Source of the DNA: Candidatus Brocadia sp.
Lineage (GTDB): Bacteria; Planctomycetota; Brocadiia; Brocadiales; Brocadiaceae
Assembly: GCA_013360945.1 (NCBI GenBank)
Contig: JABWAQ010000013.1
Span: 1-64,000 of the forward strand
Direction: 5' to 3'
Length of the DNA: 64,000 nucleotides
Part shown: piece after piece, positions 1 through 64,000 of the stretch
Layout: every line of letters begins with the position of its first letter
How positions within the stretch are numbered: the first letter of the stretch is position 1
Notes under the pieces: model-generated
Seen by the model: the letters and a program-made list of their open reading frames with translations, nothing else
Databases searched by the model: none
What the model was told of the DNA's origin: nothing
Position numbers and translations under genes: made by a program

Positions 1-90
1 GCGGAAATGGCGAAAATTAATCTCGTTCCGGATAAATTTCATGGCGAATGGAATTATCGAATTCAACCAAGCAAAAACATCTCATGGTAA
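1..90 (+). CDS. C-terminal end of a probable transposase (partial)
   Basis: An open frame enters from the left edge and stops with TAA at 88-90. The 29 visible residues include the segment DKFHGEWNYRI. From memory this resembles the C-terminal tail of ISAzo13-type (Rhodopirellula-type) DDE transposases, but with so few residues the family is only a suggestion. The rest of the gene lies outside the window. An adjacent mobile element would fit the repeat-rich character of this genome. Confidence 0.4.
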   Translation, partial: AEMAKINLVPDKFHGEWNYRIQPSKNISW

Positions 91-213
91 ATTTAATTTA
101 CCGACGACTACTTATTGGTTAGTGGCCTCATTAGTGCTCTAATTAACCGATAGAATTTAAAAACTTGCAATTCTCTTAATTTCTGTCTTAATATAAGTTT
201 AAAAGGAGATATC
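91..213. other. Spacer upstream of cbiM
   Basis: This AT-rich spacer separates the transposase tail from cbiM. A good ribosome binding site (AAAAGGAGA) lies just before the cbiM start. I looked for a cobalamin riboswitch, which often precedes cbiM, and saw neither a convincing B12 box nor enough length for one. Confidence 0.5.
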
Positions 214-849
214 GTGCATATTCCAGACGGATTTCTGGACACAAAGACGTGGGCAGTGATGGGCGGTATTTCCAGCGCATTTATTGCCATTGCCGTCCGG
301 AAGACGAACAAGAAAATTTCTGAGAAACACATCCCCTTGTTGGGGGTCATGGCTGCATTTGTCTTTGCTGCGCAGATGTTCAATTTTCCCGTAGGCGGCG
401 GGACGAGCGGTCACTTCATGGGTGCAACCCTGATCGCCATTTTGCTCGGTCCGTGGGCATCGGTACTCATCATGACCACGGTGCTTACCGTCCAGTGTCT
501 CGTATTCCAGGACGGCGGGCTTACCGCTTTGGGGGCAAATATCTTCAACATGGGCATTATCGGGGGATTTTTCGGATATTATGGAAGCGCCGTCATCCAA
601 ATATTTATTCGGGGGAAAAGAGGTATTTTTATTGGCGGCTTCACGGCTGCATGGTGCTCTATTGTCCTGTCGTCTGTCTTTTGTGCCATCGAATTAGGTA
701 TTTCCGGCACAATGCCTTTAAAGATCGTTGTTCCAGCCATGGCAGGTATTCACGCTGTGATTGGCATTGGGGAAGGACTTATTACCGTTGCAACACTAAG
801 CCTGCTTTTAAGGGTAAGGCCTGATTTATTACTATTACAAAAAATATAA
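214..849 (+). CDS. cbiM: Cobalt/nickel ECF transporter substrate-binding membrane subunit CbiM
   Basis: CbiM is the substrate-specific membrane component of energy-coupling-factor importers for Co2+ or Ni2+. The start is GTG at 214, after the ribosome site AAAAGGAGA. That start yields the diagnostic N-terminus M-H-I-P-D-G-F, in which the free N-terminus and His2 bind the metal in studied CbiM/NikM proteins. About six hydrophobic segments follow, with the family-typical stretch around GGTSGHFMGA (residues 64-73). The 211-residue length is normal. The next gene encodes the small PDGLE partner. No CbiQ or CbiO (ATPase) gene follows, so the energising subunits must lie elsewhere. Whether the ion is Co or Ni cannot be told from sequence. 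Confidence 0.93.
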   Translation: MHIPDGFLDTKTWAVMGGISSAFIAIAVRKTNKKISEKHIPLLGVMAAFVFAAQMFNFPVGGGTSGHFMGATLIAILLGPWASVLIMTTVLTVQCLVFQDGGLTALGANIFNMGIIGGFFGYYGSAVIQIFIRGKRGIFIGGFTAAWCSIVLSSVFCAIELGISGTMPLKIVVPAMAGIHAVIGIGEGLITVATLSLLLRVRPDLLLLQKI

Positions 850-867
850 AGGAAAAGTATCAGTTTT

Positions 868-1191
868 ATGAATCTATCCAAAAAAAATGTCGTATTGTTC
901 CTCCTCTTTGGTTTATCTTTCATCATAGGACTTATATTCCTTATTATACCATTTACCTCCGAGATGCCGGACGGGCTTGAAAAGGTGTCGGAGAAGACCA
1001 TGGGTTTTCTCAAAAAGGACGATTTTATACCCACAGGAAAAGCCCCCATGCCGGATTATACGATACCCGCCCTTAAAAAGAGATTCGACACCAGACAATA
1101 CACCGGTATCATTGGGGTTTTTCTTGTATTTGGTATTACCGTCTTTGTGGCATATTTGCTGAGAAAGAGACGCAGAAATTTACCGGATTAG
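868..1191 (+). CDS. PDGLE-domain membrane protein (CbiN-like partner of CbiM)
   Basis: This 107-residue protein has a transmembrane helix near residues 9-28, then the motif P-D-G-L-E-K-V at about 33-39, and a second helix near residues 79-97 followed by a basic tail. That is the layout of PDGLE-domain proteins, which replace or resemble CbiN next to CbiM in cobalt/nickel ECF transporters. It starts 18 bp after cbiM, so the two are very probably co-transcribed. Its TAG stop directly abuts the TAA of the convergent methyltransferase gene. The function is known only by association with CbiM. Confidence 0.85.
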   Translation: MNLSKKNVVLFLLFGLSFIIGLIFLIIPFTSEMPDGLEKVSEKTMGFLKKDDFIPTGKAPMPDYTIPALKKRFDTRQYTGIIGVFLVFGITVFVAYLLRKRRRNLPD

Positions 1192-2157
1192 TTAATAGCA
1201 AGTCAACATGATGAACTTTAAATAGGGTTCCCTGACATGGATTCCGTCGATGGGAAAATCTAATCCCTGCGATGAGACATCAACAAGCTTGTATGACTTT
1301 GATGTGAATTCTTTTACTCCCGGTAATAATTGGAAAAATTTCGAGAAGCTCATTTTGGCTATGTTCGTGGAAAAGACGAGGATTCCATCCTCACGGAGGA
1401 GGTTGAGCCCCTGTCCGATTAACCGGGGGAAGTCCTTTTCTACGGTAAATACCGTTGTTTTGCTGGTGGAAAAGCTCGGAGGATCAAGGATAATCATATC
1501 AAATGTCCGCCCCTTTTTTTGAAATCGTTTGGTCCAATCCCATACATCTCCCACGATGAATTCGTGATTATTCATGTCAAGTTCGTTCAGTGAGAAATTT
1601 TTTTTGCTCCATTCTATTGCCTTCTTGGACAGGTCAATATTGGTCGTCCTGACGGCGCCTCCAAGTGTCGCGTAGATTGAAAAAGAGGAGGTATAACAAA
1701 AACAATTTAATACCTCTTTGTCTTTGGCTAAAGTCTGAACCTTTCTTCTATTCTCCCGCTGATCAAGAAAAAGCCCGGTTCCGCCTCCCTCACGAAATGA
1801 CACTTCGAATTTTATACCGTTTTCCACTACGATAAAATCTTTTGGAATATCTGTTCCTGCAATTAAGTGAGTTTTAATGTCTTCGCCTTTTAATCGGATC
1901 TTTTCTGTAATATTTTCCGGAAGTAATGTTTCTTTCAGTGCACGATAAATAGTGCCTTTTACCTGATCTTCATACGGCTTGAAATATTGCACGAGGATAT
2001 TTCTGTTGTAGACGTCTATGGTTGCCTCTGGCAGGGCATCTCCATGAGAATTTGCCAACCGATAGACGTTTGTTGTGGCGTGGTCTATATATTTTTTTCT
2101 GAAAGACCATGCCTTATAAATAATCCGGTTATAGGGTAACATTTTTATTTGGAACAA
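1192..2157 (-). CDS. RlmI/RlmK-like class I SAM-dependent rRNA methyltransferase
   Basis: A 321-residue protein with the RlmI-family layout. It has an N-terminal region typical of these enzymes (residues 1-60, including LANSHGDALPEATIDVY), the conserved stretch GLFLDQRENRR (128-138), a Rossmann SAM-binding core starting near 149, and the catalytic-site signature LDPPSFS (224-230). RlmI methylates C1962 of 23S rRNA and RlmK makes m7G2069; sequence alone does not decide between these. It is somewhat shorter than E. coli RlmI (about 396 residues), mainly in the N-terminal PUA-like part. The gene converges on the CbiM pair with no intergenic bases. Confidence 0.82.
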   Translation of the reverse strand: MFQIKMLPYNRIIYKAWSFRKKYIDHATTNVYRLANSHGDALPEATIDVYNRNILVQYFKPYEDQVKGTIYRALKETLLPENITEKIRLKGEDIKTHLIAGTDIPKDFIVVENGIKFEVSFREGGGTGLFLDQRENRRKVQTLAKDKEVLNCFCYTSSFSIYATLGGAVRTTNIDLSKKAIEWSKKNFSLNELDMNNHEFIVGDVWDWTKRFQKKGRTFDMIILDPPSFSTSKTTVFTVEKDFPRLIGQGLNLLREDGILVFSTNIAKMSFSKFFQLLPGVKEFTSKSYKLVDVSSQGLDFPIDGIHVREPYLKFIMLTCY

Positions 2158-2231
2158 AATAATTTGTTGTCGTGTTTATCAGCTTATAAATTTTTGATTG
2201 ATTGTTGTTACTATTTAAGGAGGTTGAATAC

Positions 2232-2516
2232 ATGATAACGAAAACATTTTTTGTGTGTACCGAGTGCGGCAACAATAAGGAATTTAAAATATTTACCAGT
2301 AACTTTCAAGTTATCAAGCAATCCCCTGAGATGGGCATCAGGACCGAAGAAAGCGGTGCTTTACCCAGTTTAAGACAGGATGACAACTATATTGAATGCC
2401 AGTCATGTTTTAAAAAGTTTGAGTATGACAATGCTGTGGCTGTTGGTAAAAAATATATTCAAATGGCACAACGGTTACATAATATGGTCACATCAAACAC
2501 AGCGTCTCTTCCATAG
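2232..2516 (+). CDS. Small zinc-ribbon-like protein of unknown function
   Basis: The start at ATG 2232 is set by a strong ribosome site (AAGGAGG, about 9 bases upstream). The product has 94 residues. Two CxxC pairs, CTEC near the N-terminus and CQSC about 45 residues later, suggest one zinc-ribbon fold holding a single Zn2+. The rest is hydrophilic. It stands between the divergent methyltransferase and the convergent cation transporter. I recognise no named family, and no function is claimed. Confidence 0.6.
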   Translation: MITKTFFVCTECGNNKEFKIFTSNFQVIKQSPEMGIRTEESGALPSLRQDDNYIECQSCFKKFEYDNAVAVGKKYIQMAQRLHNMVTSNTASLP

Positions 2517-2575
2517 AGGCGAGGCACTGTCATTTTTCAATCTAGAAGTATCCAACCTTGAAACTTGTGCACCAT

Positions 2576-3439
2576 TCAGATCGGATCAATATGGACAAAT
2601 GCTTTATGGATACTTTCAATGGCTTCTACCGCTCGTTGGACGTTTTTCCCGATGTCATGCGCTTGTGTCATCGTCAGGTGCTGGTCTAAGGAAACGTGAA
2701 TTTCAACGTGAATATAGTTGCCTACGTAATGTGCGCGGACGTCGTGAATTCCAATGACACCTGAAACAGAGGCAGCCTTCCTTTTAATCTCCGCCATGAT
2801 GCCGGGTTCCGGCTGTCTGCCCATAAGATAATCGATGTTTTGAACGCCGATCTTATATCCCGAATAAATAATCCAAAAACTGATAAGGATGGCTGCAATA
2901 TCGTCCATGTATGCATATCCGTAAAGTCCGCAGATAACCCCTATGAGTGCGGTAGTGGATATATACACGTCGTTTCTGCTATCGATTGAGCTTGCCATTA
3001 AGGCCGGGCTATTAATTTTGCGACTCACCTTTTTGAAGTATCCGGACATAATCAGCTTCATGCCTATGGATATCAGGAGTGTTACAATTGCAGGGGTGCC
3101 GATCTTGTGTACATGCGTCTCCATCAGCTTAAATACGGAAGTGTGCAGGATTTCAAACCCTAAAATGCCGGCAAAAATAGCCACAATTAAACCCGCTATC
3201 GGCTCTGCCCGATGGTGACCGAAGGGATGTCCCTCGTCTGCCTGTTTTGATGAGGCCTTTACGGCAAAGAAGATGATTACCGAGGAAATAATATCGGTAA
3301 GCGAATTAATTGCATCCGAAATAATGGCCAGGCTATTCGACATAATGCCGGCGGTGATCTTGATAGCGAACAGGAAGGTATTACAAATGATCTGAATAAT
3401 AGTTGCTTTACGACCTTTGTTTTCCATTAACATTACCAC
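2576..3439 (-). CDS. Cation diffusion facilitator (CDF) family divalent metal exporter
   Basis: CDF proteins export Zn2+, Fe2+, Mn2+ or Co2+ in exchange for protons. The 287-residue protein shows a six-helix membrane domain (residues about 12-210) with the TM2 signature SDAINSLTDI, a second acidic site in TM5 (YMDDIAAILIS), and the loop motif HPFGHHRAEP found in almost all members. A soluble C-terminal domain (about 213-287) contains HDVRAHYVGNYIHVEIHV, the usual regulatory metal-binding fold. The metal is not predictable with certainty. GTG/ATG codons cluster at the N-terminus (M-V-M-L-M), so the exact start is uncertain by a few residues. Confidence 0.9.
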   Translation of the reverse strand: MVMLMENKGRKATIIQIICNTFLFAIKITAGIMSNSLAIISDAINSLTDIISSVIIFFAVKASSKQADEGHPFGHHRAEPIAGLIVAIFAGILGFEILHTSVFKLMETHVHKIGTPAIVTLLISIGMKLIMSGYFKKVSRKINSPALMASSIDSRNDVYISTTALIGVICGLYGYAYMDDIAAILISFWIIYSGYKIGVQNIDYLMGRQPEPGIMAEIKRKAASVSGVIGIHDVRAHYVGNYIHVEIHVSLDQHLTMTQAHDIGKNVQRAVEAIESIHKAFVHIDPI

Positions 3440-3766
3440 TTTTAACTTAAAATGTTATTCTTACAAGGGGATTTGGTAATATTTACAAGATTCCAGGATT
3501 AAATACAACGAAATTCTAATTTCTAAGGATTCCAGCGCGTTGTCAGGGATGGAAATCTATTATTTAATGGAAAAATTGGACTTTTTTGGTATATATAGTT
3601 CACAGATTATTTGTATTTATTTTATCTGCCTAATATAAAATTACCGTGCAAAAACTTCTTTTTTGTAGAAGTATTTTTCAACCCCCCAGATCCCCATTTG
3701 TTAAAGGGGATTTGGTTGCAGCTTTGCTGCGCTATGCATCAGGTAAAATGAAAGGGAAATGTTTAC
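3440..3766. other. Intergenic region carrying a family A repeat
   Basis: No convincing gene lies here. The stretch from about 3646 to 3745 is one copy of dispersed repeat family A, described separately. The last 20 bases hold a weak ribosome site (AAAGGGAAA) for the decarboxylase gene. Confidence 0.6.
3646..3745 (+). repeat. Dispersed repeat family A, copy 1
   Basis: The copy contains ACTTCTTTTTTG, then CCCCCAGATCCCC, a short loop, GGGGATTTGGTTG, and then GCTTTGCTGCGCTATG. The C-run and G-run pair as a hairpin (ATCCCC/GGGGAT). Closely related stretches with the same order of parts occur at 16266-16353 and 48177-48280, and part of one occurs in inverse orientation at 36383-36443. Confidence 0.7.
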
Positions 3767-4432
3767 ATGCGTATTCCGCTGGCTAAATATGGGACGAAAG
3801 AACTGCTTCTCTTCGGCATTCCCTGCATCGTTGGAGCCGGGTTCGCCATAGCATTCTTTCCCTGGATTGTTCCTATTCCACTCTTTCTATTATCCTTCCT
3901 GCTTAATTTTTTTCGGGATCCAAACCGCGATACCCCACAAAGTGCTGAGCTCATCATTGCCCCTGCTGATGGGACGGTATCACATATTGTACCGGTCTTT
4001 GAGGAGAATTACTTGAAATGTGACACGACCAAGATCAGCATCTTTATGTCCGTGTTGAATGTACATGTGAACCGTGTACCGGTGCATGGACGCGTTGAGT
4101 TTATAAAACACACAAAAGGCAAATTTCTGGATGCAAGGGACGAGGAGTGTTTTAGTAGCAATGAAAACAATCTGATGGGTTTGTCCTTAATGGGGAGACA
4201 TACAAAGATTGCAATCAAACAGATTGCCGGCAGGATCGCCAAACGCATCGTATGTGCCTGCAAGGTCGGAGATATTTTTGAACAGGGGCAGCGATTTGGC
4301 ATGATCAAGTTTGGCTCGCGGGTGGAGGTCTTTGTTCCCAAATCAGTCAAGTTTGAAGTGATGGTAAGGGTAGGGGAAAAGGTTACAGCGGGAAAGACGG
4401 TACTGGGCAAGATATGTAACGAGGATTTATAA
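3767..4432 (+). CDS. psd: Phosphatidylserine decarboxylase-family proenzyme
   Basis: This enzyme decarboxylates phosphatidylserine (or an analogue) to phosphatidylethanolamine at the membrane. It uses a pyruvoyl group made by self-cleavage. The 221-residue length matches the short bacterial/archaeal class. Two membrane helices lie at about 12-48, followed by FFRDPNR (48-54), the core entry APADGTV (65-71), and the C-terminal FGSRVEVF. Self-cleavage is expected between Gly183 and Ser184. In Planctomycetes and many others the short form serves as the only Psd. It is followed by ribE after 81 bp. Confidence 0.92.
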   Translation: MRIPLAKYGTKELLLFGIPCIVGAGFAIAFFPWIVPIPLFLLSFLLNFFRDPNRDTPQSAELIIAPADGTVSHIVPVFEENYLKCDTTKISIFMSVLNVHVNRVPVHGRVEFIKHTKGKFLDARDEECFSSNENNLMGLSLMGRHTKIAIKQIAGRIAKRIVCACKVGDIFEQGQRFGMIKFGSRVEVFVPKSVKFEVMVRVGEKVTAGKTVLGKICNEDL

Positions 4433-4513
4433 ACAGTTTATTTAACTATAGTAGGCATAATAAATAAGTTGACATGTTAAATCGTAAATCGTAAATCTAA
4501 AATTTTTTCTTTT

Positions 4514-5158
4514 ATGTTCACCGGCATTATTGAACACGTAGCGCCAGTAAAAAACTTATCTTTAAAAGCAGGGGGGGGCGAACTGTTTTTAGATTTTTCA
4601 GACTTTTACAACGACCTTATATTGGGAGAAAGTATCGCCATTAATGGGGTATGTCTCACGGTAAAAGAGATTGCAGGCAAGATTGTCAGCTTTGACGTCT
4701 CCAGTGAAACACTGAAAAGAACCACGTTGGCGAAATTACGTCACGCAGAAAATGCCAATATTGAACGGGCGTTAAGGGTGGGTGACAGGATAGGGGGTCA
4801 CTTTGTTACCGGCCATGTGGACGGTACAGGCTTCATAAAAGGAAAGCAACAATCTGCGGATCAATGTAAGATGTCCTTTTCAGTGGGAAAAAAATTTACC
4901 GATATGATGATTGAAAAGGGCTCAGTTGCCATAGACGGCATCAGTCTCACGATCTTCGAACTTGTGGATGGCGCTTTTTCCGTGGCATTGATCCCTTATA
5001 CATTAGTTTCGACTACCCTGGGGTGCAAGAAAGCAGGAGATCTGGTGAATATCGAAATTGATATGATGGGTAAGTGGGTTAAAAAGCTTTTGACGCATGC
5101 CCAAGGGGAAGGGGGGGGTATTACCCAGGAACAATTGATGGAACAGGGGTTTCTATAA
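4514..5158 (+). CDS. ribE: Riboflavin synthase alpha chain
   Basis: The enzyme dismutates two 6,7-dimethyl-8-ribityllumazine molecules to riboflavin. Its 214 residues form two tandem lumazine-binding repeats: the first starts MFTGIIEHV with GESIAINGVCLTV, and the second has GGHFVTGHVDGTG with KGSVAIDGISLTI. The MFTGIIE start is nearly invariant in the family and fixes ATG 4514. A short C-terminal extension follows the second barrel, as is usual. The ribosome site is weak (no good SD in the AT-rich leader). The other riboflavin genes are not in the window. Confidence 0.95.
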   Translation: MFTGIIEHVAPVKNLSLKAGGGELFLDFSDFYNDLILGESIAINGVCLTVKEIAGKIVSFDVSSETLKRTTLAKLRHAENANIERALRVGDRIGGHFVTGHVDGTGFIKGKQQSADQCKMSFSVGKKFTDMMIEKGSVAIDGISLTIFELVDGAFSVALIPYTLVSTTLGCKKAGDLVNIEIDMMGKWVKKLLTHAQGEGGGITQEQLMEQGFL

Positions 5159-5167
5159 GTACATTGT

Positions 5168-5230
5168 ATAGGGATTTTCATTTTATTTATGCGTGTATCA
5201 GGGTGGCACGGACAAACTCTGTTTGTCCGT
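5168..5230 (+). repeat. Dispersed palindromic repeat family B, copy 1
   Basis: The copy begins with a TATAGGGATTTTCATTTTATTT leader-like stretch and ends in the inverted repeat ACGGACAAAC-tct-GTTTGTCCGT (5208-5230). The same order of parts recurs at 6574-6640 and 58570-58640. The palindrome alone recurs at five further places in both orientations. Confidence 0.85.
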
Positions 5231-5239
5231 TTGGAACAT

Positions 5240-5287
5240 GTAGCGCGACATTTATGTCGCTGTCATGCGAACTGAAGTTCGCGCTAC
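5240..5287. repeat. Nested palindrome with potential cloverleaf shape
   Basis: An outer stem GTAGCGC/GCGCTAC encloses two perfect 7-bp hairpins, GCGACAT-tt-ATGTCGC (5245-5260) and GCGAACT-ga-AGTTCGC (5267-5282). The inner and outer stems share one or two bases. The outer stem also occurs inside the MITE at 43090-43229. Confidence 0.75.
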
Positions 5288-5470
5288 ATAATCAGTGGAA
5301 AAATTTGTGAAGAGACCATGTGTTGCAATTATTTGGTTTGGTATTTGGGGGCTTTTTCAAGCTTTTGCTGTTTCCATGGCTGTAACTGGAAATTGAAAAC
5401 CTCGAATTGATAGTATATTCCTGTTTGTCAATATAGTTTCGGTATTGCAAATTGTTAATAGATTTCGTAT

Positions 5471-6487
5471 ATGGGAAAAAACAAAATATCAAAATTGCTG
5501 ATTGGGATAACGATGGGCGATCCGTGTGGGGTCGGGCCAGAGATTATCGTAAAGTCATTAAAATCTCCAGCCATCAGAAAGATCGCCAAGTATGTTATTA
5601 TTGGCAATAAAAATGTGTTCGAGCAAGCGGCCGGGGCATTAAAAACACCCTTAAAATATCGAATAATTTCTCATATATCAGAAATTGAGAACTCTAGTCA
5701 ACCGGTTTCATTGTTATCTATAAATGATTTTAATTCGAATCTTATTAAGCAGAAGAAACCCTCTGCTGAAGGCGGAGAATTATCAGTTCAATGTGTGATC
5801 AGGGGAATTAATCTCGCTACGAGCGGACACATCGACGCCCTCGTTACTGCGCCGATTTGCAAGGAGGCCATACATCTTGGTGGATACGGCTATCCGGGGC
5901 ATACTGAAATGCTCAAGATTTTTTCTGGCGCTGAGCGCGTTGTTATGCTCATGGTGGGAGGAAGGCTCAGGGTGGCCTTTGTTACCACCCACATTGCATT
6001 AAAAGACGTGCCGCAATTGATTAAAGTGGAAGACGTTTTGGAAACAATAACAATGACTGACAACAGCCTCAATCAATATTTTGGTATAAAAAAACCAAGG
6101 ATTGCCGTCTGCGGTTTAAACCCGCATGCAGGGGAGGAAGGTATATTTGGAGACGAAGAAAGGAAGGTTATCATTCCCGCAGTTGAAAAAGCAAAGAAAA
6201 ATGGAATTCTCTGTGATGGCCCTGTCTCGGCCGATACCATTTTTTACAAGGCATTGAAGGGCGTTTATGACGTGGTTGTAGCCATCTATCATGACCAGGG
6301 TGCAATTCCTCTGAAATTGCATGCCTTTGAAACCGGTGTAAACATCACCCTGGGCATCCCGTTTGTCCGCACGTCACCCGACCATGGAACTGCTTATGAC
6401 ATTGCGGGCAAGGGAATTGCCAACCCGCATTCCATGATGGAGGCGATAAAAATGGCCGTTACGATGACGAAACGGATGAGTTCATAA
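5471..6487 (+). CDS. pdxA: 4-hydroxythreonine-4-phosphate dehydrogenase
   Basis: PdxA oxidises 4-phosphohydroxy-L-threonine in the DXP-independent-of-PLP-synthase route to pyridoxal phosphate; it needs NAD and a divalent metal. The protein has 338 residues, as is usual for the family. Family signatures are GITMGDPCGVGPEI near the N-terminus, YPGHTEML around residue 137, HDQGAIPLKL, and RTSPDHGTAYDIAGKG near the C-terminus. These carry the metal-binding histidines and the substrate-binding loop. The ribosome site is poor. The gene stands alone between repeat-bearing spacers. PdxA-like DUF1537-associated catabolic enzymes are an alternative, but no partner gene suggests that. Confidence 0.94.
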   Translation: MGKNKISKLLIGITMGDPCGVGPEIIVKSLKSPAIRKIAKYVIIGNKNVFEQAAGALKTPLKYRIISHISEIENSSQPVSLLSINDFNSNLIKQKKPSAEGGELSVQCVIRGINLATSGHIDALVTAPICKEAIHLGGYGYPGHTEMLKIFSGAERVVMLMVGGRLRVAFVTTHIALKDVPQLIKVEDVLETITMTDNSLNQYFGIKKPRIAVCGLNPHAGEEGIFGDEERKVIIPAVEKAKKNGILCDGPVSADTIFYKALKGVYDVVVAIYHDQGAIPLKLHAFETGVNITLGIPFVRTSPDHGTAYDIAGKGIANPHSMMEAIKMAVTMTKRMSS

Positions 6488-6747
6488 TATCTTTTAAAAT
6501 GGAATCCGTATTGGGGCATGAAAGGCCGTCAGGATATAGCAGGGGGTAAAGTCCCATAAGCGATATCTTGATTGTATAGGAATTTTCATTTTATTTATGC
6601 GTGTATCAGGGTGGCACGGACAAACTTTGTTTGTCCGTGTTCGTCCCTAACTTGTATTTGTTTTTTTCAGGTAGGGATTGTAGGGACACGGTGCTCCGTG
6701 TCCCTACGATTTATGAAGATTCCCATATTCAATGATGAAAAGAATTC
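6488..6747. other. Intergenic region with family B repeat and GTAGGGAC hairpin
   Basis: The region holds repeat family B copy 2 and a perfect 12-bp hairpin, GTAGGGACACGG-tgct-CCGTGTCCCTAC (6680-6707). No gene is supported here. Confidence 0.6.
6574..6640 (+). repeat. Dispersed palindromic repeat family B, copy 2
   Basis: This copy has the full arrangement: a GTATAGGAATTTTCATTT stretch, CAGGGTGG, then CACGGACAAAC-ttt-GTTTGTCCGTG (6615-6639). It is nearly identical to copy 1 over more than 50 bases. Confidence 0.85.
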
Positions 6748-7107
6748 ATGCTGATAAAAGACTTGCAAAACTGTAAATCATTTGTCGCGGGAGACAATGC
6801 CGTCCTCCGTGAACTTTTGCATCCTGATAAGGAGGATGTAAAACTCCATTATAGTTTGGCGCATGCAGTTGTTAAACAGGGCGAAACTTCATACCGCCAT
6901 AAATTAAAACACGCGGAGGTATATTACATCCTGGAAGGCAAAGGAATTATGTATATTGATCATGAGTCTGCAGAGGTTCGTCCTGGTCACGCAATTTATA
7001 TCCAGCCCAATGCAATACAATGCATTAGAAACATCGGGCAGAACGATTTAAAATTCCTGTGTATTGTAGAACCAGCCTGGCGGAAAGAGGATGAAGAGAT
7101 TTTGTAA
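6748..7107 (+). CDS. Single-domain cupin protein
   Basis: A 119-residue protein with one cupin barrel. The first cupin motif is recognisable in RHKLKHAEVYYILEGKG (about residues 50-66), with potential metal ligands His and Glu. The second is recognisable in RPGHAIYIQPNAIQCIRN (about 76-93). Such small cupins bind a metal and act as isomerases, dioxygenases or sensors; the reaction here is unknown. It lies just upstream of rsmA, separated by a family B repeat. Confidence 0.75.
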   Translation: MLIKDLQNCKSFVAGDNAVLRELLHPDKEDVKLHYSLAHAVVKQGETSYRHKLKHAEVYYILEGKGIMYIDHESAEVRPGHAIYIQPNAIQCIRNIGQNDLKFLCIVEPAWRKEDEEIL

Positions 7108-7162
7108 ATTGGTTGCGAGTTGCAAAAAACAAAAATTGTAATGAATTCCGTATCTGAAACAT

Positions 7163-7180
7163 GGACAAACACGTTTGTCC
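7163..7180. repeat. Family B palindrome, copy 3
   Basis: Core GGACAAAC-ac-GTTTGTCC followed by GTGCCACC, that is, the family B palindrome in inverse orientation to copies 1 and 2. It sits between the cupin gene and rsmA, only about 20 bp before the rsmA start. Confidence 0.75.
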
Positions 7181-7201
7181 GTGCCACCTCATGTTCATTG
7201 A

Positions 7202-8155
7202 GTGATGATGCAACAAGAAAAAATAGACTTTATTCCTCATACCCCTGCGATACTGAAGCAGATTTTCAGCCGGAGAGGGATTACACCAAATAAACGATTT
7301 GGTCAAAATTTTCTCATAGATCAGAATATCCTGTTGTCTATTCCTGATATTGCAGACCTGAAGGAGGATGACGTTGTGCTGGAGATTGGCACAGGGACAG
7401 GCGGGTTGACAAGATTGTTGGCCTCCAGGGCGCAGCATGTATTTACGGTGGAAGTAGATAAAAAATTGTTTGAACTGTCATCCGACATACTGAAATTATA
7501 TAAAAATGTAACCCTTATTAATGCAGATATTTTAAAAACAAAACACGAACTGAATCCGGATATCATATCCTTAATGTTCAATTGGCTCAGGGAGCACAAC
7601 CAAACCCGCCTAAAAGTAGTTTCAAATCTTCCATACAATATCAGCACACCCGTGATTATCAACCTCATGGAAAGTAATTTGCCTATCGATTTGATGGTAT
7701 TAATGCTTCAGAAGGAAATTACAGAGCGGATGACGGCACTCCCCGGCACGAGAGAATACGGTATATTATCGGTAATTACCCAGTTATTTTCAGAGGTAGA
7801 AGTTGTAAAAACCTTACCCCCGGAGGTATTCTGGCCAAAACCGGAGGTTCATTCGGCTCTTGTAAAAATAGTTGTCCACAAGGGAAAATACGCAGGCAGA
7901 ATAACAGACTATCCATTTTTCAGAAAGATCATTTACGCCATATTTACGTTCAGACGCAAGATATTGCTCAATAGCCTCGAATATTTAAAATTATCTGGAA
8001 TTCCAAGAGAACGCATAAAGGGGATCATTAGAGACATGCGACTGGATGAACGGGTACGGGGAGAAATTTTGGACCTGGATCAATTGATTTATCTTTCCGA
8101 GGCTATTTACAATCTCTCAAAATTTGAATTTCCTGGTAGAAGTATAGAAGAATAA
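7202..8155 (+). CDS. rsmA: 16S rRNA adenine-N6,N6-dimethyltransferase RsmA (KsgA)
   Basis: RsmA dimethylates A1518 and A1519 in 16S rRNA late in 30S assembly. Family signatures are KRFGQNFLIDQNIL (about residues 32-45), the SAM-binding loop EIGTGTGGLTRLL, and the catalytic NLPYNIST (NLPY motif, about 142-149). The C-terminal helical domain includes FTFRRKILLNSL. GTG 7202, ATG 7205 and ATG 7208 are consecutive possible starts and I cannot separate them. With 317 residues it is slightly longer than E. coli KsgA (273) because of insertions around residues 115-140. Confidence 0.94.
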   Translation: MMMQQEKIDFIPHTPAILKQIFSRRGITPNKRFGQNFLIDQNILLSIPDIADLKEDDVVLEIGTGTGGLTRLLASRAQHVFTVEVDKKLFELSSDILKLYKNVTLINADILKTKHELNPDIISLMFNWLREHNQTRLKVVSNLPYNISTPVIINLMESNLPIDLMVLMLQKEITERMTALPGTREYGILSVITQLFSEVEVVKTLPPEVFWPKPEVHSALVKIVVHKGKYAGRITDYPFFRKIIYAIFTFRRKILLNSLEYLKLSGIPRERIKGIIRDMRLDERVRGEILDLDQLIYLSEAIYNLSKFEFPGRSIEE

Positions 8156-8166
8156 CTTAGAAAATA

Positions 8167-8850
8167 CTATTGCGCCGAACCATTTACCTTGACATCAAAC
8201 GTACACCCAAGGAGTCTGGCAGCGCGACGGCAGGCTACCATGCGGGTGGTAAAGATCTCAAAGTACTCCACGAGATCAGAAATTTCCTTGTCAATATCAA
8301 GTTTGAGAGTTATTACCTTGTCGTGGGCATTCATATGAAGCTCCGATCTTGTTACGGCATAATTGACCCGGTCATGGATATCAAATGTAATCTCCTTTGC
8401 GCTTCTCACCCTCGACCGGTGGACATCGGATTTGTCGGCAATAATGAGTGCGGCGGATACCGGACTTACAATGTCGCAGGTACCTTCATCATGGCTTCCC
8501 ACTGCACTCATCACGACAACACGATCCTCAACAGGCATGCCTAATTCTTTTAAAAACTGGCTGGCTAAATAGGCGCTGTTTTCCGGATGTGAATACCGGT
8601 TGATCACGTTTCCAATATCGTGAATATATCCGGAAATCGCTGCCAGTTCACAGGTTTTTGTGTCGTATCCCAGTTCCTGAAGAATTTTTCGTGCATGCTT
8701 TGCTACATAATTCCCATGACGTTCCCCGTGTTCTGTATAACCGATTACCCCTAAAAAATCATTTGCTTTTATTATATATACTTTAACGTCCGGGTGGTTT
8801 TTGACCTGTTCTAAGGTAAGCATGGGTTTCCTTATTTCATTTTTTTCCAT
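8167..8850 (-). CDS. HD-domain phosphohydrolase-like protein
   Basis: A 227-residue protein with an HD metal-dependent phosphohydrolase fold. The visible ligands are His in GERHGNYVAKHA, the HD pair in YIHDIGN, His in RYSHPENS and His in GSHDEGT, followed by a D in IIADKSDVHRSR. The order matches HD-domain nucleotidases and phosphodiesterases. The substrate is unknown. Its start overlaps the end of cysS by 19 bp, so the two are probably translated from one message. It ends the long minus-strand run that begins near 15.3 kb. Confidence 0.8.
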   Translation of the reverse strand: MEKNEIRKPMLTLEQVKNHPDVKVYIIKANDFLGVIGYTEHGERHGNYVAKHARKILQELGYDTKTCELAAISGYIHDIGNVINRYSHPENSAYLASQFLKELGMPVEDRVVVMSAVGSHDEGTCDIVSPVSAALIIADKSDVHRSRVRSAKEITFDIHDRVNYAVTRSELHMNAHDKVITLKLDIDKEISDLVEYFEIFTTRMVACRRAARLLGCTFDVKVNGSAQ

Positions 8851-10292
8851 GTGGTACCGTCCGGTTTATCATCAAGGGCGATGCCAATTTCTGAAAGTTT
8901 GCTGCGGATGAAGTCAGATAACTGCCATTGTCTCACCTTGCGGAGTTCATTGCGAACGTCAATGAGTACCTGCATGACATTCTTCAAAACTTCCGTTTCG
9001 TCTTTTTGTTTGAATTCCAGGGTTTTCGGTATAATACCCAGAATATCACCGCCAAGTTGCTGGAAAAGGGTATTCATGTCCTCCAGGCATTTTTTGTCTG
9101 TCTCCAGACCTGAATTTAGTAAGGTATTTACCTCTTTTGATAAGTCAAAGAGAGCTGCAATAGCGCCAGGGGTATTGATGTCTTCATCCATTGCCTCGAT
9201 AAATGTCTTTTTACACTGTTCTAATTTTTCATAGATATTGTCAGGCATTGAGCCGTCCTTTGCATGTTCTAACCGCTCTCGTAGATTTTTGACGGTGTTG
9301 TGCAGGCGTTCGAGGCCCTTACTTGCTGCATCCAGCGCTTCATCACTAAAGTCAAGTGGATTACGATAATGGGTAGTGAGGATAAAGAACCTTATGGTTA
9401 ATGGATGGTGTTTCTTAAAGGCATCTTTGAGGGTAACAAAATTGCCAAGAGATTTTCCCATCTTTTGACCATTTACGGTGACCATGTTATTATGAATCCA
9501 GTATCGCACAAAAGGCAATTTGTTTGCTGCTTCGCTCTGTGCAATTTCACACTCATGATGCGGAAAGATGTTTTCCAGTCCGCCCCCGTGAATATCTAAT
9601 GTCTGTCCCAGGTATTTCATTGACATGGCAGAACATTCAAGGTGCCAGCCAGGAAACCCCTCTCCCCATGGACTTTTCCACCGCATGATGTGACCGGGCG
9701 CGGCCTTCTTCCAGAGGGCAAAATCGGAAGGATTTCTTTTTTCACGATTGATTTCTACCCGGGCTCCAGCCTCAAGCTCCTCCTGTTTTCTACCGGAGAG
9801 TTTTCCGTAATTCTTGAATTTGCTGACATCAAAGTAGACAGAGCCATTTGACGCATAGGCATATCCTTTTTTAATTAATCTTTCCACGAGCTCAATTTGC
9901 TCAGGGATATGCGCAGTTGCCCGTGGTGAAATATCAGGCCTTACATTGTTTAATGCGTCCATATCTTCAAAATAACTCCGCGTATATATTTCAACAAGTT
10001 CTGCCGGTTCTACATGTTCTCTCTGAGCGCGCTTCAGTATCTTATCTTCACCCATATCGGCATCGTCAGTTAAATGGCCAACGTCAGTAATATTCTGGAT
10101 GTAACGCACTTTAAAGCCCAAATATCTAAGGTAACGGACAATTACATCGAAACTCACATAACTTTTTGCATGTCCAATATGCGGGTGGTCATATACGGTA
10201 GGGCCACAAACATACATGGCAACAAAGCCTTCATGCAAAGGGGTAAAGACTTCCTTTTTTTTCGTTAAAGAATTATAAAATTTTAGTGTCAT
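8832..10292 (-). CDS. cysS: Cysteinyl-tRNA synthetase
   Basis: CysS charges tRNA-Cys. The ATG at 10292 gives the family-typical start MTLKFYNSLTKK. An upstream in-frame ATG at 10340 overlaps the preceding gene as TAATG and would add 16 residues without conserved sequence; translational coupling could use it, so the choice is not final. Signatures are YVCGPTVYDHPHIGHAKSY (Zn-binding Cys plus HIGH), WHLECSAMS and HHECEIAQSEA (further Zn ligands), and KMGKSLGN (KMSKS). The 486-residue length is normal. It lies in a row with gltX, a Uma2-type gene and an HD-protein gene. Confidence 0.95.
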   Translation of the reverse strand: MTLKFYNSLTKKKEVFTPLHEGFVAMYVCGPTVYDHPHIGHAKSYVSFDVIVRYLRYLGFKVRYIQNITDVGHLTDDADMGEDKILKRAQREHVEPAELVEIYTRSYFEDMDALNNVRPDISPRATAHIPEQIELVERLIKKGYAYASNGSVYFDVSKFKNYGKLSGRKQEELEAGARVEINREKRNPSDFALWKKAAPGHIMRWKSPWGEGFPGWHLECSAMSMKYLGQTLDIHGGGLENIFPHHECEIAQSEAANKLPFVRYWIHNNMVTVNGQKMGKSLGNFVTLKDAFKKHHPLTIRFFILTTHYRNPLDFSDEALDAASKGLERLHNTVKNLRERLEHAKDGSMPDNIYEKLEQCKKTFIEAMDEDINTPGAIAALFDLSKEVNTLLNSGLETDKKCLEDMNTLFQQLGGDILGIIPKTLEFKQKDETEVLKNVMQVLIDVRNELRKVRQWQLSDFIRSKLSEIGIALDDKPDGTTWKKMK

Positions 10293-10339
10293 GGTATTAT
10301 TTCTTAAGATTCCAAACATTTTTTTTAGTATGCGTTGCA

Positions 10340-10897
10340 TTAAAATATGTCCATTAATCCTATTTTTAATCCCTTTAGCATGGGGGATTCGATGATACTA
10401 CCTTTGCCGTATGCCTTGTAAAGTTGATAGGCATTATCCTTCAGGGTGTAAATCTCTATCTCCTCACCTTCCGGAATTACTATCCAGTATTCCTTTACGC
10501 CAAACTTCGAATACAGTTTTTTCTTTTGCACCATATCTCTGTATGCGCTATTTTCAGAAATTATTTCTATTACGAGGTCGGGTGCACCCTGTACATTCTT
10601 TTCACCGATAATATGGAGTCTGTCATTTGAGATGAACAGTATGTCGGGTTGGACTACATTTTCATTATCAAAATACACATCATACGGCGCATCAAAGAGG
10701 TCTCCGAGTTTATTTTCCATTAAAAATCTTCTTAATATAAATTCAAGTTTTCCAGAAATCCTTTGATGTCTCGTAATGGGAGATGGTGTCATAAGCAATT
10801 CTCCATCGATAAGTTCATACCTCTTGTCATCAGAGGTCTTGCAATAATCCTCATAGGTGTATTTCTTTGGTTTTTTTTCTATAACAATTTGTGCCAT
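10340..10897 (-). CDS. Uma2/DUF820-family protein with PD-(D/E)xK nuclease fold
   Basis: The start at ATG 10897 follows the ribosome site AGGAG by 8 bases. A GTG/ATG further upstream lacks this. The 185-residue protein shows the Uma2 layout: YELIDGELLMTPSP near residue 27, VVQPDILFIS, and DLVIEIISENS. Together these supply the acidic residues and Lys (KKKLYSKFGVKEYWIV) of a PD-(D/E)xK-type site. Such proteins are abundant in cyanobacteria and planctomycetes, often in mobile families, and their role is unresolved. It lies between gltX and cysS and overlaps cysS's possible upstream start by one base. Confidence 0.82.
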   Translation of the reverse strand: MAQIVIEKKPKKYTYEDYCKTSDDKRYELIDGELLMTPSPITRHQRISGKLEFILRRFLMENKLGDLFDAPYDVYFDNENVVQPDILFISNDRLHIIGEKNVQGAPDLVIEIISENSAYRDMVQKKKLYSKFGVKEYWIVIPEGEEIEIYTLKDNAYQLYKAYGKGSIIESPMLKGLKIGLMDIF

Positions 10898-10953
10898 AAA
10901 AAAACTCCTAACCAAATGTTTTATCCGGATAGACTGTTATGCTGGTCGAAAAA

Positions 10954-12399
10954 TTACTTCTTTACCAAAAGAAACCGTTCCGTCCTCTTCTTGCACGTAT
11001 TAATACCTAAAATATTAATAATATCATAGAGTGTTGGACCGTGTTCTCTGCCGGTCAAGGCTATGCGGATGGGCATATAGAGACCCTTGCCATTTATGCC
11101 CGTTTCTTTTTGAACAGCCGTTAATACCCCTTTCAAAATTTCAGGAGAGAGGGGGTTCATTTTATGGAGTTCCCTGGAAAAGGACAAAAGAACAGCTTGT
11201 GATATCTCAGACGATAAAAACTCAACGTGTATTTCACTGACGATCGTATCCTTGAAAAAGATATCTGCCTCCTGAACAAATTGAGACATACAGGATATGT
11301 TGTTTCTCACCGCATCTACTGTCAATCTCAATTTTGTTCTATCGATTTTATTTTCATCCGTAGAGATGAAACCCGCGTTTTGCAGGTAAGGTATTGCCAG
11401 ATTTGTCAGTCTTTCTAAATCTGCCTCCCGTATGTATTGTCCACCCAACCAGTCCAATTTTTGCTGGTCGAACACGGAAGATGCCTTACTCATATCACTT
11501 ATTTCAAACGTGCCGACGATATCGTCAACCATAAACTTTTCTTTTTTATCCCTGGGCGCCCAGCCAAGGAGCACCATATAGTTGAGGAGCACCTCTGGCA
11601 AATAACCCAATTTCCGGTATTCTGAAATTGAAAATGCCCCGTGTCGTTTACTCAGCAAGGCGCGGTCTGCACCCATAGTGAGTGACAGGTGGGCAAATTG
11701 CGGCGGTTTTTGATGCAAGGCGTGAAAGAGTAATATATGGCACGGTGTATTTGATAAATGATCTTCTCCACGTATGACGTGGGTAATCTGCATCATGGTG
11801 TCATCTACTGCAACGGCAAAATGAAACGATGGTGTTCCATCTGACCGCATAATCACAAAATCGCCTATCAGGCTCATATCAAATTGACATGACCCTCTAA
11901 CCAGATCATCAAAAACAAGCAATTCCTCTGGTACTTTAAAGCGAATGGTAAATTTCAGACCTGTGGATTCAAATTCCTTTTTTTGTTTGTCTGTCAGATC
12001 ACGGCAACGATTGTCGTATCGGGGTGGTTTCCCGGTAAGTCTGGCAATCTGCCTGCGTTCTTCCAATTTTTCAGAGGTACAATAACAACGGTACGCGAGG
12101 CCTTCTTTTAAAAATCTCTGGCAGATGTCGTGGTAGATATGCAATCGTTCTGACTGTAAATAGGGGCCGTACTGACCACCCACATCGGGTCCTTCCTGCC
12201 AGGTCAATCCCAGCCAGTGCAGGTCATTGATGAGTTGGTCAATAAATTTTTTCTCAGAACGGACAGCATCGGTATCTTCGATCCTCAAGATAAAAGTGCC
12301 TTTGTAGCGTTTTGCAAATAACCAGTTGAAAACAGCCATGCGTGCATTCCCGATATGTAAGAGACCTGTAGGCGAAGGTGCAAAACGAACTCGTACCAT
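10954..12399 (-). CDS. gltX: Glutamyl-tRNA synthetase
   Basis: GltX charges tRNA-Glu and, where GatCAB exists, often tRNA-Gln as well. The protein begins MVRVRFAPSPTGLLHIGNARMAVFNWLF, the class I signature with HIGN. It has LRIEDTD at about 41-47, four Cys/His positions in YRCYCTSEKLEERRQIA, and LLSKRHGAFS as the KMSKS equivalent (about residues 238-247). The 481-residue length is normal for bacterial GltX. It heads the Uma2-cysS-HD gene row. The discriminating or non-discriminating status is not visible. Confidence 0.95.
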   Translation of the reverse strand: MVRVRFAPSPTGLLHIGNARMAVFNWLFAKRYKGTFILRIEDTDAVRSEKKFIDQLINDLHWLGLTWQEGPDVGGQYGPYLQSERLHIYHDICQRFLKEGLAYRCYCTSEKLEERRQIARLTGKPPRYDNRCRDLTDKQKKEFESTGLKFTIRFKVPEELLVFDDLVRGSCQFDMSLIGDFVIMRSDGTPSFHFAVAVDDTMMQITHVIRGEDHLSNTPCHILLFHALHQKPPQFAHLSLTMGADRALLSKRHGAFSISEYRKLGYLPEVLLNYMVLLGWAPRDKKEKFMVDDIVGTFEISDMSKASSVFDQQKLDWLGGQYIREADLERLTNLAIPYLQNAGFISTDENKIDRTKLRLTVDAVRNNISCMSQFVQEADIFFKDTIVSEIHVEFLSSEISQAVLLSFSRELHKMNPLSPEILKGVLTAVQKETGINGKGLYMPIRIALTGREHGPTLYDIINILGINTCKKRTERFLLVKK

Positions 12400-12507
12400 A
12401 ATGTTCAGTAAGACGAAATCATTTTAAGTGCTATACAACCGACTAAAAAGTTATTCCTAATCCTTCTAAATACAATTGCGTTCAATCTTTATTCCTTCTT
12501 TTATAAA

Positions 12508-13593
12508 CTATTCGTTTCTGGAATGGCCAGTCCAAAGGTACATAGGTTTGACCTCATCATGGTCGTGAAATTGAGAGATGTCCAGCTTGATGGTATTACT
12601 TTGGAAAAATTTTCCGGACATCAAGCCAAACAGATCGATCAACCCATGAGGTCTTTCATATCTTACAACGGTTGCTTCGGTAAGTCCCGACATGTCTTTG
12701 GTTAAATCAATAGCATCTTCCAGGTACCCTAATTGGTCAATCAGTCCCTTTTCGAGGGCTTGTTTACCGGTGTAAATCCTTCCGTCCGCAATCTTCTTTA
12801 CCGTTTCGGCGTCTAGTTTCCTGCCCGTGGAAACTACTTTTACAAATTGCATATACATTTCATCGATGATATCTTTTAAAATCGCCGCTTCTTCCGGGGT
12901 CATCTGTTTCAGTGGAGAACCGATCTCTTTTTTATCACCCGAAGCAATGGAGGTGTCTTTTATGCCATAACGGTTAATAAGTTCTGTCACGTTTATTAAC
13001 GGCATAATTACCCCGATGCTCCCGGTAATCGTTGTAGGGTGTGCGACAATGGCGTCGGCCGCAGAGGAAATATAGTATCCACCGGAGGCAGCAATGTCCT
13101 GCATATATACAACAACTTTTTTCTCCGTATCGGCCTTGAATTTCATGATCTGATTATAGATAATGTCGCTAGCCGTGATACCACCACCCGGGCTGTCCAC
13201 CTCTAAGAGAACGGCTTTTACATAAGCGTCTCCGGCGGCCTGTTCGAGTTGTTGTTTCACCATATCGACAATGCTAGGTTTCTCTATCAATAGACCCTCT
13301 GCCGATTCATTGCTCAAAATACCCTTGATGGAAATTATGACAATCTTATTTTCCCCATTTCCCTCTACTATGATTTCAGAAACAGGTTTCACGGTCTTTA
13401 CTGTGGTAGTCGTGATGAGTGCCTTACTGAGCACAAGGACGCCTATAAAGAGGGTAAACAAAAATAGGCTACACAAGAAAAAGAACGAGGCAAGTCCCAC
13501 AGCAACCCAAAAACCGGCGCCCCTTTGTTTTTTGATGTAAATAGGTTGTCCGCCCATCCCAAATGGCATATTGTTCTGTGGTGTATCTGTCAT
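12508..13593 (-). CDS. sppA: Signal peptide peptidase SppA (short, 36-kDa type)
   Basis: SppA is a membrane-anchored serine/lysine protease that degrades cleaved signal peptides. The 361-residue protein has one membrane anchor at about 27-56. The core follows with VDSPGGG (132-138), the nucleophile Ser170 in DIAASGGYYIS, and the general base Lys222 in SGDKKEIGSP. The Ser-to-Lys spacing of 52 residues equals that of the Bacillus enzyme (S147/K199). The C-terminal part DGRIYTGKQALEKGLIDQLG is also standard. This is the single-domain form, half the size of E. coli SppA. Confidence 0.93.
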   Translation of the reverse strand: MTDTPQNNMPFGMGGQPIYIKKQRGAGFWVAVGLASFFFLCSLFLFTLFIGVLVLSKALITTTTVKTVKPVSEIIVEGNGENKIVIISIKGILSNESAEGLLIEKPSIVDMVKQQLEQAAGDAYVKAVLLEVDSPGGGITASDIIYNQIMKFKADTEKKVVVYMQDIAASGGYYISSAADAIVAHPTTITGSIGVIMPLINVTELINRYGIKDTSIASGDKKEIGSPLKQMTPEEAAILKDIIDEMYMQFVKVVSTGRKLDAETVKKIADGRIYTGKQALEKGLIDQLGYLEDAIDLTKDMSGLTEATVVRYERPHGLIDLFGLMSGKFFQSNTIKLDISQFHDHDEVKPMYLWTGHSRNE

Positions 13594-13633
13594 AAAGCCT
13601 TCTCCGTCTCAAAACATGCAAGATCAAGTTTAC

Positions 13634-13921
13634 CTATTTTTCTTCGCAAGTACATGGGATTCTTTTACAAACCGGGCATCCTGATGTGTATTTGCGAATG
13701 GTTTCTTCCATCTTAATATCCGATAGACTTGCCAGAGTAAAAAGCCATGCAAGCACGTCGGCGAACTCCTTTTTCATTTCTTCTTTATCGTTTTCCCTCA
13801 ACGCGCGGGAAAGTTCACCTACCTCTTCAGTAAACCACATAAAGGTTTTGGACAAACCGCGTTTAGCATCTTTTTTTAAATACATATCTTCGATAAGTTT
13901 TTGGAATTCGTCAATTTCCAT
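13634..13921 (-). CDS. MazG-like nucleotide pyrophosphohydrolase
   Basis: A 95-residue protein with the MazG signature WFTEEVGELSRAL followed by EEMKKEFADVLAWLFTLA (Glu and Asp ligands for Mg2+, about residues 29-66). MazG-type enzymes hydrolyse NTPs or dNTPs to the monophosphates, for example as house-cleaning enzymes. The C-terminus is unusual in carrying three Cys, CPVCKRIPCTC, suggesting a small metal site. It lies between ubiX and sppA on the same strand. Confidence 0.85.
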   Translation of the reverse strand: MEIDEFQKLIEDMYLKKDAKRGLSKTFMWFTEEVGELSRALRENDKEEMKKEFADVLAWLFTLASLSDIKMEETIRKYTSGCPVCKRIPCTCEEK

Positions 13922-13964
13922 GGCTCATAAAACTGCAGACGGATAACTGCCTACATAAATGAGG

Positions 13965-14579
13965 TCATGCATCCGCTGCATTAATAAATTCCTCACCGTG
14001 CCATTCGGGGATCAGGGTGTGCTGCATATCCAGCATATCCAATATCTTTGCCACAACAAAATTCACCTGATCTGCTATGGTCTTTGGATTATGGTAGAAT
14101 CCTGGCATGGCGGGTAAGATGCATGCCCCTGCAGAAGATAATCTTAGCATAGCCTCCAGATGGATAGAAGATAATGGCGTTTCCCGTGGCACCACAATAA
14201 GTTTTCGGCCCTCTTTCATGGTTACACTTGCCGCTCGTTGAATAAGATTATTTGATATACCATGGGCAACGGAACATAAGGTGTTCATGCTGCAGGGGAC
14301 AATGATCATTGCCCTGATTGGATACCGGCTACTGGCGATAGTTGCGCCGATATCCGAGTTGTTATAATAGGTAATATTGTCTGTAGCGTAACCCAAAAAT
14401 TGCGCGAGGTTTTGCTGGCTGTAATCTAAATCGATCCCTAATTCCTGTCTAATAACCAGAGTCGCCGCATCTGATATAGACAAATGGATGTTGTATTCCC
14501 TTCTGCAGATAATTTGTAACAGACGCTGAGCGTAGACTGTTCCACTGGCCCCCGTAATACCAACGACAATATTTTCCAT
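13965..14579 (-). CDS. ubiX: UbiX-family flavin prenyltransferase
   Basis: UbiX attaches dimethylallyl phosphate to FMN to make prenyl-FMN for UbiD-type decarboxylases. The start ATG 14579 is set by the strong ribosome site TAAGGAGG. The 204-residue protein shows GITGASGTVYA (about residues 7-17), the Pro/Cys/Ser loop VPCSMNTLCSVAHGISNNLIQRA, and VPRETPLSSIHLEAM. These are the FMN and phosphate sites of the family. No ubiD is in the window. It follows the CPBP protease gene after 10 bp. Confidence 0.93.
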   Translation of the reverse strand: MENIVVGITGASGTVYAQRLLQIICRREYNIHLSISDAATLVIRQELGIDLDYSQQNLAQFLGYATDNITYYNNSDIGATIASSRYPIRAMIIVPCSMNTLCSVAHGISNNLIQRAASVTMKEGRKLIVVPRETPLSSIHLEAMLRLSSAGACILPAMPGFYHNPKTIADQVNFVVAKILDMLDMQHTLIPEWHGEEFINAADA

Positions 14580-14589
14580 GCCAACCTCC

Positions 14590-15297
14590 TTAAACATGAA
14601 ATGGTTTTAACACCGCAAGCACATCATAAATAGCATGCGTATAAACAGCAATACCCAATCCCCGGAACATAAAGACGGCGGATAGAAATATTCCAGCTAA
14701 CAATCGGAATGTGAAATTGTCAGAAGTAAAACTATCGCCTAAAGTTCCCACATAGTGCATGCCGGTGAATATTAAAGCGCCTGTAATAATGCTTGTCATT
14801 ACGCCGATAGGTTTATGTATTTGTAATAAGGTCGTAAATGTAAAACATAATGACTTAAGGAGAAGAAAACGAAAAACAATTTCCTCGTAAACCCCGGCGC
14901 CAACAGAAAGAATAATCCCCATCCACATACTCATGGAAAAAGGGCTTGCCAGAACGTAAGGAAATAATATCTTATAGACAATGAATCCAAGTGCATAGCC
15001 CATAAAAATGGCGTAGACCACACTTTCCAGAAACATTGGGATAAAAATCAGAGGACTAAACCGATATTTCCTTTCTATATAAAATACGGATGCAAACAAA
15101 CAAGCAATGACCAGTGAATTAAATATCAAAGAACCGTTTTTACCAAATAAAACCAGAGGGGTCTTAACAATAACATCAGCAGTATTTTTAACATTCGAAC
15201 CCTCTATTGCAATCCCCACTTCATACAAAACCAACAGGGGCAGGATAAATAAAAAACTATTGGCCAGGTTCTTTGAACGATGGGAATACGACTTCAT
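14590..15297 (-). CDS. CPBP-family intramembrane metalloprotease
   Basis: A 235-residue membrane protein with about seven hydrophobic segments. It carries the CPBP (Abi/Rce1-like) motifs EEIVFRFLL (the EExxxR motif, about residues 139-147) and FTGMHYVGTL (the FxxxH motif, about 191-200). Bacterial members are linked to peptide maturation or immunity, and the substrate here is unknown. The gene opens the minus-strand run that continues through ubiX and sppA to cysS. Confidence 0.83.
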   Translation of the reverse strand: MKSYSHRSKNLANSFLFILPLLVLYEVGIAIEGSNVKNTADVIVKTPLVLFGKNGSLIFNSLVIACLFASVFYIERKYRFSPLIFIPMFLESVVYAIFMGYALGFIVYKILFPYVLASPFSMSMWMGIILSVGAGVYEEIVFRFLLLKSLCFTFTTLLQIHKPIGVMTSIITGALIFTGMHYVGTLGDSFTSDNFTFRLLAGIFLSAVFMFRGLGIAVYTHAIYDVLAVLKPFHV

Positions 15298-15718
15298 TCA
15301 CACGATTGTTTTGCTATAAACATATTGTTGAAAGGAGCCTGAATCCCCGGCAATAAGAAGAAATCACCGATAATCGTGATAATTGAGCCCTTTGAATAAT
15401 TCAAACATTAACGATGTTTTACCGCGCAGTTTAAAAACGAAGCATTTGCTGTCATCGGCATGCATGCGTTCGTACCCAAACCAGCAAATACTTCGTTCCT
15501 GCTGATAAAGGCGTAAGGCTAGTATAGCAGTCAATCTGAGGGGTGTCAATAAAGTTTCAAAAGCGTAAAATCCCAAAAACCCGGAAAACAGTTTTAAATC
15601 AAAAAACATTTGACAATGGGTGTTGATGTGCTACAATTTCGGTTAGTTTGTCCATGCGCACAACAACATACCATTTGTCGCACTTACAGGGTTGTCGCTT
15701 GAATGAAGGAGATGGTGT
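15298..15718. other. Divergent intergenic region
   Basis: This region separates the minus-strand CPBP gene from the plus-strand nuclease-family gene. A good promoter (15610-15637) and a ribosome site are visible on the plus side. A minus-strand open frame of 81 codons (15364-15609) has no ribosome site and resembles no family known to me, so I do not call it. Confidence 0.55.
15610..15637 (+). promoter_or_regulatory. Sigma-70-like promoter of the bifunctional nuclease gene
   Basis: TTGACA (15610-15615), a 16-bp spacer and TACAAT (15632-15637) form a near-consensus promoter 80 bp upstream of the start codon. This is a sequence match only. Confidence 0.6.
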
Positions 15719-16126
15719 ATGGTTCCTATGGAACTCTCAAAGATCATAATTACGGAGACAAGCGATCATCAGATTATTGTCCTGAAGGAAAGGGAAGGAC
15801 AGCGAAGTTTTCCGATTGTTATTGGTCTCCACGAGGCATGGGCAATTGATCGGGCAGTAAAAGGGATTACTACCCCGCGTCCTTTAACGCATGACCTGAT
15901 TTGCAACGTTATCGAAGGTTTGAATGCAGGAATTGTAAGAATTGTTATCAGTGATCTGAGGAATAATACTTTTTACGCAAAGATCATATTACAGCAGAAC
16001 AGTTCAAATGTGGAAATTGATTCCAGACCTAGTGATGCTATAGCGCTGGCTATGCAACGGAACACGCCAATATTCGTGGCTAAAAAGGTCTTGGAAGAAG
16101 TTTGCAAAACAGAAGATGCATTTTGA
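15719..16126 (+). CDS. Bifunctional nuclease-family protein (BFN domain)
   Basis: A 135-residue protein of the PF02577-type family, named after a plant DNase/RNase. Signature parts are VPMELSKIIITETSDHQIIVLKE at the start, FPIVIGLHEAWAI (about residues 32-44), RPLTHDLICNVIEGL, and SRPSDAIALAMQRNTPIFVA near the end. The start ATG 15719 follows the ribosome site AAGGAG. Bacterial members are usually single-copy and conserved, with no firmly established role. A near-consensus promoter lies 80 bp upstream and a tRNA-Ser gene starts 30 bp downstream. Confidence 0.85.
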   Translation: MVPMELSKIIITETSDHQIIVLKEREGQRSFPIVIGLHEAWAIDRAVKGITTPRPLTHDLICNVIEGLNAGIVRIVISDLRNNTFYAKIILQQNSSNVEIDSRPSDAIALAMQRNTPIFVAKKVLEEVCKTEDAF

Positions 16127-16155
16127 AGCGTTTCCTGACAGGTTCAGGAATGCGG

Positions 16156-16245
16156 GGAGGGATGGCCGAGTGGACTATGGCGGCAGTCTTGAAAACTGCT
16201 GGAGGCGAAAGTCTCCCGTGGGTTCGAATCCTACTCCCTCCGCCA
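16156..16245 (+). tRNA. tRNA-Ser (anticodon TGA)
   Basis: The acceptor stem GGAGGGA/TCCCTCC, a long variable arm, the anticodon loop CTTGAAA (anticodon TGA), the T-loop GGTTCGAATCC and an encoded 3' CCA are all visible. The long variable arm is typical of serine tRNAs. Confidence 0.95.
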
Positions 16246-16265
16246 GATATATTGTAATATTACTG

Positions 16266-16353
16266 CGTGAAATCTTTTTTTTGCATGTTTTTTATAACCC
16301 CCCTGATCCTCCTTAGTTAAGAGGGCCTGGTTGTGGTTTTGCTGCGTTATGTG
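16266..16353 (+). repeat. Dispersed repeat family A, copy 2
   Basis: The order is GTGAAATCTTTTTTTTGC, AACCCCCCTGATCC, a short loop, GAGGGCCTGGTTG and TTTTGCTGCGTTATG. It sits between the two serine tRNA genes. Confidence 0.7.
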
Positions 16354-16485
16354 GTTTATGACACTCCTATTTTGTTGCGTAGGGCATGGTTAAAAAAAAT
16401 ATATAAAACCACGAATATCCTTATCCTTTGGGTTGTTCGTGGTTGTTTTATTTTGAAAACATTTTCACACAAAAGCCAAAATAAC

Positions 16486-16578
16486 GGAGAGGTGGCTGAG
16501 CGGCTGAAAGCGACGGTTTGCTAAACCGTTGTAGGGGCAAAATCCCTACCCCGGGTTCGAATCCCGGCCTCTCCGCCA
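16486..16578 (+). tRNA. tRNA-Ser (anticodon GCT)
   Basis: The acceptor stem GGAGAGG/CCTCTCC, anticodon loop TTGCTAA (anticodon GCT), a long variable arm, T-loop GGTTCGAATCC and encoded CCA are visible. With the TGA isoacceptor 240 bp upstream it forms a serine tRNA pair, separated by a family A repeat. Confidence 0.95.
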
Positions 16579-16661
16579 TGTATCTTGCAGATGTACAGCA
16601 CTGCTAAAATTAAATTATTCCAAATGGAGAATATCTAAACAACCGCATCGGTGCTGTTTCA

Positions 16662-17156
16662 ATGAAGATCGGAATCCTCGCTGATACCCACGACAATATT
16701 ACGGCGATTCAAAAGGCCGTTTGTTTTTTTAATACACAAGATTTAAAGTACGTTATCCACGCAGGGGACTATATTGCCCCTTTCTCCCTAAAAGAATTAA
16801 TGAACCTGAAGGCAAAGTTTGTAGGGGTGTTTGGGAATAATGACGGCGAAAGGAAAGGATTGCACCTTGTCTGCAAAAATATCCATGATCCGCCCTATGA
16901 TCTCCTTTTAGGCGGTAAACATATTATTGTTACCCATATGCTGGAGAGTCTTTCAAAAAGGTCAAAGATAAATACTGATGTCATTATCAGCGCCCATACC
17001 CATATCCCGGCGGTAAAAGAGGGGAGTCCTCTGTATATCAATCCTGGTGAGTGTGGTGCGTGGTTACATGGCAGGAGTACTGTCGCAGTGCTAGACCTTG
17101 AAACATGCCGCGCAGAGATCATTGACCTTTCGGCAGTTTCTCTGAATATTCGATAA
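16662..17156 (+). CDS. YfcE-type metallophosphoesterase
   Basis: A 164-residue calcineurin-like phosphoesterase. The metal-site motifs occur in order: ADTHDN (residues 6-11), HAGDYIAPF (37-45), GNNDGE (58-63) and SAHTHIPAV (about 110-118). The NPGECGAW motif close to the C-terminus is typical of the YfcE/MJ0936 group of phosphodiesterases. The natural substrate is unknown. It starts 83 bp after the tRNA and is followed after 8 bp by a PEGA lipoprotein gene. Confidence 0.9.
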   Translation: MKIGILADTHDNITAIQKAVCFFNTQDLKYVIHAGDYIAPFSLKELMNLKAKFVGVFGNNDGERKGLHLVCKNIHDPPYDLLLGGKHIIVTHMLESLSKRSKINTDVIISAHTHIPAVKEGSPLYINPGECGAWLHGRSTVAVLDLETCRAEIIDLSAVSLNIR

Positions 17157-17164
17157 GGGTAAAA

Positions 17165-17623
17165 ATGCACCGGCAATTTTTAAAACCGATCGTTACAACA
17201 GTCGCGTTGTGTTTGTTTTATTGTGCTTCGCTTTGCGGATGCGTACTACGATCTCTTACTATTGATTCAGAACCTCCTGGCGCCTTGGTCTATTTGGACG
17301 GCGAACCGATTGGTGAAACGCCTGTAACGACTACGTTTACCTACTATGGAACGCGAAAGATTACGTTAGAAAAATTGGATGCAGAGGGCAGACTCCTCTA
17401 TGAAAGAAAGATTGTCTACGAAAAGATCAAACCACCTTTCTATCAAATTTTACCTCTGGATTTTTTTTCTGAATTAGTGATACCCATAAAGCTGAAGGAT
17501 GAACATTATCTCACGTATCATTTGGATCCTTTAGAGCAGTTACCGAAAAAAGAACTTCATGAAAAGGTCATTAAAAATGCCGAAGAGTTACGGGAGCGAT
17601 TAAGGACACCCGTTACGCGTTAG
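17165..17623 (+). CDS. PEGA-domain lipoprotein
   Basis: A 152-residue exported protein. It has a signal peptide with a lipobox-like L-C-G-C ending at Cys26, followed by a PEGA domain (about 29-70) with SEPPGALVYLDGEPIGETP. PEGA domains are small beta-rich surface modules named after a P-E-G-A motif. The C-terminal half is unique and hydrophilic. It lies 8 bp behind the phosphoesterase gene and is probably co-transcribed with it. Its stop overlaps the stop of the convergent nitroreductase. Confidence 0.85.
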   Translation: MHRQFLKPIVTTVALCLFYCASLCGCVLRSLTIDSEPPGALVYLDGEPIGETPVTTTFTYYGTRKITLEKLDAEGRLLYERKIVYEKIKPPFYQILPLDFFSELVIPIKLKDEHYLTYHLDPLEQLPKKELHEKVIKNAEELRERLRTPVTR

Positions 17624-18123
17624 ATGGTTTGAACAATTTCTTCTGCGGGTTTGCGATACGTAGGTTCCGGAATATTCAACGGATATCCGACCGGTGTTAA
17701 TGCTACAGGCTCAATTCCTGGCGGCAGGTTTAAAATAGATTTTATGAGGGGTGCTTTAAAAGCGGCAATCCAACAGGTAGCCAATCCTTCAGCCGTGGCT
17801 GCAAGGATGAGATGATCCATGGCGATTGTGGCGTCAATATCCGCATAGTTTTTCCCGTCGCTTCGTTTCCATGCCTTTTCTGGGATACTACAGGCACAGA
17901 TGATTATCGGGGCTGTATAAAACCATTCTCCGTTATAAGCATTTTTTAATTGGCGCTTTATTTTTTCATCCTTGATAACTACAAAATAAATGGGTTGTCT
18001 GTTGGCAGCGCTGGGGGCAGACAGCGCTGCACCCATTATACGATTCAACTTTTCTTCTTCAATTGGTTCTGATTTATACGAACGGACACTCCGCCTTTTC
18101 TTTATGATTTCATAAATATCCAT
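17620..18123 (-). CDS. Nitroreductase-family FMN oxidoreductase
   Basis: A 167-residue protein with the nitroreductase entry motif KKRRSVRSYKSEPIEEEKL (residues 8-26), ALSAPSAANRQP (FMN binding, about 33-44) and a C-terminal GYPLNIPEPTYRKPAEEIV. The family reduces nitro compounds, quinones or flavins with NAD(P)H; some members act in cofactor synthesis. The physiological substrate is unknown. The HAD-type phosphatase gene lies 9 bp upstream on the same strand, which suggests one transcript. Confidence 0.9.
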   Translation of the reverse strand: MDIYEIIKKRRSVRSYKSEPIEEEKLNRIMGAALSAPSAANRQPIYFVVIKDEKIKRQLKNAYNGEWFYTAPIIICACSIPEKAWKRSDGKNYADIDATIAMDHLILAATAEGLATCWIAAFKAPLIKSILNLPPGIEPVALTPVGYPLNIPEPTYRKPAEEIVQTI

Positions 18124-18132
18124 ATCTTCCCC

Positions 18133-18807
18133 TTAAAATTCCACGATTTTCCACCGATTCATCTTTGCATATAATCGAAGCAAAGGGCTTGCATTTACAG
18201 CGATGGGGTGGCCCACCATGCGCATAAATTTTACATCTACATATTGATTGGCATAGGCATAAGAAGACGAAAGGTCAATGTTGTATTCCGTAACAAGGCG
18301 ATTTACAACCTTTGCTTTTCCGCCACTGTAGGAATGTATACCGTTTATCTCGCCGGTAATTATGCCTTCGTCGTCAATGGCAAGGTTGGTCCCTATACCT
18401 ATGTCGGCATCACAATATTTCTTGAAACACTCCACGAAAGGACTCAACGTTCCGGATAACAGTATAATCATATGCCCTTTGTCTTTTAGCATATGTATTT
18501 CTTCCAAAGCAGTTACTGAGATATGGGGAGAAATTCTCTTTTTAAAACATTCGTTTACATCCGAAACGATTTTTTCGTATGCCTTATTTTTCAGATAATA
18601 TTTATTTCTTCGAACATATAACCCTTTAAAACGCATAAAGTTATTCAAAAATACCGTTGCAAATCGCAGTAAATCTTCTGATGTAACAATCCCTTTTTCA
18701 ATAAGATAGCGGAAGAAAACCCTTTCTGAGGAGATATTCCTGAGTATTGTTCCGTCAATGTCAAAAATGGCTGCTCTTTTCACAACATTGGATTCTACTA
18801 CGTACAT
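18133..18807 (-). CDS. HAD-IB family phosphatase
   Basis: A 224-residue HAD phosphatase. Motif I is AAIFDIDGTILRN with the nucleophile Asp, motif II is LLSGTLSPFVECF, and a Lys lies in SGGKAKVV. Motif III reads ANQYVDVKFMRMVGHPIAVN; here the usual SDSxxD is altered to ANQYVD, retaining only one acidic residue. The family includes SerB-like and lysophospholipid phosphatases. The weak motif III makes substrate prediction unsafe. Confidence 0.85.
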   Translation of the reverse strand: MYVVESNVVKRAAIFDIDGTILRNISSERVFFRYLIEKGIVTSEDLLRFATVFLNNFMRFKGLYVRRNKYYLKNKAYEKIVSDVNECFKKRISPHISVTALEEIHMLKDKGHMIILLSGTLSPFVECFKKYCDADIGIGTNLAIDDEGIITGEINGIHSYSGGKAKVVNRLVTEYNIDLSSSYAYANQYVDVKFMRMVGHPIAVNASPLLRLYAKMNRWKIVEF

Positions 18808-18972
18808 GCATGTCTTTCAATAAGAATTTGTTAAATTCATAATATTTCATACATACAACAGATTGATTTATTATGGACAGTCACAGAAATCGTAAATGTC
18901 CATAAACAAAATAGTTAAATATCAACATGTTGTACCTATTGTAAAAATATATACAAAATATTGTATTTTCTC

Positions 18973-19001
18973 TTGACAAAATATTATCTTTGTGATAAAT
19001 A
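18973..19001 (+). promoter_or_regulatory. Sigma-70-like promoter of the NrdD-tail-like gene
   Basis: TTGACA (18973-18978), a 17-bp spacer and TAAATA (18996-19001), 216 bp before the start codon of the small gene at 19218. This is a sequence match only. Confidence 0.6.
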
Positions 19002-19056
19002 TACGACTGGTTTGATATACAACATATAGTAATAGTAGTATGTCGGTCTTTAAGAG

Positions 19057-19070
19057 AAAAGGAGGTGATC
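19057..19070 (+). promoter_or_regulatory. Orphan extended Shine-Dalgarno (possible mRNA stabiliser)
   Basis: AAAAGGAGGTGATC would pair with the 3' end of 16S rRNA over about 12 bases, but lies about 150 nt upstream of the only real gene start. The true start has its own site (AAGGAGA). A related element (AAAAGGAGGTAATC, 21671-21684) lies upstream of the pseudopilin gene. Confidence 0.45.
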
Positions 19071-19217
19071 AAAAAAATATAATTTTAACGATGGCAAGAT
19101 TTAGATTATTTGTAGGATTATAGCGCTAAGCTGGTGAACATCTATCAAAGAGGTCAGTATAGTTAAGATCAGAAAGATTAGTAAATACATAACATAAACA
19201 TAAGGAGATATTGAAGC

Positions 19218-19613
19218 ATGACAACAGCAATGCTGGAAAGTCCTTTAGTAAGGGGCAGGATTAGGAGCGAAGAAGAAGTACGGTTGTTTATTGAAGAAAG
19301 ATTGAATGTCTTTGATGCGGCAATTGAAGGGCATGAATTTTTAGAGATAGATGGTAATCTTCCTGGGGATACAGCGCAAGAGGATTGTTTAAAGATTATT
19401 AATCATAAATTAGAATGTGCATTTACCATAGATGTTGACTCTGTGATTCGGCAGGATTTAGAATCCGTTATCCATGCCCTTGAGACGGGAATCACCACAC
19501 ATCTCTATGGAGTCACCAGAATTGTAGGGTACTACAGCCGGGTATCCAACTGGAATAAGTCGAAAATCGGCGAATTACATGACAGGCACATGGGTAAATA
19601 TTCAGTGCGATAA
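19218..19613 (+). CDS. Small stand-alone protein resembling the glycyl-radical tail of class III ribonucleotide reductase
   Basis: The 131-residue protein starts at ATG 19218 after the ribosome site TAAGGAGATA. Its last 32 residues (about 99-130) contain TRIVGYYSRVSNWNKSKIGE and then LHDRHMGKYSV. This resembles the C-terminal glycyl-radical segment of anaerobic ribonucleotide reductase NrdD; Gly104 would be the radical-bearing residue. The first 95 residues are acidic and mostly helical-looking and do not resemble the NrdD catalytic barrel. The four-Cys zinc site that precedes the radical loop in NrdD is absent. By analogy with GrcA (YfiD), an autonomous spare radical domain for pyruvate formate-lyase, it could be a radical-domain replacement or a decoy, but that is inference. 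It has its own promoter, a long leader and a strong terminator. A decayed nrdD end is unlikely given intact expression signals. Confidence 0.55.
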   Translation: MTTAMLESPLVRGRIRSEEEVRLFIEERLNVFDAAIEGHEFLEIDGNLPGDTAQEDCLKIINHKLECAFTIDVDSVIRQDLESVIHALETGITTHLYGVTRIVGYYSRVSNWNKSKIGELHDRHMGKYSVR

Positions 19614-19657
19614 ATATAAACAAAGGTTGATTTCTCCCAAGAACCCCCTTTGTAAAG

Positions 19658-19700
19658 AGCCGTTGCGGTGTACTCGTTACACCGTAACGGCTTATTTTAT
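19658..19700 (+). terminator. Rho-independent terminator after the NrdD-tail-like gene
   Basis: The stem AGCCGTTGCGGTGTA pairs with TACACCGTAACGGCT around a short loop with one mismatch, followed by TATTTTAT. It lies 45 bp after the stop. The convergent stress-protein gene ends 35 bp further on, so it may serve both strands. Confidence 0.85.
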
Positions 19701-19734
19701 GTAAACTAACAACCAAGAATAAATTTATTTTGCA

Positions 19735-20184
19735 CTAAGAAGAGGATGGAGGCGTTCTAACCGTAAGTACCGGACAGGTGGCTTTACGAACAACCTTTTC
19801 CGCCACACTGCCCATTACGACGTGTGAAAGTCCAGTCCTACCGTGTGTGCCAAGCACTATAATATCCGCGCCAATTTCCGTTGCCGCATTAATAATCTCA
19901 TGAAAGGGCACTCCCTTTACGACGATTGTTTCAACCTCCAAAACATCTGTCGTACCTTCTGGCAGGCTTTCCATCAAATTGGTACGGATTTTGGATACAT
20001 CAATCTCGTCAAGCTTATATGGGCTGAATTTGTATATTTCCGTATCATATAAGCGAGTATCTATCACATGCATGAGGTATAATTTAGCCTCATCCTTTAA
20101 TGCCAGAGAGATAGCATACTTTAAGGCAAGATATGAACATTCAGAATGATCCACAGGGCAGAGTATCTTCTTTAATACAATCAT
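19735..20184 (-). CDS. Universal stress protein (UspA family)
   Basis: A 149-residue single-domain Usp protein. It starts KKILCPVDHSECSYLALKYAISLA. The ATP-binding signature lies near the C-terminus: GTHGRTGLSHVVMGSVAEKVVRKATCPVLTV, which fits the G-2x-G-9x-G(S/T) pattern. ATP-binding Usp proteins act in stress and growth-arrest responses by unknown means. The gene lies 24 bp after amrS on the same strand. Confidence 0.92.
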   Translation of the reverse strand: MIVLKKILCPVDHSECSYLALKYAISLALKDEAKLYLMHVIDTRLYDTEIYKFSPYKLDEIDVSKIRTNLMESLPEGTTDVLEVETIVVKGVPFHEIINAATEIGADIIVLGTHGRTGLSHVVMGSVAEKVVRKATCPVLTVRTPPSSS

Positions 20185-20208
20185 ACAATCTCCTATTTAT
20201 TTTTGTGT

Positions 20209-21219
20209 CTAAACACCAATACCATCAATGGTTGCGTTGCACGATGGGCATCTCGAATTGACGACGTTATTTTCAATAATTTGATATCCATATCTTTTGA
20301 TAAGGATTTTATTGCATTTATAGCAGTAGGTGTTTTCGCCGCCTTCCCCAGGCACGTTGCCTTCATAAACATAGCGCAAACCCGCTTCCTTGCCTATTTC
20401 ACGGGCCATTCTCAGTGTGTTCAAAGGAGTTGGCGGTTTTTCAATGAGCCGGTAATTCGGATAAAAGCGACTTACATGCCAGGGGATTTCAGGGCCGACA
20501 TCCTTGATAAATTCTGCAATCTGCCTCAACTCAGATTCTGAATCGTTAATTTCTGGGATAATTAAGGTGGTAATTTCTATCCAGATACCCATCTCTTTGT
20601 AAGAACGGATGCAATCGAGTACTTCATCCAGACGAGCACCGCATAGTTTTTTGTAAGTTTCGTTCGAAAAGCTTTTTAAATCCACATTTGCAGCGTGAAG
20701 ATAGGGTTTTATTGTCATCAGGGCATCGCGTGTTATGTATCCATTCGTTACAAATATGTTCTTGATAGACTTTTGACAGGCTAATTTTGCAATCTCATAT
20801 GCATATTCAAAAAAAATGGTCGGTTCCGTATAAGTATAAGCAATACTTTTGCATCGATAATTCAATGCTTCCTCAACGATCTTCTCCGGTGCTACATCTC
20901 TGCCTGCAATCTGGTCAGGATCATTTGACAGTTGTGATATCTCGTAGTTTTGACAACTCAGGCATTTGAAGTTACATCCCATCGTTGCAACAGAAAATGA
21001 TGTCGTACCAGGATAAAAGTGATACAGAGGTTTCTTTTCAATAGGGTCGATATTTTCGGAAACGAGTTTTCTATAAACGAGGGAGTAAAGTGTGCCGCCA
21101 TGATTTTCCCTGACGCGGCAAATACCTTTTTTACCGTCATCAATGACACAGCGATGGCGGCAAAGGTAACATTTCACCCTTGTGTCTTCAAGCCTTTTAA
21201 AAAACATCGCTTCTTTCAT
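20209..21219 (-). CDS. amrS: AmmeMemoRadiSam-system radical SAM enzyme
   Basis: A 336-residue radical SAM protein. The 4Fe-4S motif is C82-NFK-C86-LS-C89 within ATMGCNFKCLSCQNYEIS, and an N-terminal Cys-rich segment has CYLC and CRHRC. A C-terminal pair of CxxC motifs (CYKC, CPSC) is present as in AmrS/PflA-like proteins. PLYHFYPGTTSFSVATMGCNF is characteristic of the AmmeMemoRadiSam family, which works with AMMECR1 and Memo homologues. Neither partner gene is in this window. The reaction is not established; pyruvate-formate-lyase-activase-type annotation is common but imprecise. A glycyl-radical-tail-like gene lies 0.6 kb away, which may be chance. Confidence 0.9.
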   Translation of the reverse strand: MKEAMFFKRLEDTRVKCYLCRHRCVIDDGKKGICRVRENHGGTLYSLVYRKLVSENIDPIEKKPLYHFYPGTTSFSVATMGCNFKCLSCQNYEISQLSNDPDQIAGRDVAPEKIVEEALNYRCKSIAYTYTEPTIFFEYAYEIAKLACQKSIKNIFVTNGYITRDALMTIKPYLHAANVDLKSFSNETYKKLCGARLDEVLDCIRSYKEMGIWIEITTLIIPEINDSESELRQIAEFIKDVGPEIPWHVSRFYPNYRLIEKPPTPLNTLRMAREIGKEAGLRYVYEGNVPGEGGENTYCYKCNKILIKRYGYQIIENNVVNSRCPSCNATIDGIGV

Positions 21220-21760
21220 AATGGTTTATCTTACAGCTTTTTGTTTGTTCTGGCAAGTGTTTATCTTAACCAAATCTATTCTCGTCCCCGGCAGCAAGGG
21301 AAAACGTAAGGGCTTTGTAAACCAAAATCATTAAAATTTTTTATATTTAGTCTGATTACAATTATTTCATCTACTTCAATATGTTTATGTCTTCGTGGTG
21401 AATAATCATAGTTAGTTTTCTTCTAAACTATTTTTAAATTGTTCCGATATGTAACATAATGAATATTTTGACTTTAAGATTTCAGCAAGAGTTTTATCTT
21501 GAGCCAAATCTAGCCAAATCTCAGTATTGTGTACAGACTCCGATTCTGTTAACCTTATCCAAAATTGATCCATCTTTGAAAATTCACTTAGAGCGGTTTA
21601 TTACCATAATTTCATTTTTTGTGTTTTACAAAAGAACCGTAAACCAATAAAATTGTAAACAGTATTGCCCAAAAGGAGGTAATCGGGAAAAAATATCAAA
21701 TTAAAGTAGCTTATAAAATTGTGAGAGAGAAATGTCAACAATTTTAAGGAGGATTTAGTT
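21220..21760. other. Intergenic region upstream of the pseudopilin gene
   Basis: This 541-bp AT-rich stretch has no convincing gene. It contains an orphan strong ribosome-binding sequence (AAAAGGAGGTAATC, 21671-21684) about 80 bp before the pseudopilin start. The pseudopilin itself has its own site, TTAAGGAGG. I see no clear promoter or hairpin. Confidence 0.5.
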
Positions 21761-22405
21761 ATGAAGGGAAAAAAGAGAAGTACGGGTTTTACATTAATAG
21801 AATTACTGGTTGTAGTCGCTATTATTGGTATCCTCGCCGGTATCCTGTTACCCGTTTTGGGAAAAGCGCGTGAATCGGCTCGCCGGACACAATGTGCCTC
21901 TAACCTGAAACAGATCGGTTTGGCTCTTAATATGTATGCCAATGATAACAATGAAGCATTTCCCACAACAGCGAGCACCACCACTCCACAGGGTGAATTA
22001 GAATCGCTCGGAAAGCTTTTTGATGCGTATATTACTGATAGAAAAGTTTTCAGATGCCCGAGTGATAGTGATGTTTCTGAATTAAACGTTTTAACTTTAA
22101 CAACAACTAATTCCTCTTTCACGGAAAACACATGCAGTTATGGTTATGATGATAATCATACAGCAAATGATGACCCTGGCGTGGTTATTGTCGCAGACAG
22201 ATTAGGAACTGACACTGCAGGCACATGGCTTTCAGCCAACCACAAACATAAAGGACAAAATGTCCTCTTCATTGACGGACATGTTGAATGGAAAGGCACT
22301 GCGACATGTGGTTATTACGGGACCAGCTATGATAATATATGGAAAAATCCTGCGGGTACTCGTACAGCTAGTGCAGTGGGAACAGACACCGTGATATTGC
22401 AATAA
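21761..22405 (+). CDS. Type II secretion/type IV pilin-like pseudopilin with H-x(n)-DG motif
   Basis: A 214-residue prepilin-like protein. A short basic leader ends in G, followed by the methylation/cleavage motif [24 protein letters not shown] (cleavage before Phe10, Glu5 of the mature protein). The globular part has [24 protein letters not shown] and a C-terminal [18 protein letters not shown]. That H-x(n)-DG ending is the hallmark of the planctomycete DUF1559-type pseudopilins, found in many copies per genome. The role in envelope export or surface structure is inferred. A terminator lies 25 bp downstream. The ribosome site is strong (TTAAGGAGG). Confidence 0.9.
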
Positions 22406-22429
22406 TATAGTTTTACTTTTAGTACTACG

Positions 22430-22470
22430 AAAAGGGTAATGTTCTTTTTTGAATATTACCCTTTTCTATT
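22430..22470 (+). terminator. Bidirectional terminator between the pseudopilin gene and larE
   Basis: The stem AAAAGGGTAAT pairs with ATTACCCTTTT around a 14-nt loop. A-rich and T-rich flanks on either side would let it work for both converging genes. Confidence 0.75.
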
Positions 22471-23287
22471 TTTGTTGTAAAAGCACTTCATTCATGCTCC
22501 CACTTCGGTATCCTTCCATGTCGATTGTTACGTATTTATAACCGATCTCCTTAAATCTCCTGACAATCTCTTTGCGTTTGCCGTTCTGCAAGAGTGCCGG
22601 TATTTCTTCCGGCAATATCTCAATACGTGCAATGGTGTCGTGGTGCCTGACACGGAATTGTTTCAGTCCGATACCCCTCAGATAATTTTCCGCTGCGGCA
22701 ACGATAGCCAATTTCTCTTCGGTAATAGAGTCACCGTATGGAAACCGGGAAGACATGCATGCATAGGGGGGTTTATCCCAGTTGGAGAGTTTGAGGTATT
22801 TTGCAATCTCACGTATGTCGGGCTTTCTTAATCCGCTTTCTTTTAACGGGCTGCGCACATCGAGTTCTTTTGCTGCATCGAGTCCTGGCCTGTACTCCCC
22901 GGCATCATCCAGATTTGCACCATCCGCAACGTTTTTGTAACCTCTTTCTTTTGCAATTTCCCTGAGCTTCCCAAATAATTCCGACTTGCAGAAATAACAC
23001 CGGTTGGGGGGGTTTTGAGCAAACCCCTTGATACTAAGTTCGCTGGTATCGATGGTCATATGGGAAATGCCTATTTCTTCAGCGATCTTTCTGGCATCTT
23101 CATATTCATACGTGGGGTAAGTCTCTGACCGTGCTGTAACGGCCATTGCTTTATCCCCTAATACATCGTAACATACCTTTGCCACGAGGGAGCTATCTAC
23201 TCCCCCAGAAAAGGCCACCACAACACTTTCTAATGTTTTTATGGTGTCTCTTAATTTTTTCAGTTTTTCTTCAGTTTCCATAGACAT
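22466..23287 (-). CDS. larE: ATP-dependent sacrificial sulfur transferase LarE
   Basis: LarE donates sulfur from its own cysteine during synthesis of the nickel-pincer cofactor of lactate racemase and relatives. The 273-residue protein has the PP-loop FSGGVDSSLV (26-35), an RCYFCK motif (96-101) and the sacrificial Cys177 in PPYACMSSRFPYG; this corresponds to Cys176 in the Lactobacillus enzyme. The extra CxxC (Cys97/Cys100) is found in many LarE homologues that may hold an iron-sulfur cluster. No larA, larB or larC is visible in the window. It is followed upstream by nadA on the same strand, separated by 33 bp. Confidence 0.93.
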   Translation of the reverse strand: MSMETEEKLKKLRDTIKTLESVVVAFSGGVDSSLVAKVCYDVLGDKAMAVTARSETYPTYEYEDARKIAEEIGISHMTIDTSELSIKGFAQNPPNRCYFCKSELFGKLREIAKERGYKNVADGANLDDAGEYRPGLDAAKELDVRSPLKESGLRKPDIREIAKYLKLSNWDKPPYACMSSRFPYGDSITEEKLAIVAAAENYLRGIGLKQFRVRHHDTIARIEILPEEIPALLQNGKRKEIVRRFKEIGYKYVTIDMEGYRSGSMNEVLLQQK

Positions 23288-23320
23288 TTCTTTGTGACCT
23301 TTGCGTCTTGTGGTGAATCA

Positions 23321-24226
23321 TTACGACAAATCAAGCATTTTTTGGATAGCTACCCGTGCCTTTACTGCAATGTCATCGGGTACTTTTATTTGGTAAACGA
23401 GATCTTCCAAAGACCACAACACCTTTTCCAGACTAATAAGTTTCATATTAGAACAATCGGCAAGGTGTGTAATAGCATAAAAAGTTTTTTGCGGATTCTC
23501 TTTTTTTAAACGGTGTAAAATGCCTGTCTCAGTGCCAATGATAAATTCTTTCGTATTCGTATCATTACAATATTTAGCAATGCCTGTAGTACTGGCAACA
23601 TGATCAGCCAATGCAATCACGTCTGGTGTACATTCGGGGTGGACAACTACCTTTGCATCAGGATATTCTCGCTTCAGTTTAATAATATGTTCTGCCAATA
23701 TCCTATGATGGGTAGGGCAGAATCCTTCCCATAGTATCATAGGCCGATTCAGTTTAGAGGATATATAGCCTCCGAGACTCTTGTCTGGTATAAAGAGGAT
23801 TTCCTGATCTTTGGGAATTGAGGACACAATTTTCGCTGCATTAGAGGAAGTGCAACATATGTCGCTCTCTGCCTTTATCGCTGCTGTGCTGTTTACATAA
23901 CAAACCACTTTTGCGTGAGGATGTTCTTTTTTCTTTATCTTAAGTTCTCTCAGGGTTATCATGTTCGCCATTGGACAACCCGCATGCTCGTCAGGTAGTA
24001 GTACCAGTTTATCAGGACAGAGTATGGAAGCCGTCTCTGCCATAAAGTGTACACCGCAGAATACAATTATATCAGCTTTCGTCTTTGCCGCCTGCTGAGA
24101 AAGACCTAATGAATCTCCCGCAAAATCTGCAACATCCTGCACATCTCCCCTTTGATAATTATGCGCAAGGATTACGGCATTCCTCTTTTTCTTTAACTCA
24201 TTAATTTTATCTATTAGTATAGACAC
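23321..24226 (-). CDS. nadA: Quinolinate synthase A
   Basis: NadA condenses iminoaspartate with dihydroxyacetone phosphate to quinolinate for NAD synthesis, using an oxygen-sensitive 4Fe-4S cluster. The 301-residue protein contains ILAHNYQRGDVQDVADFAGDSLGLS at the N-terminus and the three expected cluster-Cys contexts: HAGCPMAN (Cys84), EGFCPTHHR (about 170) and ADCSNMKL near the C-terminus. The length is typical. NadB and NadC are not in the window. It probably shares a transcript with larE. Confidence 0.95.
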   Translation of the reverse strand: MSILIDKINELKKKRNAVILAHNYQRGDVQDVADFAGDSLGLSQQAAKTKADIIVFCGVHFMAETASILCPDKLVLLPDEHAGCPMANMITLRELKIKKKEHPHAKVVCYVNSTAAIKAESDICCTSSNAAKIVSSIPKDQEILFIPDKSLGGYISSKLNRPMILWEGFCPTHHRILAEHIIKLKREYPDAKVVVHPECTPDVIALADHVASTTGIAKYCNDTNTKEFIIGTETGILHRLKKENPQKTFYAITHLADCSNMKLISLEKVLWSLEDLVYQIKVPDDIAVKARVAIQKMLDLS

Positions 24227-24492
24227 GGAGAGTAATTTTGTTCGTCTTAATAAATTAGTCCTTCATCGATTTTGAATTTAGCATGCAAATTTTAGCATGC
24301 TAATGATAGTAAACCAATGATAACAAAGTATAAATTATTTTTAAATGTATTTTTAAAAAATTTTGATCAAATTTTAAAACCGTTTTTGCTTGACAAAAAA
24401 AAACTTATTTGATACCATAATTCCACCTAAGTATGATATTCTTAAAGATTTCGGAGGAAGGTTGCGAATCACCTTAGCGATAAAAATACTTA
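24227..24492. other. Intergenic region upstream of tRNA-Val
   Basis: Very AT-rich spacer with the tRNA promoter (24390-24418). The palindromic stretch TTTAGCATGCAAATTTTAGCATGCTAA lies near 24280 and may be a regulator site or terminator for nadA. Confidence 0.45.
24390..24418 (+). promoter_or_regulatory. Promoter of tRNA-Val
   Basis: TTGACA (24390-24395), 17-bp spacer, TACCAT (24413-24418), 75 bp upstream of the tRNA. Confidence 0.6.
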
Positions 24493-24569
24493 GGGCGATT
24501 AGCTCAGTTGGCTAGAGCGCTTGCTCGACAAGCAAGAGGTCACTGGTTCGAGCCCAGTATCGCCCACCA
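24493..24569 (+). tRNA. tRNA-Val (anticodon GAC)
   Basis: Acceptor stem GGGCGAT/ATCGCCC, D-arm AGCTCAGTTGGCTAGAGC, anticodon stem CTTGC/GCAAG with loop TCGACAA (anticodon GAC), T-loop GGTTCGAGCCC and an encoded ACCA end are visible. Confidence 0.95.
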
Positions 24570-24718
24570 TAGATTAATTAAGCACTTCTTTAGAAATTCC
24601 AATATTAATTATTAGTTGCCTCGGTACCTCGGGATATTAAAAGGAAGCAAAGAATCTTATTTTGTAACAATTTTGTTTTTTTGAAATATTTCAACAAAAA
24701 CAACGTATTACCTGCTGT

Positions 24719-24747
24719 GTAGGGGCAGGTTTGAAACCTGCCCCTAC
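24719..24747. repeat. Near-perfect palindrome upstream of thrS
   Basis: GTAGGGGCAGGTTT pairs with AAACCTGCCCCTAC with a single base between. Its GTAGGGGCAGG end resembles other GTAGGG-starting palindromes in this window (6680-6707 and family C). It lies about 45 bp before the thrS start and could act on thrS expression or be an inserted REP-type sequence. Confidence 0.7.
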
Positions 24748-24790
24748 CTTATTGAGTTAAGACGAGGAGCAGCAAACAAGTTTTATTATC

Positions 24791-26713
24791 ATGATTAAGA
24801 TTACATTACCTGATGGAACGAAAAAGGAGTACAAAGACAATACAACTATTGGAGAAGTAGCGAGCAACATAGGTAGCCGTTTGGGTGAAAGGGCATTAGC
24901 AGGAAAGGCTGGCGGTATACTCGTAGACCTTAGTTATCCTATCAAAGAGGACATTTCTTTAACTGTAATTACCGAGGATACAGAGGAAGGTTTAGAAATT
25001 CTTCGACACAGTACAGCCCACATTATGGCACAGGCAGTCTGTCGACTCTTCCCCGGTGTAAAACTCGGTATAGGTCCTACCATTGAAAATGGGTTTTATT
25101 ATGATTTCGATCTCCATCACAGCTTATCTGAAGACGATCTCAGGAAGATTGAAGAAGAAATGGAGAAGATTATTCGTGAGGACATTATCTTTAAAAGAAT
25201 GGAATTTCCTCGCGATGTAGCCATACAGAAGATGGAAGCCATTACTCAACCTTTTAAGATAGAACTTATTAAGGATATTGAAGATGATACGGTATCCTTT
25301 TACACGCAAGGAGATTTTGTGGACTTATGCCGTGGCCCTCATATTCAAAGGACAAGCAAAGTCAGGGCATTCAAACTCCTTAGTGTGGCTGGTGCCTACT
25401 GGCGCGGGAAAGAAACTAATCCCATGCTGCAGCGTATTTATGGGACGGCCTTCTTTACACAAACTGACCTTAACAAATATTTAAAGTTTTTAGAAGAGGC
25501 GGAAAAGCGTGATCATCGGAAAATCGGGAAAGATTTGGACCTTTTCAGCTTCCACGAAGAAGGAGGGCCTGGTTTAACCTTTTGGCATCCAAAAGGGGCG
25601 AGGATGCGTAATATTATTGAGAATTTTTGGAGGGAAGAGCATTTTAGAAGAGGATACGAGATTCTTTATAGTCCTCATATTGCAAAAATCAATTTATGGA
25701 AGACAAGCGGCCATTGGAATTTTTACCGTGAAAGCATGTATTCGCCGATCGACGTAGACGGGCAAGAATATATCTTAAAGCCAATGAATTGCCCTTTTGC
25801 TGTGCTTATGTATAAAACTAAGCTGCACAGTTACCGCGATCTGCCTCTGCGTTGGGGAGAACTGGGAACGGTGTATCGATACGAGCGTTCGGGTGTCTTA
25901 CATGGATTATTGCGTGTACGCGGATTTACGCAGGACGATGCGCATATATTCTGTACACCGGATCAATTAGAAGATGAAATCCTGGGAGTGCTTGAACTGG
26001 CGCAGTTTATGCTGTCAAGTTTTGGATTCAACGAATACGAGATAGAATTAAGCGTGCGGGGTAAAGGCGAAAAAGAAAAATACATAGGCCGGGACGATGT
26101 GTGGGAGCATGCTGAAAATTCCTTAAAAATAGCCCTCGATAAAAAAGGACTAAAATATACACGAATGGAAGGGGAGGCAAAGTTTTATGGTCCGGCAATT
26201 GATATTAAGGTCAAGGATGCTATAGGGCGCGGATGGCAAGGACCTACTATCCAGGTAGACTTTAATCTCCCGGAGAGATTCGATGTCAACTATGTTGGTT
26301 CTGACGGTTTTCATCATCGGGTAGTAATGGTTCATCGTACGGTACTGGGAGCTATGGAACGATTTGTAGGATGCTTAATAGAACATTATGCCGGCGATTT
26401 CCCATTGTGGATTGCACCAGTTCAAATGAGGGTACTACCCATTACGGATGCACATATTGATTATGCAAAAAAAATACAAGCTCAGTTGCTCGCAAAGAAT
26501 TTTAGGGTGGAATGTGATACGAGCAACGCTAAATTTAATTACAAGATACGGGAAGGTACTCTGGAGAAAATTCCTTATTTACTGGTCGTTGGCGACAAGG
26601 AGGTGGAAGGTGGCACCGTTGCTGTTAGGAGCAGGAAAAAGGGAAATGAAGGGGAAATGTTGGTTGAAGCCTTTATAAAAAAGGCAGAGTCTGACGTTAG
26701 AGAAAAAAGATAA
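24791..26713 (+). CDS. thrS: Threonyl-tRNA synthetase
   Basis: ThrRS charges tRNA-Thr. The 640-residue protein has an N-terminal TGS domain (1-60), an editing domain with HSTAHIMAQAV (about 77-87, the HxxxH site) and LCRGPHI, and a class II core with MNCPFAVLMYK (Zn-binding Cys), TQDDAHIF (Zn His) and MVHRTVLGAMERF. The C-terminal anticodon domain starts near 535. The full domain set is present and the length matches E. coli ThrS (642). It heads the conserved thrS-infC-rpmI-rplT-pheS-pheT order. Confidence 0.97.
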   Translation: MIKITLPDGTKKEYKDNTTIGEVASNIGSRLGERALAGKAGGILVDLSYPIKEDISLTVITEDTEEGLEILRHSTAHIMAQAVCRLFPGVKLGIGPTIENGFYYDFDLHHSLSEDDLRKIEEEMEKIIREDIIFKRMEFPRDVAIQKMEAITQPFKIELIKDIEDDTVSFYTQGDFVDLCRGPHIQRTSKVRAFKLLSVAGAYWRGKETNPMLQRIYGTAFFTQTDLNKYLKFLEEAEKRDHRKIGKDLDLFSFHEEGGPGLTFWHPKGARMRNIIENFWREEHFRRGYEILYSPHIAKINLWKTSGHWNFYRESMYSPIDVDGQEYILKPMNCPFAVLMYKTKLHSYRDLPLRWGELGTVYRYERSGVLHGLLRVRGFTQDDAHIFCTPDQLEDEILGVLELAQFMLSSFGFNEYEIELSVRGKGEKEKYIGRDDVWEHAENSLKIALDKKGLKYTRMEGEAKFYGPAIDIKVKDAIGRGWQGPTIQVDFNLPERFDVNYVGSDGFHHRVVMVHRTVLGAMERFVGCLIEHYAGDFPLWIAPVQMRVLPITDAHIDYAKKIQAQLLAKNFRVECDTSNAKFNYKIREGTLEKIPYLLVVGDKEVEGGTVAVRSRKKGNEGEMLVEAFIKKAESDVREKR

Positions 26714-26741
26714 ATCTTTACTTTTTAGGAGGAGAATATAC

Positions 26742-27239
26742 ATTTCACAAGAATTGAGGATTAACGAACGGATCCGTTCCTCTACAGTACGATTGATAGA
26801 TGAAAACGGCGTGCAGGTCGGAGTAATCAGCAAAGAGGACGCAATTGCAAAGGCAAAAGCGGTGGAGTCAGACCTTGTGGAGGTGGCGCCTGACGCAACT
26901 CCGCCGGTGTGCCGGATTATGAATTATGGCAAGTTTAAATATAAACAAAAGAAAAAACTGCATCAGAAACAACATGTGGTTCAATTAAAAGAATTAAGGC
27001 TAAGGCCAAAGACCGGTGAGCATGATATTCAAACGAAGATACGTCAGGCGAGAAAATTTTTAGAAAATAAAGACCGTGTTCTCATCAATATGATGTTTAA
27101 AGGACGGGAACGCGCTCATACGGAATTAGGCAACAGCATTTTGAAACAAATCGCCGATGCATTAGAAGATATAGCCAAAGTGGAAAAAGACAAAATATCT
27201 GATGACCGAAGGATGGGAATAATTTTGTCTCCCAAGTAA
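26742..27239 (+). CDS. infC: Translation initiation factor IF-3 (AUU start)
   Basis: IF-3 prevents 50S joining and checks the initiator tRNA and start codon. The conserved N-terminus (xSQELRINERIRS) fits a start at ATT 26742, set by the ribosome site AGGAGGAG nine bases upstream; the only other near option is TTG 26754, which lacks a spaced site and loses conserved residues. An AUU start is the known autoregulatory device of infC in E. coli. The protein of 165 residues has the N-domain to about 80 with CRIMNYGKFKY, a linker, and the C-domain with KELRLRPKTGEHD and FKGRERAH. Confidence 0.95.
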   Translation: MSQELRINERIRSSTVRLIDENGVQVGVISKEDAIAKAKAVESDLVEVAPDATPPVCRIMNYGKFKYKQKKKLHQKQHVVQLKELRLRPKTGEHDIQTKIRQARKFLENKDRVLINMMFKGRERAHTELGNSILKQIADALEDIAKVEKDKISDDRRMGIILSPK

Positions 27240-27375
27240 ACATAAAACTTAAATTTATGTTAGAAATTACAAGATTAAGATTTTTCAATTGTTTCGTTTT
27301 TTTTGATGAATAATGTTATTCTTATCAAAACGAAGAATCCAGGATATTTATTAGTTAAAAATGGAGGTCTTATAA
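27240..27375. other. rpmI leader
   Basis: 136-bp AT-rich gap between infC and rpmI with the ribosome site ATGGAGGTC. In E. coli and Bacillus this zone carries an L20-binding autoregulatory structure. I do not see a clear equivalent by eye. Confidence 0.35.
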
Positions 27376-27573
27376 ATGCCAAAACTGAAAACCCATAAAG
27401 GGCTTAAAAAAAGAATAAAAATCACGGCAAAAGGTAAGGTTAAGAGGCCAAAGGCTGGGAAGGGCCATCTGCTGTCTGGGAAATCGGGAAGACGAAGAGA
27501 GCATCTGAGAAAAAAAACAGGGGTCTCGCCCGCCTTCAACAAGATCATGAAAAGGGCACTGCAAGGGGCCTAG
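27376..27573 (+). CDS. rpmI: 50S ribosomal protein L35
   Basis: L35 is a small basic protein of the large ribosomal subunit. The 65-residue sequence starts MPKLKTHKGLKKRIKITAKGKVK and ends in KIMKRALQ, and is full-length for the family. The first gene pair rpmI-rplT follows infC as in most bacteria, and the ribosome site GGAGGTC is clear. Confidence 0.97.
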   Translation: MPKLKTHKGLKKRIKITAKGKVKRPKAGKGHLLSGKSGRRREHLRKKTGVSPAFNKIMKRALQGA

Positions 27574-27610
27574 CATAAATTGTAATTTTTTTTAATGAAA
27601 GAGTTGTAAC

Positions 27611-27964
27611 ATGCCAAGAGCAACAAAAGGTTGTGCAAGAAAAAGGTCTAGAAAAAAATTATTAAACAAGACCGAAGGTTACTGGGGTGGAAGAGGTAAT
27701 TTATATCGCAAGGCCATGGAGACGTATATCCGCGCCATGGTTTTTTCGTTTCGGGATCGGAAGGCACGTAAAAGAAAATTTAGGGAATTGTGGATTTCCA
27801 GAATTAACGCAGCCGCAAGAGAGCGCGGTATCTCTTACAGCCGTTTTATTCGTGGGTTAATCACGGCTAAAGTTGATTTGAATAGAAAAATGTTAGCGGA
27901 GATGGCTGTTAATGATAAACCCGCTTTTGATAAATTAGTTGAACAGGTAAAGGTGCTTACCTAG
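27611..27964 (+). CDS. rplT: 50S ribosomal protein L20
   Basis: L20 is needed early in 50S assembly and binds 23S rRNA domain I/II; it is also the repressor of its own operon in E. coli. The 117-residue protein starts MPRATKGCARKRSRKKLLNKTEGYWG and contains RDRKARKRKFRELWISRINAAAR, both typical. The start lies 37 bp after rpmI. Confidence 0.97.
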   Translation: MPRATKGCARKRSRKKLLNKTEGYWGGRGNLYRKAMETYIRAMVFSFRDRKARKRKFRELWISRINAAARERGISYSRFIRGLITAKVDLNRKMLAEMAVNDKPAFDKLVEQVKVLT

Positions 27965-28061
27965 AAACCCTGCACATAACCGGTAGGGCTTTCGCTCCCT
28001 CTGTATAAGCAAATTACTCAGCTGTCTACCGTTTTACGTGATGTTATCTTCCTGATATTTA

Positions 28062-28113
28062 AGGCACGTCCTTTTCTGGTAATAGACCAGGAAGGAACGT
28101 GCCTGCATTTTTT
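28062..28113 (+). terminator. Strong terminator/attenuator hairpin between rplT and pheS
   Basis: AGGCACGT-CCTTTTCTGGT pairs with ACCAGGAAGG-ACGTGCCT around a short AATAG loop. A run GCATTTTTTAT follows, so it has all the parts of a rho-independent terminator, 25 bp before the pheS start. As pheS has no other visible promoter, it may be an attenuator; no Phe-rich leader peptide is seen. Confidence 0.8.
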
Positions 28114-28137
28114 ATACTTTTTTAGAAACTCATTTGC

Positions 28138-29154
28138 ATGTTAGAAAAATTAGAAGGTGCTAAAAAAAACCTGCAAAGCGATACTAAGGCAATCAACACC
28201 TTGGAAGGAGCAGAACAACTCAAGATAAAATATTTGGGAAGGAAGGGCATTATCAATGATTTAATGAAGGTTATTCCAACGCTGTCAGCCGAAAAACGTG
28301 CTGCATTTGGACAACAGGTTAATTCCCTCAAGATTGAAATTACGAATAGTATAGAAGAACTTATAAAAAGATTATCCACGGAAGCGGTTCCAAAAGCTAA
28401 GACTGAAATATTCGATGTTACTTTGCCAGGAAAACGTCCCTTTATAGGAAAAAGTCATCCACTTACTCAAACGATTGACGATGTTACAGAGGTCTTCGCC
28501 AGATTGGGTTTCGATGTCGCTTACGGCCCGGAAGTGGAGTCAGAGTATTACAACTTTGAGGCGCTAAATATTCCTCCAGACCATCCTTCCCGGACTGATT
28601 TTGATACTTTTTATATCAAAGACGATGTGATTTTACGAAGCCAAACGTCTACCGTTCAAATTCGTATCATGGAACGGCAAAAACCCCCTATCCGTATTAT
28701 TGCCCCTGGCAGGGTATATCGGCCTGATACTGTTGATGCCAGACACTCCTTCATGTTTCACCAGGTGGAAGGTTTGTTAGTGGACGAAGGAGTGAGTTTT
28801 GCAGATCTTAAAGGGGTACTAAACCAATTTATCAAGACCTACTTTGGTCAAAATATTCAGATGCGTCTTAGGCCATCCTTCTTTCCTTTTACTGAACCGA
28901 GCGCCGAAGTTGATATTTCATGTTCTATCTGTGGCGGGAAAGGGTGCAGCGTATGCTCGTATAGCGGATGGGTAGAAATATTAGGGGCTGGGATGGTTGA
29001 TCCAAATGTGTTCAAGTCTGTACATTACGATGCAGAAAAGTATACGGGCTTTGCATTTGGAATGGGAGTCGAGCGAATTACCATGCTAAAGCATGGCATC
29101 AGTGATATTCGTCTTTTCTACGAAAATGACATACGTTTTCTATCACAATTTTGA
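28138..29154 (+). CDS. pheS: Phenylalanyl-tRNA synthetase alpha subunit
   Basis: PheS is the catalytic subunit of the alpha2beta2 synthetase. The 338-residue protein has the N-terminal coiled coil (1-85) and the class II core with GKSHPLTQTIDDV, FHQVEGLLVDEGVSFADLKG (motif 2), RLRPSFFPFTEPSAEVDI and the C-terminal GFAFGMGVERITMLKHGI. A Cys cluster CSICGGKGCSVC (near 261-272) is common in this clade. It begins 25 bp after the attenuator-like hairpin and is followed by pheT after 7 bp. Confidence 0.97.
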   Translation: MLEKLEGAKKNLQSDTKAINTLEGAEQLKIKYLGRKGIINDLMKVIPTLSAEKRAAFGQQVNSLKIEITNSIEELIKRLSTEAVPKAKTEIFDVTLPGKRPFIGKSHPLTQTIDDVTEVFARLGFDVAYGPEVESEYYNFEALNIPPDHPSRTDFDTFYIKDDVILRSQTSTVQIRIMERQKPPIRIIAPGRVYRPDTVDARHSFMFHQVEGLLVDEGVSFADLKGVLNQFIKTYFGQNIQMRLRPSFFPFTEPSAEVDISCSICGGKGCSVCSYSGWVEILGAGMVDPNVFKSVHYDAEKYTGFAFGMGVERITMLKHGISDIRLFYENDIRFLSQF

Positions 29155-29161
29155 TTTGTAA

Positions 29162-31165
29162 ATGAAGATTAGCTATAACTGGCTGAAAGAATATGTCTAT
29201 GTTTCCTTATCTCCAGAGGAACTGGCTGATAGGTTAACGAATGTGGGATTGGTAGTTGCCGGGATTAAATCCATAGAAGACGATTTTTGTCTGGATATAG
29301 AAGTTACTTCCAATCGTCCGGATTGCCTTGGAATTATTGGTGTTGCTCGTGAAGTGGCTGCAGCGGTAGGGGGGAATCTGCTTTTCCCGGAAACACAATT
29401 TGTAAGCACAAACGCTGAGATATCAAAATTTATAAATATTGCCGTTGAAGAACCCATATTATGTCCTCGCTATACGGCAAGGGTAATTCGTCATATAGCT
29501 TTGGCGTCTTCTCCCGAATGGATGCAAAAGAGATTGAAGTGCATAGGTCTCCGGCCTGTAAACAATATCGTAGATATCACCAATTATGTGATGATGGAGA
29601 CAGGGCAACCCCTCCACGCATTTGATCTGGACAAGTTATCAGATCAAAAAATAGTGGTGAGAAGGGCCAGAAGTGGAGAAGAAATTGTTGCCATCAATGG
29701 GGCAAGACGGGCGCTTTTTCATGACATGTTAGTCATTGCTGACAGTAAAAGGCCTGTTGCCATCGCAGGTGTCATGGGAGGCAAGGAAACGGAGGTTTCA
29801 GAATCGACCAGGAATATTCTCCTGGAGTGTGCACAATTTGAGCCGAGGCAAGTACGACGTACGTCAAGGGCATTAGGCATTGCATCAGATTCTTCATATC
29901 GATTTGAAAGAGGTACGGATCCCGAAGGTATAGACCGTGCATCTCAGAGGGCCGTGAAACTTATCAAAGATTATGCTGATGGAGAAGTTGTTAGCGGCGC
30001 CATGGACATAAGATCAGGAAGATGTGAAACAAAAAAAATTACGCTCCGCATGGGACGCCTTCAAAGAGTTTTGGGGGTGGAGATAAGAAGGGATGTTGTC
30101 ATTGATATTTTTAAAAAATTGCAATTTAATGTCCTTAATGATGTCGATGACTTCATTGATCTCGAGGCGCCAAGCTTTCGAGGCGATGTCTATCGCGAGA
30201 TAGACCTCATCGAAGAAGTGGCCAGGATTTATGGATATAACAATATTCCAACAAAGACTTCTATCAACGTCCGTGGCAGCACAAAGAGTAAATATGAGAT
30301 GGTCGAGGATACTATACGTCAGTTTCTCATTGGACTTGGTTTTTACGAAGTCAAAACCTTTAGCATCGTTGATGTTTCTCTCTTGCAATCCGTGAATCTA
30401 TGGTCAGGTGAAGGAAGTATTGATATTGCCAACCCACTGAGACAGGAAGAGAGCCGTTTACGGACATCTCTGCTCCCCAGTCTTATACGTACCAAGCGTT
30501 ATAATGCAGATCATGGTACCGAACAAGTAAATATCTTTGAAATTGCTAAAGTTTACCTTGTAGAAAACAAATTACCAAAAGAAAAGTCCGGCTTGTCTGT
30601 CCTGGCCGATATGGATTTTTTCAGTATAAAGGGAATAGTTGAATCCTTGTTCTTAAATCTTGGCATAACTTCAAAGGTTGAATGGGCGGTCTTCAATGAA
30701 CACAGGTTGTTTTGGGATGAGCGAGCCGCAAAAATCCAAATAGATGGTACGACTGTTGGATATCTTGGAGAAGCTAACGGAGAGTTAGGATTTAAAACGA
30801 CGACCTGTCTCGTGGAGTTGGACCTGGATTTATTGATAGAAAAATCAAATTTCTCCAAAAAATATCAAGACCTGCCACAGCATCCCCCGGTGTTCCGTGA
30901 CCTTGCTATCATTGTCAATGAGGAGGTAACGTGGTCATCTATCGAAAGATGCATCACAGAAACAAAAGTTCCTTTTCTGAAGGAAGTGAACTATTTTGAT
31001 GTATATCGTGGTAAACAGGTGCCAATGGGAAAAAAGAGCATAGCATTTAACCTCTGTTTCCAAACCATGGACCGGACGCTGACAAGCGAAGAGGTTGATA
31101 GCACCCAGCAAATTATTCTCTCTACCCTTGACAAGGTTGTGGGCGCCGAATTAAGAAAAACATGA
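29162..31165 (+). CDS. pheT: Phenylalanyl-tRNA synthetase beta subunit lacking the tRNA-binding OB domain
   Basis: PheT supplies editing and tRNA-binding domains. The N-terminus MKISYNWLKEYV (B1) passes at about residue 35 directly into DFCLDIEVTSNRPDCLGIIGVAREV. In E. coli PheT these two parts are separated by about 115 residues, the Trbp111/EMAP-like OB domain (B2). All other landmarks are present: the B3/B4 editing domain (PVNNIVDITNYV; ALGIASDSSYRFERG), the B5 domain, the B6-B7 pseudo-core with EEVARIYGYNNIPT, and the FDX-ACB domain at the end with FRDLAIIV and FDVYRGKQVP. At 667 residues it is about 125 shorter than usual. The reading frame is intact, so this is a domain loss rather than decay. 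Confidence 0.95.
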   Translation: MKISYNWLKEYVYVSLSPEELADRLTNVGLVVAGIKSIEDDFCLDIEVTSNRPDCLGIIGVAREVAAAVGGNLLFPETQFVSTNAEISKFINIAVEEPILCPRYTARVIRHIALASSPEWMQKRLKCIGLRPVNNIVDITNYVMMETGQPLHAFDLDKLSDQKIVVRRARSGEEIVAINGARRALFHDMLVIADSKRPVAIAGVMGGKETEVSESTRNILLECAQFEPRQVRRTSRALGIASDSSYRFERGTDPEGIDRASQRAVKLIKDYADGEVVSGAMDIRSGRCETKKITLRMGRLQRVLGVEIRRDVVIDIFKKLQFNVLNDVDDFIDLEAPSFRGDVYREIDLIEEVARIYGYNNIPTKTSINVRGSTKSKYEMVEDTIRQFLIGLGFYEVKTFSIVDVSLLQSVNLWSGEGSIDIANPLRQEESRLRTSLLPSLIRTKRYNADHGTEQVNIFEIAKVYLVENKLPKEKSGLSVLADMDFFSIKGIVESLFLNLGITSKVEWAVFNEHRLFWDERAAKIQIDGTTVGYLGEANGELGFKTTTCLVELDLDLLIEKSNFSKKYQDLPQHPPVFRDLAIIVNEEVTWSSIERCITETKVPFLKEVNYFDVYRGKQVPMGKKSIAFNLCFQTMDRTLTSEEVDSTQQIILSTLDKVVGAELRKT

Positions 31166-31267
31166 GGATTTATGAAAACGAAATTAATCTTTTGCAACTA
31201 TCTATTTACCATGGGGTATCAAGCCCATGTTGCACGATGCATTTGGATTGAAATTCCTTAAACATTA
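31166..31267. other. Short intergenic region after pheT
   Basis: Nothing clear is seen. pheT and the nudix gene converge here. Confidence 0.3.
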
Positions 31268-31774
31268 TTACGGTACGTCATGCCAGCACATCAAAATACT
31301 GCAAGCTGTTTTAGCGTCCCGAATTTCACCCTTCTTTACCATCTCGAGTGCCTTGCTGAGTTTGACTTGTATTATTCCCTTAATTGATTCGTCTGCCTGA
31401 TAATTTGTTTGAGTTTTTATAAGATTGGTTGCCTTAAAAAGATGCATTGTCTCACTTAAGATGCCTGGAGAGGGATAAAGAATTATGAGTGGTTCAAGTT
31501 TACCTGCTTTATAGCCTGTTTCTTCTTCCAATTCACGTCCTGCACACGTTATGAATGTTTCACCCTTATCAAGCGTGCCTGCAGGAATTTCGTAAAGGGT
31601 CTCCTTAACGGCATGTCTGTATTGTTTGATAAGGAAGATTTCATCTTCTGAGACAAAAGGGATGATAGCGGCTGAACCCGGGTGTTCAATGACCTCCCTC
31701 ATTACCTTTCTTCCGTCATCTAAGAGAACCTCATCCTTTCTGACGTTTATTTTTATACCAGAGTAAATAAGCAT
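31268..31774 (-). CDS. NUDIX hydrolase (ADP-ribose pyrophosphatase-like)
   Basis: A 168-residue NUDIX protein when started at ATG 31774. The nudix box is GTLDKGETFITCAGRELEEETGY, matching GX5EX7REUXEEXGU. The preceding RHAVKETLYEIPAG and the following PSPGILSETMHLF match ADP-ribose/NDP-sugar pyrophosphatases. A further upstream ATG at 31804 would add 10 residues that lie inside the end of the adjacent IS630 element, so I prefer 31774. The IS insertion may have replaced the native promoter. Confidence 0.9.
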   Translation of the reverse strand: MLIYSGIKINVRKDEVLLDDGRKVMREVIEHPGSAAIIPFVSEDEIFLIKQYRHAVKETLYEIPAGTLDKGETFITCAGRELEEETGYKAGKLEPLIILYPSPGILSETMHLFKATNLIKTQTNYQADESIKGIIQVKLSKALEMVKKGEIRDAKTACSILMCWHDVP

Positions 31775-32814
31775 AAAAGCACCATATATGAATTGTATTT
31801 CCATTTAAAAAAAACAGGCGCGCTATTTACTTCTTCTATATATTTCATGATACGTTTCTTTAGTTCTTTTTTAGAAGTGACCCGTATACCCCTGAGCATT
31901 GTCCTTGCCATTTTCCCAAAAAACGACTCAATTAAATTAAGCCATGATCCATGCTTGGGCGTGAAAACAAATTCAAAACGATTCGGAATGCTTAATAAAT
32001 ATTCCCTCGTTTCTTTTGATATATGAGCAGAATGGTTATCTAATATAATACGAATCTTTGATTTTTCTTGGTAAGTCTTATCTATCATTTTTAAAAACTG
32101 AACAAACTCACGACTTCTGTGGCGATCAACCACGACGGCATGAATGTTTCCATGTAAAAGGTCAATTCCAGCCATTAAGCTGACTGTCCCATGCTGCACA
32201 TATTCATGGTCTCTGGAAAAACAAGGCTTTTCTCCAGGAACAGGGGGTAGATCGGGAGCGGTATTCTCTATGGCTTGAATGCCTGGTTTCTCATCGTAGG
32301 AAAGTATAGCAACAAAACAATCCTTTTGATTTGAACGGCGAATAATAGCTACCTCTTTATAGACATAGAGTACTTGCTCCATTTTGACATCGAAGTCTGG
32401 GTCTCGTTTTTCCAGGTAATATTGTATCTTATGAGGGCGAACGTTACTTTTGGTTAAAATTTTTGATACCGTTCCCCGCGATAATTTCTTAAGACAAGGA
32501 TACCCGGCGGCTTTACAGTTTGCCTTAACATGGTTCGATAATAATCTTGTTGTCCAGAGTTCATATGAATATCCGAAATCTTTTGGCTTTTGACAAGCTA
32601 ACGAAACTACGCATGTCCGCGCTTCCTGGGTTAAAGAAGGAGGTTTTCCTTTTCTTGGCAAATCTTGCAGGGCAGCTATCACTCCGAGCTGAAGTGCTTT
32701 GTCAATACACCGTTCAATCTTTGGCCGATTTGTCTGAAGTTGGCGAGCTATCTCCGAAACCGATACGCCTTCTGTATACAAAAGGATCATCTTCGCACGC
32801 TCAACCGTTTGCAA
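31753..32814 (-). pseudogene. IS630-family transposase, 5'-truncated
   Basis: A DDE transposase of the IS630/Tc1 type. The DDE residues appear in LSYDEKPGIQA, IILDNHSAHIS and SWLNLIESFFGKM. The N-terminal HTH is visible in the segment VSVSEIARQLQTNRP. The frame only opens just downstream of a TGA at about 32841 and lacks an ATG; the usual ~30 N-terminal residues are missing because family C repeat sequence begins there. The stop at 31753 falls inside the neighbouring nudix gene, which suggests that the element lost its own end or that the frame reads out of it. Probably inactive. Confidence 0.8.
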
Positions 32815-32837
32815 CCCTTTTGTTCGTGAACGACTTA

Positions 32838-33016
32838 GTCAAACCAAGCAATATGAGGTAAGTCAAACCAAGCAATATGAGGTAAGGCAAGCATGCTCCC
32901 ATTGCCATAATCCGTTCAAGGCCAAAATCATTCACAATCATTTCGTCTATGCCACATCCGCACAAATTTCCCAATATGCGCCCGAAAAATGGTAGGCGAT
33001 GCCTACCCTACCCGGC
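32838..33016 (+). repeat. Family C (RAYT-associated) repeat, copy 1, with 24-bp tandem duplication
   Basis: Two adjacent copies of a 24-bp unit beginning GTCAAACCAAGCAATATGAG (32838-32885) open the stretch. The rest follows the family C order: GCATGCTCCCATTGCC, ATAATCCGTTC, CACATCCGCACAAATT and GGTAGGCGATGCCTACCCTACC at the end. It abuts the truncated IS630 gene on one side and the RAYT gene on the other. Confidence 0.8.
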
Positions 33017-33027
33017 TAAATCAAAGG

Positions 33028-33579
33028 TTATTCGCCAAAAGCCGCTTCATCTATCACATCGATTCCATCCCCGCCCCAGTCTGGTGGATAAAACCCATTT
33101 TTCACAAACCGGGGAAATGTCGAATACGGCCAATCCTTGACACGTTTTACCAATCCATGCTTTACCGGGTTAAAATGCATATAATCCATGTGTCGCCTGA
33201 GATCGTCTTCATCACGAATCATGTGTTCCCAAAAACGCCGTTGCCAGATTGTAGATTCCCGGTATTTTCGCTTTGAATCGGTCATCCATTCTTCACGGTG
33301 AAACAAATTCTTAGCCTTTTTTGAAAATCCTGCCTTAATCAACCCCCAGCGCTTGGAATAATCACCGTCATTTTCCGGAAGAGTCCAGATACAATGGATA
33401 TGTTCCGGCAGCAACACCCATCCACAAATCGTAAATGGACATTGTTGCCGTACCTCGTTAATCATGGTACGCAGAATTTGCCTGCTCTCCGGAATTGTCA
33501 GGATTTTTCGCCGTTTGTAGGTAACAACCGTAAAGAAATAGGTTATCCCCGGTATCCGAACCCGCCGGTAGTTAGGCAT
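33028..33579 (-). CDS. REP-associated tyrosine transposase (RAYT, Y1 HUH family)
   Basis: RAYTs are single-strand transposases that cut REP palindromes. The start MPNYRRVRIPGITYFFT is the family consensus (ATG 33579). The HUH motif is HIHCIW in LLPEHIHCIWTLPENDGDYSKRW, and the catalytic Tyr is probably in the nearby segment. The C-terminal half has IWQRRFWEHMIRDEDDLRRHMDYMHFNPVKHGLV, again standard. The 183-residue length is full. Family C repeats flank it on both sides, which agrees with it mobilising them. Confidence 0.93.
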   Translation of the reverse strand: MPNYRRVRIPGITYFFTVVTYKRRKILTIPESRQILRTMINEVRQQCPFTICGWVLLPEHIHCIWTLPENDGDYSKRWGLIKAGFSKKAKNLFHREEWMTDSKRKYRESTIWQRRFWEHMIRDEDDLRRHMDYMHFNPVKHGLVKRVKDWPYSTFPRFVKNGFYPPDWGGDGIDVIDEAAFGE

Positions 33580-33606
33580 GTTTGTATATTTCCATTCATG
33601 CAATTT

Positions 33607-33720
33607 TTATGTAGGGCAAGGCACCGCCTGCCAAATCAAACAAGGCAATATGAGGTAAGGCAAGCATGCTCCCATTGCAATAATCCGTTCGATGCCAGTC
33701 AGAAGGTAACAGTTCAGCCC
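33607..33720 (-). repeat. Family C repeat, copy 2
   Basis: TGTAGGGCAAGGCACCGCCTGCC, then CAATATGAGGTAAGGCAAGCATGCTCCC and ATAATCCGTTC. This is the left flank of the RAYT gene as read on the minus strand. It lacks the closing GGTAGGCGATGCC arm. Confidence 0.75.
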
Positions 33721-33840
33721 ACCGCAGAGAACGCTAAGATCGCTGAGTATGCGATAGAGGTATAAACAGAGATAGTGTCAAAAATTCTCACTTTCCTTTA
33801 TTTCTCTGCGTTCTCCGCGACCTCTGCGGTGAACTATTAC

Positions 33841-33942
33841 GTCAGAGGCATTCCAAACCATTTCGTTCATTCCCACATCCGTACAAATTCCCGGCATGCA
33901 TGCAAAATGCATGGTAGGCGATGCCTATCCTACCCGACTTTT
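33841..33942 (+). repeat. Family C repeat, copy 3 (right half only)
   Basis: TTCGTTCATTCCCACATCCGTACAAATT is followed by GGTAGGCGATGCCTATCCTACCCGAC. This half-copy supplies the last codons and stop of the TumE-like gene. Confidence 0.7.
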
Positions 33943-34266
33943 AATTTCCTGTATTACATCAATAACTGTAGCTCTATGTGATGGTAAGATTTTATCACCC
34001 TCATGTTTGTGATGAGGAAATGTTTTGATATGTTTCCAATGAGGTTTATTATCCCATCGGCTTATTACTTCGCCTCCTTCTTTCTGCCAATGATAAGAAT
34101 ATTTCTGATACGATGGTGTATGTAGTTCTGTAACATATAAAAATGTGCCATCCACTACTCTTGCCCTTAATTTCAACAACTTGATGGTATCCTCGTCGAT
34201 AAGCTCAATTACATCAATAGAGCGAAACAGATTTGACTCTTTTAATGCTGTAAGGATTCCCTGCAA
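33925..34266 (-). CDS. tumE: TumE-family toxin of a type II toxin-antitoxin pair
   Basis: A 113-residue protein with the TumE-type core YSYHWQKEGGEVISRWDNKPHWKHIKTFPHHKHEGD; the H-H-K-H segment close to the C-terminus is the hallmark. It overlaps the end of the upstream partner gene by 25 bp, as in many TA pairs. Its final codons (KSRVG and the stop) come from a family C repeat, so the native C-terminus was probably changed slightly by insertion. The mode of toxicity is not visible. Confidence 0.75.
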   Translation of the reverse strand: MQGILTALKESNLFRSIDVIELIDEDTIKLLKLRARVVDGTFLYVTELHTPSYQKYSYHWQKEGGEVISRWDNKPHWKHIKTFPHHKHEGDKILPSHRATVIDVIQEIKSRVG

Positions 34267-34562
34267 CTTTTTAATTCCTCAATCTTCTTTTTCCATTCAT
34301 CATATGAAAGCACAAACCCTTCCCACACAAGCATATCATCCCATTCCGAGAAAACCTCTTCCTGAGCTGTTTCAATTTTCTTTTTAAAAGCACTGAAATC
34401 CATACCGTACTTTTCTTCAAAGCTCTTACATTTACTATGGTAATATTCTGCTGTAGTGAATGCTTTATCCATGAGCAGATTCACTATTTCCTGGTCTGAA
34501 ATAGTATCTGCAATATCAGATGGAAGTTTTATTTTGATTTCTCTAAAAACTGTTTTATGCAT
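34242..34562 (-). CDS. Putative antitoxin partner of the TumE-like toxin
   Basis: A 106-residue acidic protein directly upstream of, and overlapping, the TumE-like gene. It starts MHKTVFREIKIKLPSDIADTISDQEIVNLLMDKA, like a regulatory DNA-binding or dimerisation N-terminus; the rest is helical (KCKSFEEKYGMDFSAFKKKIE). By position it is the antitoxin, as in TumA-TumE modules; I do not recognise a DNA-binding motif with certainty. A ribosome site GAAAGGGG precedes the ATG at 34562. Confidence 0.65.
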   Translation of the reverse strand: MHKTVFREIKIKLPSDIADTISDQEIVNLLMDKAFTTAEYYHSKCKSFEEKYGMDFSAFKKKIETAQEEVFSEWDDMLVWEGFVLSYDEWKKKIEELKSCRESLQH

Positions 34563-34776
34563 GGTTAACCCCTTTCATATTTCCAAACGTAATACCAAAA
34601 TATTACCTTTATTTGCGAGGAAAAGCAACCGTGTATTCTTCTCTAATAATCATTCACCCTTTTTCTTCTGTTCAACCCAATCTGCCGGGTTTTCAAACTC
34701 AAACAGCAAGAATAAAAACCTGCCCCCTCACCTTTTTTATCGAAATCTTTTTTTCTGAAATTATCAAAAAAAAAGG

Positions 34777-35036
34777 ATGGTTTTTGTAGGACAGGGCATC
34801 GCCTGCCAGATCAAACCCGGCAATACGATGCAATGCGAGCATGGTCCTCCATTGCCAAAATCCGTTCCATGTCAAACCGTTCCAGCCATTTCACTCATTC
34901 CACATCCGCACGAGTTAGACGAGCACGGACAAACAGAGTTTGTCCGTGCCACCCATAAAACTTGTTTAAATAAAATGGAAAAATTATCCCCATAAAGAAA
35001 TACGTGGTAGGCGATGCCTATCCTACCAGGCTGTGT
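34777..35036 (-). repeat. Family C repeat, copy 4, interrupted by a family B element
   Basis: The left part (34783-34916) runs GTAGGACAGGGCATCGCCTGCC to CACATCCGCACGAGTTAGAC. A family B unit follows (palindrome GCACGGACAAAC-aga-GTTTGTCCGTGC at 34923-34949 with its AAATAAAATGG tail). The closing arm GGTAGGCGATGCCTATCCTACC then resumes at 35006-35027. Confidence 0.75.
34923..34949 (-). repeat. Family B palindrome, copy 4, nested in family C
   Basis: GCACGGACAAAC-aga-GTTTGTCCGTGC, followed by CACCCATAAAAC..AAATAAAATGGAAAA. This is the reverse complement of the copy 1/2 leader, so a full family B unit lies inside family C copy 4. Confidence 0.8.
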
Positions 35037-35047
35037 TCATGCAATTT

Positions 35048-35237
35048 TTATGTAGGGCAAGGCATCGCCTGCCAAATCAAACCCGGCAATGTGATGTAAT
35101 GCGAGCATGATCCCACCATTGCCATAATCCGTTCCATGTCAAAATCGTTTCCATCCATTTCATTCATTCCACATCCGCACAAATTTCCCGCGTGCATCCG
35201 AATTAAATGATAGGCGATGCCTATCCTACCCGGCTGC
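35048..35237. repeat. Family C repeat, copy 5
   Basis: Full arrangement: TGTAGGGCAAGGCATCGCCTGCC, GGCAATGTGATGTAATGCGAG, ATAATCCGTTCC, CATTCCACATCCGCACAAATT, and closing ATAGGCGATGCCTATCCTACCC. It ends where the reverse transcriptase remnant ends. Confidence 0.8.
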
Positions 35238-35945
35238 AAGAAACCGTTTAACGTCAGAAGCATTCCCGGCCATTTCGTTCATTCCACCAACCGCACGAAT
35301 TACCCAATATGCGCCCGAAAAATGGTAGGCGATGCCTACCCTACCCGGCTTGGATAGCCACACATCAAGCGTAAAATGCAGGTAGAGGTTTGCAAGTAAA
35401 GGGCTTATTACTCCGCCTTGTGGCGTCCCTTTTCCTGCTCGTGGTTGCAATGTACCGTCTTGCTTTTGCATCTCCATCCGTAACCATCTCTCTACGTACA
35501 TCTTCACCCATTTCTCTTCTATAACGTGCTCTACTGCTTTTATCATCAGCTCATGGTCTATTTCATCAAAGAACTTGCTTATGTCCATATCTATCACCCA
35601 GTCCTGTCTGTAGCAGTTCTGTCTGACTTGTTCTATAGCCTGATGTGCGCTCTTTAGTGGTCTGTACCCATAAGAATTCTTATGGAAAAGACTGTCTATT
35701 CTCTTTTCCATGTAGTCCTTCACTACTTGCTGTGCTATCCTGTCCCGTAGTGTTGGAATGCCTAATTTACGCATTTTGCCATCTCTCTTCGGTATTTCTA
35801 CCTCTCTTACGGCTTGGGGATGGTAACTTCCTGAGGACATCCTGTTCCAAATTACATAGAGATTGCCCTCGACATTCTTGTCAAACTTGTCCCAGCTTTC
35901 ATTGTCTATCCCTGCTGCCTTTCCGCCTTCGCGGACTTTCATCAC
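35226..35945 (-). pseudogene. Group II intron reverse transcriptase/maturase, truncated
   Basis: The frame encodes the fingers/palm start of a group II intron RT: GKAAGID, KLGIPTLRDRIAQQVVKDYME, NSYGYRPLKSAHQAIEQVR, VIDMDISKFFDEIDHELM and GTPQGGVISPLLANLYLH. Immediately after LDVWL the reading enters family C repeat and ends in about 40 repeat-encoded residues. The catalytic YADD, thumb, maturase and endonuclease domains are absent. The start is also short, so the gene is a dead remnant. No intron domain V is visible downstream. Confidence 0.85.
35243..35349. repeat. Family C repeat, copy 6 (right half)
   Basis: GTCAGAAGCATTCCCGGCC..TTCATTCCACCAACCGCACGAATTACCC and the closing GGTAGGCGATGCCTACCCTACCC. 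It replaces the second half of the reverse transcriptase frame. Confidence 0.75.
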
Positions 35946-36767
35946 TCATATGGCTTAGTCCGACTTCCGTTTCACGCCTTTTGCAGCCGTTACCCTGAAA
36001 CGGATATCCCGTGTTCCATAATAAAGCCCAACTTTAAGTCATGTCGCCTGTATAACGGTGGGCGCATAGCCAGTAAACAGGTCTCCGCTATGCTTGTTTC
36101 CGCATCCTTTGCACAATGCGATTTTGCCCGACAACTTCTGCGATTTCGTTACTTCTTCAGCGATTCATTTGCATTCATCTCTTAAAGTCACACCTGATGA
36201 GTTCTCCCCACCTTTTCTCTATCCGTTCACCACAGCAGCTTTACAGCTTTTGCAGCGTAGAGCAGTTTGGCAACCCCGCCTGTACGGCGTTGCCGATACT
36301 TCGCAATGGGTAGCACTTCCATTGTTGTATCATCTTTATTACAGCTTGTTAAAGAACTTCGGCGTTCTTTAACTTCACGGCACAAACAAAGGTCACAAAG
36401 AAAACCTTACAGAAAAAAGAAGTTTTTATAGAGTAATACTATAAAGCATTTCGGACAATCAAATTTTATCTTTCGCATAGCTTCTTGATTTTATCCGTAT
36501 TTACAACCCTTGCAAGACAATTTAGTCATTGTCTAGTTCAAGGTATTTTGCTATATTTCCAAGATAAGGCACAATAAAAATTAAGGAGCATCATTTACTT
36601 CCTAAAATCACCTTGATAAAATACGCATTCTTATTAATAGGCGGTGGTCGAATTCTTCGGAATTAGAGTAGATGCACAAAAAGATGTCTGATAGATGCAC
36701 ATCGTGGCCAATTTAGCCATACACCAGTCATGTCATAACATGAAAGATTTATACAGCCAGTACAGCA
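35946..36767. other. Intron-derived and intergenic sequence before the defence-like operon
   Basis: The part next to the RT remnant (to about 36120) could be 5' intron RNA sequence, but no typical GUGYG start was found. A hairpin GTTAAAGAAC/GTTCTTTAAC lies at 36348-36373. The stretch 36383-36443 is a partial inverted copy of family A flanking sequence (compare 48258-48320). The last 320 bases are AT-rich and probably hold the operon's promoter, though no clear one is seen. Confidence 0.5.
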
Positions 36768-38090
36768 ATGACCCTACTTGCACCCTTATTAACCGAATAT
36801 GATAAAATAGCTGACAGCGAAGGTTCGCTCGATCCTTTGGGATTGTCTTTGATTGCTGATCGTCTTGGATCAAAGCTTGCACCGGGCGTTCGTGAACGCA
36901 TGAAACATCCACGCTTCTTGACTGCAATGGCAGCAGGAGCTATTATTTGTACCGAAGATGACGACGATCGGGTTGCACAGGATGGGGTTACGCCACCCTA
37001 TCAGGTGTATGAATGGTACGTTGTGCAGGCGCTTGTCAAATATTTTGGGAATAACACCGATGAGATCAGGGGACTTCCTGGGCGTGAGAAAGCAACCGAT
37101 GCGATGCGAAAGGGTGTTCCTCTATGCGCCCAAAACTATCTAAAAGCCCCCTCCGTTTTTGGGTTTCACGGTGTCTATCGCACACTGGCCGAAGATCTGG
37201 ATATCCTCCGTCAGGGAAGACTGGGTGAGGCAGGCGACCGTCTTATACGCATTTGGGAAACTGAACAAGACCTTGCTGGTTTCTACTCACGGGAACAAGG
37301 TCCAGGTGCCAGTCTTCGTCAGGCTTTGAAGAATGCGGTGAAGGATGGTCTAGACAAAAGTAAGGTGAGCCGTGAGTGGAACTGGTCGTTGAACCGCACC
37401 ATTGCGGAAAAGTTTGCCCCCTATCGTGCAAAAGCCAAAGAAAACGAGGCTCTTTTTGCTATGCTGTGCGAAGAACCGTCTTCTTACCGAAGTCAAATAA
37501 TCAATTTCCTTATTTCGAATGAAGGAAACAGATTATGGTTAAAAGAAGATACGACAGAAAAAAAACTGCATGCATCATTATTAAAATCAGCTTCTCCTGA
37601 TCTAAGAGAACTCTTGGAATGCATCAGGTCGTACGAACACTTTGCCCGCCTGATTCAAGACGCATTCGATGATTGTCTCTGGCATATGAGCCGTAAACAG
37701 GGGAAAACCAATATTAAGGAACTCGCTGGTCTGGAGGCGGTAAATCTGGCTCATAAAAATGTAACGGATGCCTTCACAAACGCATGCGATCAGTTGCGCC
37801 TTTATGGCTATGAGTCGGAATTTATTTACGGATTTGGGCATCTTCCGGTCAACGGAAATTGTGGAACCTGGGTTGAGCAACTCATGGATCATCATTTTAC
37901 CATGCAAAAGAAAAAACTACCGCTTGGTAAAAATCCATGGATAGACCGATATGATGATAATACGTACTGCGTTCGTCCTTTATACCGGAGGGATGAACCG
38001 GCGCGCATGGATGATTCGTATGTGCATCCCTATCGTACTAACGCTGTCTGGTCATTTTTAACAGATTTGAAACGGGTCAGGAATGAGTAG
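36768..38090 (+). CDS. First gene of a putative defence operon: large conserved-looking protein of unknown function
   Basis: A 440-residue soluble protein. The N-terminal stretch LDPLGLSLIADRLGSKLAPG followed by VRERMKHPRFLTAMAAGA (residues 21-58) resembles, in pattern, the D-x-L-G-x-G-x-I-R-D..F-P-G-x-S-T-x-x-x-R-x-R-Y-F starts of DUF6361-type proteins, which also occur beside PLD-like and helicase genes. This is from memory and not verified. No catalytic motif is evident. No ribosome site is visible before ATG 36768. The end overlaps the next gene by 8 bp (ATGAGTAG), showing translational coupling. By context it is probably a sensor or scaffold of a defence system. Confidence 0.75.
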   Translation: MTLLAPLLTEYDKIADSEGSLDPLGLSLIADRLGSKLAPGVRERMKHPRFLTAMAAGAIICTEDDDDRVAQDGVTPPYQVYEWYVVQALVKYFGNNTDEIRGLPGREKATDAMRKGVPLCAQNYLKAPSVFGFHGVYRTLAEDLDILRQGRLGEAGDRLIRIWETEQDLAGFYSREQGPGASLRQALKNAVKDGLDKSKVSREWNWSLNRTIAEKFAPYRAKAKENEALFAMLCEEPSSYRSQIINFLISNEGNRLWLKEDTTEKKLHASLLKSASPDLRELLECIRSYEHFARLIQDAFDDCLWHMSRKQGKTNIKELAGLEAVNLAHKNVTDAFTNACDQLRLYGYESEFIYGFGHLPVNGNCGTWVEQLMDHHFTMQKKKLPLGKNPWIDRYDDNTYCVRPLYRRDEPARMDDSYVHPYRTNAVWSFLTDLKRVRNE

Positions 38091-40167
38091 AAACAACAAT
38101 TATAATACCGGGTACGCAAAACTCATTGACTATTGGTCTCCGCCACCCAAAGCGGGAGAGCCAATCGGCTGTGTAACCACTACGTATACCTTTTCACCTG
38201 TATTTTTTGAGGAGGATTGCCTGAGCCGTTTTCTTAAACTGGAATCCGACCCCGACAACGACGGCTCAGTATTTCTTATTGAACGGGAAGAGAAGATGGC
38301 CTCTGTTCAGTGTATTTCGGTACTTGTTGACCAGCATTATTGCAAGGGTGCCCGAAATCTGCGATGGGATATTATACCGGCCCGAATTCCGAAAGCGATT
38401 ATGCACGCAAAAATATCCGTTCTTTGCTGGTCAAACCTTATCAGGGTGATCGTGGGATCGGCCAATCTTACCGAGCAGGGATACCGGATGAATCAGGAAA
38501 TTTTTGGTTCACTGGATTTTCACGAAGGTTCGGAAATTCCAGTGGCAGTACTAAAATCCATCCTGGATTTCTTAAGCGAGATGGTCGATCGTTGTACAAA
38601 TTCTCCTGACCAACCAGAAGTCAACCGGTGGCGTAATTTTATAACAAATATCGGGCAACTCACCAAAAATTGGGGACGTATTGAACCATATTGGGGTAGT
38701 AAAGATATTCGAATCTATTCTTTGCTTATAGGTCCGGGAAGGCCAGACCTCTTTGATCAAGTCCGAAATTATTGGAATGAAGCATCATCACGACCACCCG
38801 AGGATGCGTGGATTACAAGTCCATTTTTCGACCCTCCGGATTCATCGAATATTCCGGCCAAAAGAATCTGGGAGGTCTTAAACCAGCGTGGAACGGCTTG
38901 TGTCTGCTATTATGTTCGTGCGGAGGATAACAAAGATAAAAGACAACTGATCATAAACGCCCCGGAAAGTCTCCGGAAATCAGCACCTAATCAGCGAAGT
39001 AGTGTCGATATTCGTTTTGCCAGGTTAACAGAATTATTTGATACCAAAGAAATCAAAGCATTCCGGCCTTTGCATATGAAGTCGATATGGCTTCAGAATG
39101 ATGAATGGGCGCTATACGTCATAGGATCAAGTAACTTTACCACACGGGGTACGGGTGTTGACCGTATTGCCAATTTCGAAGCGAATATTGTCTACATGGC
39201 ATCTCGTACGCAAAACAAAGCCGCCGTCAACATGCTCGGAAAAAGCTCTTTATCAAGGGATTATTTGGCAATTGATGAGCATACCTTATGGGATAGACAA
39301 GCCAATGAAGACGAGCCGGACTCAGAATGCCCCACACTGCTCCCATTCGTATTTGGTTATGCCATTTACGACCGGGATGAGCATATGGTATCGTTTGTCC
39401 GATTCCATTTCAGTTCTCAAGACCTACCGAAGGGCTTTTCCATATCGCAGGAAGATGGAAAGGAAGTCTTGTATGACGAAAGAAAATGGGTGGAGGATGG
39501 CAAACCGCTGGAACAACGCCTAGCATGGAAATCAGATTTGCCACCTTCTGGGTTTAATGTGATGTGGGATGGCGCAAAGAATCCAGCCTGGTGGCCCGTG
39601 AATATTGAAAGCGCTTCAGCCCTTCCACCGCCGCCTGAACTCAAAGATCTGCCTTTGGAAATCTTGATGTCAATTCTTACGTCAGCCCGTCCTCTGCACC
39701 AGGTTATAGGCGCATGGCTAAAGAAGAAACAACAATGCAATAGACCTGACGTTGTCATAGATCCTCACAAAAAGGTAGATACGACAAAGTTTTTATTTCA
39801 GCGTACCCGTCAGATATCATGGGCTCTCCGATCGTTGAAGGAGCGGTTTGAAGAAAAGCCGTTCTATACAGCTGAATCGTTACACTGGAGGCTTCGGGGG
39901 CCTATTGGTGTTCTTACCCTGGCCCAGACCATTATCAGGGAAGGCAAGTCGGAGGATGAGAAAGTCTTTTTAGTAGCTGAAATTGTACTTGAACTGGGGC
40001 GAATTAATCCTAAAGAGGATACCCGTAGCCTGAAGCGTGAGGTTGTCGCGGAAGAATTCCGCAAAATCATTCGTGAAATAAAAGAGACGATTTTACCATC
40101 TATTCAAATAACGGATGGTCTAATGAATGCTTACGTATCGAAGGCATTCCGGGAGTCTTTGAAATGA
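38083..40167 (+). CDS. Phospholipase D-like protein (putative nuclease) of the defence-like operon
   Basis: A 694-residue protein with two HKD-like half-sites. The first is MHAKISVL (H108, K110) followed by GSANLTEQG (125-133); the second is LHMKSIW (H331, K333) followed by GSSNFTTRG (348-356) and an N-x-E further on. Such PLD-like enzymes in defence loci are often nucleases (DISARM DrmC, Dpd DpdK), though others are phospholipases. The C-terminal 300 residues have no motif I recognise. The gene overlaps its predecessor by 8 bp and the helicase gene by 4 bp (ATGA), so all three products are probably made in fixed ratio. Confidence 0.85.
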   Translation: MSRNNNYNTGYAKLIDYWSPPPKAGEPIGCVTTTYTFSPVFFEEDCLSRFLKLESDPDNDGSVFLIEREEKMASVQCISVLVDQHYCKGARNLRWDIIPARIPKAIMHAKISVLCWSNLIRVIVGSANLTEQGYRMNQEIFGSLDFHEGSEIPVAVLKSILDFLSEMVDRCTNSPDQPEVNRWRNFITNIGQLTKNWGRIEPYWGSKDIRIYSLLIGPGRPDLFDQVRNYWNEASSRPPEDAWITSPFFDPPDSSNIPAKRIWEVLNQRGTACVCYYVRAEDNKDKRQLIINAPESLRKSAPNQRSSVDIRFARLTELFDTKEIKAFRPLHMKSIWLQNDEWALYVIGSSNFTTRGTGVDRIANFEANIVYMASRTQNKAAVNMLGKSSLSRDYLAIDEHTLWDRQANEDEPDSECPTLLPFVFGYAIYDRDEHMVSFVRFHFSSQDLPKGFSISQEDGKEVLYDERKWVEDGKPLEQRLAWKSDLPPSGFNVMWDGAKNPAWWPVNIESASALPPPPELKDLPLEILMSILTSARPLHQVIGAWLKKKQQCNRPDVVIDPHKKVDTTKFLFQRTRQISWALRSLKERFEEKPFYTAESLHWRLRGPIGVLTLAQTIIREGKSEDEKVFLVAEIVLELGRINPKEDTRSLKREVVAEEFRKIIREIKETILPSIQITDGLMNAYVSKAFRESLK

Positions 40168-42995
40168 GTTATCTCTATCCTTACAACGACACGATCGATC
40201 TATTTGTTAAAGGGCGTATATCGGAAAATGATGCCTCACGGCAGAGATGCACCGCAGAAGAAATACTACGTCGATTGGAGAATCAACCGGGATTAATCCT
40301 TGCCGATGAGGTTGGCATGGGTAAGACGTTTGTAGCCCTGGCCGTAGCCATGTCGGTTGCCACGAGCGACAAAGTGAAGAGACCGGTCGTTATCATGGTT
40401 CCCTCAACACTGAAAGAAAAGTGGCCTCGAGATTTTGAAGTGTTTAGAGAAAAATGCTTACCAGCGCCTCTATCCGCGTCTATACATTATGATCGCGCAG
40501 AAACTGGCGTTGACTTTTTGAAACTTCTTGATGATAAGAAAGAAGACCGAAAATCCATTGTTTTTCTAACGCATGGCGCAATGAGCCGGGGATTAACGGA
40601 TGACTCCGGTGTTTGGATCAAGTTGGCACTGATCCAGCGGGCCCTTCATCACCGTTGGGATACAGACCGCCTTAAAAGGGCTTTATATCGTGTGCTTAGC
40701 CGACTTTTGCGGGTTACGAAGTATGATCGCTATGGAGAAGAGCTTTGGGAAAAATTGCTGGACTCAGACATCGAAAAATGGCTCCGTATTCTGAACCGAT
40801 TTGGTATTGAGGAAAAAGATGACCCTGTACCAAAGGGTGTAATGGATGCGCTGAGAGAAATAGAGGTTCAATCCCTTTATGATGCAATTAGGGAAATACC
40901 TCAGAGGGAGTCAAAAAACCTTGATGAGAGAATTCTTAATACACGCCGTATCCTGAACGATGAAATCCGGGACATTTGGGTAAAATGCCTGGCCAATGTA
41001 GACATTCAATTGCCTTTATTAATTCTGGATGAGGCGCATCATCTCAAAAACCCGAACACAAAACTTGCGTCACTGTTTCAATCGAAGGATGCCGAAGATG
41101 ATGCCGAGGAACTAAAACTAAAAGGACATCTTGCGGGCATGTTTGAACGAATGATTTTTCTCACCGCAACGCCGTTCCAGTTAGGACACTATGAATTATG
41201 CTCCGTCCTTGAGCGATTTCAGGGAATATCATGGAAGGATTCGACGTCTCCGGCTGGCGAGTTAGCCCAGTTTCAAAGCGAATTGGCCGACCTGAAGACT
41301 AAACTCGACCAGGCTCAGGAGGCTGCTGTAAGACTCGATCATGATTGGGAACGCTTGAACGAGGGTGATTTTGTGGTTAATGGACAAAAGCTGACATCGG
41401 TCCATGAATGGTGGTCTATTGTTCGATCTGATCAGGTTGGATTGACACCGGCAGCATCGTTAGTGATTAAATCTTACGGACAAACGAAACAAAGAATGAA
41501 AGACGCTGAGGCATCATTGAAAAAATGGGTGGTACGACACATACGTCCGAAATATGTACCGTTAAAGGAGGGTTTGACTGAACGACGCAAGTGCTTTGTG
41601 GGAAAATCGATGATAAGTGAAAACGACGAATGCCTTACAGAGGGACTTAAAATTGCGGGAACGTCACTTTTGCCATTTCTCCTATCAGCCAGGTTGGTCG
41701 CACTTAATCCAGAGTCCAGACCCTTTTTCTCAGAGGGACTGGCATCCAGTTATGAAGCCTTCCTGAATACGAGAAAAACCCGGCAAACTGTGAAGCCCAC
41801 CGATAATGACGACGACGATGTGGCCTTTTTCAACCAAGTGAATGATCCAACCGTTGAATGGTATCTCCGCCAATTAGAGAAATCATTGCCTCCAAATGAT
41901 TCCTCATGCTATGTGCAACATCCGAAAGTGAAAGCCACTGTCGACAAAGTAATTGATTTATGGCTTCAGGGTGAGAAGGTCTTGGTTTTTTGTCACTATG
42001 TTGCAACGGGCAGGGTGTTACGGCAATACATCTCAGAAGCCATGCGCAACAAGATTCGTGAGCTAGGCGCAAAAAAAATTGGGTGTGCATCTGACGAGGT
42101 CATGGACAGACTGGAAAAAATTGGGACGAGATTTTTTGACCAAGATTCGAAATTACGGTCGGAAACGGATAAGAGAATTGCAAGTATAATTCGGTCATAT
42201 TACGCACTACACACACATGAGACGGAAATGCTGGATATTATAAGAAGGTATTTACGCACCCCCACATTCCTTGTTCGGTATTTTCCGCTCGAAAAAACAA
42301 AATTAGATGAAATCGATTATGAAGTCATTTTTCACGTAAAAGACAATAGCGGTCTTTCGCTTCAGGAATTACTTACCCATTTCTTTGACTTTTTACAGAA
42401 TCATTGCGGAGAAGCCGAAAGGAAAGGTTTTATACATGCCTTACTGTCTATACAAACAGGAAGTTTTATGAGTGTGGATATAGCAAAAGCATACACCGAA
42501 GATGAATTGCAGGGAGAGAAAAGTGAGCGGCTTCTGCCCAACGTGAGGTTAATAAATGGAACCACGAAACAGGAAACCCGTCAGAAAATTATGCTCACCT
42601 TTAATACGCCTTTTTACCCGGATGTTTTGGTCACGAGCAGTGTTATGGCTGAGGGTGTCGATCTGCACCTCAATTGCCGCTACGTTATTCATCACGATCT
42701 CTGCTGGAATCCGAGCACATTAGAGCAAAGGACGGGACGCGTTGATCGGATCGGCGCAAAGGTGGAGAAGTGTGGCAAGCCAATACACGTATATTTTCCC
42801 TTCATTTCAGAAACCCAGGACGAGAAAATGTATCGAGTGGTTATGGATCGTGAACGCTGGTTTAAAGTTGTCATGGGGGAAAAATACAAGTTAGATGCAA
42901 AAACGACGGAAAAACTTGCCTCACGGGTTCCGTTTCCCGAAGAAGCCGCTGGGGAGCTGATGTTCAATTTGGCCATACGTAACAAGAGTATCTGA
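40164..42995 (+). CDS. SNF2/RapA-type SF2 helicase/ATPase of the defence-like operon
   Basis: A 943-residue superfamily 2 ATPase. Motif I is ILADEVGMGKTFVALA (GMGKT at 51-55), motif II LLILDEAHHLKNP (DEAH at about 289-292), motif III FLTATPFQLG (about 333-342), motif V SSVMAEGVDLHLNCRYVIHHDLCWNPS and motif VI LEQRTGRVDRIG (near 855). The last two match the RapA/HepA and SNF2 class that translocates on double-stranded DNA. An unusually long insert of about 230 residues separates motifs I and II, and a further long insert lies between the two RecA-like domains (residues 350-590). It probably powers or targets the PLD-like partner; this is inference. Confidence 0.88.
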   Translation: MSYLYPYNDTIDLFVKGRISENDASRQRCTAEEILRRLENQPGLILADEVGMGKTFVALAVAMSVATSDKVKRPVVIMVPSTLKEKWPRDFEVFREKCLPAPLSASIHYDRAETGVDFLKLLDDKKEDRKSIVFLTHGAMSRGLTDDSGVWIKLALIQRALHHRWDTDRLKRALYRVLSRLLRVTKYDRYGEELWEKLLDSDIEKWLRILNRFGIEEKDDPVPKGVMDALREIEVQSLYDAIREIPQRESKNLDERILNTRRILNDEIRDIWVKCLANVDIQLPLLILDEAHHLKNPNTKLASLFQSKDAEDDAEELKLKGHLAGMFERMIFLTATPFQLGHYELCSVLERFQGISWKDSTSPAGELAQFQSELADLKTKLDQAQEAAVRLDHDWERLNEGDFVVNGQKLTSVHEWWSIVRSDQVGLTPAASLVIKSYGQTKQRMKDAEASLKKWVVRHIRPKYVPLKEGLTERRKCFVGKSMISENDECLTEGLKIAGTSLLPFLLSARLVALNPESRPFFSEGLASSYEAFLNTRKTRQTVKPTDNDDDDVAFFNQVNDPTVEWYLRQLEKSLPPNDSSCYVQHPKVKATVDKVIDLWLQGEKVLVFCHYVATGRVLRQYISEAMRNKIRELGAKKIGCASDEVMDRLEKIGTRFFDQDSKLRSETDKRIASIIRSYYALHTHETEMLDIIRRYLRTPTFLVRYFPLEKTKLDEIDYEVIFHVKDNSGLSLQELLTHFFDFLQNHCGEAERKGFIHALLSIQTGSFMSVDIAKAYTEDELQGEKSERLLPNVRLINGTTKQETRQKIMLTFNTPFYPDVLVTSSVMAEGVDLHLNCRYVIHHDLCWNPSTLEQRTGRVDRIGAKVEKCGKPIHVYFPFISETQDEKMYRVVMDRERWFKVVMGEKYKLDAKTTEKLASRVPFPEEAAGELMFNLAIRNKSI

Positions 42996-43312
42996 TAGTC
43001 AGGAAGATAACTCCAAAGGCAGAAATTTTAACTTAACACAATGATCAGTATTTACGCAGTTCTCGGGGAGTATTTTACATCATATTTTTTAACACTTTAG
43101 CTTTTTGAAAAATCCGTACATTTTACGTAATCGACATAAAACAAAAGACGTAGCGCGGGTGGTTTATCCCCCGCCTAATGCCGCCCACAAGGGATCGGCG
43201 CTACCTTTTTCAAAAAGCTAAAGTGTTACCATATTTTTACCCTTCTGACATGGCAAGCAACTACTATTGTGTTTTCTAAAAGCACCCGTATGAATAAACA
43301 GTTTTGCCAGAT
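42996..43312. other. Intergenic region containing a MITE
   Basis: The short region after the operon is taken up by the 140-bp inverted-repeat element at 43090-43229; I see no gene. Confidence 0.65.
43090..43229. mobile_element. MITE-like element with 23-bp perfect terminal inverted repeats
   Basis: The left end TAACACTTTAGCTTTTTGAA(AAA) at 43090-43112 is the exact reverse complement of 43206-43228. The interior holds an inner stem GTAGCGC/GGCGCTAC and no coding capacity. The 9-bp sequence CATATTTTT occurs directly before (43081-43089) and after (43230-43238), as expected for a target-site duplication. The related transposase is not in the window. Confidence 0.85.
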
Positions 43313-43729
43313 TTACTTGAGGAGCAGTATTCCGCCTAAAATAAGCAACATGCCTGCTGCCTTAGACAGGGTAATCTCCTCACCCAGAAAGATCCAGCCC
43401 AGGAGAAAGGAAAAGAGGGGATAACAGCAGGTAACGGGGATAATCCTTGATATCTCACCCGTCTTGAGGGCCTTGTAAAATACCAGTTGTGCCACAACCC
43501 CCGCCAGAATACCGGCAAGGACAAGGAAAAAGATGGCCTTGATTCCCATCTTCCCGAAGGAGGGAAACTGAGGGGTAAAAGCGATAAGAATTACGACACC
43601 CAGGAAGACCCCCGAACATCTGACCAGGTATGCGGCAGTTGGCTCAACGGATGAGAGGCCAATCTTCTCTAAAAACGGCACAAATCCCCAGATAAAGGCC
43701 GTCAGTAAGGCAAGGAAAAATGCTTCCAT
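43313..43729 (-). CDS. EamA-type small multidrug/metabolite transporter (four TM)
   Basis: A 138-residue hydrophobic protein with four or five membrane segments. It starts MEAFFLALLTAFIWGFVPFLEKIGL, has YLVRCSGVFLGVVIL and ends in the EamA-typical FSFLLGWIFLGEEITLSKAAGMLLILGGILLL. This single-repeat size is typical of small EamA/DMT members that dimerise. The substrate is unknown. ATG 43729 is chosen because of the GGGGTGA site before it. Confidence 0.85.
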   Translation of the reverse strand: MEAFFLALLTAFIWGFVPFLEKIGLSSVEPTAAYLVRCSGVFLGVVILIAFTPQFPSFGKMGIKAIFFLVLAGILAGVVAQLVFYKALKTGEISRIIPVTCCYPLFSFLLGWIFLGEEITLSKAAGMLLILGGILLLK

Positions 43730-43817
43730 GAAAATCACCCCAACAAAATGGTATACTTATAAAATAATTAAAGCTCTTGGCCACGAATTATCACAAATAG
43801 TGATTTTATACAGGGTG

Positions 43818-43844
43818 GCATGGACAAACTACGTTTGTCCATGC
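43818..43844. repeat. Family B palindrome, copy 5
   Basis: GCATGGACAAAC-tac-GTTTGTCCATGC, preceded by CAGGGTG. Both arms carry the compensating change (ACG to ATG and CGT to CAT) relative to the consensus, so pairing is kept. Confidence 0.8.
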
Positions 43845-43945
43845 TGAACTTGCGCGACGTTGTTTATGTATCATCTATTTTGAAATTGAATTGAAAATAC
43901 AACGGTAACTATTGCAAGCACAAGGCATTCATCAGTTTTACAAAA

Positions 43946-43972
43946 GCACGGACAAGCAATGCTTGTCCGTGC
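43946..43972. repeat. Family B palindrome, copy 6
   Basis: GCACGGACAAGC-aat-GCTTGTCCGTGC followed by CACCC. Here too both arms changed together (AAAC/GTTT to AAGC/GCTT). Confidence 0.8.
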
Positions 43973-44603
43973 CACCCAAATAGAATAGCATACAATGCAT
44001 CAACTTGACAAATCACAATTTCTGAGCCTTTTGGGTATAAATGATGGAAAAACACCTTGTGGAGTTAGAAGTCACATAATTATAATAAAACAGGAGGAAA
44101 AATTCTTTAACAATGTTTTCAGACCATCACCGAACCCGAACGAGTCGGAAAAGTTTATCAATACTCTTTATGAACTCCAACATCGTTTCAATAACTCAGT
44201 GTTGCTCGCAATGCTATATCATTTTTTATTTGATTTAGTCCGGGTTAGTCAGTAAAAAATTTCAGAGGCAATTGCTCTTGTGTTTTAAAAAAGTACGAGC
44301 TTCTATAAATTGGCTTGTAAGCCTTGTATTACATGGCAATCCAGTTAATGGCAAAAATATTTTTTGTTAGATACTAGATAACTATTCAGCGTACTTTCGC
44401 CTACAATCGCTACACGCGAACAAAGTGTTGATTCTGCAATCCCGAAGGGATGGTATGATTATAGCATATTGTCATGCAATTACGTTTAACCCCGCAGGGG
44501 TGACATGGTATCATTCATTTCGCCTTATTTCACCCCTTATATGTTAAGGTGTCTATAATACATTGAAATATTATAAGAGTTAACTAAAATAGTTAACAGA
44601 ATT

Positions 44604-44666
44604 GCGGGAAGGATTGGTTAACGGAAGGAGTCCGTAGGACGACTGGAGTTAACCAATCCTTCCCGC
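44604..44666 (+). ncRNA. Candidate structured RNA in the IS110 left flank (19-bp perfect stem)
   Basis: GCGGGAAGGATTGGTTAAC (44604-44622) is the exact complement of 44648-44666. The 25-nt loop holds a smaller GTCC/GGAC stem. The hairpin lies about 220 bp before the transposase start, in the place where IS110-type elements encode their bridge RNA. The assignment as RNA is inference. A second stem GTTAACTA/TAGTTAAC lies at 44579-44597. Confidence 0.4.
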
Positions 44667-44888
44667 CCGAAAAATTGTTCATGAAGGAGCACGGGAAGAT
44701 AGAGTCTCGTCACCCCTGTCACACGATGGCCTCCCGTAGACCATACTCATCTTTCTTTGCTAATTTCTGCAACCGTATGATCGATAGAATGTTCTGAAAA
44801 AGTCCATATAAGGCTATCAACGGGTAACAGAAATTGCTCGCTCTTTCCGGGCACCCACAAACACTTTTTCATGGAAGGAGACCACGCA

Positions 44889-46035
44889 ATGGAACAAAAA
44901 ATGATTTATGTTGGCATTGACTGGGCTGATGATCATCACGATATTGTTATTACCGATGACTCAGCAAAGACGCTCGATCAATTCCGGATTGACCACACCT
45001 GCGACGGATTTGCCCTGCTTCATTCACACATCGCACATTATCAGACATCACCCGGCCTCGTATTAGTCGCCATCGAGACAAGCCGTGGACTTCTCCTGCA
45101 CGAACTCTTGCGGAAAGGCTATACCGTCTATGCCATCAATCCCAAGGCAGTCAACCGGTACAAGGATCGGCACATGCTTTCAAAGGCAAAATCAGACGTC
45201 CTCGACGCCCTGTCGCTCGGCCATCTCCTGCGAACCGACCGACACCTGTTTCGACCACTCATGCCCCTTCCCGAAGACTACCGGCTTCTCGACCGGCTTT
45301 GCGGCGACCTTCGGAAAGCGGTTGATGAAAAATCAAGGATCCTCAACCAGGTTATCTCCTGCTCGAAAGAATCCTATCCAAAGGCGCTGGAGATATTTTC
45401 TCTGAATTCACAGATATTCATCGAATTTCTGAAGGCTTTTCCCGATCACGACGCCCTGCATGCCTGCACAAAAAAGACCTTCCTTTCGTTCCGGAAAACT
45501 TCGACTGGGCATGCTTCTCGGCCAACTCGAAAATCTCAAAGAACATATTACCCGTTATGAACGGGAAATTCAGCATATCCTCGATCATCTTCCCGAATCA
45601 AACCCCGTCAAAAGTTTACCGGGTGTGGGAGAACGGCTTGCGCCGGAACTGGTCGCAATCCTTGGGCCAAACAGCAAAGACGGCCATCACCGCTTCCAGG
45701 TCGCTGCGGAAATTGCAAAACTCTCCGGTTGTGTGCCCGTTGTCAGGGAAAGCGGAAAATGGAGAACCGTGTCTCTGCGTTACGCGTGCGTAAAACCCTT
45801 CAGAAGGACATTTCGTGATTGGGCTTTTACCAGTATCAACCACTCACGCTGGGCAAGGGCATTCTACGATTACCACAAGCAGAGAAACCAAAATCATTCT
45901 ACCATCCTGCGCAACCTCGGCAAAAAATGGATCAAAATCCTTTTTGCTCTTTGGTCTCGGGGAACAACCTATGATGAAACGGTGCATGTTCACAATCTCA
46001 AAGCACGAAATGTCCCTTGGGCTATGGCTTTGTAA
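44889..46035 (+). pseudogene. IS110-family transposase, frameshifted
   Basis: The 5' frame from ATG 44889 (ribosome site AAGGAGA) encodes the DEDD-type RuvC-like domain: YVGIDWADDHHDIV, VAIETSRGLLLHELL and AINPKAVNRYKDRHMLSKAKSDVLDALSLGHLL. After about 45470 the coding continues in the +1 frame, with LPGVGERLAPELVAILG, LSGCVPVVRESGKW and WAFTSINHSRWARAFYDYHKQRNQ, the transposase domain with the catalytic Ser region. The breakpoint lies near an A6G run (about 45468-45474). Compared with typical IS110 proteins about 30 residues of the middle are also missing, so a deletion is likely and the gene is probably inactive. Confidence 0.85.
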
Positions 46036-46316
46036 TCGTTCATTTCTAAAGAACTTTTTTACTCTTTTTTTCTGAAAAGAAAAAAGAGCTTGACATAGAA
46101 TGTCTACCATTTTCCCCACTGTTTCCACCCGTAAACGGGGGGATTATGGGGGGTATTTGAAATTCCTTATAAACGCCAGGATTGTTCGTTCCCTAAGCCG
46201 GATCAGTCTTGCAGACTTCGTCGTGAACGCTCAGTCGATCGACAGAACCAGACGTTTTGCATAGCACGTCTGGGCATGAAACTGTGCAATGCCAGGAAAT
46301 CATGCCAAACAAAAAA

Positions 46317-46371
46317 AGCCTTACTGCAAAGATTTTTCCCAAACATCTTCGGCAGTAAGGCTGTCTTTTTT
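46317..46371 (+). terminator. Terminator-like hairpin
   Basis: AGCCTTACTGC (46317-46327) pairs with GCAGTAAGGCT (46352-46362) around an AAGAT/ATCTT inner stem, followed by GTCTTTTTT. It lies 280 bp after the IS110 transposase remnant; which transcript it ends is unclear. Confidence 0.65.
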
Positions 46372-46477
46372 GCATCATAGAGGGCGTATGCCATACGCCC
46401 CTGCAAAAGACCCTGTTACTTTGTGCCCCCCGATCACTCAGGGTTTACCCTTATCGTGATGTATTTTTATTGATAAT

Positions 46478-46580
46478 GTGTGTTAGTGTGTTAGTGTGTT
46501 AGTGTGTTAGTGTGTTAGTGTGTTAGTGTGTTAGTGTGTTAGTGTGTTAGTGTGTTAGTGTGTTAGTGTGTTAGTGTGTG
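46478..46580. repeat. Octanucleotide tandem repeat array (TGTGTTAG)n
   Basis: About 12 uninterrupted copies of the 8-bp unit TGTGTTAG. No frame crosses it usefully. Such arrays are prone to length change by slippage; this one lies in non-coding DNA. Confidence 0.9.
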
Positions 46581-46735
46581 GTAAAATACAATATAGCCAT
46601 GTTCATGTCAAGAAAAAAAATAAAGATATTTTCACGGGAGTGAATTTACAAGACGGGCTGTAGCGCGGACCTTTTCAGATGATCCCTTGTATTTACCTGG
46701 TGCATTCCCGATTTTTTGTAAATCTGGTTAACCTG

Positions 46736-46808
46736 GTAGGGCAGGGCATCGCTCACCAAATAATAGACAATGTGAACAAGATGTTTGGTGGGCGATGCCC
46801 TGCCCTAC
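46736..46808. repeat. Family C-like long inverted repeat
   Basis: GTAGGGCAGGGCATCGC pairs with GCGATGCCCTGCCCTAC, extended on the inside by TCACCAAA/TTTGGTG with one bulge. It shares the GTAGGGCA..GGCATCGC start with the RAYT-linked copies but lacks their middle part. Confidence 0.7.
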
Positions 46809-47248
46809 TCCTGGTCGCCGAATGTCCAATGAACAAATCCTTCGGTCAGAAGTTGTTGCGTGGACTGACCGCCCCAATAAGACCAGATCAACAACAGATT
46901 AGAAGTTCACACGACAACATGCTGGCCAGAAGTTGTCAAGGTATTATGTTTCGTAATATATTTGTTACAATACTAGGCAATCTGATGGGAGAAGATTATT
47001 CCCTGGCACAGAAGGATAAGGCGTATCGTTGTTTGGATTTGTTGCTAGAGTATCATCACCGTCTTCCAAGAAGGATCCCATGGCGTAACCTTTCATCTTT
47101 AAGCCCACATATCGGAAATTATATCATACCAGCAATCCAAGGTTTTTTTGTTATCAAACAATAAAGCAGTTGCAATTTATTTTTCCGTGTGTATATTATT
47201 TTAGTAACATCCGTGTGGTTTTTTATTACTACTTTGGAGAGTTCTGCC

Positions 47249-48148
47249 GTGAAAATTGCTGTAACGGGTTTAACAGGTTTTCTGGGTCATTATGTGGCAA
47301 AGAAACTCTTTGCAAGGGACGTCCGGATCCAGGCCCTTATTCGGAGTGCCAGCAATACATTACACCTGAAAGATTATGAGAGGAAGATATCCTTTGTACA
47401 GGGTGACATGACGGATAAAGAGACCCTGAAGAAATTTGTGCAGGGCTCTGATATTGTTATTCACATGGCTTATGAAAGGGATGGGGCGTCTTTTCATGAA
47501 GCCGCAAATAAAGACATCAAAAGATTTGTAGAGGCGAATCTCCTGAGCAGCATAGAATTGTTAGATGTCTCAAAACAAGCTGGTATCAAGCAATTCGTCT
47601 TCATCAGTTCCTGCGCAGTCTATGGGCATATCTTCCCTGCTATCAAACTGGATGAATTACACCCCTTGATGCCTGATTCCAATTATGGCGCCTATAAGGC
47701 CTCGGCAGAGGCATTTTGTCATTCGTATTTTATGTCAAAGGCCTTTGATACCACCATCTTCCGTCCCGTAGGCATTTACGGTATCAATCCTCATCTTGCC
47801 CACTCTGCCTGGTATAATATCATAAAAGACGTAAAACACGGAGTAAATGTAGAAGTTTCCGGAGGGGGAAAGGTGGTGCATGTGGAGGATGTAGCCAAGT
47901 CCGTAGATTCAGTAATTAGCAATAAAGATGCATCAGGAAAGATTTATAACCTCGTAGACTTTTACATAGATAACATGAGTATAGCGCGCATAGCCAAAGA
48001 AATCTGTGCTTCCGAATCCAACATCAGTGGCACCCCCAAGCAACCTATCCATACCATTGATAACACACAATCAAAGACCTTGGGCGTCCGCTATGCAGGC
48101 ATGGAGGGTTTAAGAGGATATATCCAAGAGTTGATTGACCGTGTTTAG
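47249..48148 (+). CDS. NAD-dependent epimerase/dehydratase (extended SDR)
   Basis: A 299-residue extended SDR when started at GTG 47249, which directly precedes the Rossmann motif VKIAVTGLTGFLGHYVAKKL (TGxxGxxG) and follows a GGAG site. The active-site pattern is SSCAVYG and Y-x-x-x-K in YGAYKASAEAF, with FRPVGIYGINP later on. Family members epimerise or dehydrate nucleotide sugars or reduce related substrates; no neighbour defines the substrate here. An ATG 60 bases upstream would add a hydrophobic leader but lacks a ribosome site. Confidence 0.88.
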   Translation: MKIAVTGLTGFLGHYVAKKLFARDVRIQALIRSASNTLHLKDYERKISFVQGDMTDKETLKKFVQGSDIVIHMAYERDGASFHEAANKDIKRFVEANLLSSIELLDVSKQAGIKQFVFISSCAVYGHIFPAIKLDELHPLMPDSNYGAYKASAEAFCHSYFMSKAFDTTIFRPVGIYGINPHLAHSAWYNIIKDVKHGVNVEVSGGGKVVHVEDVAKSVDSVISNKDASGKIYNLVDFYIDNMSIARIAKEICASESNISGTPKQPIHTIDNTQSKTLGVRYAGMEGLRGYIQELIDRV

Positions 48149-48176
48149 GTGTAAGTTTTACACTTCATAGTACTGT

Positions 48177-48280
48177 GTGAAATCTTTCTTTTTTGCAATT
48201 TTTTTACAACCCACTTGATCCCTCTTTGTTAAGGGTGCCTTGATTGCGGTTCTGCTGCGTTATAGTATTACTCCATAAAA
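48177..48280 (+). repeat. Dispersed repeat family A, copy 3
   Basis: GTGAAATCTTTCTTTTTTGC, ACAACCCACTTGATCCC, GTTAAGGGTGCCTTGATTGCGG, TTCTGCTGCGTTATAGTATTACTCC and AAAAACTTCTTTTTTC. The latter part, on to about 48320, is almost the exact inverse of 36383-36443. Confidence 0.75.
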
Positions 48281-48317
48281 ACTTCTTTTTTCTGTAAGGT
48301 TTTCTTTGTGATCTTTG

Positions 48318-48401
48318 TGTAAAACTTTGTGTTCTTTGTGGTTGAGCTTTTTTGGTTGTGTGTAAAACTTTGTGTTCTTTGTGGTTGAGCTTTTTTGGTT
48401 G
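48318..48401 (+). repeat. 43-bp-period direct duplication
   Basis: A unit starting TGTAAAACTTTGTGTTCTTTG and ending GAGCTTTTTTGGTTG occurs twice in tandem (48318 and 48361). It directly follows family A copy 3 and directly precedes the methyltransferase start. Confidence 0.85.
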
Positions 48402-48416
48402 CGGCTCTGCTGCTTT

Positions 48417-49682
48417 ATGCAATTACTTAGAGATTTCATAATTAAAGAAATAAACAAAAAAGGGGAGATCACCTTTGCCGAGTATATGCAGACGGTACTC
48501 TACCACCCTGTTTATGGCTATTACAATTCGAATGCAGAACGTATGGGGAGATTTGGTGATTACTATACAAGTCCCACCGTCCACAGGATGTTCGGGGAAC
48601 TTCTTGCAAAACAACTGGAAGAGATGTGGCAGATTTTGGGAGGAGGGACATTTACGGTTGTGGAGATGGGTGCCAATAGGGGATGGTTGTGCCATGACAT
48701 TATTCAATATGTAAAGAAAGAAAACCCACAATTTTATGATAATTTTCGATATATTATTGTAGAATCGAACCCCTTTGCAAAAGAGAAGCAAAGAGCACTT
48801 CTTAATTCTCTCATCACGACTAAAATGAACGCAGCACATGGGACGGCAGAAAAGAAAAATTATTTTAATCACGCCGTCGTTCAACACATCCCTTCCACCC
48901 TGTTCACAGGGAACAAGGAAACACACCCCGCGCCTCTTTTGTCAGAGGAGAAAGGTTTGGGTGGAAAAGTTTCGTGGCATTCTTACACGGACGATGGATT
49001 CTCTTTCGACCAGATTCAGGGATGTTTTTTATCCAATGAGTTTGTTGATGCCCTCCCTGTACATCGATTAAAACTAAAAAATAAGGTTTTAAAAGAGACC
49101 TATGTGGGTTATAATGGGGCAAATTTTTACGAAATAGATGATGAGGTGTCTGAACCAGCGTTAAGAGATTATCTTGAAACGAACCAAATATATCTGACAG
49201 AAGGCCAATCATGTGAGGTAAATTTGTGTGCTATAAAATGGCTGAGACACGTTTCAGATAAATTAAACAGAGGATTTATCATAACCGTTGATTACGGTAA
49301 TACAACAGATAAACTCTATGATGAAAGCAATTATGAAGGTACAGTGAGATGTTATTATAAACATAATGTCAATCACGATTATTATGAACGGATGGGTGAA
49401 CAAGACGTCACTTCTCATGTGAATTTTACAGGCTTGATGAATGCGGGAGAATCAATGGGATTGAAGGTTACAGGTTTCACAAAGCAATCCCACTTTTTGA
49501 TTGCATTGGGTATACTGGATGAATTAAATACGATACATAACGATATTGAAGCGATATTAAAGGTAAAAAATCTTTTCCATCCTGAAGGGATGGGTGAAAT
49601 CTTCAAGGTATTAATTCAGCATAAGAATATCGAAAACCATCAGTTAACCAGTTTAAGGCCGTTGCAAACAATAACGGGGTGA
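48417..49682 (+). CDS. MidA/DUF185-type SAM-dependent methyltransferase
   Basis: A 421-residue protein. MQLLRDFIIKEINKKGEITFAEYMQTVLYHPVYGYY and GRFGDYYTSPTVHRMFGELLAKQLEEMW mark the N-terminus of the MidA (NDUFAF7) family. The SAM fold has VEMGANRGWLCHDI, and GCFLSNEFVDALPVHRLKLK is the family's second signature. In mitochondria the homologue methylates a complex I subunit; the bacterial substrate is unknown. Between HAVVQHIPS and YTDDGFSFDQIQ an in-frame insert of 25-30 residues (near 165-190) looks translated from repeat DNA. The chosen ATG 48417 has a poor ribosome site and sits at the end of the repeats. Confidence 0.85.
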   Translation: MQLLRDFIIKEINKKGEITFAEYMQTVLYHPVYGYYNSNAERMGRFGDYYTSPTVHRMFGELLAKQLEEMWQILGGGTFTVVEMGANRGWLCHDIIQYVKKENPQFYDNFRYIIVESNPFAKEKQRALLNSLITTKMNAAHGTAEKKNYFNHAVVQHIPSTLFTGNKETHPAPLLSEEKGLGGKVSWHSYTDDGFSFDQIQGCFLSNEFVDALPVHRLKLKNKVLKETYVGYNGANFYEIDDEVSEPALRDYLETNQIYLTEGQSCEVNLCAIKWLRHVSDKLNRGFIITVDYGNTTDKLYDESNYEGTVRCYYKHNVNHDYYERMGEQDVTSHVNFTGLMNAGESMGLKVTGFTKQSHFLIALGILDELNTIHNDIEAILKVKNLFHPEGMGEIFKVLIQHKNIENHQLTSLRPLQTITG

Positions 49683-49717
49683 GCAATGTTTTATTTTCAA
49701 TGAGAAAGGGGGGAAGT

Positions 49718-49963
49718 ATGAAGATAAATCGGACGTCAGAGCCTAATAGCATGATGGAAATACTTATGGAGGCAATTAAGAGGGAACAGGAGTCATACGA
49801 TTATTATTACCGGGCAGCGTTGCAAGCGGCAAAACCTGCTACCCGCAAGATGTTATTAAACCTGGCAGAGTGGGAAAAGGGACACATCAACGAGTTGACC
49901 AACCACGTGATGGAACTCAAGGCACAGACAGAGATCGATCGGGCCATTACAGGAGGCATGTAA
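49718..49963 (+). CDS. Small ferritin-like (rubrerythrin-type) two-helix protein
   Basis: An 81-residue protein. The start ATG 49718 is set by the site AAAGGGGGGA. It holds two helices with E-A-I-K-R-E-Q-E-S-Y-D-Y-Y (first helix) and NLAEWEKGHINELTNHV (second helix, ExxH motif). These are iron ligands of rubrerythrin-type ferritin-like proteins, but only half of a four-helix bundle is present. Similar short proteins dimerise to complete the site. It lies 200 bp upstream of the dehydrogenase operon. Confidence 0.75.
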   Translation: MKINRTSEPNSMMEILMEAIKREQESYDYYYRAALQAAKPATRKMLLNLAEWEKGHINELTNHVMELKAQTEIDRAITGGM

Positions 49964-50160
49964 ATACCTGATAATTTACCGCAGAGAGCACGCAAAGGCA
50001 CAGAAGAAATATTAGACGAATAGGAAGTGAAAATGTAAAATAACAAGTCAAGATTCAAAAGAAATATTTTTACACGTTGATACATATTTTGAATTTTGAA
50101 TTTTTTATCGTGGATAGTTAAACGATAACAATTAGGTTGCAATTTCAGGTGGACTAAACG

Positions 50161-51147
50161 ATGGATATTAAACGAGAAGATTTATTACAGCTATACTATT
50201 ATTTGAAATTGACGCGGAGGATTGAAGATCGGTTTTCGTCGCTCTATCATCAAGGAAGAATATTGGGAGGGGCATGGACGAGTAACGGTACAGAGGCAAT
50301 TTCTGTGGGGTATGGCTACGCCCTTGAAAAGAATGATATTGCAGCACCTTATTTCCGGGATATGGGATGTTTTTTGGTTCGGGGAATTACACCAAAGCGT
50401 CTCATGGCACAGTACCTTGGGAAAAAGACCGGTGTAACCGGCGGTAAAGAAGGAAATGTTCACGTCGGGGATATGAATTTCGGTGTCTTTGGCTTTCCAA
50501 GCCATCTGGCCAATAATTATGCAATGGGGACTGGCGCCGCCCTCGCCTTTAAAATACGAGGTGAAAAAAGGATTGCTGCTGCATGTACCGGGGATGGCGG
50601 GACGAGTCGCGGCGATTTTCACGAGGCGATGAATCTCGCTGCGGTAAGGAAGCTACCCATCGTATTTTTTTGTAATAATAATCAATATGCCTATTCAACA
50701 CCATTGAAATTACAGATGGCCATCAAAAATGTTGCAGAACGTGCACTCGCTTATGGAATGCCCAACAAAATCGTAGATGGGAACAACGTAGTGGAGGTTT
50801 TTACCGTCGCAAGGGATGCCTATGATGTGGCAAGAAATGGTGGTGGACCGACGTTTATCGAATGCAAGACCATGAGGATGCACGGGCATTCAGAGCATGA
50901 CAGCGCAAAATATGTTCCACGGGAATTATTAGAGGAATGGAAGAAAAAAGACCCTGTTTTACATATGGAAAAATATTTGATGGAAAACAATGTTGCCAAA
51001 AAGGAGGAACTGGATGGCATTGATTCACGGGTAAAAAAAGAGATCGATGACGCCGAAACATTTGCCGAAGAAAGTCCGTACCCTGACCCAGGAGATTGTC
51101 TGAAAGGTGTTTATGCAACTCCTGTAATGGAGGAACAAATGATATGA
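50161..51147 (+). CDS. pdhA: 2-oxoacid dehydrogenase E1 alpha subunit (pyruvate/acetoin type)
   Basis: E1 alpha binds thiamine pyrophosphate and decarboxylates the 2-oxoacid. The 328-residue protein starts with LKLTRRIEDRFSSLYHQG and has the TPP motif from GDGGTSRGDFHEAMNLAAV to FFCNNNQYAYSTP (about residues 143-182). RMHGHSEHD is the phosphorylation-loop region of the family. Neighbours are E1 beta, E2 and the lipoate genes. Pyruvate, acetoin or branched-chain oxoacids are possible substrates. Its stop overlaps the E1 beta start (ATGA). Confidence 0.93.
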   Translation: MDIKREDLLQLYYYLKLTRRIEDRFSSLYHQGRILGGAWTSNGTEAISVGYGYALEKNDIAAPYFRDMGCFLVRGITPKRLMAQYLGKKTGVTGGKEGNVHVGDMNFGVFGFPSHLANNYAMGTGAALAFKIRGEKRIAAACTGDGGTSRGDFHEAMNLAAVRKLPIVFFCNNNQYAYSTPLKLQMAIKNVAERALAYGMPNKIVDGNNVVEVFTVARDAYDVARNGGGPTFIECKTMRMHGHSEHDSAKYVPRELLEEWKKKDPVLHMEKYLMENNVAKKEELDGIDSRVKKEIDDAETFAEESPYPDPGDCLKGVYATPVMEEQMI

Positions 51148-52118
51148 AAGAGATAACCTATCTTGAGGCGATTAAACAGGCAATGGATGAGGAGATGACG
51201 AGGGACCCAAGCGTATTTATTTTAGGCGAGGATGTCGGGATATATGGAGGCGCATTTCGTGCTACAGAGGGTTTTTTAGAGAAGTACGGCGAGTGGCGTA
51301 TCCTGGATACCCCATTATCAGAGTCCGGATTTACCGGCGCTGCAATTGGCGCGGCACTCGTTGGTATGCGGCCTATCGTGGAAATGCAGTTTGCAGATTT
51401 TATTACCTGTGCATTCGATCAGTTGGCAACAGTCGCCGCAAAGAATCATTACCGGTGGGGGGCGGCTACGCCAATCGTTGTCCGGGCACCCTGCGGTGGA
51501 AATATCCATGGCGGTGCATTTCATTCACAGTGCATCGAGGGATACTTTTTTAATGTACCCGGGCTCAAGATTGTATTCCCTTCCACAGCCTATGATGCAA
51601 AAGGTTTGCTTAAATCCGCTATCCGGGATAACGACCCGGTTATCTATTGTGAACACAAATATCTTTACCGTCGTATTAAAGATCCTGTTCCTGAAGAAGA
51701 TTATATCGTGCCGATTGGGAAAGCGCGCCTTGCCTTAGTTGGCAAGGATATATCAATCATTACCTATGGCGCCATGGTGCATACTGCCCTTGAGGCAGCA
51801 CAAGCATTACAAGAAAAAGAAATCTCCACCGAAATTATTGATTTAAGAACTATCTTACCATTGGATAAAAAATCAATTTTTGACTCAGTAAAAAAGACAA
51901 ATAAGGTCATTGTCTTGCACGAACAGACAAAAACCGGCGGTGTTGGCGCTGAGGTTTCTGCATTGATTAACGAGAATTGCTTTGAGTATTTGGATGCACC
52001 CATTGTCCGTGTCGCTGCGCCTGATACTCCTGTACCGTACAGCCCTCCGCTGGAAGAAGCCTTTATTCCTCAGACAAAGGACGTCGTTTCGGCAGTAGAA
52101 AAATTGATGCGGTATTAA
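51144..52118 (+). CDS. pdhB: 2-oxoacid dehydrogenase E1 beta subunit
   Basis: E1 beta completes the TPP site and holds the E2 contact. The 324-residue protein starts MKEITYLEAIKQAMDEEMTRDPSVFILGEDVG, an E1 beta signature, and includes VEMQFADFITCAFDQ and ISIITYGAMVHTALEAA. The start at ATG 51144 overlaps the stop of E1 alpha by 4 bases, fixing equal translation of the two. It is followed by E2 after 14 bp. Confidence 0.94.
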   Translation: MKEITYLEAIKQAMDEEMTRDPSVFILGEDVGIYGGAFRATEGFLEKYGEWRILDTPLSESGFTGAAIGAALVGMRPIVEMQFADFITCAFDQLATVAAKNHYRWGAATPIVVRAPCGGNIHGGAFHSQCIEGYFFNVPGLKIVFPSTAYDAKGLLKSAIRDNDPVIYCEHKYLYRRIKDPVPEEDYIVPIGKARLALVGKDISIITYGAMVHTALEAAQALQEKEISTEIIDLRTILPLDKKSIFDSVKKTNKVIVLHEQTKTGGVGAEVSALINENCFEYLDAPIVRVAAPDTPVPYSPPLEEAFIPQTKDVVSAVEKLMRY

Positions 52119-52132
52119 GAGGAGAGTGGGAT

Positions 52133-53329
52133 ATGCCTGTTAATGTTATCATGCCTCAGATGGGTGAAAGTGTTTCAGAAGGTACTATTCTTAAGTGGCT
52201 TGTCCATGAAGGTGATCGGGTTGAAAAAGAACAACCCATCGTTGAAATCAGTACGGATAAGATTGATACGGATGTACCGTCGCCCGTCACAGGTGTTTTG
52301 AAAAAAATTTTACATTCCGAAGGCAAGACTCTGCCGGTGCAAACAATTATTGCCGAGATTGAAGCAGGAGAACTGAAGGAAGATATTGGCGTACCTGTAG
52401 AAAGTCCAAAAGTTATAAAGAAGGTTGAAGCTGTAAAAGAAATTGAGGTAATTGAAGATGGAGAAAGAAGATATTCACCGCTGGTGCGAAGATTGGCTAA
52501 AGAGTATAACGTTAACCTGGAAGCGGTAAAGGGCACTGGTGAAGGGGGACGGGTTACGAAAAAGGATATTTTGGATTATGTAGCTTCTTTGAGACCAGGT
52601 GTTCTTGAAGCGCCACCCATAGAGGCGGAAAAGAAGCCCATTGAAAAAGAAACATTCATTCCTTTAAGTCCGAAAAGAAAAATTATAGCGGACAGGATGG
52701 TGCTGAGCAAACGAACTGCGGCACACGTGACTACAGTATTTGAGATTGATCTGACGAAAGTTGAACGATATCGGGAACTCAATAAGGAGAACATGAAAAA
52801 GCAAGGTATACACCTTACATATCTTCCGTTTATTACCCTTGCTACCGTGCGTGCCCTGAAGGAATGTCCTGTGCTAAACTCTGCATGGGGTGAAGTAGGT
52901 ATTTTACAAAAAAATTACTATCATATAGGGATCGCAGTAGCCATTGAAGGCGGCTTAATTGTTCCCGTGATAAAAGACGCTGATAAGAAAGATTTGATAC
53001 AATTAGCACGTGAAATTCAGGATATAGCAGAACGTTCCCGCACAAAAAAGTTAAAACCGGAAGACGTACAAGGCGGTACATTTACAATTACAAATTACGG
53101 CATTAACGGCAGCTTGTTTGGAACACCTGTTATATTGCTGCCACAGGTGGCGATACTCGGTGTTGGGGCAGTTGTCAAAAGACCCGTTGTTATTGACGAT
53201 GCAATTGCAATTCGATCTATGGTGTATCTCAGCCTTTCATTTGATCATCGGGTTATGGATGGCGCCATTGCCGATACGTTTCTTCGGAAAGTAAAGGCTA
53301 TTTTAGAGGGATGGGAGACTCCTCTTTAA
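52133..53329 (+). CDS. pdhC: 2-oxoacid dehydrogenase E2 (dihydrolipoamide acyltransferase)
   Basis: E2 transfers the acyl group from E1 to CoA. The 398-residue protein has one lipoyl domain (1-80) with the lipoyl-lysine K43 in STDKIDTD, a peripheral-subunit-binding domain (about 103-142: YSPLVRRLAKEYNVNLEAV..GGRVTKKDI), and a catalytic domain with the active-site His372 in SFDHRVMDG (H-x-x-x-D-G). No E3 gene lies in the cluster, so dihydrolipoamide dehydrogenase must come from elsewhere. The stop overlaps the lipB start (TAATG). Confidence 0.95.
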   Translation: MPVNVIMPQMGESVSEGTILKWLVHEGDRVEKEQPIVEISTDKIDTDVPSPVTGVLKKILHSEGKTLPVQTIIAEIEAGELKEDIGVPVESPKVIKKVEAVKEIEVIEDGERRYSPLVRRLAKEYNVNLEAVKGTGEGGRVTKKDILDYVASLRPGVLEAPPIEAEKKPIEKETFIPLSPKRKIIADRMVLSKRTAAHVTTVFEIDLTKVERYRELNKENMKKQGIHLTYLPFITLATVRALKECPVLNSAWGEVGILQKNYYHIGIAVAIEGGLIVPVIKDADKKDLIQLAREIQDIAERSRTKKLKPEDVQGGTFTITNYGINGSLFGTPVILLPQVAILGVGAVVKRPVVIDDAIAIRSMVYLSLSFDHRVMDGAIADTFLRKVKAILEGWETPL

Positions 53330-54036
53330 TGGGAAAGAAGCATCTTTTCCTCCAATTGGATATGGTGGAGTATGGAAAGGCATGGGAGCTTCAAAAGGCA
53401 TTGCTTGAGGCACGAATTTCAGGAAAGATAGAAGATTGCCTCGTCTTGCTTCAACATCCGCCTACCTTTACTTATGGCCGCAGATACAAGGGCGATAATT
53501 TGATAACGAACAGGGATTATTATGAAATGAATGGTTTTGCTGTTTATAAAACAGACCGTGGTGGGCTTGCTACGTATCACGGGCCTGGTCAGGTTGTGGG
53601 TTATCCCATCATAAAAATGTCCACCTACACGAACGATTATTACCAATACTTGCGGATGCTGGAAGAGGTGATGATGAGGACTTTGTCAGACTTTGGTGTC
53701 GATGCAGAACGAAACAAAGAATACACAGGGGTGTGGGTTAACCAGGCAAAGATCGGGTTTATTGGTGTTCGTATTGCATTGGGTTATACTATGCATGGAT
53801 TTTCTCTTAATGTAAACAACGATTTGTCGCCCTTCAATCATATTACCCCTTGCGGAATCCAGAGGTTGAATGTTACCTCTATCCAGAAATCACTGAGCAG
53901 CATAATAACCGTAAAAGAAGTTTGTCATAAACTCGCAAATTACTATTCTGAGATATTTCAAGTACGAATGATATCAGTCGAAAGAAGATATTTAATCCGG
54001 AGGGTTAGCCGTGGAAATGCTTATGTAAAAACATAA
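53329..54036 (+). CDS. lipB: Octanoyl-[acyl carrier protein]:protein N-octanoyltransferase
   Basis: LipB moves octanoate from ACP to the lipoyl-lysine of E2-type proteins. The 235-residue protein has RGGLATYHGPGQVVGYPI (78-94), Lys141 in QAKIGFIGV and Cys175 in ITPCGI, the catalytic Lys/Cys pair of the family (K135/C169 in E. coli). The ATG shares a base with the E2 stop (TAATG), so lipB is coupled to the enzyme that its product modifies. Together with lipA downstream it completes protein lipoylation. Confidence 0.95.
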   Translation: MGKKHLFLQLDMVEYGKAWELQKALLEARISGKIEDCLVLLQHPPTFTYGRRYKGDNLITNRDYYEMNGFAVYKTDRGGLATYHGPGQVVGYPIIKMSTYTNDYYQYLRMLEEVMMRTLSDFGVDAERNKEYTGVWVNQAKIGFIGVRIALGYTMHGFSLNVNNDLSPFNHITPCGIQRLNVTSIQKSLSSIITVKEVCHKLANYYSEIFQVRMISVERRYLIRRVSRGNAYVKT

Positions 54037-54133
54037 ATATATCGAGGGAACATCCTCCGTTATCAGGAAGAAGAGGAAGGGGGGGGTTGCAATACCATTC
54101 TAAAGACGACACCTTAGAAAATATTGTTATTTT

Positions 54134-54973
54134 ATGACTAAACAAGAAATTACATATACAAAAGATGACCACGCTAAAATCCTTGAAGAAGGTATAAAAA
54201 AAGGAATCTTTGGCACTATAAAAGACAGGGAAATAGACCGCGTAGATTACGACCGATGGATGGGAGGGCCGCGCGGACCTGAAAAGATAACATTTAAAGA
54301 CGGAAATGCTGTAATATTTAAATGCGACATTCGTCATTATTGGTCGGCGCAAAATCCTGATACTGCAATACGAGAGGCGATTGTTTATCAAATCGATAAA
54401 ATAGTAAGACTCGGGTTGGTACCAACAACAATGGTAATTGACGATACGATCGGCAACATACGATATGACGGTTCAGTTCAGGAATGGATTAAAGATGCGA
54501 AAAACGGTTATCAGATTGATAAATTTACAGATGAAGAGAAAAAAGATTTTGAACGGTTAAAGGTCTTTGATTTTGTAATTGGTAATAGTGATAGACATCT
54601 AGAAAATGTATTGTTTACTGATGACGGTAAGATGCATGCGATCGATAACAGTGCGTGCCTTATCATCGATAAGGAAGAGGATATTTTATCGTTTTCAGAT
54701 TCAATTATAGTTTTCTTTAGCAGGACTGTCGTTCATGATTTGCCACATATCGTGGATATAATAAAAAAATTTTACGACAACAAAGACGAAATATTAGAAT
54801 TGATAGATAAGTACATACGTGATAACACAGAACTTGCAAAATTAATGGTGGAGTCGAGGATTAATTATTTATTTAACATGCTGAAGAAAGACAGGCCGTT
54901 TCCCAGAAAATATATAGAGTGGCGGAAGGGGTTGGATGAGGAGGTACAAAATATAGTAAGGAGAAATAAATGA
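54134..54973 (+). CDS. Kinase-fold protein (PI3/PI4-kinase or HipA-like) between lipB and lipA
   Basis: A 279-residue protein of unknown function. The catalytic-loop-like motif DFVIGNSDRHLENVLF (about residues 150-165), followed by an acidic metal motif in HAIDNSACLI, resembles the G-N-x-D-R-H-x-x-N of HipA and PI3/PI4-kinase-like or Fam20-like kinases. The N-terminal part holds a probable ATP-binding Lys in AVIFKCDIRHYW. The typical HipB antitoxin is absent, so it is not a normal hipBA module. It is flanked by lipB (98 bp upstream) and lipA (71 bp downstream) on the same strand, so co-expression with lipoate genes is probable. The substrate could be a protein or small molecule. Confidence 0.7.
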   Translation: MTKQEITYTKDDHAKILEEGIKKGIFGTIKDREIDRVDYDRWMGGPRGPEKITFKDGNAVIFKCDIRHYWSAQNPDTAIREAIVYQIDKIVRLGLVPTTMVIDDTIGNIRYDGSVQEWIKDAKNGYQIDKFTDEEKKDFERLKVFDFVIGNSDRHLENVLFTDDGKMHAIDNSACLIIDKEEDILSFSDSIIVFFSRTVVHDLPHIVDIIKKFYDNKDEILELIDKYIRDNTELAKLMVESRINYLFNMLKKDRPFPRKYIEWRKGLDEEVQNIVRRNK

Positions 54974-55044
54974 TTCGTTGCAATCTTCATTTCATAATAA
55001 CAGATCTTGATTTTAATCATACGTGGTAAATTATAAATCACATC

Positions 55045-55896
55045 ATGCGTCCCCATTGGCTAAAGATAAAGTTACCCACCGGTAAAAATTTCAATGAGAT
55101 AAAGGCCATCTTACAAGAAAGGCGACTTCATACGGTATGCGAAGAGGCAATCTGCCCGAATATCGGCGAGTGCTTTGAACAGCGAACAGCAACGTTTTTG
55201 ATACTAGGCGATACCTGCACAAGACGGTGTGGATTTTGTGCTGTGAAGAAGGGAAGCCCTTTTGGGGTGGATGCGGGAGAACCTCGCCGAATTGCTGAAG
55301 CTGTTCAGAAAATGGGCTTAAGATATGTGGTAATCACCTCAGTAACAAGAGATGATCTCTCCGACGGTGGTGCATCTGTTTACTCTGAAACAATAAAAAG
55401 TATTCGAAAGTATACAAAAGATTGTAAAATAGAAGTCCTGATACCCGATTTTGTGGGAGCATCAGGGGCACTCGAAACAGTAATTAATGCTAAACCAGAA
55501 ATAATAAACCACAATATTGAAACCGTTTCCCGTCTTTATTCACAAGTAAGGCCTATGGCTGATTATAAACGTTCTCTGGAACTGTTAAAGAATGCACGAG
55601 GGGAAAACCGCTCTTTGACAACAAAATCGGGAATTATGGTAGGTTTTGGTGAGGAATGGAATGAAATAATCGATGTCATGATGGATATAAAGAATGCGGG
55701 TTGTGATCTGCTTACGATAGGACAGTATCTGAGCCCTAAAAGAAACGCCTTGCCGGTCCGGCGTTATTATACCCCGTTGGAGTTTGAAATATTAAAGTCA
55801 GAAGGGGAGAGGATGGGATTTAATCATATAGAATCAGGGCCGCTTGTGCGGAGTTCCTACCATGCCAAGATGCAATCTGATTCCATCTTGGTTTGA
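55045..55896 (+). CDS. lipA: Lipoyl synthase
   Basis: LipA is a radical SAM enzyme that inserts two sulfurs into protein-bound octanoyl chains. The 283-residue protein has the auxiliary-cluster cysteines C32, C37 and C43 in VCEEAICPNIGECF and the radical SAM motif C58-TRR-C62-GF-C65. It ends near RSSYHA, where the Ser completes the auxiliary cluster. Both clusters are intact, so it should be functional. It finishes the E1-E2-lipB-kinase-lipA gene row. Confidence 0.97.
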   Translation: MRPHWLKIKLPTGKNFNEIKAILQERRLHTVCEEAICPNIGECFEQRTATFLILGDTCTRRCGFCAVKKGSPFGVDAGEPRRIAEAVQKMGLRYVVITSVTRDDLSDGGASVYSETIKSIRKYTKDCKIEVLIPDFVGASGALETVINAKPEIINHNIETVSRLYSQVRPMADYKRSLELLKNARGENRSLTTKSGIMVGFGEEWNEIIDVMMDIKNAGCDLLTIGQYLSPKRNALPVRRYYTPLEFEILKSEGERMGFNHIESGPLVRSSYHAKMQSDSILV

Positions 55897-55965
55897 TAAA
55901 ACAAAGTTGGATATTAATAGTTAATTTTTTGTCCAGGCAGTTTAATGTTCTAAATTTCCCAAACA

Positions 55966-56013
55966 AAAAGCCGATAATACTCCTAAAATATTTTGGACTG
56001 TAATCGGTTTTTT
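55966..56013 (+). terminator. Probable terminator of the lipoate gene row
   Basis: AAAAGCCGAT pairs with ATCGGTTTTT around a loop of about 27 nt, with a T run continuing on the 3' side. It lies 70 bp after lipA and just before the PAS-GGDEF gene. The long loop lowers confidence. Confidence 0.5.
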
Positions 56014-56034
56014 GAGTTTAGGGGGATGCTGTTA

Positions 56035-56943
56035 ATGGACAATGGTGAGTTATGCAAAAGTTTGATAGATGGCTTGTCTGGGGGCGTATGTGCTGTTGAT
56101 CAAGACAGGATAATCACACACTGGAATAGAAGTGCAGAAACGCTTACCGGCTACAAGCACTCTGAGATGGTGGGACAATGTTGCAAAGGTGACGTTTTAA
56201 TGTATATAGATGAAGATGGTGGAGATGTCTGCGGGAAAGAGTGCCTGGTTGTTAAATCAATTACTGACGGGCGCTCGCGGAGTATGGAGGTATATGTTCG
56301 TCACAAGGATGGCTATCGGATGCCTGTTTTAGTGCGTACGTCACCCATGAAGAGTTCAAATGGGCTGATTGTAGGCGCAATCGAGGAACTTTGTGATAAT
56401 TCTTCGAAGGTTAAGTTCGCTCAGACTACCGGAGAACTTGAAAAGTGTGCCTTACTCGATCCCCTTACAGGATTAATGAAAAGACGTGGATTAGAGATGA
56501 ATTTGCGGTCTGTGTTTGGTGTAATGCACCGATATGGCTGGTCATATGGGGTATTTTTCGTGGATATCGATGGGTTTAAAAGAATAAACGATGTCTATGG
56601 CCGTGATATAGGGGATAACGTGTTGAAGATGGTAGCAAAGACGTTATTGAACAGTATGAGAAGATCAGATGTGGTGGGCCGATGGACTGGTGAGGAATTT
56701 ATGGTCATTGCTACGAATGTTGGTGAAGACCATCTGTCCCTGATTGCAAATAAAATTCGTGTCCTCATAGCGCAATCGAGTTTTTCCATTGGGGCTGGGA
56801 GTATCCGTGTTACAGCCTCTGTTTGTGCGACGGTTGCGCGACCGGATGATACCGTAGATACTTTGTTACATAGAATAGACCGGCTAATGAGCCATTGCAA
56901 GGTTTCCGGCAAGAATTGTGTAGCGGTGAAGTTGGATACATAA
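56035..56943 (+). CDS. PAS-GGDEF diguanylate cyclase
   Basis: A 302-residue regulatory protein started at ATG 56035 (site AGGGGG, 9 bases upstream). An N-terminal PAS domain (about 10-120: GLSGGVCAVDQDRIITHWNRSAETLTGY) precedes a GGDEF domain (about 140-300: DPLTGLMKRRG, FFVDIDGFKRINDVYGRDIGDNVL). The active-site loop reads R-W-T-G-E-E-F, with T in place of the first G of GGDEF. Related variants such as SGDEF are active in other proteins, so cyclic-di-GMP synthesis is probable but unproven. No transmembrane segment is present. The PAS domain has several Cys (CCKGD, CGKECL). Confidence 0.9.
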   Translation: MDNGELCKSLIDGLSGGVCAVDQDRIITHWNRSAETLTGYKHSEMVGQCCKGDVLMYIDEDGGDVCGKECLVVKSITDGRSRSMEVYVRHKDGYRMPVLVRTSPMKSSNGLIVGAIEELCDNSSKVKFAQTTGELEKCALLDPLTGLMKRRGLEMNLRSVFGVMHRYGWSYGVFFVDIDGFKRINDVYGRDIGDNVLKMVAKTLLNSMRRSDVVGRWTGEEFMVIATNVGEDHLSLIANKIRVLIAQSSFSIGAGSIRVTASVCATVARPDDTVDTLLHRIDRLMSHCKVSGKNCVAVKLDT

Positions 56944-57123
56944 TTTAACGTATGGGAATTTCAACGCCCCCCCATAATCCCCCCATTTACTGTGGGAAAC
57001 AGGGGGGCAAGTCGCCGAAAGCCTAATTTAATACACCCGGGAATTTCAATTTTGAGGATGGCACGTATAAACTTATTGGTACGTGCTTCGCTTTAGCCAA
57101 AGAATATTACAAAAGATTCAATC

Positions 57124-57798
57124 TTATGATATCAATTCTTTAGGAATACTGATCTCGGTTGCGATTATCTCCCCTGTATGTGCTGGCCCGTTCCCCAGAG
57201 AAAAACCCCTCTTCCTTGCTGCAAATGTTATGGTTTTTGCAGCTTTAATGGCAACACCCAAAATGTTGCCATTATCACAGTCAAGCCCTGAAGGTATATC
57301 CACAGATACAACGGGTTTATTGAGATCATTAACGCCAATGATGAATGTTTTAAATGGTTCTCGTACCTCTCCGGATAGCCCCGTTCCAAACAATGCATCG
57401 ACTATGATGTCATAGCTGCCCAGCTCCTTTAAAACACTGGTTACTCCTGTGGTATCAAGTACTTCTCTAATGGAAACGTTCATTTTTAAGAGTATTTGCA
57501 GGTTTGTCCCCGCATCTCCATCCTTTAAGACATCAGAAATCCTTGCAACGAGAAAGACATCGAGGAGAATGCCGTGATTATGAAGATGTCGTGCTGTAAC
57601 AAACCCATCTCCACCATTATTCCCTTTACCACACAGAATTGCCACCCTTGTTTGACAAGGGTCGTCTATCATCTTCAAGACCACTTCTGCCACATTCCTC
57701 CCTGCATTTTCCATGAGGATAATACCAGGAATCTTATATTCCTCAATGGCCTTCCTGTCCAATTCCCGCATCTCTTCACGTGTTAATGACTTTTTCAT
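57124..57798 (-). CDS. nnrE: NAD(P)H-hydrate epimerase
   Basis: NnrE epimerises the R form of damaged NAD(P)HX so that the dehydratase can repair it. The 224-residue protein has MENAGRNVAEVVL, CGKGNNGGDGFVTARHL and VDALFGTGLSG, all YjeF-N signatures. It is the stand-alone form: the usual C-terminal NnrD dehydratase domain is not fused and does not follow. A separate nnrD should exist elsewhere. Confidence 0.93.
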   Translation of the reverse strand: MKKSLTREEMRELDRKAIEEYKIPGIILMENAGRNVAEVVLKMIDDPCQTRVAILCGKGNNGGDGFVTARHLHNHGILLDVFLVARISDVLKDGDAGTNLQILLKMNVSIREVLDTTGVTSVLKELGSYDIIVDALFGTGLSGEVREPFKTFIIGVNDLNKPVVSVDIPSGLDCDNGNILGVAIKAAKTITFAARKRGFSLGNGPAHTGEIIATEISIPKELIS

Positions 57799-58154
57799 AT
57801 TTACATATCTCTGTCTTAACGTTAAGGAATTTTCAAATTTTAGATATTCCCTTTTTAATCCCCCTCACTGAGCGGAACAATCAATTGCTCTCCGATGGTG
57901 GGGGTCGCTATTGCGGAAAATATCCTTTTAAAAGTTCGATAGATTGGGTTGAGCAATGAAACTCAACATTTTATAAGTTGGCATTGAGTTTCTCTCACGT
58001 AATATCCAACTTATAAAATTGTATGCTGTATTTTATTGAACATGTGCTACAATCTTATAATGTATTTTGTTCGATTCGTCTATCATAAATTTCTTTATAT
58101 TTTTTGTTTGATAGATTATTATTAAACACCTTAGAATATATATCATTATACTGC
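57799..58154. other. Divergent intergenic region
   Basis: No gene is supported. Inverted repeat ATTTTATAAGTTGG/CCAACTTATAAAAT at about 57969-58019 could form a 14-bp stem with a 22-nt loop. A CCCC/GGGG stretch like family A lies near 57858-57905. Confidence 0.5.
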
Positions 58155-58559
58155 ATGAAAACATCAATCAAATATTTTGTCTTATTAAATCTACTCCTGG
58201 GTATTATTTTCTTTTCTTTTAATATTAATGCCAACGAGCGGAAATGGAAATATTATGCTACTGGTGAAGACCGTACAAAGCATTATTATGATTTAGAGAG
58301 TACAGCGAAAGTCTCCGATACTATTGTTCGGGTATGGGAGAAAACAACTACTTCTGAGGCATCAACTTCTCTAACAAAAGAATTGAAGACTTTTCGAGAA
58401 ATAGATTGTTCTCAGCGAAGGTACCGTGTTCTTGAAATGCAGGTAGAATTTAGAGATGGAAGTGAAAAGGAGCAGTCTTTTTCTAACCCTAAATGGATGA
58501 ATATTCCGCAAAATACATGGTTAGATACCCTTTATGAGATTTTATGTAAGGGGAAATAA
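58155..58559 (+). CDS. Secreted small protein, surface-adhesin-E-like
   Basis: A 134-residue protein with an N-terminal signal peptide (IKYFVLLNLLLGIIFFSFNINA; cleavage near residue 28). The mature part has RKWKYYATGEDRTKHYYDLESTAK followed by IVRVWEKTTT and a single Cys pair (CSQRR; EILCKGK). The pattern W-x-x-Y-x..Y-Y-D..V-x-V-W-x-K is that of the Haemophilus surface-adhesin E family and its many periplasmic relatives of unknown role. The upstream ATG at 58104 would bury the signal peptide, so I prefer 58155. Confidence 0.7.
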   Translation: MKTSIKYFVLLNLLLGIIFFSFNINANERKWKYYATGEDRTKHYYDLESTAKVSDTIVRVWEKTTTSEASTSLTKELKTFREIDCSQRRYRVLEMQVEFRDGSEKEQSFSNPKWMNIPQNTWLDTLYEILCKGK

Positions 58560-58569
58560 TGATTTAATC

Positions 58570-58640
58570 GTATAGGAATTTTCATTTTATTTAAGTGTAT
58601 TTTCGGATGACACGGACAAACTTGTTTGTCCGTGTTCAAC
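58570..58640 (+). repeat. Dispersed palindromic repeat family B, copy 7
   Basis: CGTATAGGAATTTTCATTTT leader, then CACGGACAAAC-tt-GTTTGTCCGTG (58611-58634). It has the same layout as copies 1 and 2 and begins 11 bp after the adhesin-like gene. Confidence 0.85.
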
Positions 58641-58682
58641 TTGTACTGACATGTTACGAGGATGGAATTTTGAAATGGATAT

Positions 58683-59138
58683 TTAAGGTTTTTCAATGGG
58701 ATAGCCTTCTGACTTCCACTGAGTAATACCCCCTTCTACATTATACAACTCTTTTAATCCTTTATCTTTTAACATCCCGCATGCCCTGGCACTTCTTTTC
58801 CCCGTTGCGCAATGAACAATCACCTTCTTATCTTTGGGAATCCTGTTGATGTTTTGTTCAAGTTCCCGGATAGGAATGAGACTAGCGCCCTTGATGTGGG
58901 CCTCGTTGTATTCCTCCTTTGTCCGCACATCCAATATGAACACATCCTTTTCTTTGTCAATTAATTCCTTTGCCTGTTTTGCGGATATATTTTTTACCTC
59001 TGTCTCTGCCTTTGCGCTGCCTTCCTCAGTACAAAGTTTATTAGAAGCGAGGATGCTTGTCAGGGTGTTCAAGCATAGAATCGTACTCACAAACACTATT
59101 ACGATCTTTGTATGTCGCAAATCCCATTTTAAATTCAT
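58683..59138 (-). CDS. Exported rhodanese-domain protein
   Basis: A 151-residue protein with an N-terminal membrane anchor or signal (TKIVIVFVSTILCLNTLTSILAS) and a single rhodanese domain (about 48-151). Signatures are DVFILDVRTKEEYNEAHIKGA and the active-site loop VHCATGKRSARA with the catalytic Cys. It therefore acts outside the cytoplasm in sulfur transfer or as a sulfur/cyanide carrier, substrate unknown. ATG 59138 places the signal at the N-terminus. Confidence 0.88.
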   Translation of the reverse strand: MNLKWDLRHTKIVIVFVSTILCLNTLTSILASNKLCTEEGSAKAETEVKNISAKQAKELIDKEKDVFILDVRTKEEYNEAHIKGASLIPIRELEQNINRIPKDKKVIVHCATGKRSARACGMLKDKGLKELYNVEGGITQWKSEGYPIEKP

Positions 59139-59334
59139 ACCATCGGCACCCTGCATTTAATAAAGTATTATTTGAAACGCAGCACAGTCGCAACCAAATA
59201 AACCATTCCTCTTTTTCCTCCTTCGCAAGGAATGGATGAAGAGGAGGTAAAAAATCTTGCTAAAATTTATCCTTCTGAAAATAGGGAAAATAAATTTTTA
59301 CAAGGTAAACTATAAAAATCCTTTTTTCTGCCTA

Positions 59335-60144
59335 TTAATTGTGAACCTGACAAAATTCTTCGTAATCAATGAGTTCCTTAATCGTGGCCTTGTCACTGCA
59401 TACCGGACAATTGGGATTTTTATGTATTGTAACCTTTTTAAAATCCATGTTTAAGGAATCGTAAATGAGTAACTTGCCTTTTAAAATCCCTCCTTTGCCC
59501 AGAATCAATTTCACAACCTCTGTGGCCTGAATTGAACCAATCACGCCAGGCAATACGCCCAAAACACCGGCTTCCTGACATGAAGGCACCAGACCTGGCG
59601 GAGGCGGTGTTTCATATAAGCAACGATAACAGGGTCCATCAAACGGTACAATGGTAGTGACCTGCCCCTCAAATCTGAAGATGGAACCGTGAGACAGTGG
59701 TTTTTTGAGGAATACACAGGCATCGTTCACAAGATACCGTGTGGGAAAATTATCAGCCCCATCGAGAATTACATCGTAATCCTTGATAATCTCCAGGATA
59801 TTTTCTGAATTGAGACGCTCCGTATAAGGGATTACCTCTATATCAGGATTCAATGCCTCCAGGGTTTCCTTGGCAGAGATGGCCTTTGAACGTCCTACAT
59901 CTTTGGTGGAATGGAGTATTTGCCGTTGTAAATTCGAATGGTCCACACAATCACTATCGGCGATACCGATCTTTCCTATTCCAGCAGCGGCAAGGTAAAA
60001 AGCAGCTGGAGAGCCAAGCCCTCCGGCACCCACCAAAAACACCTTTGCGTTCAAAAGCTTTTGTTGTCCCTTTCCACCCACCTCTGGGAGGATGATATGC
60101 CGTGAATACCGTTTTATTTGTTCTTCCGTAAATGGTGATGACAT
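59335..60144 (-). CDS. moeB: MoeB/ThiF/HesA-family adenylyltransferase (E1-like)
   Basis: The enzyme adenylates the C-terminal glycine of a small sulfur carrier (MoaD or ThiS). The 269-residue protein starts EEQIKRYSRHIILPEVGGKGQQKLL and has the ATP-binding loop VGAGGLGSPAAFYL (about 36-49), DCVDHSNLQRQI and DGADNFPTRYLVND. The Zn site is the two CxxC motifs in CYRC and CPVC. The catalytic-Cys-like loop PSCQEAGVLGVLPG allows ThiF or MoeB function. No carrier protein gene adjoins. Confidence 0.93.
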   Translation of the reverse strand: MSSPFTEEQIKRYSRHIILPEVGGKGQQKLLNAKVFLVGAGGLGSPAAFYLAAAGIGKIGIADSDCVDHSNLQRQILHSTKDVGRSKAISAKETLEALNPDIEVIPYTERLNSENILEIIKDYDVILDGADNFPTRYLVNDACVFLKKPLSHGSIFRFEGQVTTIVPFDGPCYRCLYETPPPPGLVPSCQEAGVLGVLPGVIGSIQATEVVKLILGKGGILKGKLLIYDSLNMDFKKVTIHKNPNCPVCSDKATIKELIDYEEFCQVHN

Positions 60145-60416
60145 CTTGTTTCCTTATGATGAGGCACTTTAAATATTTATAGAATCTCGTTTTTTCTTCT
60201 TTATATAAAAAAAGCCATGTACTATGACATGACCTCAACCAAAATTTAGGATCTATTTTTTCCCAAAAGTTAAGCAAAAATTATTGTAAACAAAAAATTC
60301 GTTAATGTATTGCAAAATAATAACAAACGATTTAGTATTATTCAACAGATTTCCCCTCTTGTGATCTTTTCCGCCAGGGCATACGTTACGTATGAACCAA
60401 ATTGATTTTGGAAATG
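60145..60416. other. Intergenic region between two minus-strand genes
   Basis: AT-rich. Nothing clear is seen beyond the stop of the DUF362 gene at 60386. Confidence 0.3.
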
Positions 60417-61417
60417 TCATCTATGCCCAATCCTAAAGTGGCTGCGGTAGAGATATATTTGGGTTCTCGGTTTGCCTGTTTTAATGAGGGAAGTTTCATC
60501 GCTTTCCGCCTTTCTTCGATAATAGTATGACATATCCGATCTAAGGCCACAGGGTCCCTGCCGACAATAATTCCATTGTAATTCCACGTCCATTGTGGTT
60601 TGTAACCAGGCCCTCCATGGTACTGTGCCAGAAGAGCATCACACACAATCAGCCTTACCTTATCAGCAAGGTAAGGATGAGTATTCAATTCGGCAATAAA
60701 GGGATTGCAATTGTTCCCATGATATTTGTTGGGGTTATGAATAACGCCAAAAAAATTCTTCATTGCAACGCTGACGCCTGCCAGATCATGATCCTTTAAA
60801 ACAGGGACATTGACAATTGCCGTACATAAACGAGAGACTATTTTGCTAAAACATGTTCCCACACTACCTGCCAATTGTGGTTCGTTTTCGTACCCTCCAC
60901 CCGGAAGTTCATCCGTACCAAAACATTGGATACCTTCAGTCCTGCGACGGACGCGAAATCCAGCGGTTTCAAGCTCTCGATTGAACCGCTCAAAAACAAT
61001 AATGTTTTTGTCTTTAACCCCTGCTGATTTTAAACCTTGTATAATAGATTCCACAACCGAAACATGGGGGGACATTATTCTGCCTGACAGACAGTTTAAC
61101 TTTATACCGACGACGTCGCCAGGCTTAAAAAGGGATTGCCACGCCTTTTCTGGTGACAATGCATTGGTCAATTGCATTACAGCTTTATGGAGCAGGTTCA
61201 AAACTAAAGCCTCTTTTACATTTCCAGTTTCCGTAAATACACTGTCATCTTTTGCAATAACAACAGTGGGTGGAATAATTGAGGGTACATCTTCTCCCCA
61301 TGCAAGAGGGGAGGCGTAATCTATCAGGTATTTTCCTATAATTGTGGAAGCACAAATACCACTTCCAGCTTGTAATGTTTTTTTAAGAAATAATCTTCTT
61401 TCTTTATTGATCTTCAT
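60386..61417 (-). CDS. Tat-exported DUF362-domain protein
   Basis: A 343-residue protein started at ATG 61417. The N-terminus KINKERRLFLKKTLQAGSGICA is a Tat signal (R-R-x-F-L-K), so it is exported folded. The DUF362 core has DVVGIKLNC, VPVLKDHDLAGVSVAMKNFFGVIHNP (about 205-230) and GRDPVALDRICH near the end. DUF362 proteins often occur with iron-sulfur clusters and in redox settings, but the reaction is unknown. Here no CxxC ferredoxin motif is present. Confidence 0.85.
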   Translation of the reverse strand: MKINKERRLFLKKTLQAGSGICASTIIGKYLIDYASPLAWGEDVPSIIPPTVVIAKDDSVFTETGNVKEALVLNLLHKAVMQLTNALSPEKAWQSLFKPGDVVGIKLNCLSGRIMSPHVSVVESIIQGLKSAGVKDKNIIVFERFNRELETAGFRVRRRTEGIQCFGTDELPGGGYENEPQLAGSVGTCFSKIVSRLCTAIVNVPVLKDHDLAGVSVAMKNFFGVIHNPNKYHGNNCNPFIAELNTHPYLADKVRLIVCDALLAQYHGGPGYKPQWTWNYNGIIVGRDPVALDRICHTIIEERRKAMKLPSLKQANREPKYISTAATLGLGIDDISKINLVHT

Positions 61418-61784
61418 CGGTTTTATAATAGAGACAAACTGATAAATTGTCAATGAAGTTATTAACAAAATATATTGAATTTTTTCCGGATAAAAATTCA
61501 AGCAATTTTAAATACACTCTTGCAATACTCTATATCTTTTGTTTTAATAAAAAAGTATTTTTAAAAGTCCTCCTTTAATAAAATTACACGTCTATAGTAT
61601 TATTCTGTAAATTTTTAACCCTTTCATACTTTTTGCGAATTGTGCAAAAAGGAGATAATGTAATATTTAGACTTTCATTATTAAAGGGTGGCACGGACAA
61701 ACTTGTTTGTCTGTGCCGAACTTAATTATTTTATGTCCTTTTTTTAAGAAAGGCTCTATAGATCGCATACGCTATTGTAAATCA
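61418..61784. other. Divergent intergenic region with family B palindrome
   Basis: AT-rich divergent spacer; contains copy 8 of family B. I see no good promoter by eye, although a strong one is expected for the exported genes on each side. Confidence 0.45.
61690..61717. repeat. Family B palindrome, copy 8
   Basis: GGCACGGACAAAC-tt-GTTTGTCTGTGCC, one G-to-T wobble in the right arm. It lies about 70 bp before the cupin lipoprotein start. Confidence 0.8.
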
Positions 61785-63443
61785 ATGAATATTATTAAAA
61801 CTTTTTTCTGGTTTTCATTTTCTCTTTTGGCGCCGCTTATTATTGGTTGTACAACAGTAAGATATTATCCTGTCAATTTTGTCGAGTCTCTTCAGCACCC
61901 CACCAAATTTCCTGACGTCTTTTCCTCCAACGTCCAAAACATTGAAGATGTTGCAGATAAAAACCCACTCGGTGAAAACGAAGAAGTAAAAATTACCGAT
62001 GTGGGTGAGAACAAAAATTCAAGTATGCATCTTATCCAGATCCGTGAAAATGGAGAACTGCGTCCTCATTACCACAAACGACACGACGAAGTCATCTATG
62101 TTAAAAAAGGGAGTGGCATTGCCACCTTAGATGGTACAAGATATCTGGTAAAACCCGGCTCTATTTTACAAATTCCCAGTAAAACTGTGCACAAATTTCT
62201 CAATACTGGCGGAGAACCATTTATAGGTGTTTCTATTTTTTCTCCCCCATTTGATGGAAGGGATGAAAAAGCTATAAAAGAAAAGAAGAAGGCAGGACGG
62301 GGCGTAAAAGAAGAAAAAAGGCTGGCTGAGAAAAAACCTGCAGAAAAGGTTAGCCAAAGAGATCGAACATCTACGGTGAAAGAACTTACTGACGAAGAAA
62401 TCCAGACGTCAGCAATCAAATCGGAAAAAGTCGCAGAAAAGAAGCTGAGTAAGCCCGCCCAGGAAGAGTGGAATTCCGGTACTGATAAACCTTCGCTTTC
62501 ACCAAAAAAAAATCTCCCATCAGAAGGTAAAAAGAAATCAAAGGGTGCAACAACTTCCAAAGAACCCGCCATAAATATTGAGAATATGCACGAAATGCTT
62601 ACGAGATTACTGGAGCTCAAAGAGGAAGGGAGCATTTCCGCTGAAGAATACGAGGAAAAGAAGGATGCACTTGTAGAGGGTAGGGACATCGGTGAACTTC
62701 CAGAAGTCAAAAGTCCCTCGAAAAAGAAATTGCCGATAGAAGAAGAACCCTTTTTACAACAAGAAGAGATGCAAGTTCCTTTGGATAAGGATGTTCCTGA
62801 TGAAAATCAAGACACAACACAGAACACTTCAAGCTTATATGAAGAATCGGATTCAACAATACATGAAACCACATCAGAGGAAAAAGAATCCGCATCAGAA
62901 GACAAACTCGATACATTAGAAGAAATGAAGCAAGAAGGCTTGATTACCGAAGAGGATTATGAAAACGAAAAGAAAGAACTTATCGATGCAACTGAAGAAG
63001 AAACGGTCTCAATGCCACCCAGTAACACTATCAGTAATGAACGTATTAAAGAGTTGAAGGAGCTATACGAACAGGAACTTATTACAGAAGACGATTATAA
63101 ACAGAAGCTGAAAGAACTTACCGATACACAAATACAGAGTCTTGCCACAGACATTTCTCCTAACGAAAGTGATACGGATTCAATGCCATCCAACGATACC
63201 ATAGAAGATGAACGTATTAAAGAACTTAAGGAGCTATACGATCAGGGATTCATAACACAAGACGATTACGAATATAAATTGAAAGAACTTACCAGCACAC
63301 TAACACAAAACCCTCTCCCTGATATTTTCTCCGGAAAAGAGGCTGAAAATGAAAAGTTGTCAGAACTCAATGAATTAAAGGAACAGGGCCTCATTACTGA
63401 GGATGATTACGAGTTTAAAAAGGCTCAGTTGCTGAGTAATTAA
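61785..63443 (+). CDS. Cupin lipoprotein with five tandem SHOCT-like repeats
   Basis: A 552-residue envelope protein. The signal peptide ends in the lipobox L-I-I-G-C (Cys22). A cupin domain follows (about 80-155) with the metal motif HYHKRHDEVIYVKKGSG (H-x-H-x(3-4)-E) and PSKTVHKFLNTG. A charged, Lys/Glu-rich linker (157-268) is probably disordered. Then come five ~29-residue repeats (269-297, 373-401, 418-446, 475-503, 522-550), each of the form L-K-E-L-x-x-x-G-x-I-T-x-x-D-Y-x-x-K-x-x-x-L, the SHOCT (short C-terminal) domain pattern. The spacing between them is irregular. I know of no protein with this arrangement; the role may be in envelope oligomerisation. Confidence 0.85.
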   Translation: MNIIKTFFWFSFSLLAPLIIGCTTVRYYPVNFVESLQHPTKFPDVFSSNVQNIEDVADKNPLGENEEVKITDVGENKNSSMHLIQIRENGELRPHYHKRHDEVIYVKKGSGIATLDGTRYLVKPGSILQIPSKTVHKFLNTGGEPFIGVSIFSPPFDGRDEKAIKEKKKAGRGVKEEKRLAEKKPAEKVSQRDRTSTVKELTDEEIQTSAIKSEKVAEKKLSKPAQEEWNSGTDKPSLSPKKNLPSEGKKKSKGATTSKEPAINIENMHEMLTRLLELKEEGSISAEEYEEKKDALVEGRDIGELPEVKSPSKKKLPIEEEPFLQQEEMQVPLDKDVPDENQDTTQNTSSLYEESDSTIHETTSEEKESASEDKLDTLEEMKQEGLITEEDYENEKKELIDATEEETVSMPPSNTISNERIKELKELYEQELITEDDYKQKLKELTDTQIQSLATDISPNESDTDSMPSNDTIEDERIKELKELYDQGFITQDDYEYKLKELTSTLTQNPLPDIFSGKEAENEKLSELNELKEQGLITEDDYEFKKAQLLSN

Positions 63444-63706
63444 ATCAGATGTAAATTCCAATAGCATGTCGATTTTATATCTCATTCAAACAAATTAAAT
63501 TTCTCCTTCATATTACCCACTCATACTCAATTCAGGCACGTATTTTGCTTCTAAACATCGAAAATAAAATTCTATTAATATAATACTTTTTCACTTGATA
63601 TTTCATAATAAATGGAATATATATATCCGCTGAAATTTCTCTGCAAAGCAAAAGTGACATATGAATTTCATATAGCATTTTGATATGAGGAAAGGGGGGC
63701 AGCCAG
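63444..63706. other. Intergenic region before a secreted protein
   Basis: AT-rich spacer of 263 bp; the site AAAGGGGGGC lies 16 bases upstream of the next start. Nothing else is clear. Confidence 0.35.
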
Positions 63707-64000
63707 ATGGCAATAAAAAGGTTTTTGAAGTTGTACGTTGTGATATGTATTGGTCTTTTATGTATCCCTTTGCCAGGGGTAACAAAAATATCTCGCGGTG
63801 CCGAGGTGTTAAAGAATGAATTAGCCAACTGGTCGGCGGATCAGTCAATGCTCACAATGTATGATAATCAAGCCGATTTGAATACGTGGGCATCAATGGA
63901 CAACGCATCAGAAGGAAATGATGGAAACCACAGAATTCTCCTTACGAACAATACGGTAGCGTCGCATGAAAAGCCTGGTGTTGAGCCAGCTTCTGCCAAA
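63707..64000 (+). CDS. Secreted protein, N-terminal part (cut by window end)
   Basis: An open frame from ATG 63707 runs off the window after 98 codons. It starts MAIKRFLKLYVVICIGLLCIPL, a typical signal peptide, then a hydrophilic mature start rich in N, D and S (DQSMLTMYDNQADLNTWAS). I recognise no family. It may be the first gene of an envelope or metabolic locus outside the window. Confidence 0.65.
   Translation, partial: MAIKRFLKLYVVICIGLLCIPLPGVTKISRGAEVLKNELANWSADQSMLTMYDNQADLNTWASMDNASEGNDGNHRILLTNNTVASHEKPGVEPASAK

Follow-up and report, generated by a model that had tools for sequence, protein, structure and literature searches.

Operon structure and genomic setting

The window analyzed here, a 64,000-nucleotide stretch of a contig from the anammox bacterium Candidatus Brocadia, contains an operon of just three genes, all on the forward strand. 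Gene A (36768-38090; 440 amino acids) codes for what appears to be a divergent ZacA/PDC-M27A-type protein, gene B (38083-40167; 694 amino acids) for a predicted PLD-superfamily nuclease that is ZacB-like and has two catalytic half-sites, and gene C (40164-42995; 943 amino acids) for an SNF2/RapA-class SF2 ATPase. All three reading frames are intact, and the open reading frame (ORF) coordinates confirm the overlaps of 8 bases (A/B) and 4 bases (B/C) that a first-pass annotation had reported. The operon was also described there as methylase free, which it is, and it likewise lacks DrmA and DrmB; inspection of translations revealed neither DISARM hallmark genes nor DNA methyltransferases among the window ORFs, and stronger DrmA-profile matches elsewhere in the genome are on other contigs.

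The flanks are those of a mobile-element island, as had been proposed. Upstream, on the reverse strand, are an IS630-type DDE transposase (31753-32814; Pfam DDE_3, 4.4e-22), a Y1/REP-type (IS200-like) transposase (33028-33603; Pfam Y1_Tnp, 4.6e-6), and a truncated group-II-intron-type reverse transcriptase (35226-35945; Pfam RVT_1, 6.3e-24). Downstream are an EamA transporter gene (43313-43738, reverse strand; Pfam EamA, 5.2e-21) and an IS110-family transposase in two overlapping ORFs (44871-46035, forward strand; Pfam DEDD_Tnp_IS110, 5.4e-30, and Transposase_20, 9.5e-11). The EamA gene also lies downstream of the trio in two related loci (L005 and L006), at 93-96% identity. A TumE toxin gene is present in the same region of the window, and the gene at 48372 codes for a SAM-dependent protein that its sequence suggests is MidA-like. 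In the other Brocadia genomes that were checked, the MidA-like gene and pheT are not next to each other, which leaves no empty site that these anchors could define.

Predicted functions of the three proteins

Gene C matches Pfam Helicase_C (3.2e-17) and SNF2-rel (2.7e-11), and has similarity to RapA. Motif I (Walker A; GMGKT, residues 51-55, 40314-40328) and motif II (DEAH, residues 289-292, 41028-41039) are invariant in the alignment of homologues (A5), and motifs V-VI (EGVDL...QRTGRVDRIG, residues 830-864, 42651-42755, with QRTGRVDRIG at 855-864) are nearly so, all on the forward strand. Motifs I and II are ~230 residues apart, and the 943-residue ATPase with these motifs and a ~230-residue insert is as the first reading had it. 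Among PADLOC models, the best match is PDC-M27C (1.3e-38), followed by DrmD (3.7e-28) and ZacC (7.9e-28), and the NCBIfam DrmD model is matched at 1.4e-33.

The product of gene B matches Pfam PLDc_2 (5.9e-9), with RE_NgoFVII and Tyr-DNA_phospho both sub-threshold. Its strongest defense-system assignment is to ZacB (PADLOC, 5.2e-13; profile-profile probability 96%), with weaker matches to PDC-M27B (8.5e-6) and, weaker still, DrmC (2.3e-5). The first HxK (H108-K110, 38404-38412) is accompanied by N128 (38464-38466, in GSAN) and E139 (38497-38499), and the second (H331-K333, 39073-39081) by N351 (39133-39135, in GSSN) and E366 (39178-39180), all on the forward strand and invariant in 10 homologues (alignment A4). 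The two half-sites noted earlier as HKD-like are therefore real in their H108/K110/GSAN and H331/K333/GSSN components, but what each half conserves is H-K-N-E, without the "D" of HKD. The best PDB match of the second half, a weak one (E 0.26), is to H105/K107/N125/E136 of BfiI, and on the best reading each half of the PLD protein would carry a His-Lys-Asn-Glu quartet like that of BfiI. Gene B showed no DNA-binding specificity domain, although the C-terminal third of its product is poorly modeled in a predicted structure with an overall pLDDT of 41.7.

Gene A is the most divergent component, with no match in Pfam or NCBIfam, nothing significant in PDB by sequence or by profile, and, as a single sequence, no match to the PF19888 or ZacA models. 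PADLOC gives only a weak match to PDC-M27A (E 0.0047) over 33 residues (residues 4-36). Nevertheless, an N-terminal motif at residues 8-54 (36789-36929, forward strand) is common to ZacA/DUF6361, with GSLDPLGLSxIADRLGxxLxPGxxxRMxxPRFLT in gene A corresponding to TRDELGIAPIRDAFADRFFPGTIVPQTRARY in ZacA/DUF6361. Over this motif the gene A family profile matches the ZacA profile with a probability of 90% (hhalign, E 1.7e-6) and a score of ~56 bits, compared with no more than 20.7 bits in 40 shuffled controls; planctomycete ZacA proteins are themselves DUF6361 (2e-26 to 6e-59). The resemblance to DUF6361 suggested from the sequence is thus supported at the level of family profiles, within a likeness limited to ~46-107 N-terminal residues. 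The predicted structure is mostly helical and of low confidence (pLDDT 58.8, pTM 0.48), and a fold search with it returned nothing below E 0.96. The models of A and B, each built from six alignment rows from the window and related loci, are too weak to back the roles assigned to both proteins, and we make no fold claim for either.

Distribution, selection, and genomic neighbors of related trios

Trios with an identical gene arrangement are found in other genomes, at ~20-88% identity, which excludes a chance association; the A-B-C order is retained in every locus long enough to show it. Hosts include other Brocadia (at several sites), other Planctomycetota, a Methylocystis plasmid, and contigs classed as viral. 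Within Brocadia the occurrence is patchy, with multiple loci, and some relatives are damaged: C is frameshifted in B. pituitae (L006), B is truncated in another locus (L007), and only a C-terminal piece of C remains in a third (G003). Purifying selection acts on all three genes, with dN/dS values of 0.13-0.39 (0.15-0.24 in pairs with the window), and the A, B, and C trees agree on the main clades.

Two trios are informative for relating the window group to named systems. The trio on one viral contig (L082) is an intermediate, matching both the window family (A, 3.5e-17; B, 7e-15; C, 8e-45) and PDC-M27 (A, 7.9e-19; B, 1.7e-9; C, 6.8e-78). Gene A of the Methylocystis plasmid trio matches the window family at 1.8e-12 and ZacA at 0.0022, and appears to link window gene A to ZacA. 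PDC-M27C is also the best match for gene C in three further loci (L036, L041, and L059). Searching plasmids with gene B gave one match, in Methylocystis, and searching phage records with it gave none; gene C identified generic helicases in plasmids, with the Methylocystis plasmid excepted. A scan of genome contigs returned close relatives only, and no match to PDC-M27A was found in 294 Planctomycetota genomes.

A BREX, DISARM, Hma, type III restriction-modification (R-M), or QatC-like gene lies near the trio in all six non-Brocadia cellular loci scanned, a count taken from hand-chosen flanking ORFs with no matched random-locus control behind it. These neighbors are BrxC (1594 bits; L036), BrxD and BrxHI (7.8e-204 and 4.4e-298; L041), DrmD (1.4e-167; L035), HmaC/DUF499 (1.1e-118; L037), a type III R-M system (L038), and a QatC-like gene (L058), and the viral contig L082 has an adjacent MTase_III gene. 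No other recognized defense systems are alongside the Brocadia copies. A defense role is well supported by the neighbors of the six non-Brocadia loci, in keeping with the original view of the trio as a mobile operon and a probable defense system.

Relationship to known defense systems

The first-pass annotation considered the operon to be an undescribed or unnamed system, and this was not borne out. In Azaca, ZacA is a DUF6361 protein, ZacB belongs to the PLD proteins, and ZacC is a helicase of the SF1/SF2 type, and the architecture of the trio is therefore that of Azaca and of PDC-M27, a multi-gene candidate for phage defense in PADLOC (models PDLC03828-03830 and PDLC04552-04556, respectively). 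Azaca (ZacA-ZacB-ZacC) was reportedly tested for defense by Millman et al. in 2022; no mechanism for it was found in the literature searched, and no published description of PDC-M27 was found. The window operon has the gene order of Azaca, the N-terminal motif common to ZacA/DUF6361, a PLD protein with the two HxK half-sites of ZacB, and, as in ZacC, an SNF2/SF2 helicase, although ZacC is not the top match of gene C and the likeness between them is largely in generic helicase motifs. It differs in that gene A alone fails the DUF6361 and ZacA models and gene C ranks PDC-M27C first. The likeness to PDC-M27 includes three proteins of similar size (models of 460 for A, 635 for B, and 656-1217 for C), a PLD protein corresponding to PDC-M27B, PDC-M27C as the best PADLOC match of gene C, and the bridging L082 trio, whereas gene A reaches PDC-M27A only through the short match described above. 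Profile searches thus place B and C with ZacB and PDC-M27C and leave A in no curated family. Long, fully supported branches part Azaca from the window group in all three gene trees, and, as judged from sequence, the novelty lies in the branch, a far-diverged Azaca relative and not a new kind of defense.

Other pairings of a nuclease with a helicase are less similar. DISARM also has an SNF2-type helicase and a PLD nuclease, and Dpd has the same protein types (DpdE/DpdK), but the curated cutoffs are missed widely for both: 116 of 610 bits for DrmD and 17 of 133 for DrmC, and 82 of 500 bits for DpdE and 18.5 of 100 for DpdK. The DISARM hallmark genes are absent from the operon and no deazapurine insertion genes, the hallmark of Dpd, were seen, in agreement with the earlier judgment that the trio is neither system. 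PLD_Helicase is an anti-phage system consisting of one fused protein, represented by one NCBIfam model (NF042964), and resembles the operon in having PLD and helicase functions without a methylase; here, however, B and C are separate genes, and the model scores 80 of 1100 bits. Hachiman (HamAB) similarly combines a nuclease and a helicase without a methylase, but HamA is not a PLD protein, and neither PLD_Helicase nor Hachiman has an A-like component.

Interpretation and alternatives

In our view the three genes probably form an anti-phage system that is intact and horizontally mobile, on a deeply divergent branch of the Azaca (ZacABC)/PDC-M27 superfamily. The module of overlapping genes is conserved, its active-site residues are intact, it is under purifying selection with agreeing gene trees, and it is mobile and, in the non-Brocadia loci scanned, located in defense islands. 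Among the alternatives, a methylase-less restriction or plasmid-exclusion system, with C tracking DNA and B cutting recognized sequences or structures in a type IV-like or ATP-dependent manner upon encountering modified or unusual DNA, is unlikely but deserves consideration. The weak BfiI match is the best of B to any solved structure, RE_NgoFVII is a sub-threshold match, gene C resembles the DISARM and Dpd helicases, and type III R-M genes adjoin related trios; however, no operon at any locus has a methyltransferase or specificity module, and none of the latter was detected in B itself, within the limits of its poorly modeled C-terminal third. Derivation from DISARM by loss of DrmA, DrmB, and the methylase could account for the DrmD and DrmC matches and for the DrmD gene adjoining L035, but is very improbable: the DrmD score falls below that of PDC-M27C as well as far short of its cutoff, B is better described as ZacB, the DrmC models have 153-269 positions compared to the 694 residues and two HxK halves of B, and gene A has no DISARM counterpart.

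It is also improbable that these genes form a DNA repair or recombination module, pairing an SNF2/RapA translocase with a TDP1-like PLD protein for the upkeep of the mobile element itself. The sub-threshold Tyr-DNA_phospho match, the RapA similarity, the mobile-element setting, and the trios on viral contigs are compatible with such a role, but BREX, DISARM, Hma, R-M, and Qat-like genes are repeatedly near the relatives, the distribution within the genus is patchy, and the homology is to Azaca, said to be a defense-tested system. The damaged relatives raise the prospect of a decayed island whose genes are remnants lacking current function in Brocadia, and we give this very little weight, as the three frames in the window are all intact, no catalytic residue has been lost, and dN/dS values are well under 1.

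For the preferred Azaca/PDC-M27-like system, we propose that C would act as a DNA-translocating surveillance motor and that A may be an adaptor or sensor, either coupling this motor to B or holding B in check. The two HxK...N...E halves of B would form a BfiI-like, metal-independent phosphodiesterase site, making it the DNA-cutting effector. As the module has no methylase, self would probably be distinguished from non-self by the state of the DNA, such as ends, single-stranded gaps, or replication or translocation intermediates, and not by sequence marking. There are methylase-free precedents in the Hachiman nuclease-helicase pair, which is reported to discriminate by DNA state or integrity (PMC12278908), and in the DrmAB complex, for which DNA-state discrimination is reported (PMC9142583). 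It is conceivable, if doubtful, that the window clade is functionally distinct from Azaca, with the remodeled body of A and the accessory regions of C conferring a different trigger, and so constitutes the third principal branch in a superfamily of DUF6361-like, PLD, and SNF2 components.

These comparisons join Azaca, PDC-M27, and an unannotated clade from planctomycetes, proteobacteria, and viral contigs into one superfamily, and fix its shared features as a ZacA-like N-terminal motif, two H-K-N-E half-sites, and an SNF2 ATPase. Because gene A reaches no curated family, annotation pipelines would probably miss the window clade, and the L082 and Methylocystis trios are intermediates useful for improved profile models as well as for mutagenesis. 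The residues named here open to experiment the question of how a translocase-PLD system without a methylase would spare its host.

Results

A conserved operon and its setting in Brocadia

Genes A (36768-38090), B (38083-40167), and C (40164-42995), all on the forward strand, overlap by 8 and 4 bases and contain all of the motifs listed in the first-pass annotation. They code for a 440-aa protein without a match in Pfam and NCBIfam searches (A), a 694-aa PLDc_2 protein (B; Pfam, 5.9e-9), and a 943-aa protein with Helicase_C (3.2e-17) and SNF2 (2.7e-11) matches (C). The mobile-element surroundings reported for the operon are borne out by IS630-type DDE, Y1/IS200-like, and IS110 ORFs and a reverse transcriptase fragment in the window, whose source assembly is 3.85 Mb in 196 contigs.

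The window also codes for a TumE toxin (33925-34562, reverse strand; PF20126, 1.1e-22). Its gene overlaps an upstream one for a 106-aa protein that lacks a convincing family match, and the two are possibly a toxin-antitoxin pair with an unusual partner. Dispersed repeats with GGTAGGCGATGCCTA form a family with several copies at 32800-35350, along with palindromes such as GCACGGACAAACAGAGTTTGTCCGTGC, and recur at 43810-43980; these are possibly small non-autonomous elements mobilized by the REP-type transposase at 33028. The 8-bp unit GTGTGTTA is repeated head-to-tail ∼13 times at 46478-46580, between the IS110 ORFs and an NAD-epimerase-like gene. In a MidA-like SAM-dependent gene (48372-49682), residues ∼150 to 196 are unmatched when aligned to several Brocadia homologues, a possible in-frame insertion of a repeat. 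A 1,205-aa helicase with a strong DrmA-profile match (G000:C148:9944-11887; 6.7e-46) is in the same genome as the trio and unlinked to it.

The genomes closest to the window are Candidatus Brocadia, namely WS118 (locus L005), the complete B. pituitae (L006), and the Planctomycetia MAG AMX3 (L007). L005, L006, and a further locus, L017, carry A-B-C at 77 to 88% protein identity, and there is a second trio copy on a short contig of genome G009. L005 and L006 have flanking genes in common, and the flanks of the window, L007, and L017 are unlike these and unlike one another; the trio therefore occupies at least four settings. Among eleven genomes of the genus searched, C was not found in five (G006, G008, G010, G011, and G012, the last with a far-diverged PLD-helicase pair, L021), and G003 has only a C-terminal fragment of C (G003:C41:18339-18776). 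Like this fragment, two further copies are decaying, with C frameshifted in B. pituitae (around L006:14219-14902) and B truncated in L007 (about 11983). All three genes are under purifying selection, with dN/dS, calculated on intact parts only, of 0.13 to 0.39 for every pair and 0.15 to 0.24 for pairs including the window. The pattern is one of gain, movement, and loss of a gene set under selection.

Distribution and defense context

A B-profile search of 392 Planctomycetota genomes identified related proteins in eight further genomes. The full ordered trio is present in five loci (L035, L036, L037, L038, and L041), and L042 and L039 have A-B or B-C in operons cut by contig ends; no trio was recovered on reading L040. 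The module also occurs beyond this phylum, on plasmid NZ_CP107561.1 of Methylocystis sp. MJC1, where it spans the record start, and on the viral IMG/VR contigs L052 and L062/L082. Separately built A, B, and C trees agree in their main clades (the window with Brocadia; L037, L038, and L052; and Azaca, a known anti-phage system, set apart, with full support), and the module thus seems to have traveled as a unit, with several deeper placements uncertain because of long branches.

Recognized defense genes are near the trio in all six flank-scanned non-Brocadia cellular loci: DrmD in L035 (1.4e-167), BrxC (1,594 bits) and an IetA-like ATPase in L036, HmaC/DUF499 (1.1e-118) and a CapP-like peptidase in L037, a BPTD_3080 endonuclease with MTase_III in L038, BrxD (7.8e-204) and BrxHI (4.4e-298) in L041, and a QatC-like protein in L058 (9.4e-29, under the NCBIfam cutoff). 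L039 and L042 are not among these six. An MTase_III gene neighbors the trio in L082, and inspection of L052 revealed no defense gene. Because the scan covered neighbors of our choosing, without a background set, this is a strong association and not a measured enrichment. Trio copies in Brocadia adjoin transposons or ordinary genes and no other known defense system.

We note that the helicase at L057:2268-4358, beside an Azaca locus, is related to that at L041:12903-16705 (a match to BrxHI and SngC), beside a window-type trio; BrxD/SngB is also in L041, and a recurrent BREX/Shango-Azaca neighborhood is possible. DUF2779 genes at L062:3019-4530 and L022:15044-16543 (6.6e-41 and 4.5e-40) lie near the trio of that viral contig and near a ZacA-like and PLD gene pair in another Brocadiaceae, respectively, and are possible accessories.

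Relationship to Azaca and PDC-M27

PADLOC comparisons place the trio near Azaca and the multigene defense candidate PDC-M27: B matches ZacB (5.2e-13) and PDC-M27B (8.5e-6), C matches PDC-M27C (1.3e-38), DrmD (3.7e-28), and ZacC (7.9e-28), and A weakly matches PDC-M27A (0.0047). We take the Azaca genes to be ZacA-ZacB-ZacC, drawing in part on published listings. Those listings are PMC12278908, which gives ZacC as the Azaca helicase, and PMC10952713, which includes Azaca among PLD-containing systems and credits Millman et al. 2022. Planctomycetota Azaca loci retrieved with the ZacA model have the three genes in the same order as A-B-C, and their ZacA proteins are DUF6361 (PF19888; 1.1e-46, 5.7e-59, and 2.3e-26), in line with the likeness to this family that the first-pass annotation had noted in A. 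A ZacA-like gene (2e-5) and a PLD gene adjoin each other at L022:8182-11330; the surroundings revealed no SNF2 helicase, and the pair may be a two-gene derivative.

The A sequence alone falls below the ZacA and DUF6361 models. A ten-member A profile aligned with four ZacA sequences at the correct position (probability 28%, E 6e-4), and adding the Methylocystis, L052, and L082 proteins to the A side and the L022 ZacA-like protein to the other gave a probability of 90% (E 1.7e-6) over 'GSLDPLGL..IA..L...L.PG...R...R.LT'. The A-ZacA score of about 56 compares with a maximum of 20.7 among forty column-shuffled controls, and reversed and unrelated profiles had probabilities near zero. The L082 A protein matches both PDC-M27A (7.9e-19) and the A family (3.5e-17). 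Together these comparisons make it very probable that an N-terminal domain, at minimum, is common to A, PDC-M27A, and ZacA; the remainder has diverged past detection.

Two HKD-like half-sites had been proposed in B. In ten homologues an H-K-N-E set is invariant in each half (H108, K110, N128, and E139; H331, K333, N351, and E366); conservation does not extend to the 'D' of the textbook HKD motif. The best PDB match to the B profile is weak (E 0.26), to the restriction enzyme 2c1l, whose H105, K107, N125, and E136, the BfiI catalytic residues, align to the second half of B. The BfiI H-K-N-E spacing of 2/18/11 is identical to that of the first half of B, whereas the second half has 2/18/15. C retains motifs I, II, III, V, and VI.

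Discussion

The operon was initially viewed as a likely undescribed or unnamed system, but its architecture is already known from Azaca and, as a candidate, PDC-M27, and what is new is therefore a deeply branching clade within it and not a new kind. The comparisons establish a conserved, mobile module with intact motifs, under purifying selection and in a defense context. We envisage that C would translocate along DNA, A would act as a coupler or gate, and B would be the DNA-cutting component; no biochemical data for Azaca were found in the literature searched. The operon lacks a methylase at every locus, which makes sensing of DNA state the likelier means of discrimination. There are precedents in Hachiman, which senses genome integrity (PMC12278908), and DrmAB, which is loaded by 5'-overhang ssDNA (PMC9142583), neither being fully homologous to the trio. 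The clade nonetheless goes beyond a routine addition, because no curated model captures A, we found no paper linking Azaca, PDC-M27, and the new clade, and the question of how a methylase-free system discriminates, raised in the first-pass annotation, is relevant to the entire superfamily.
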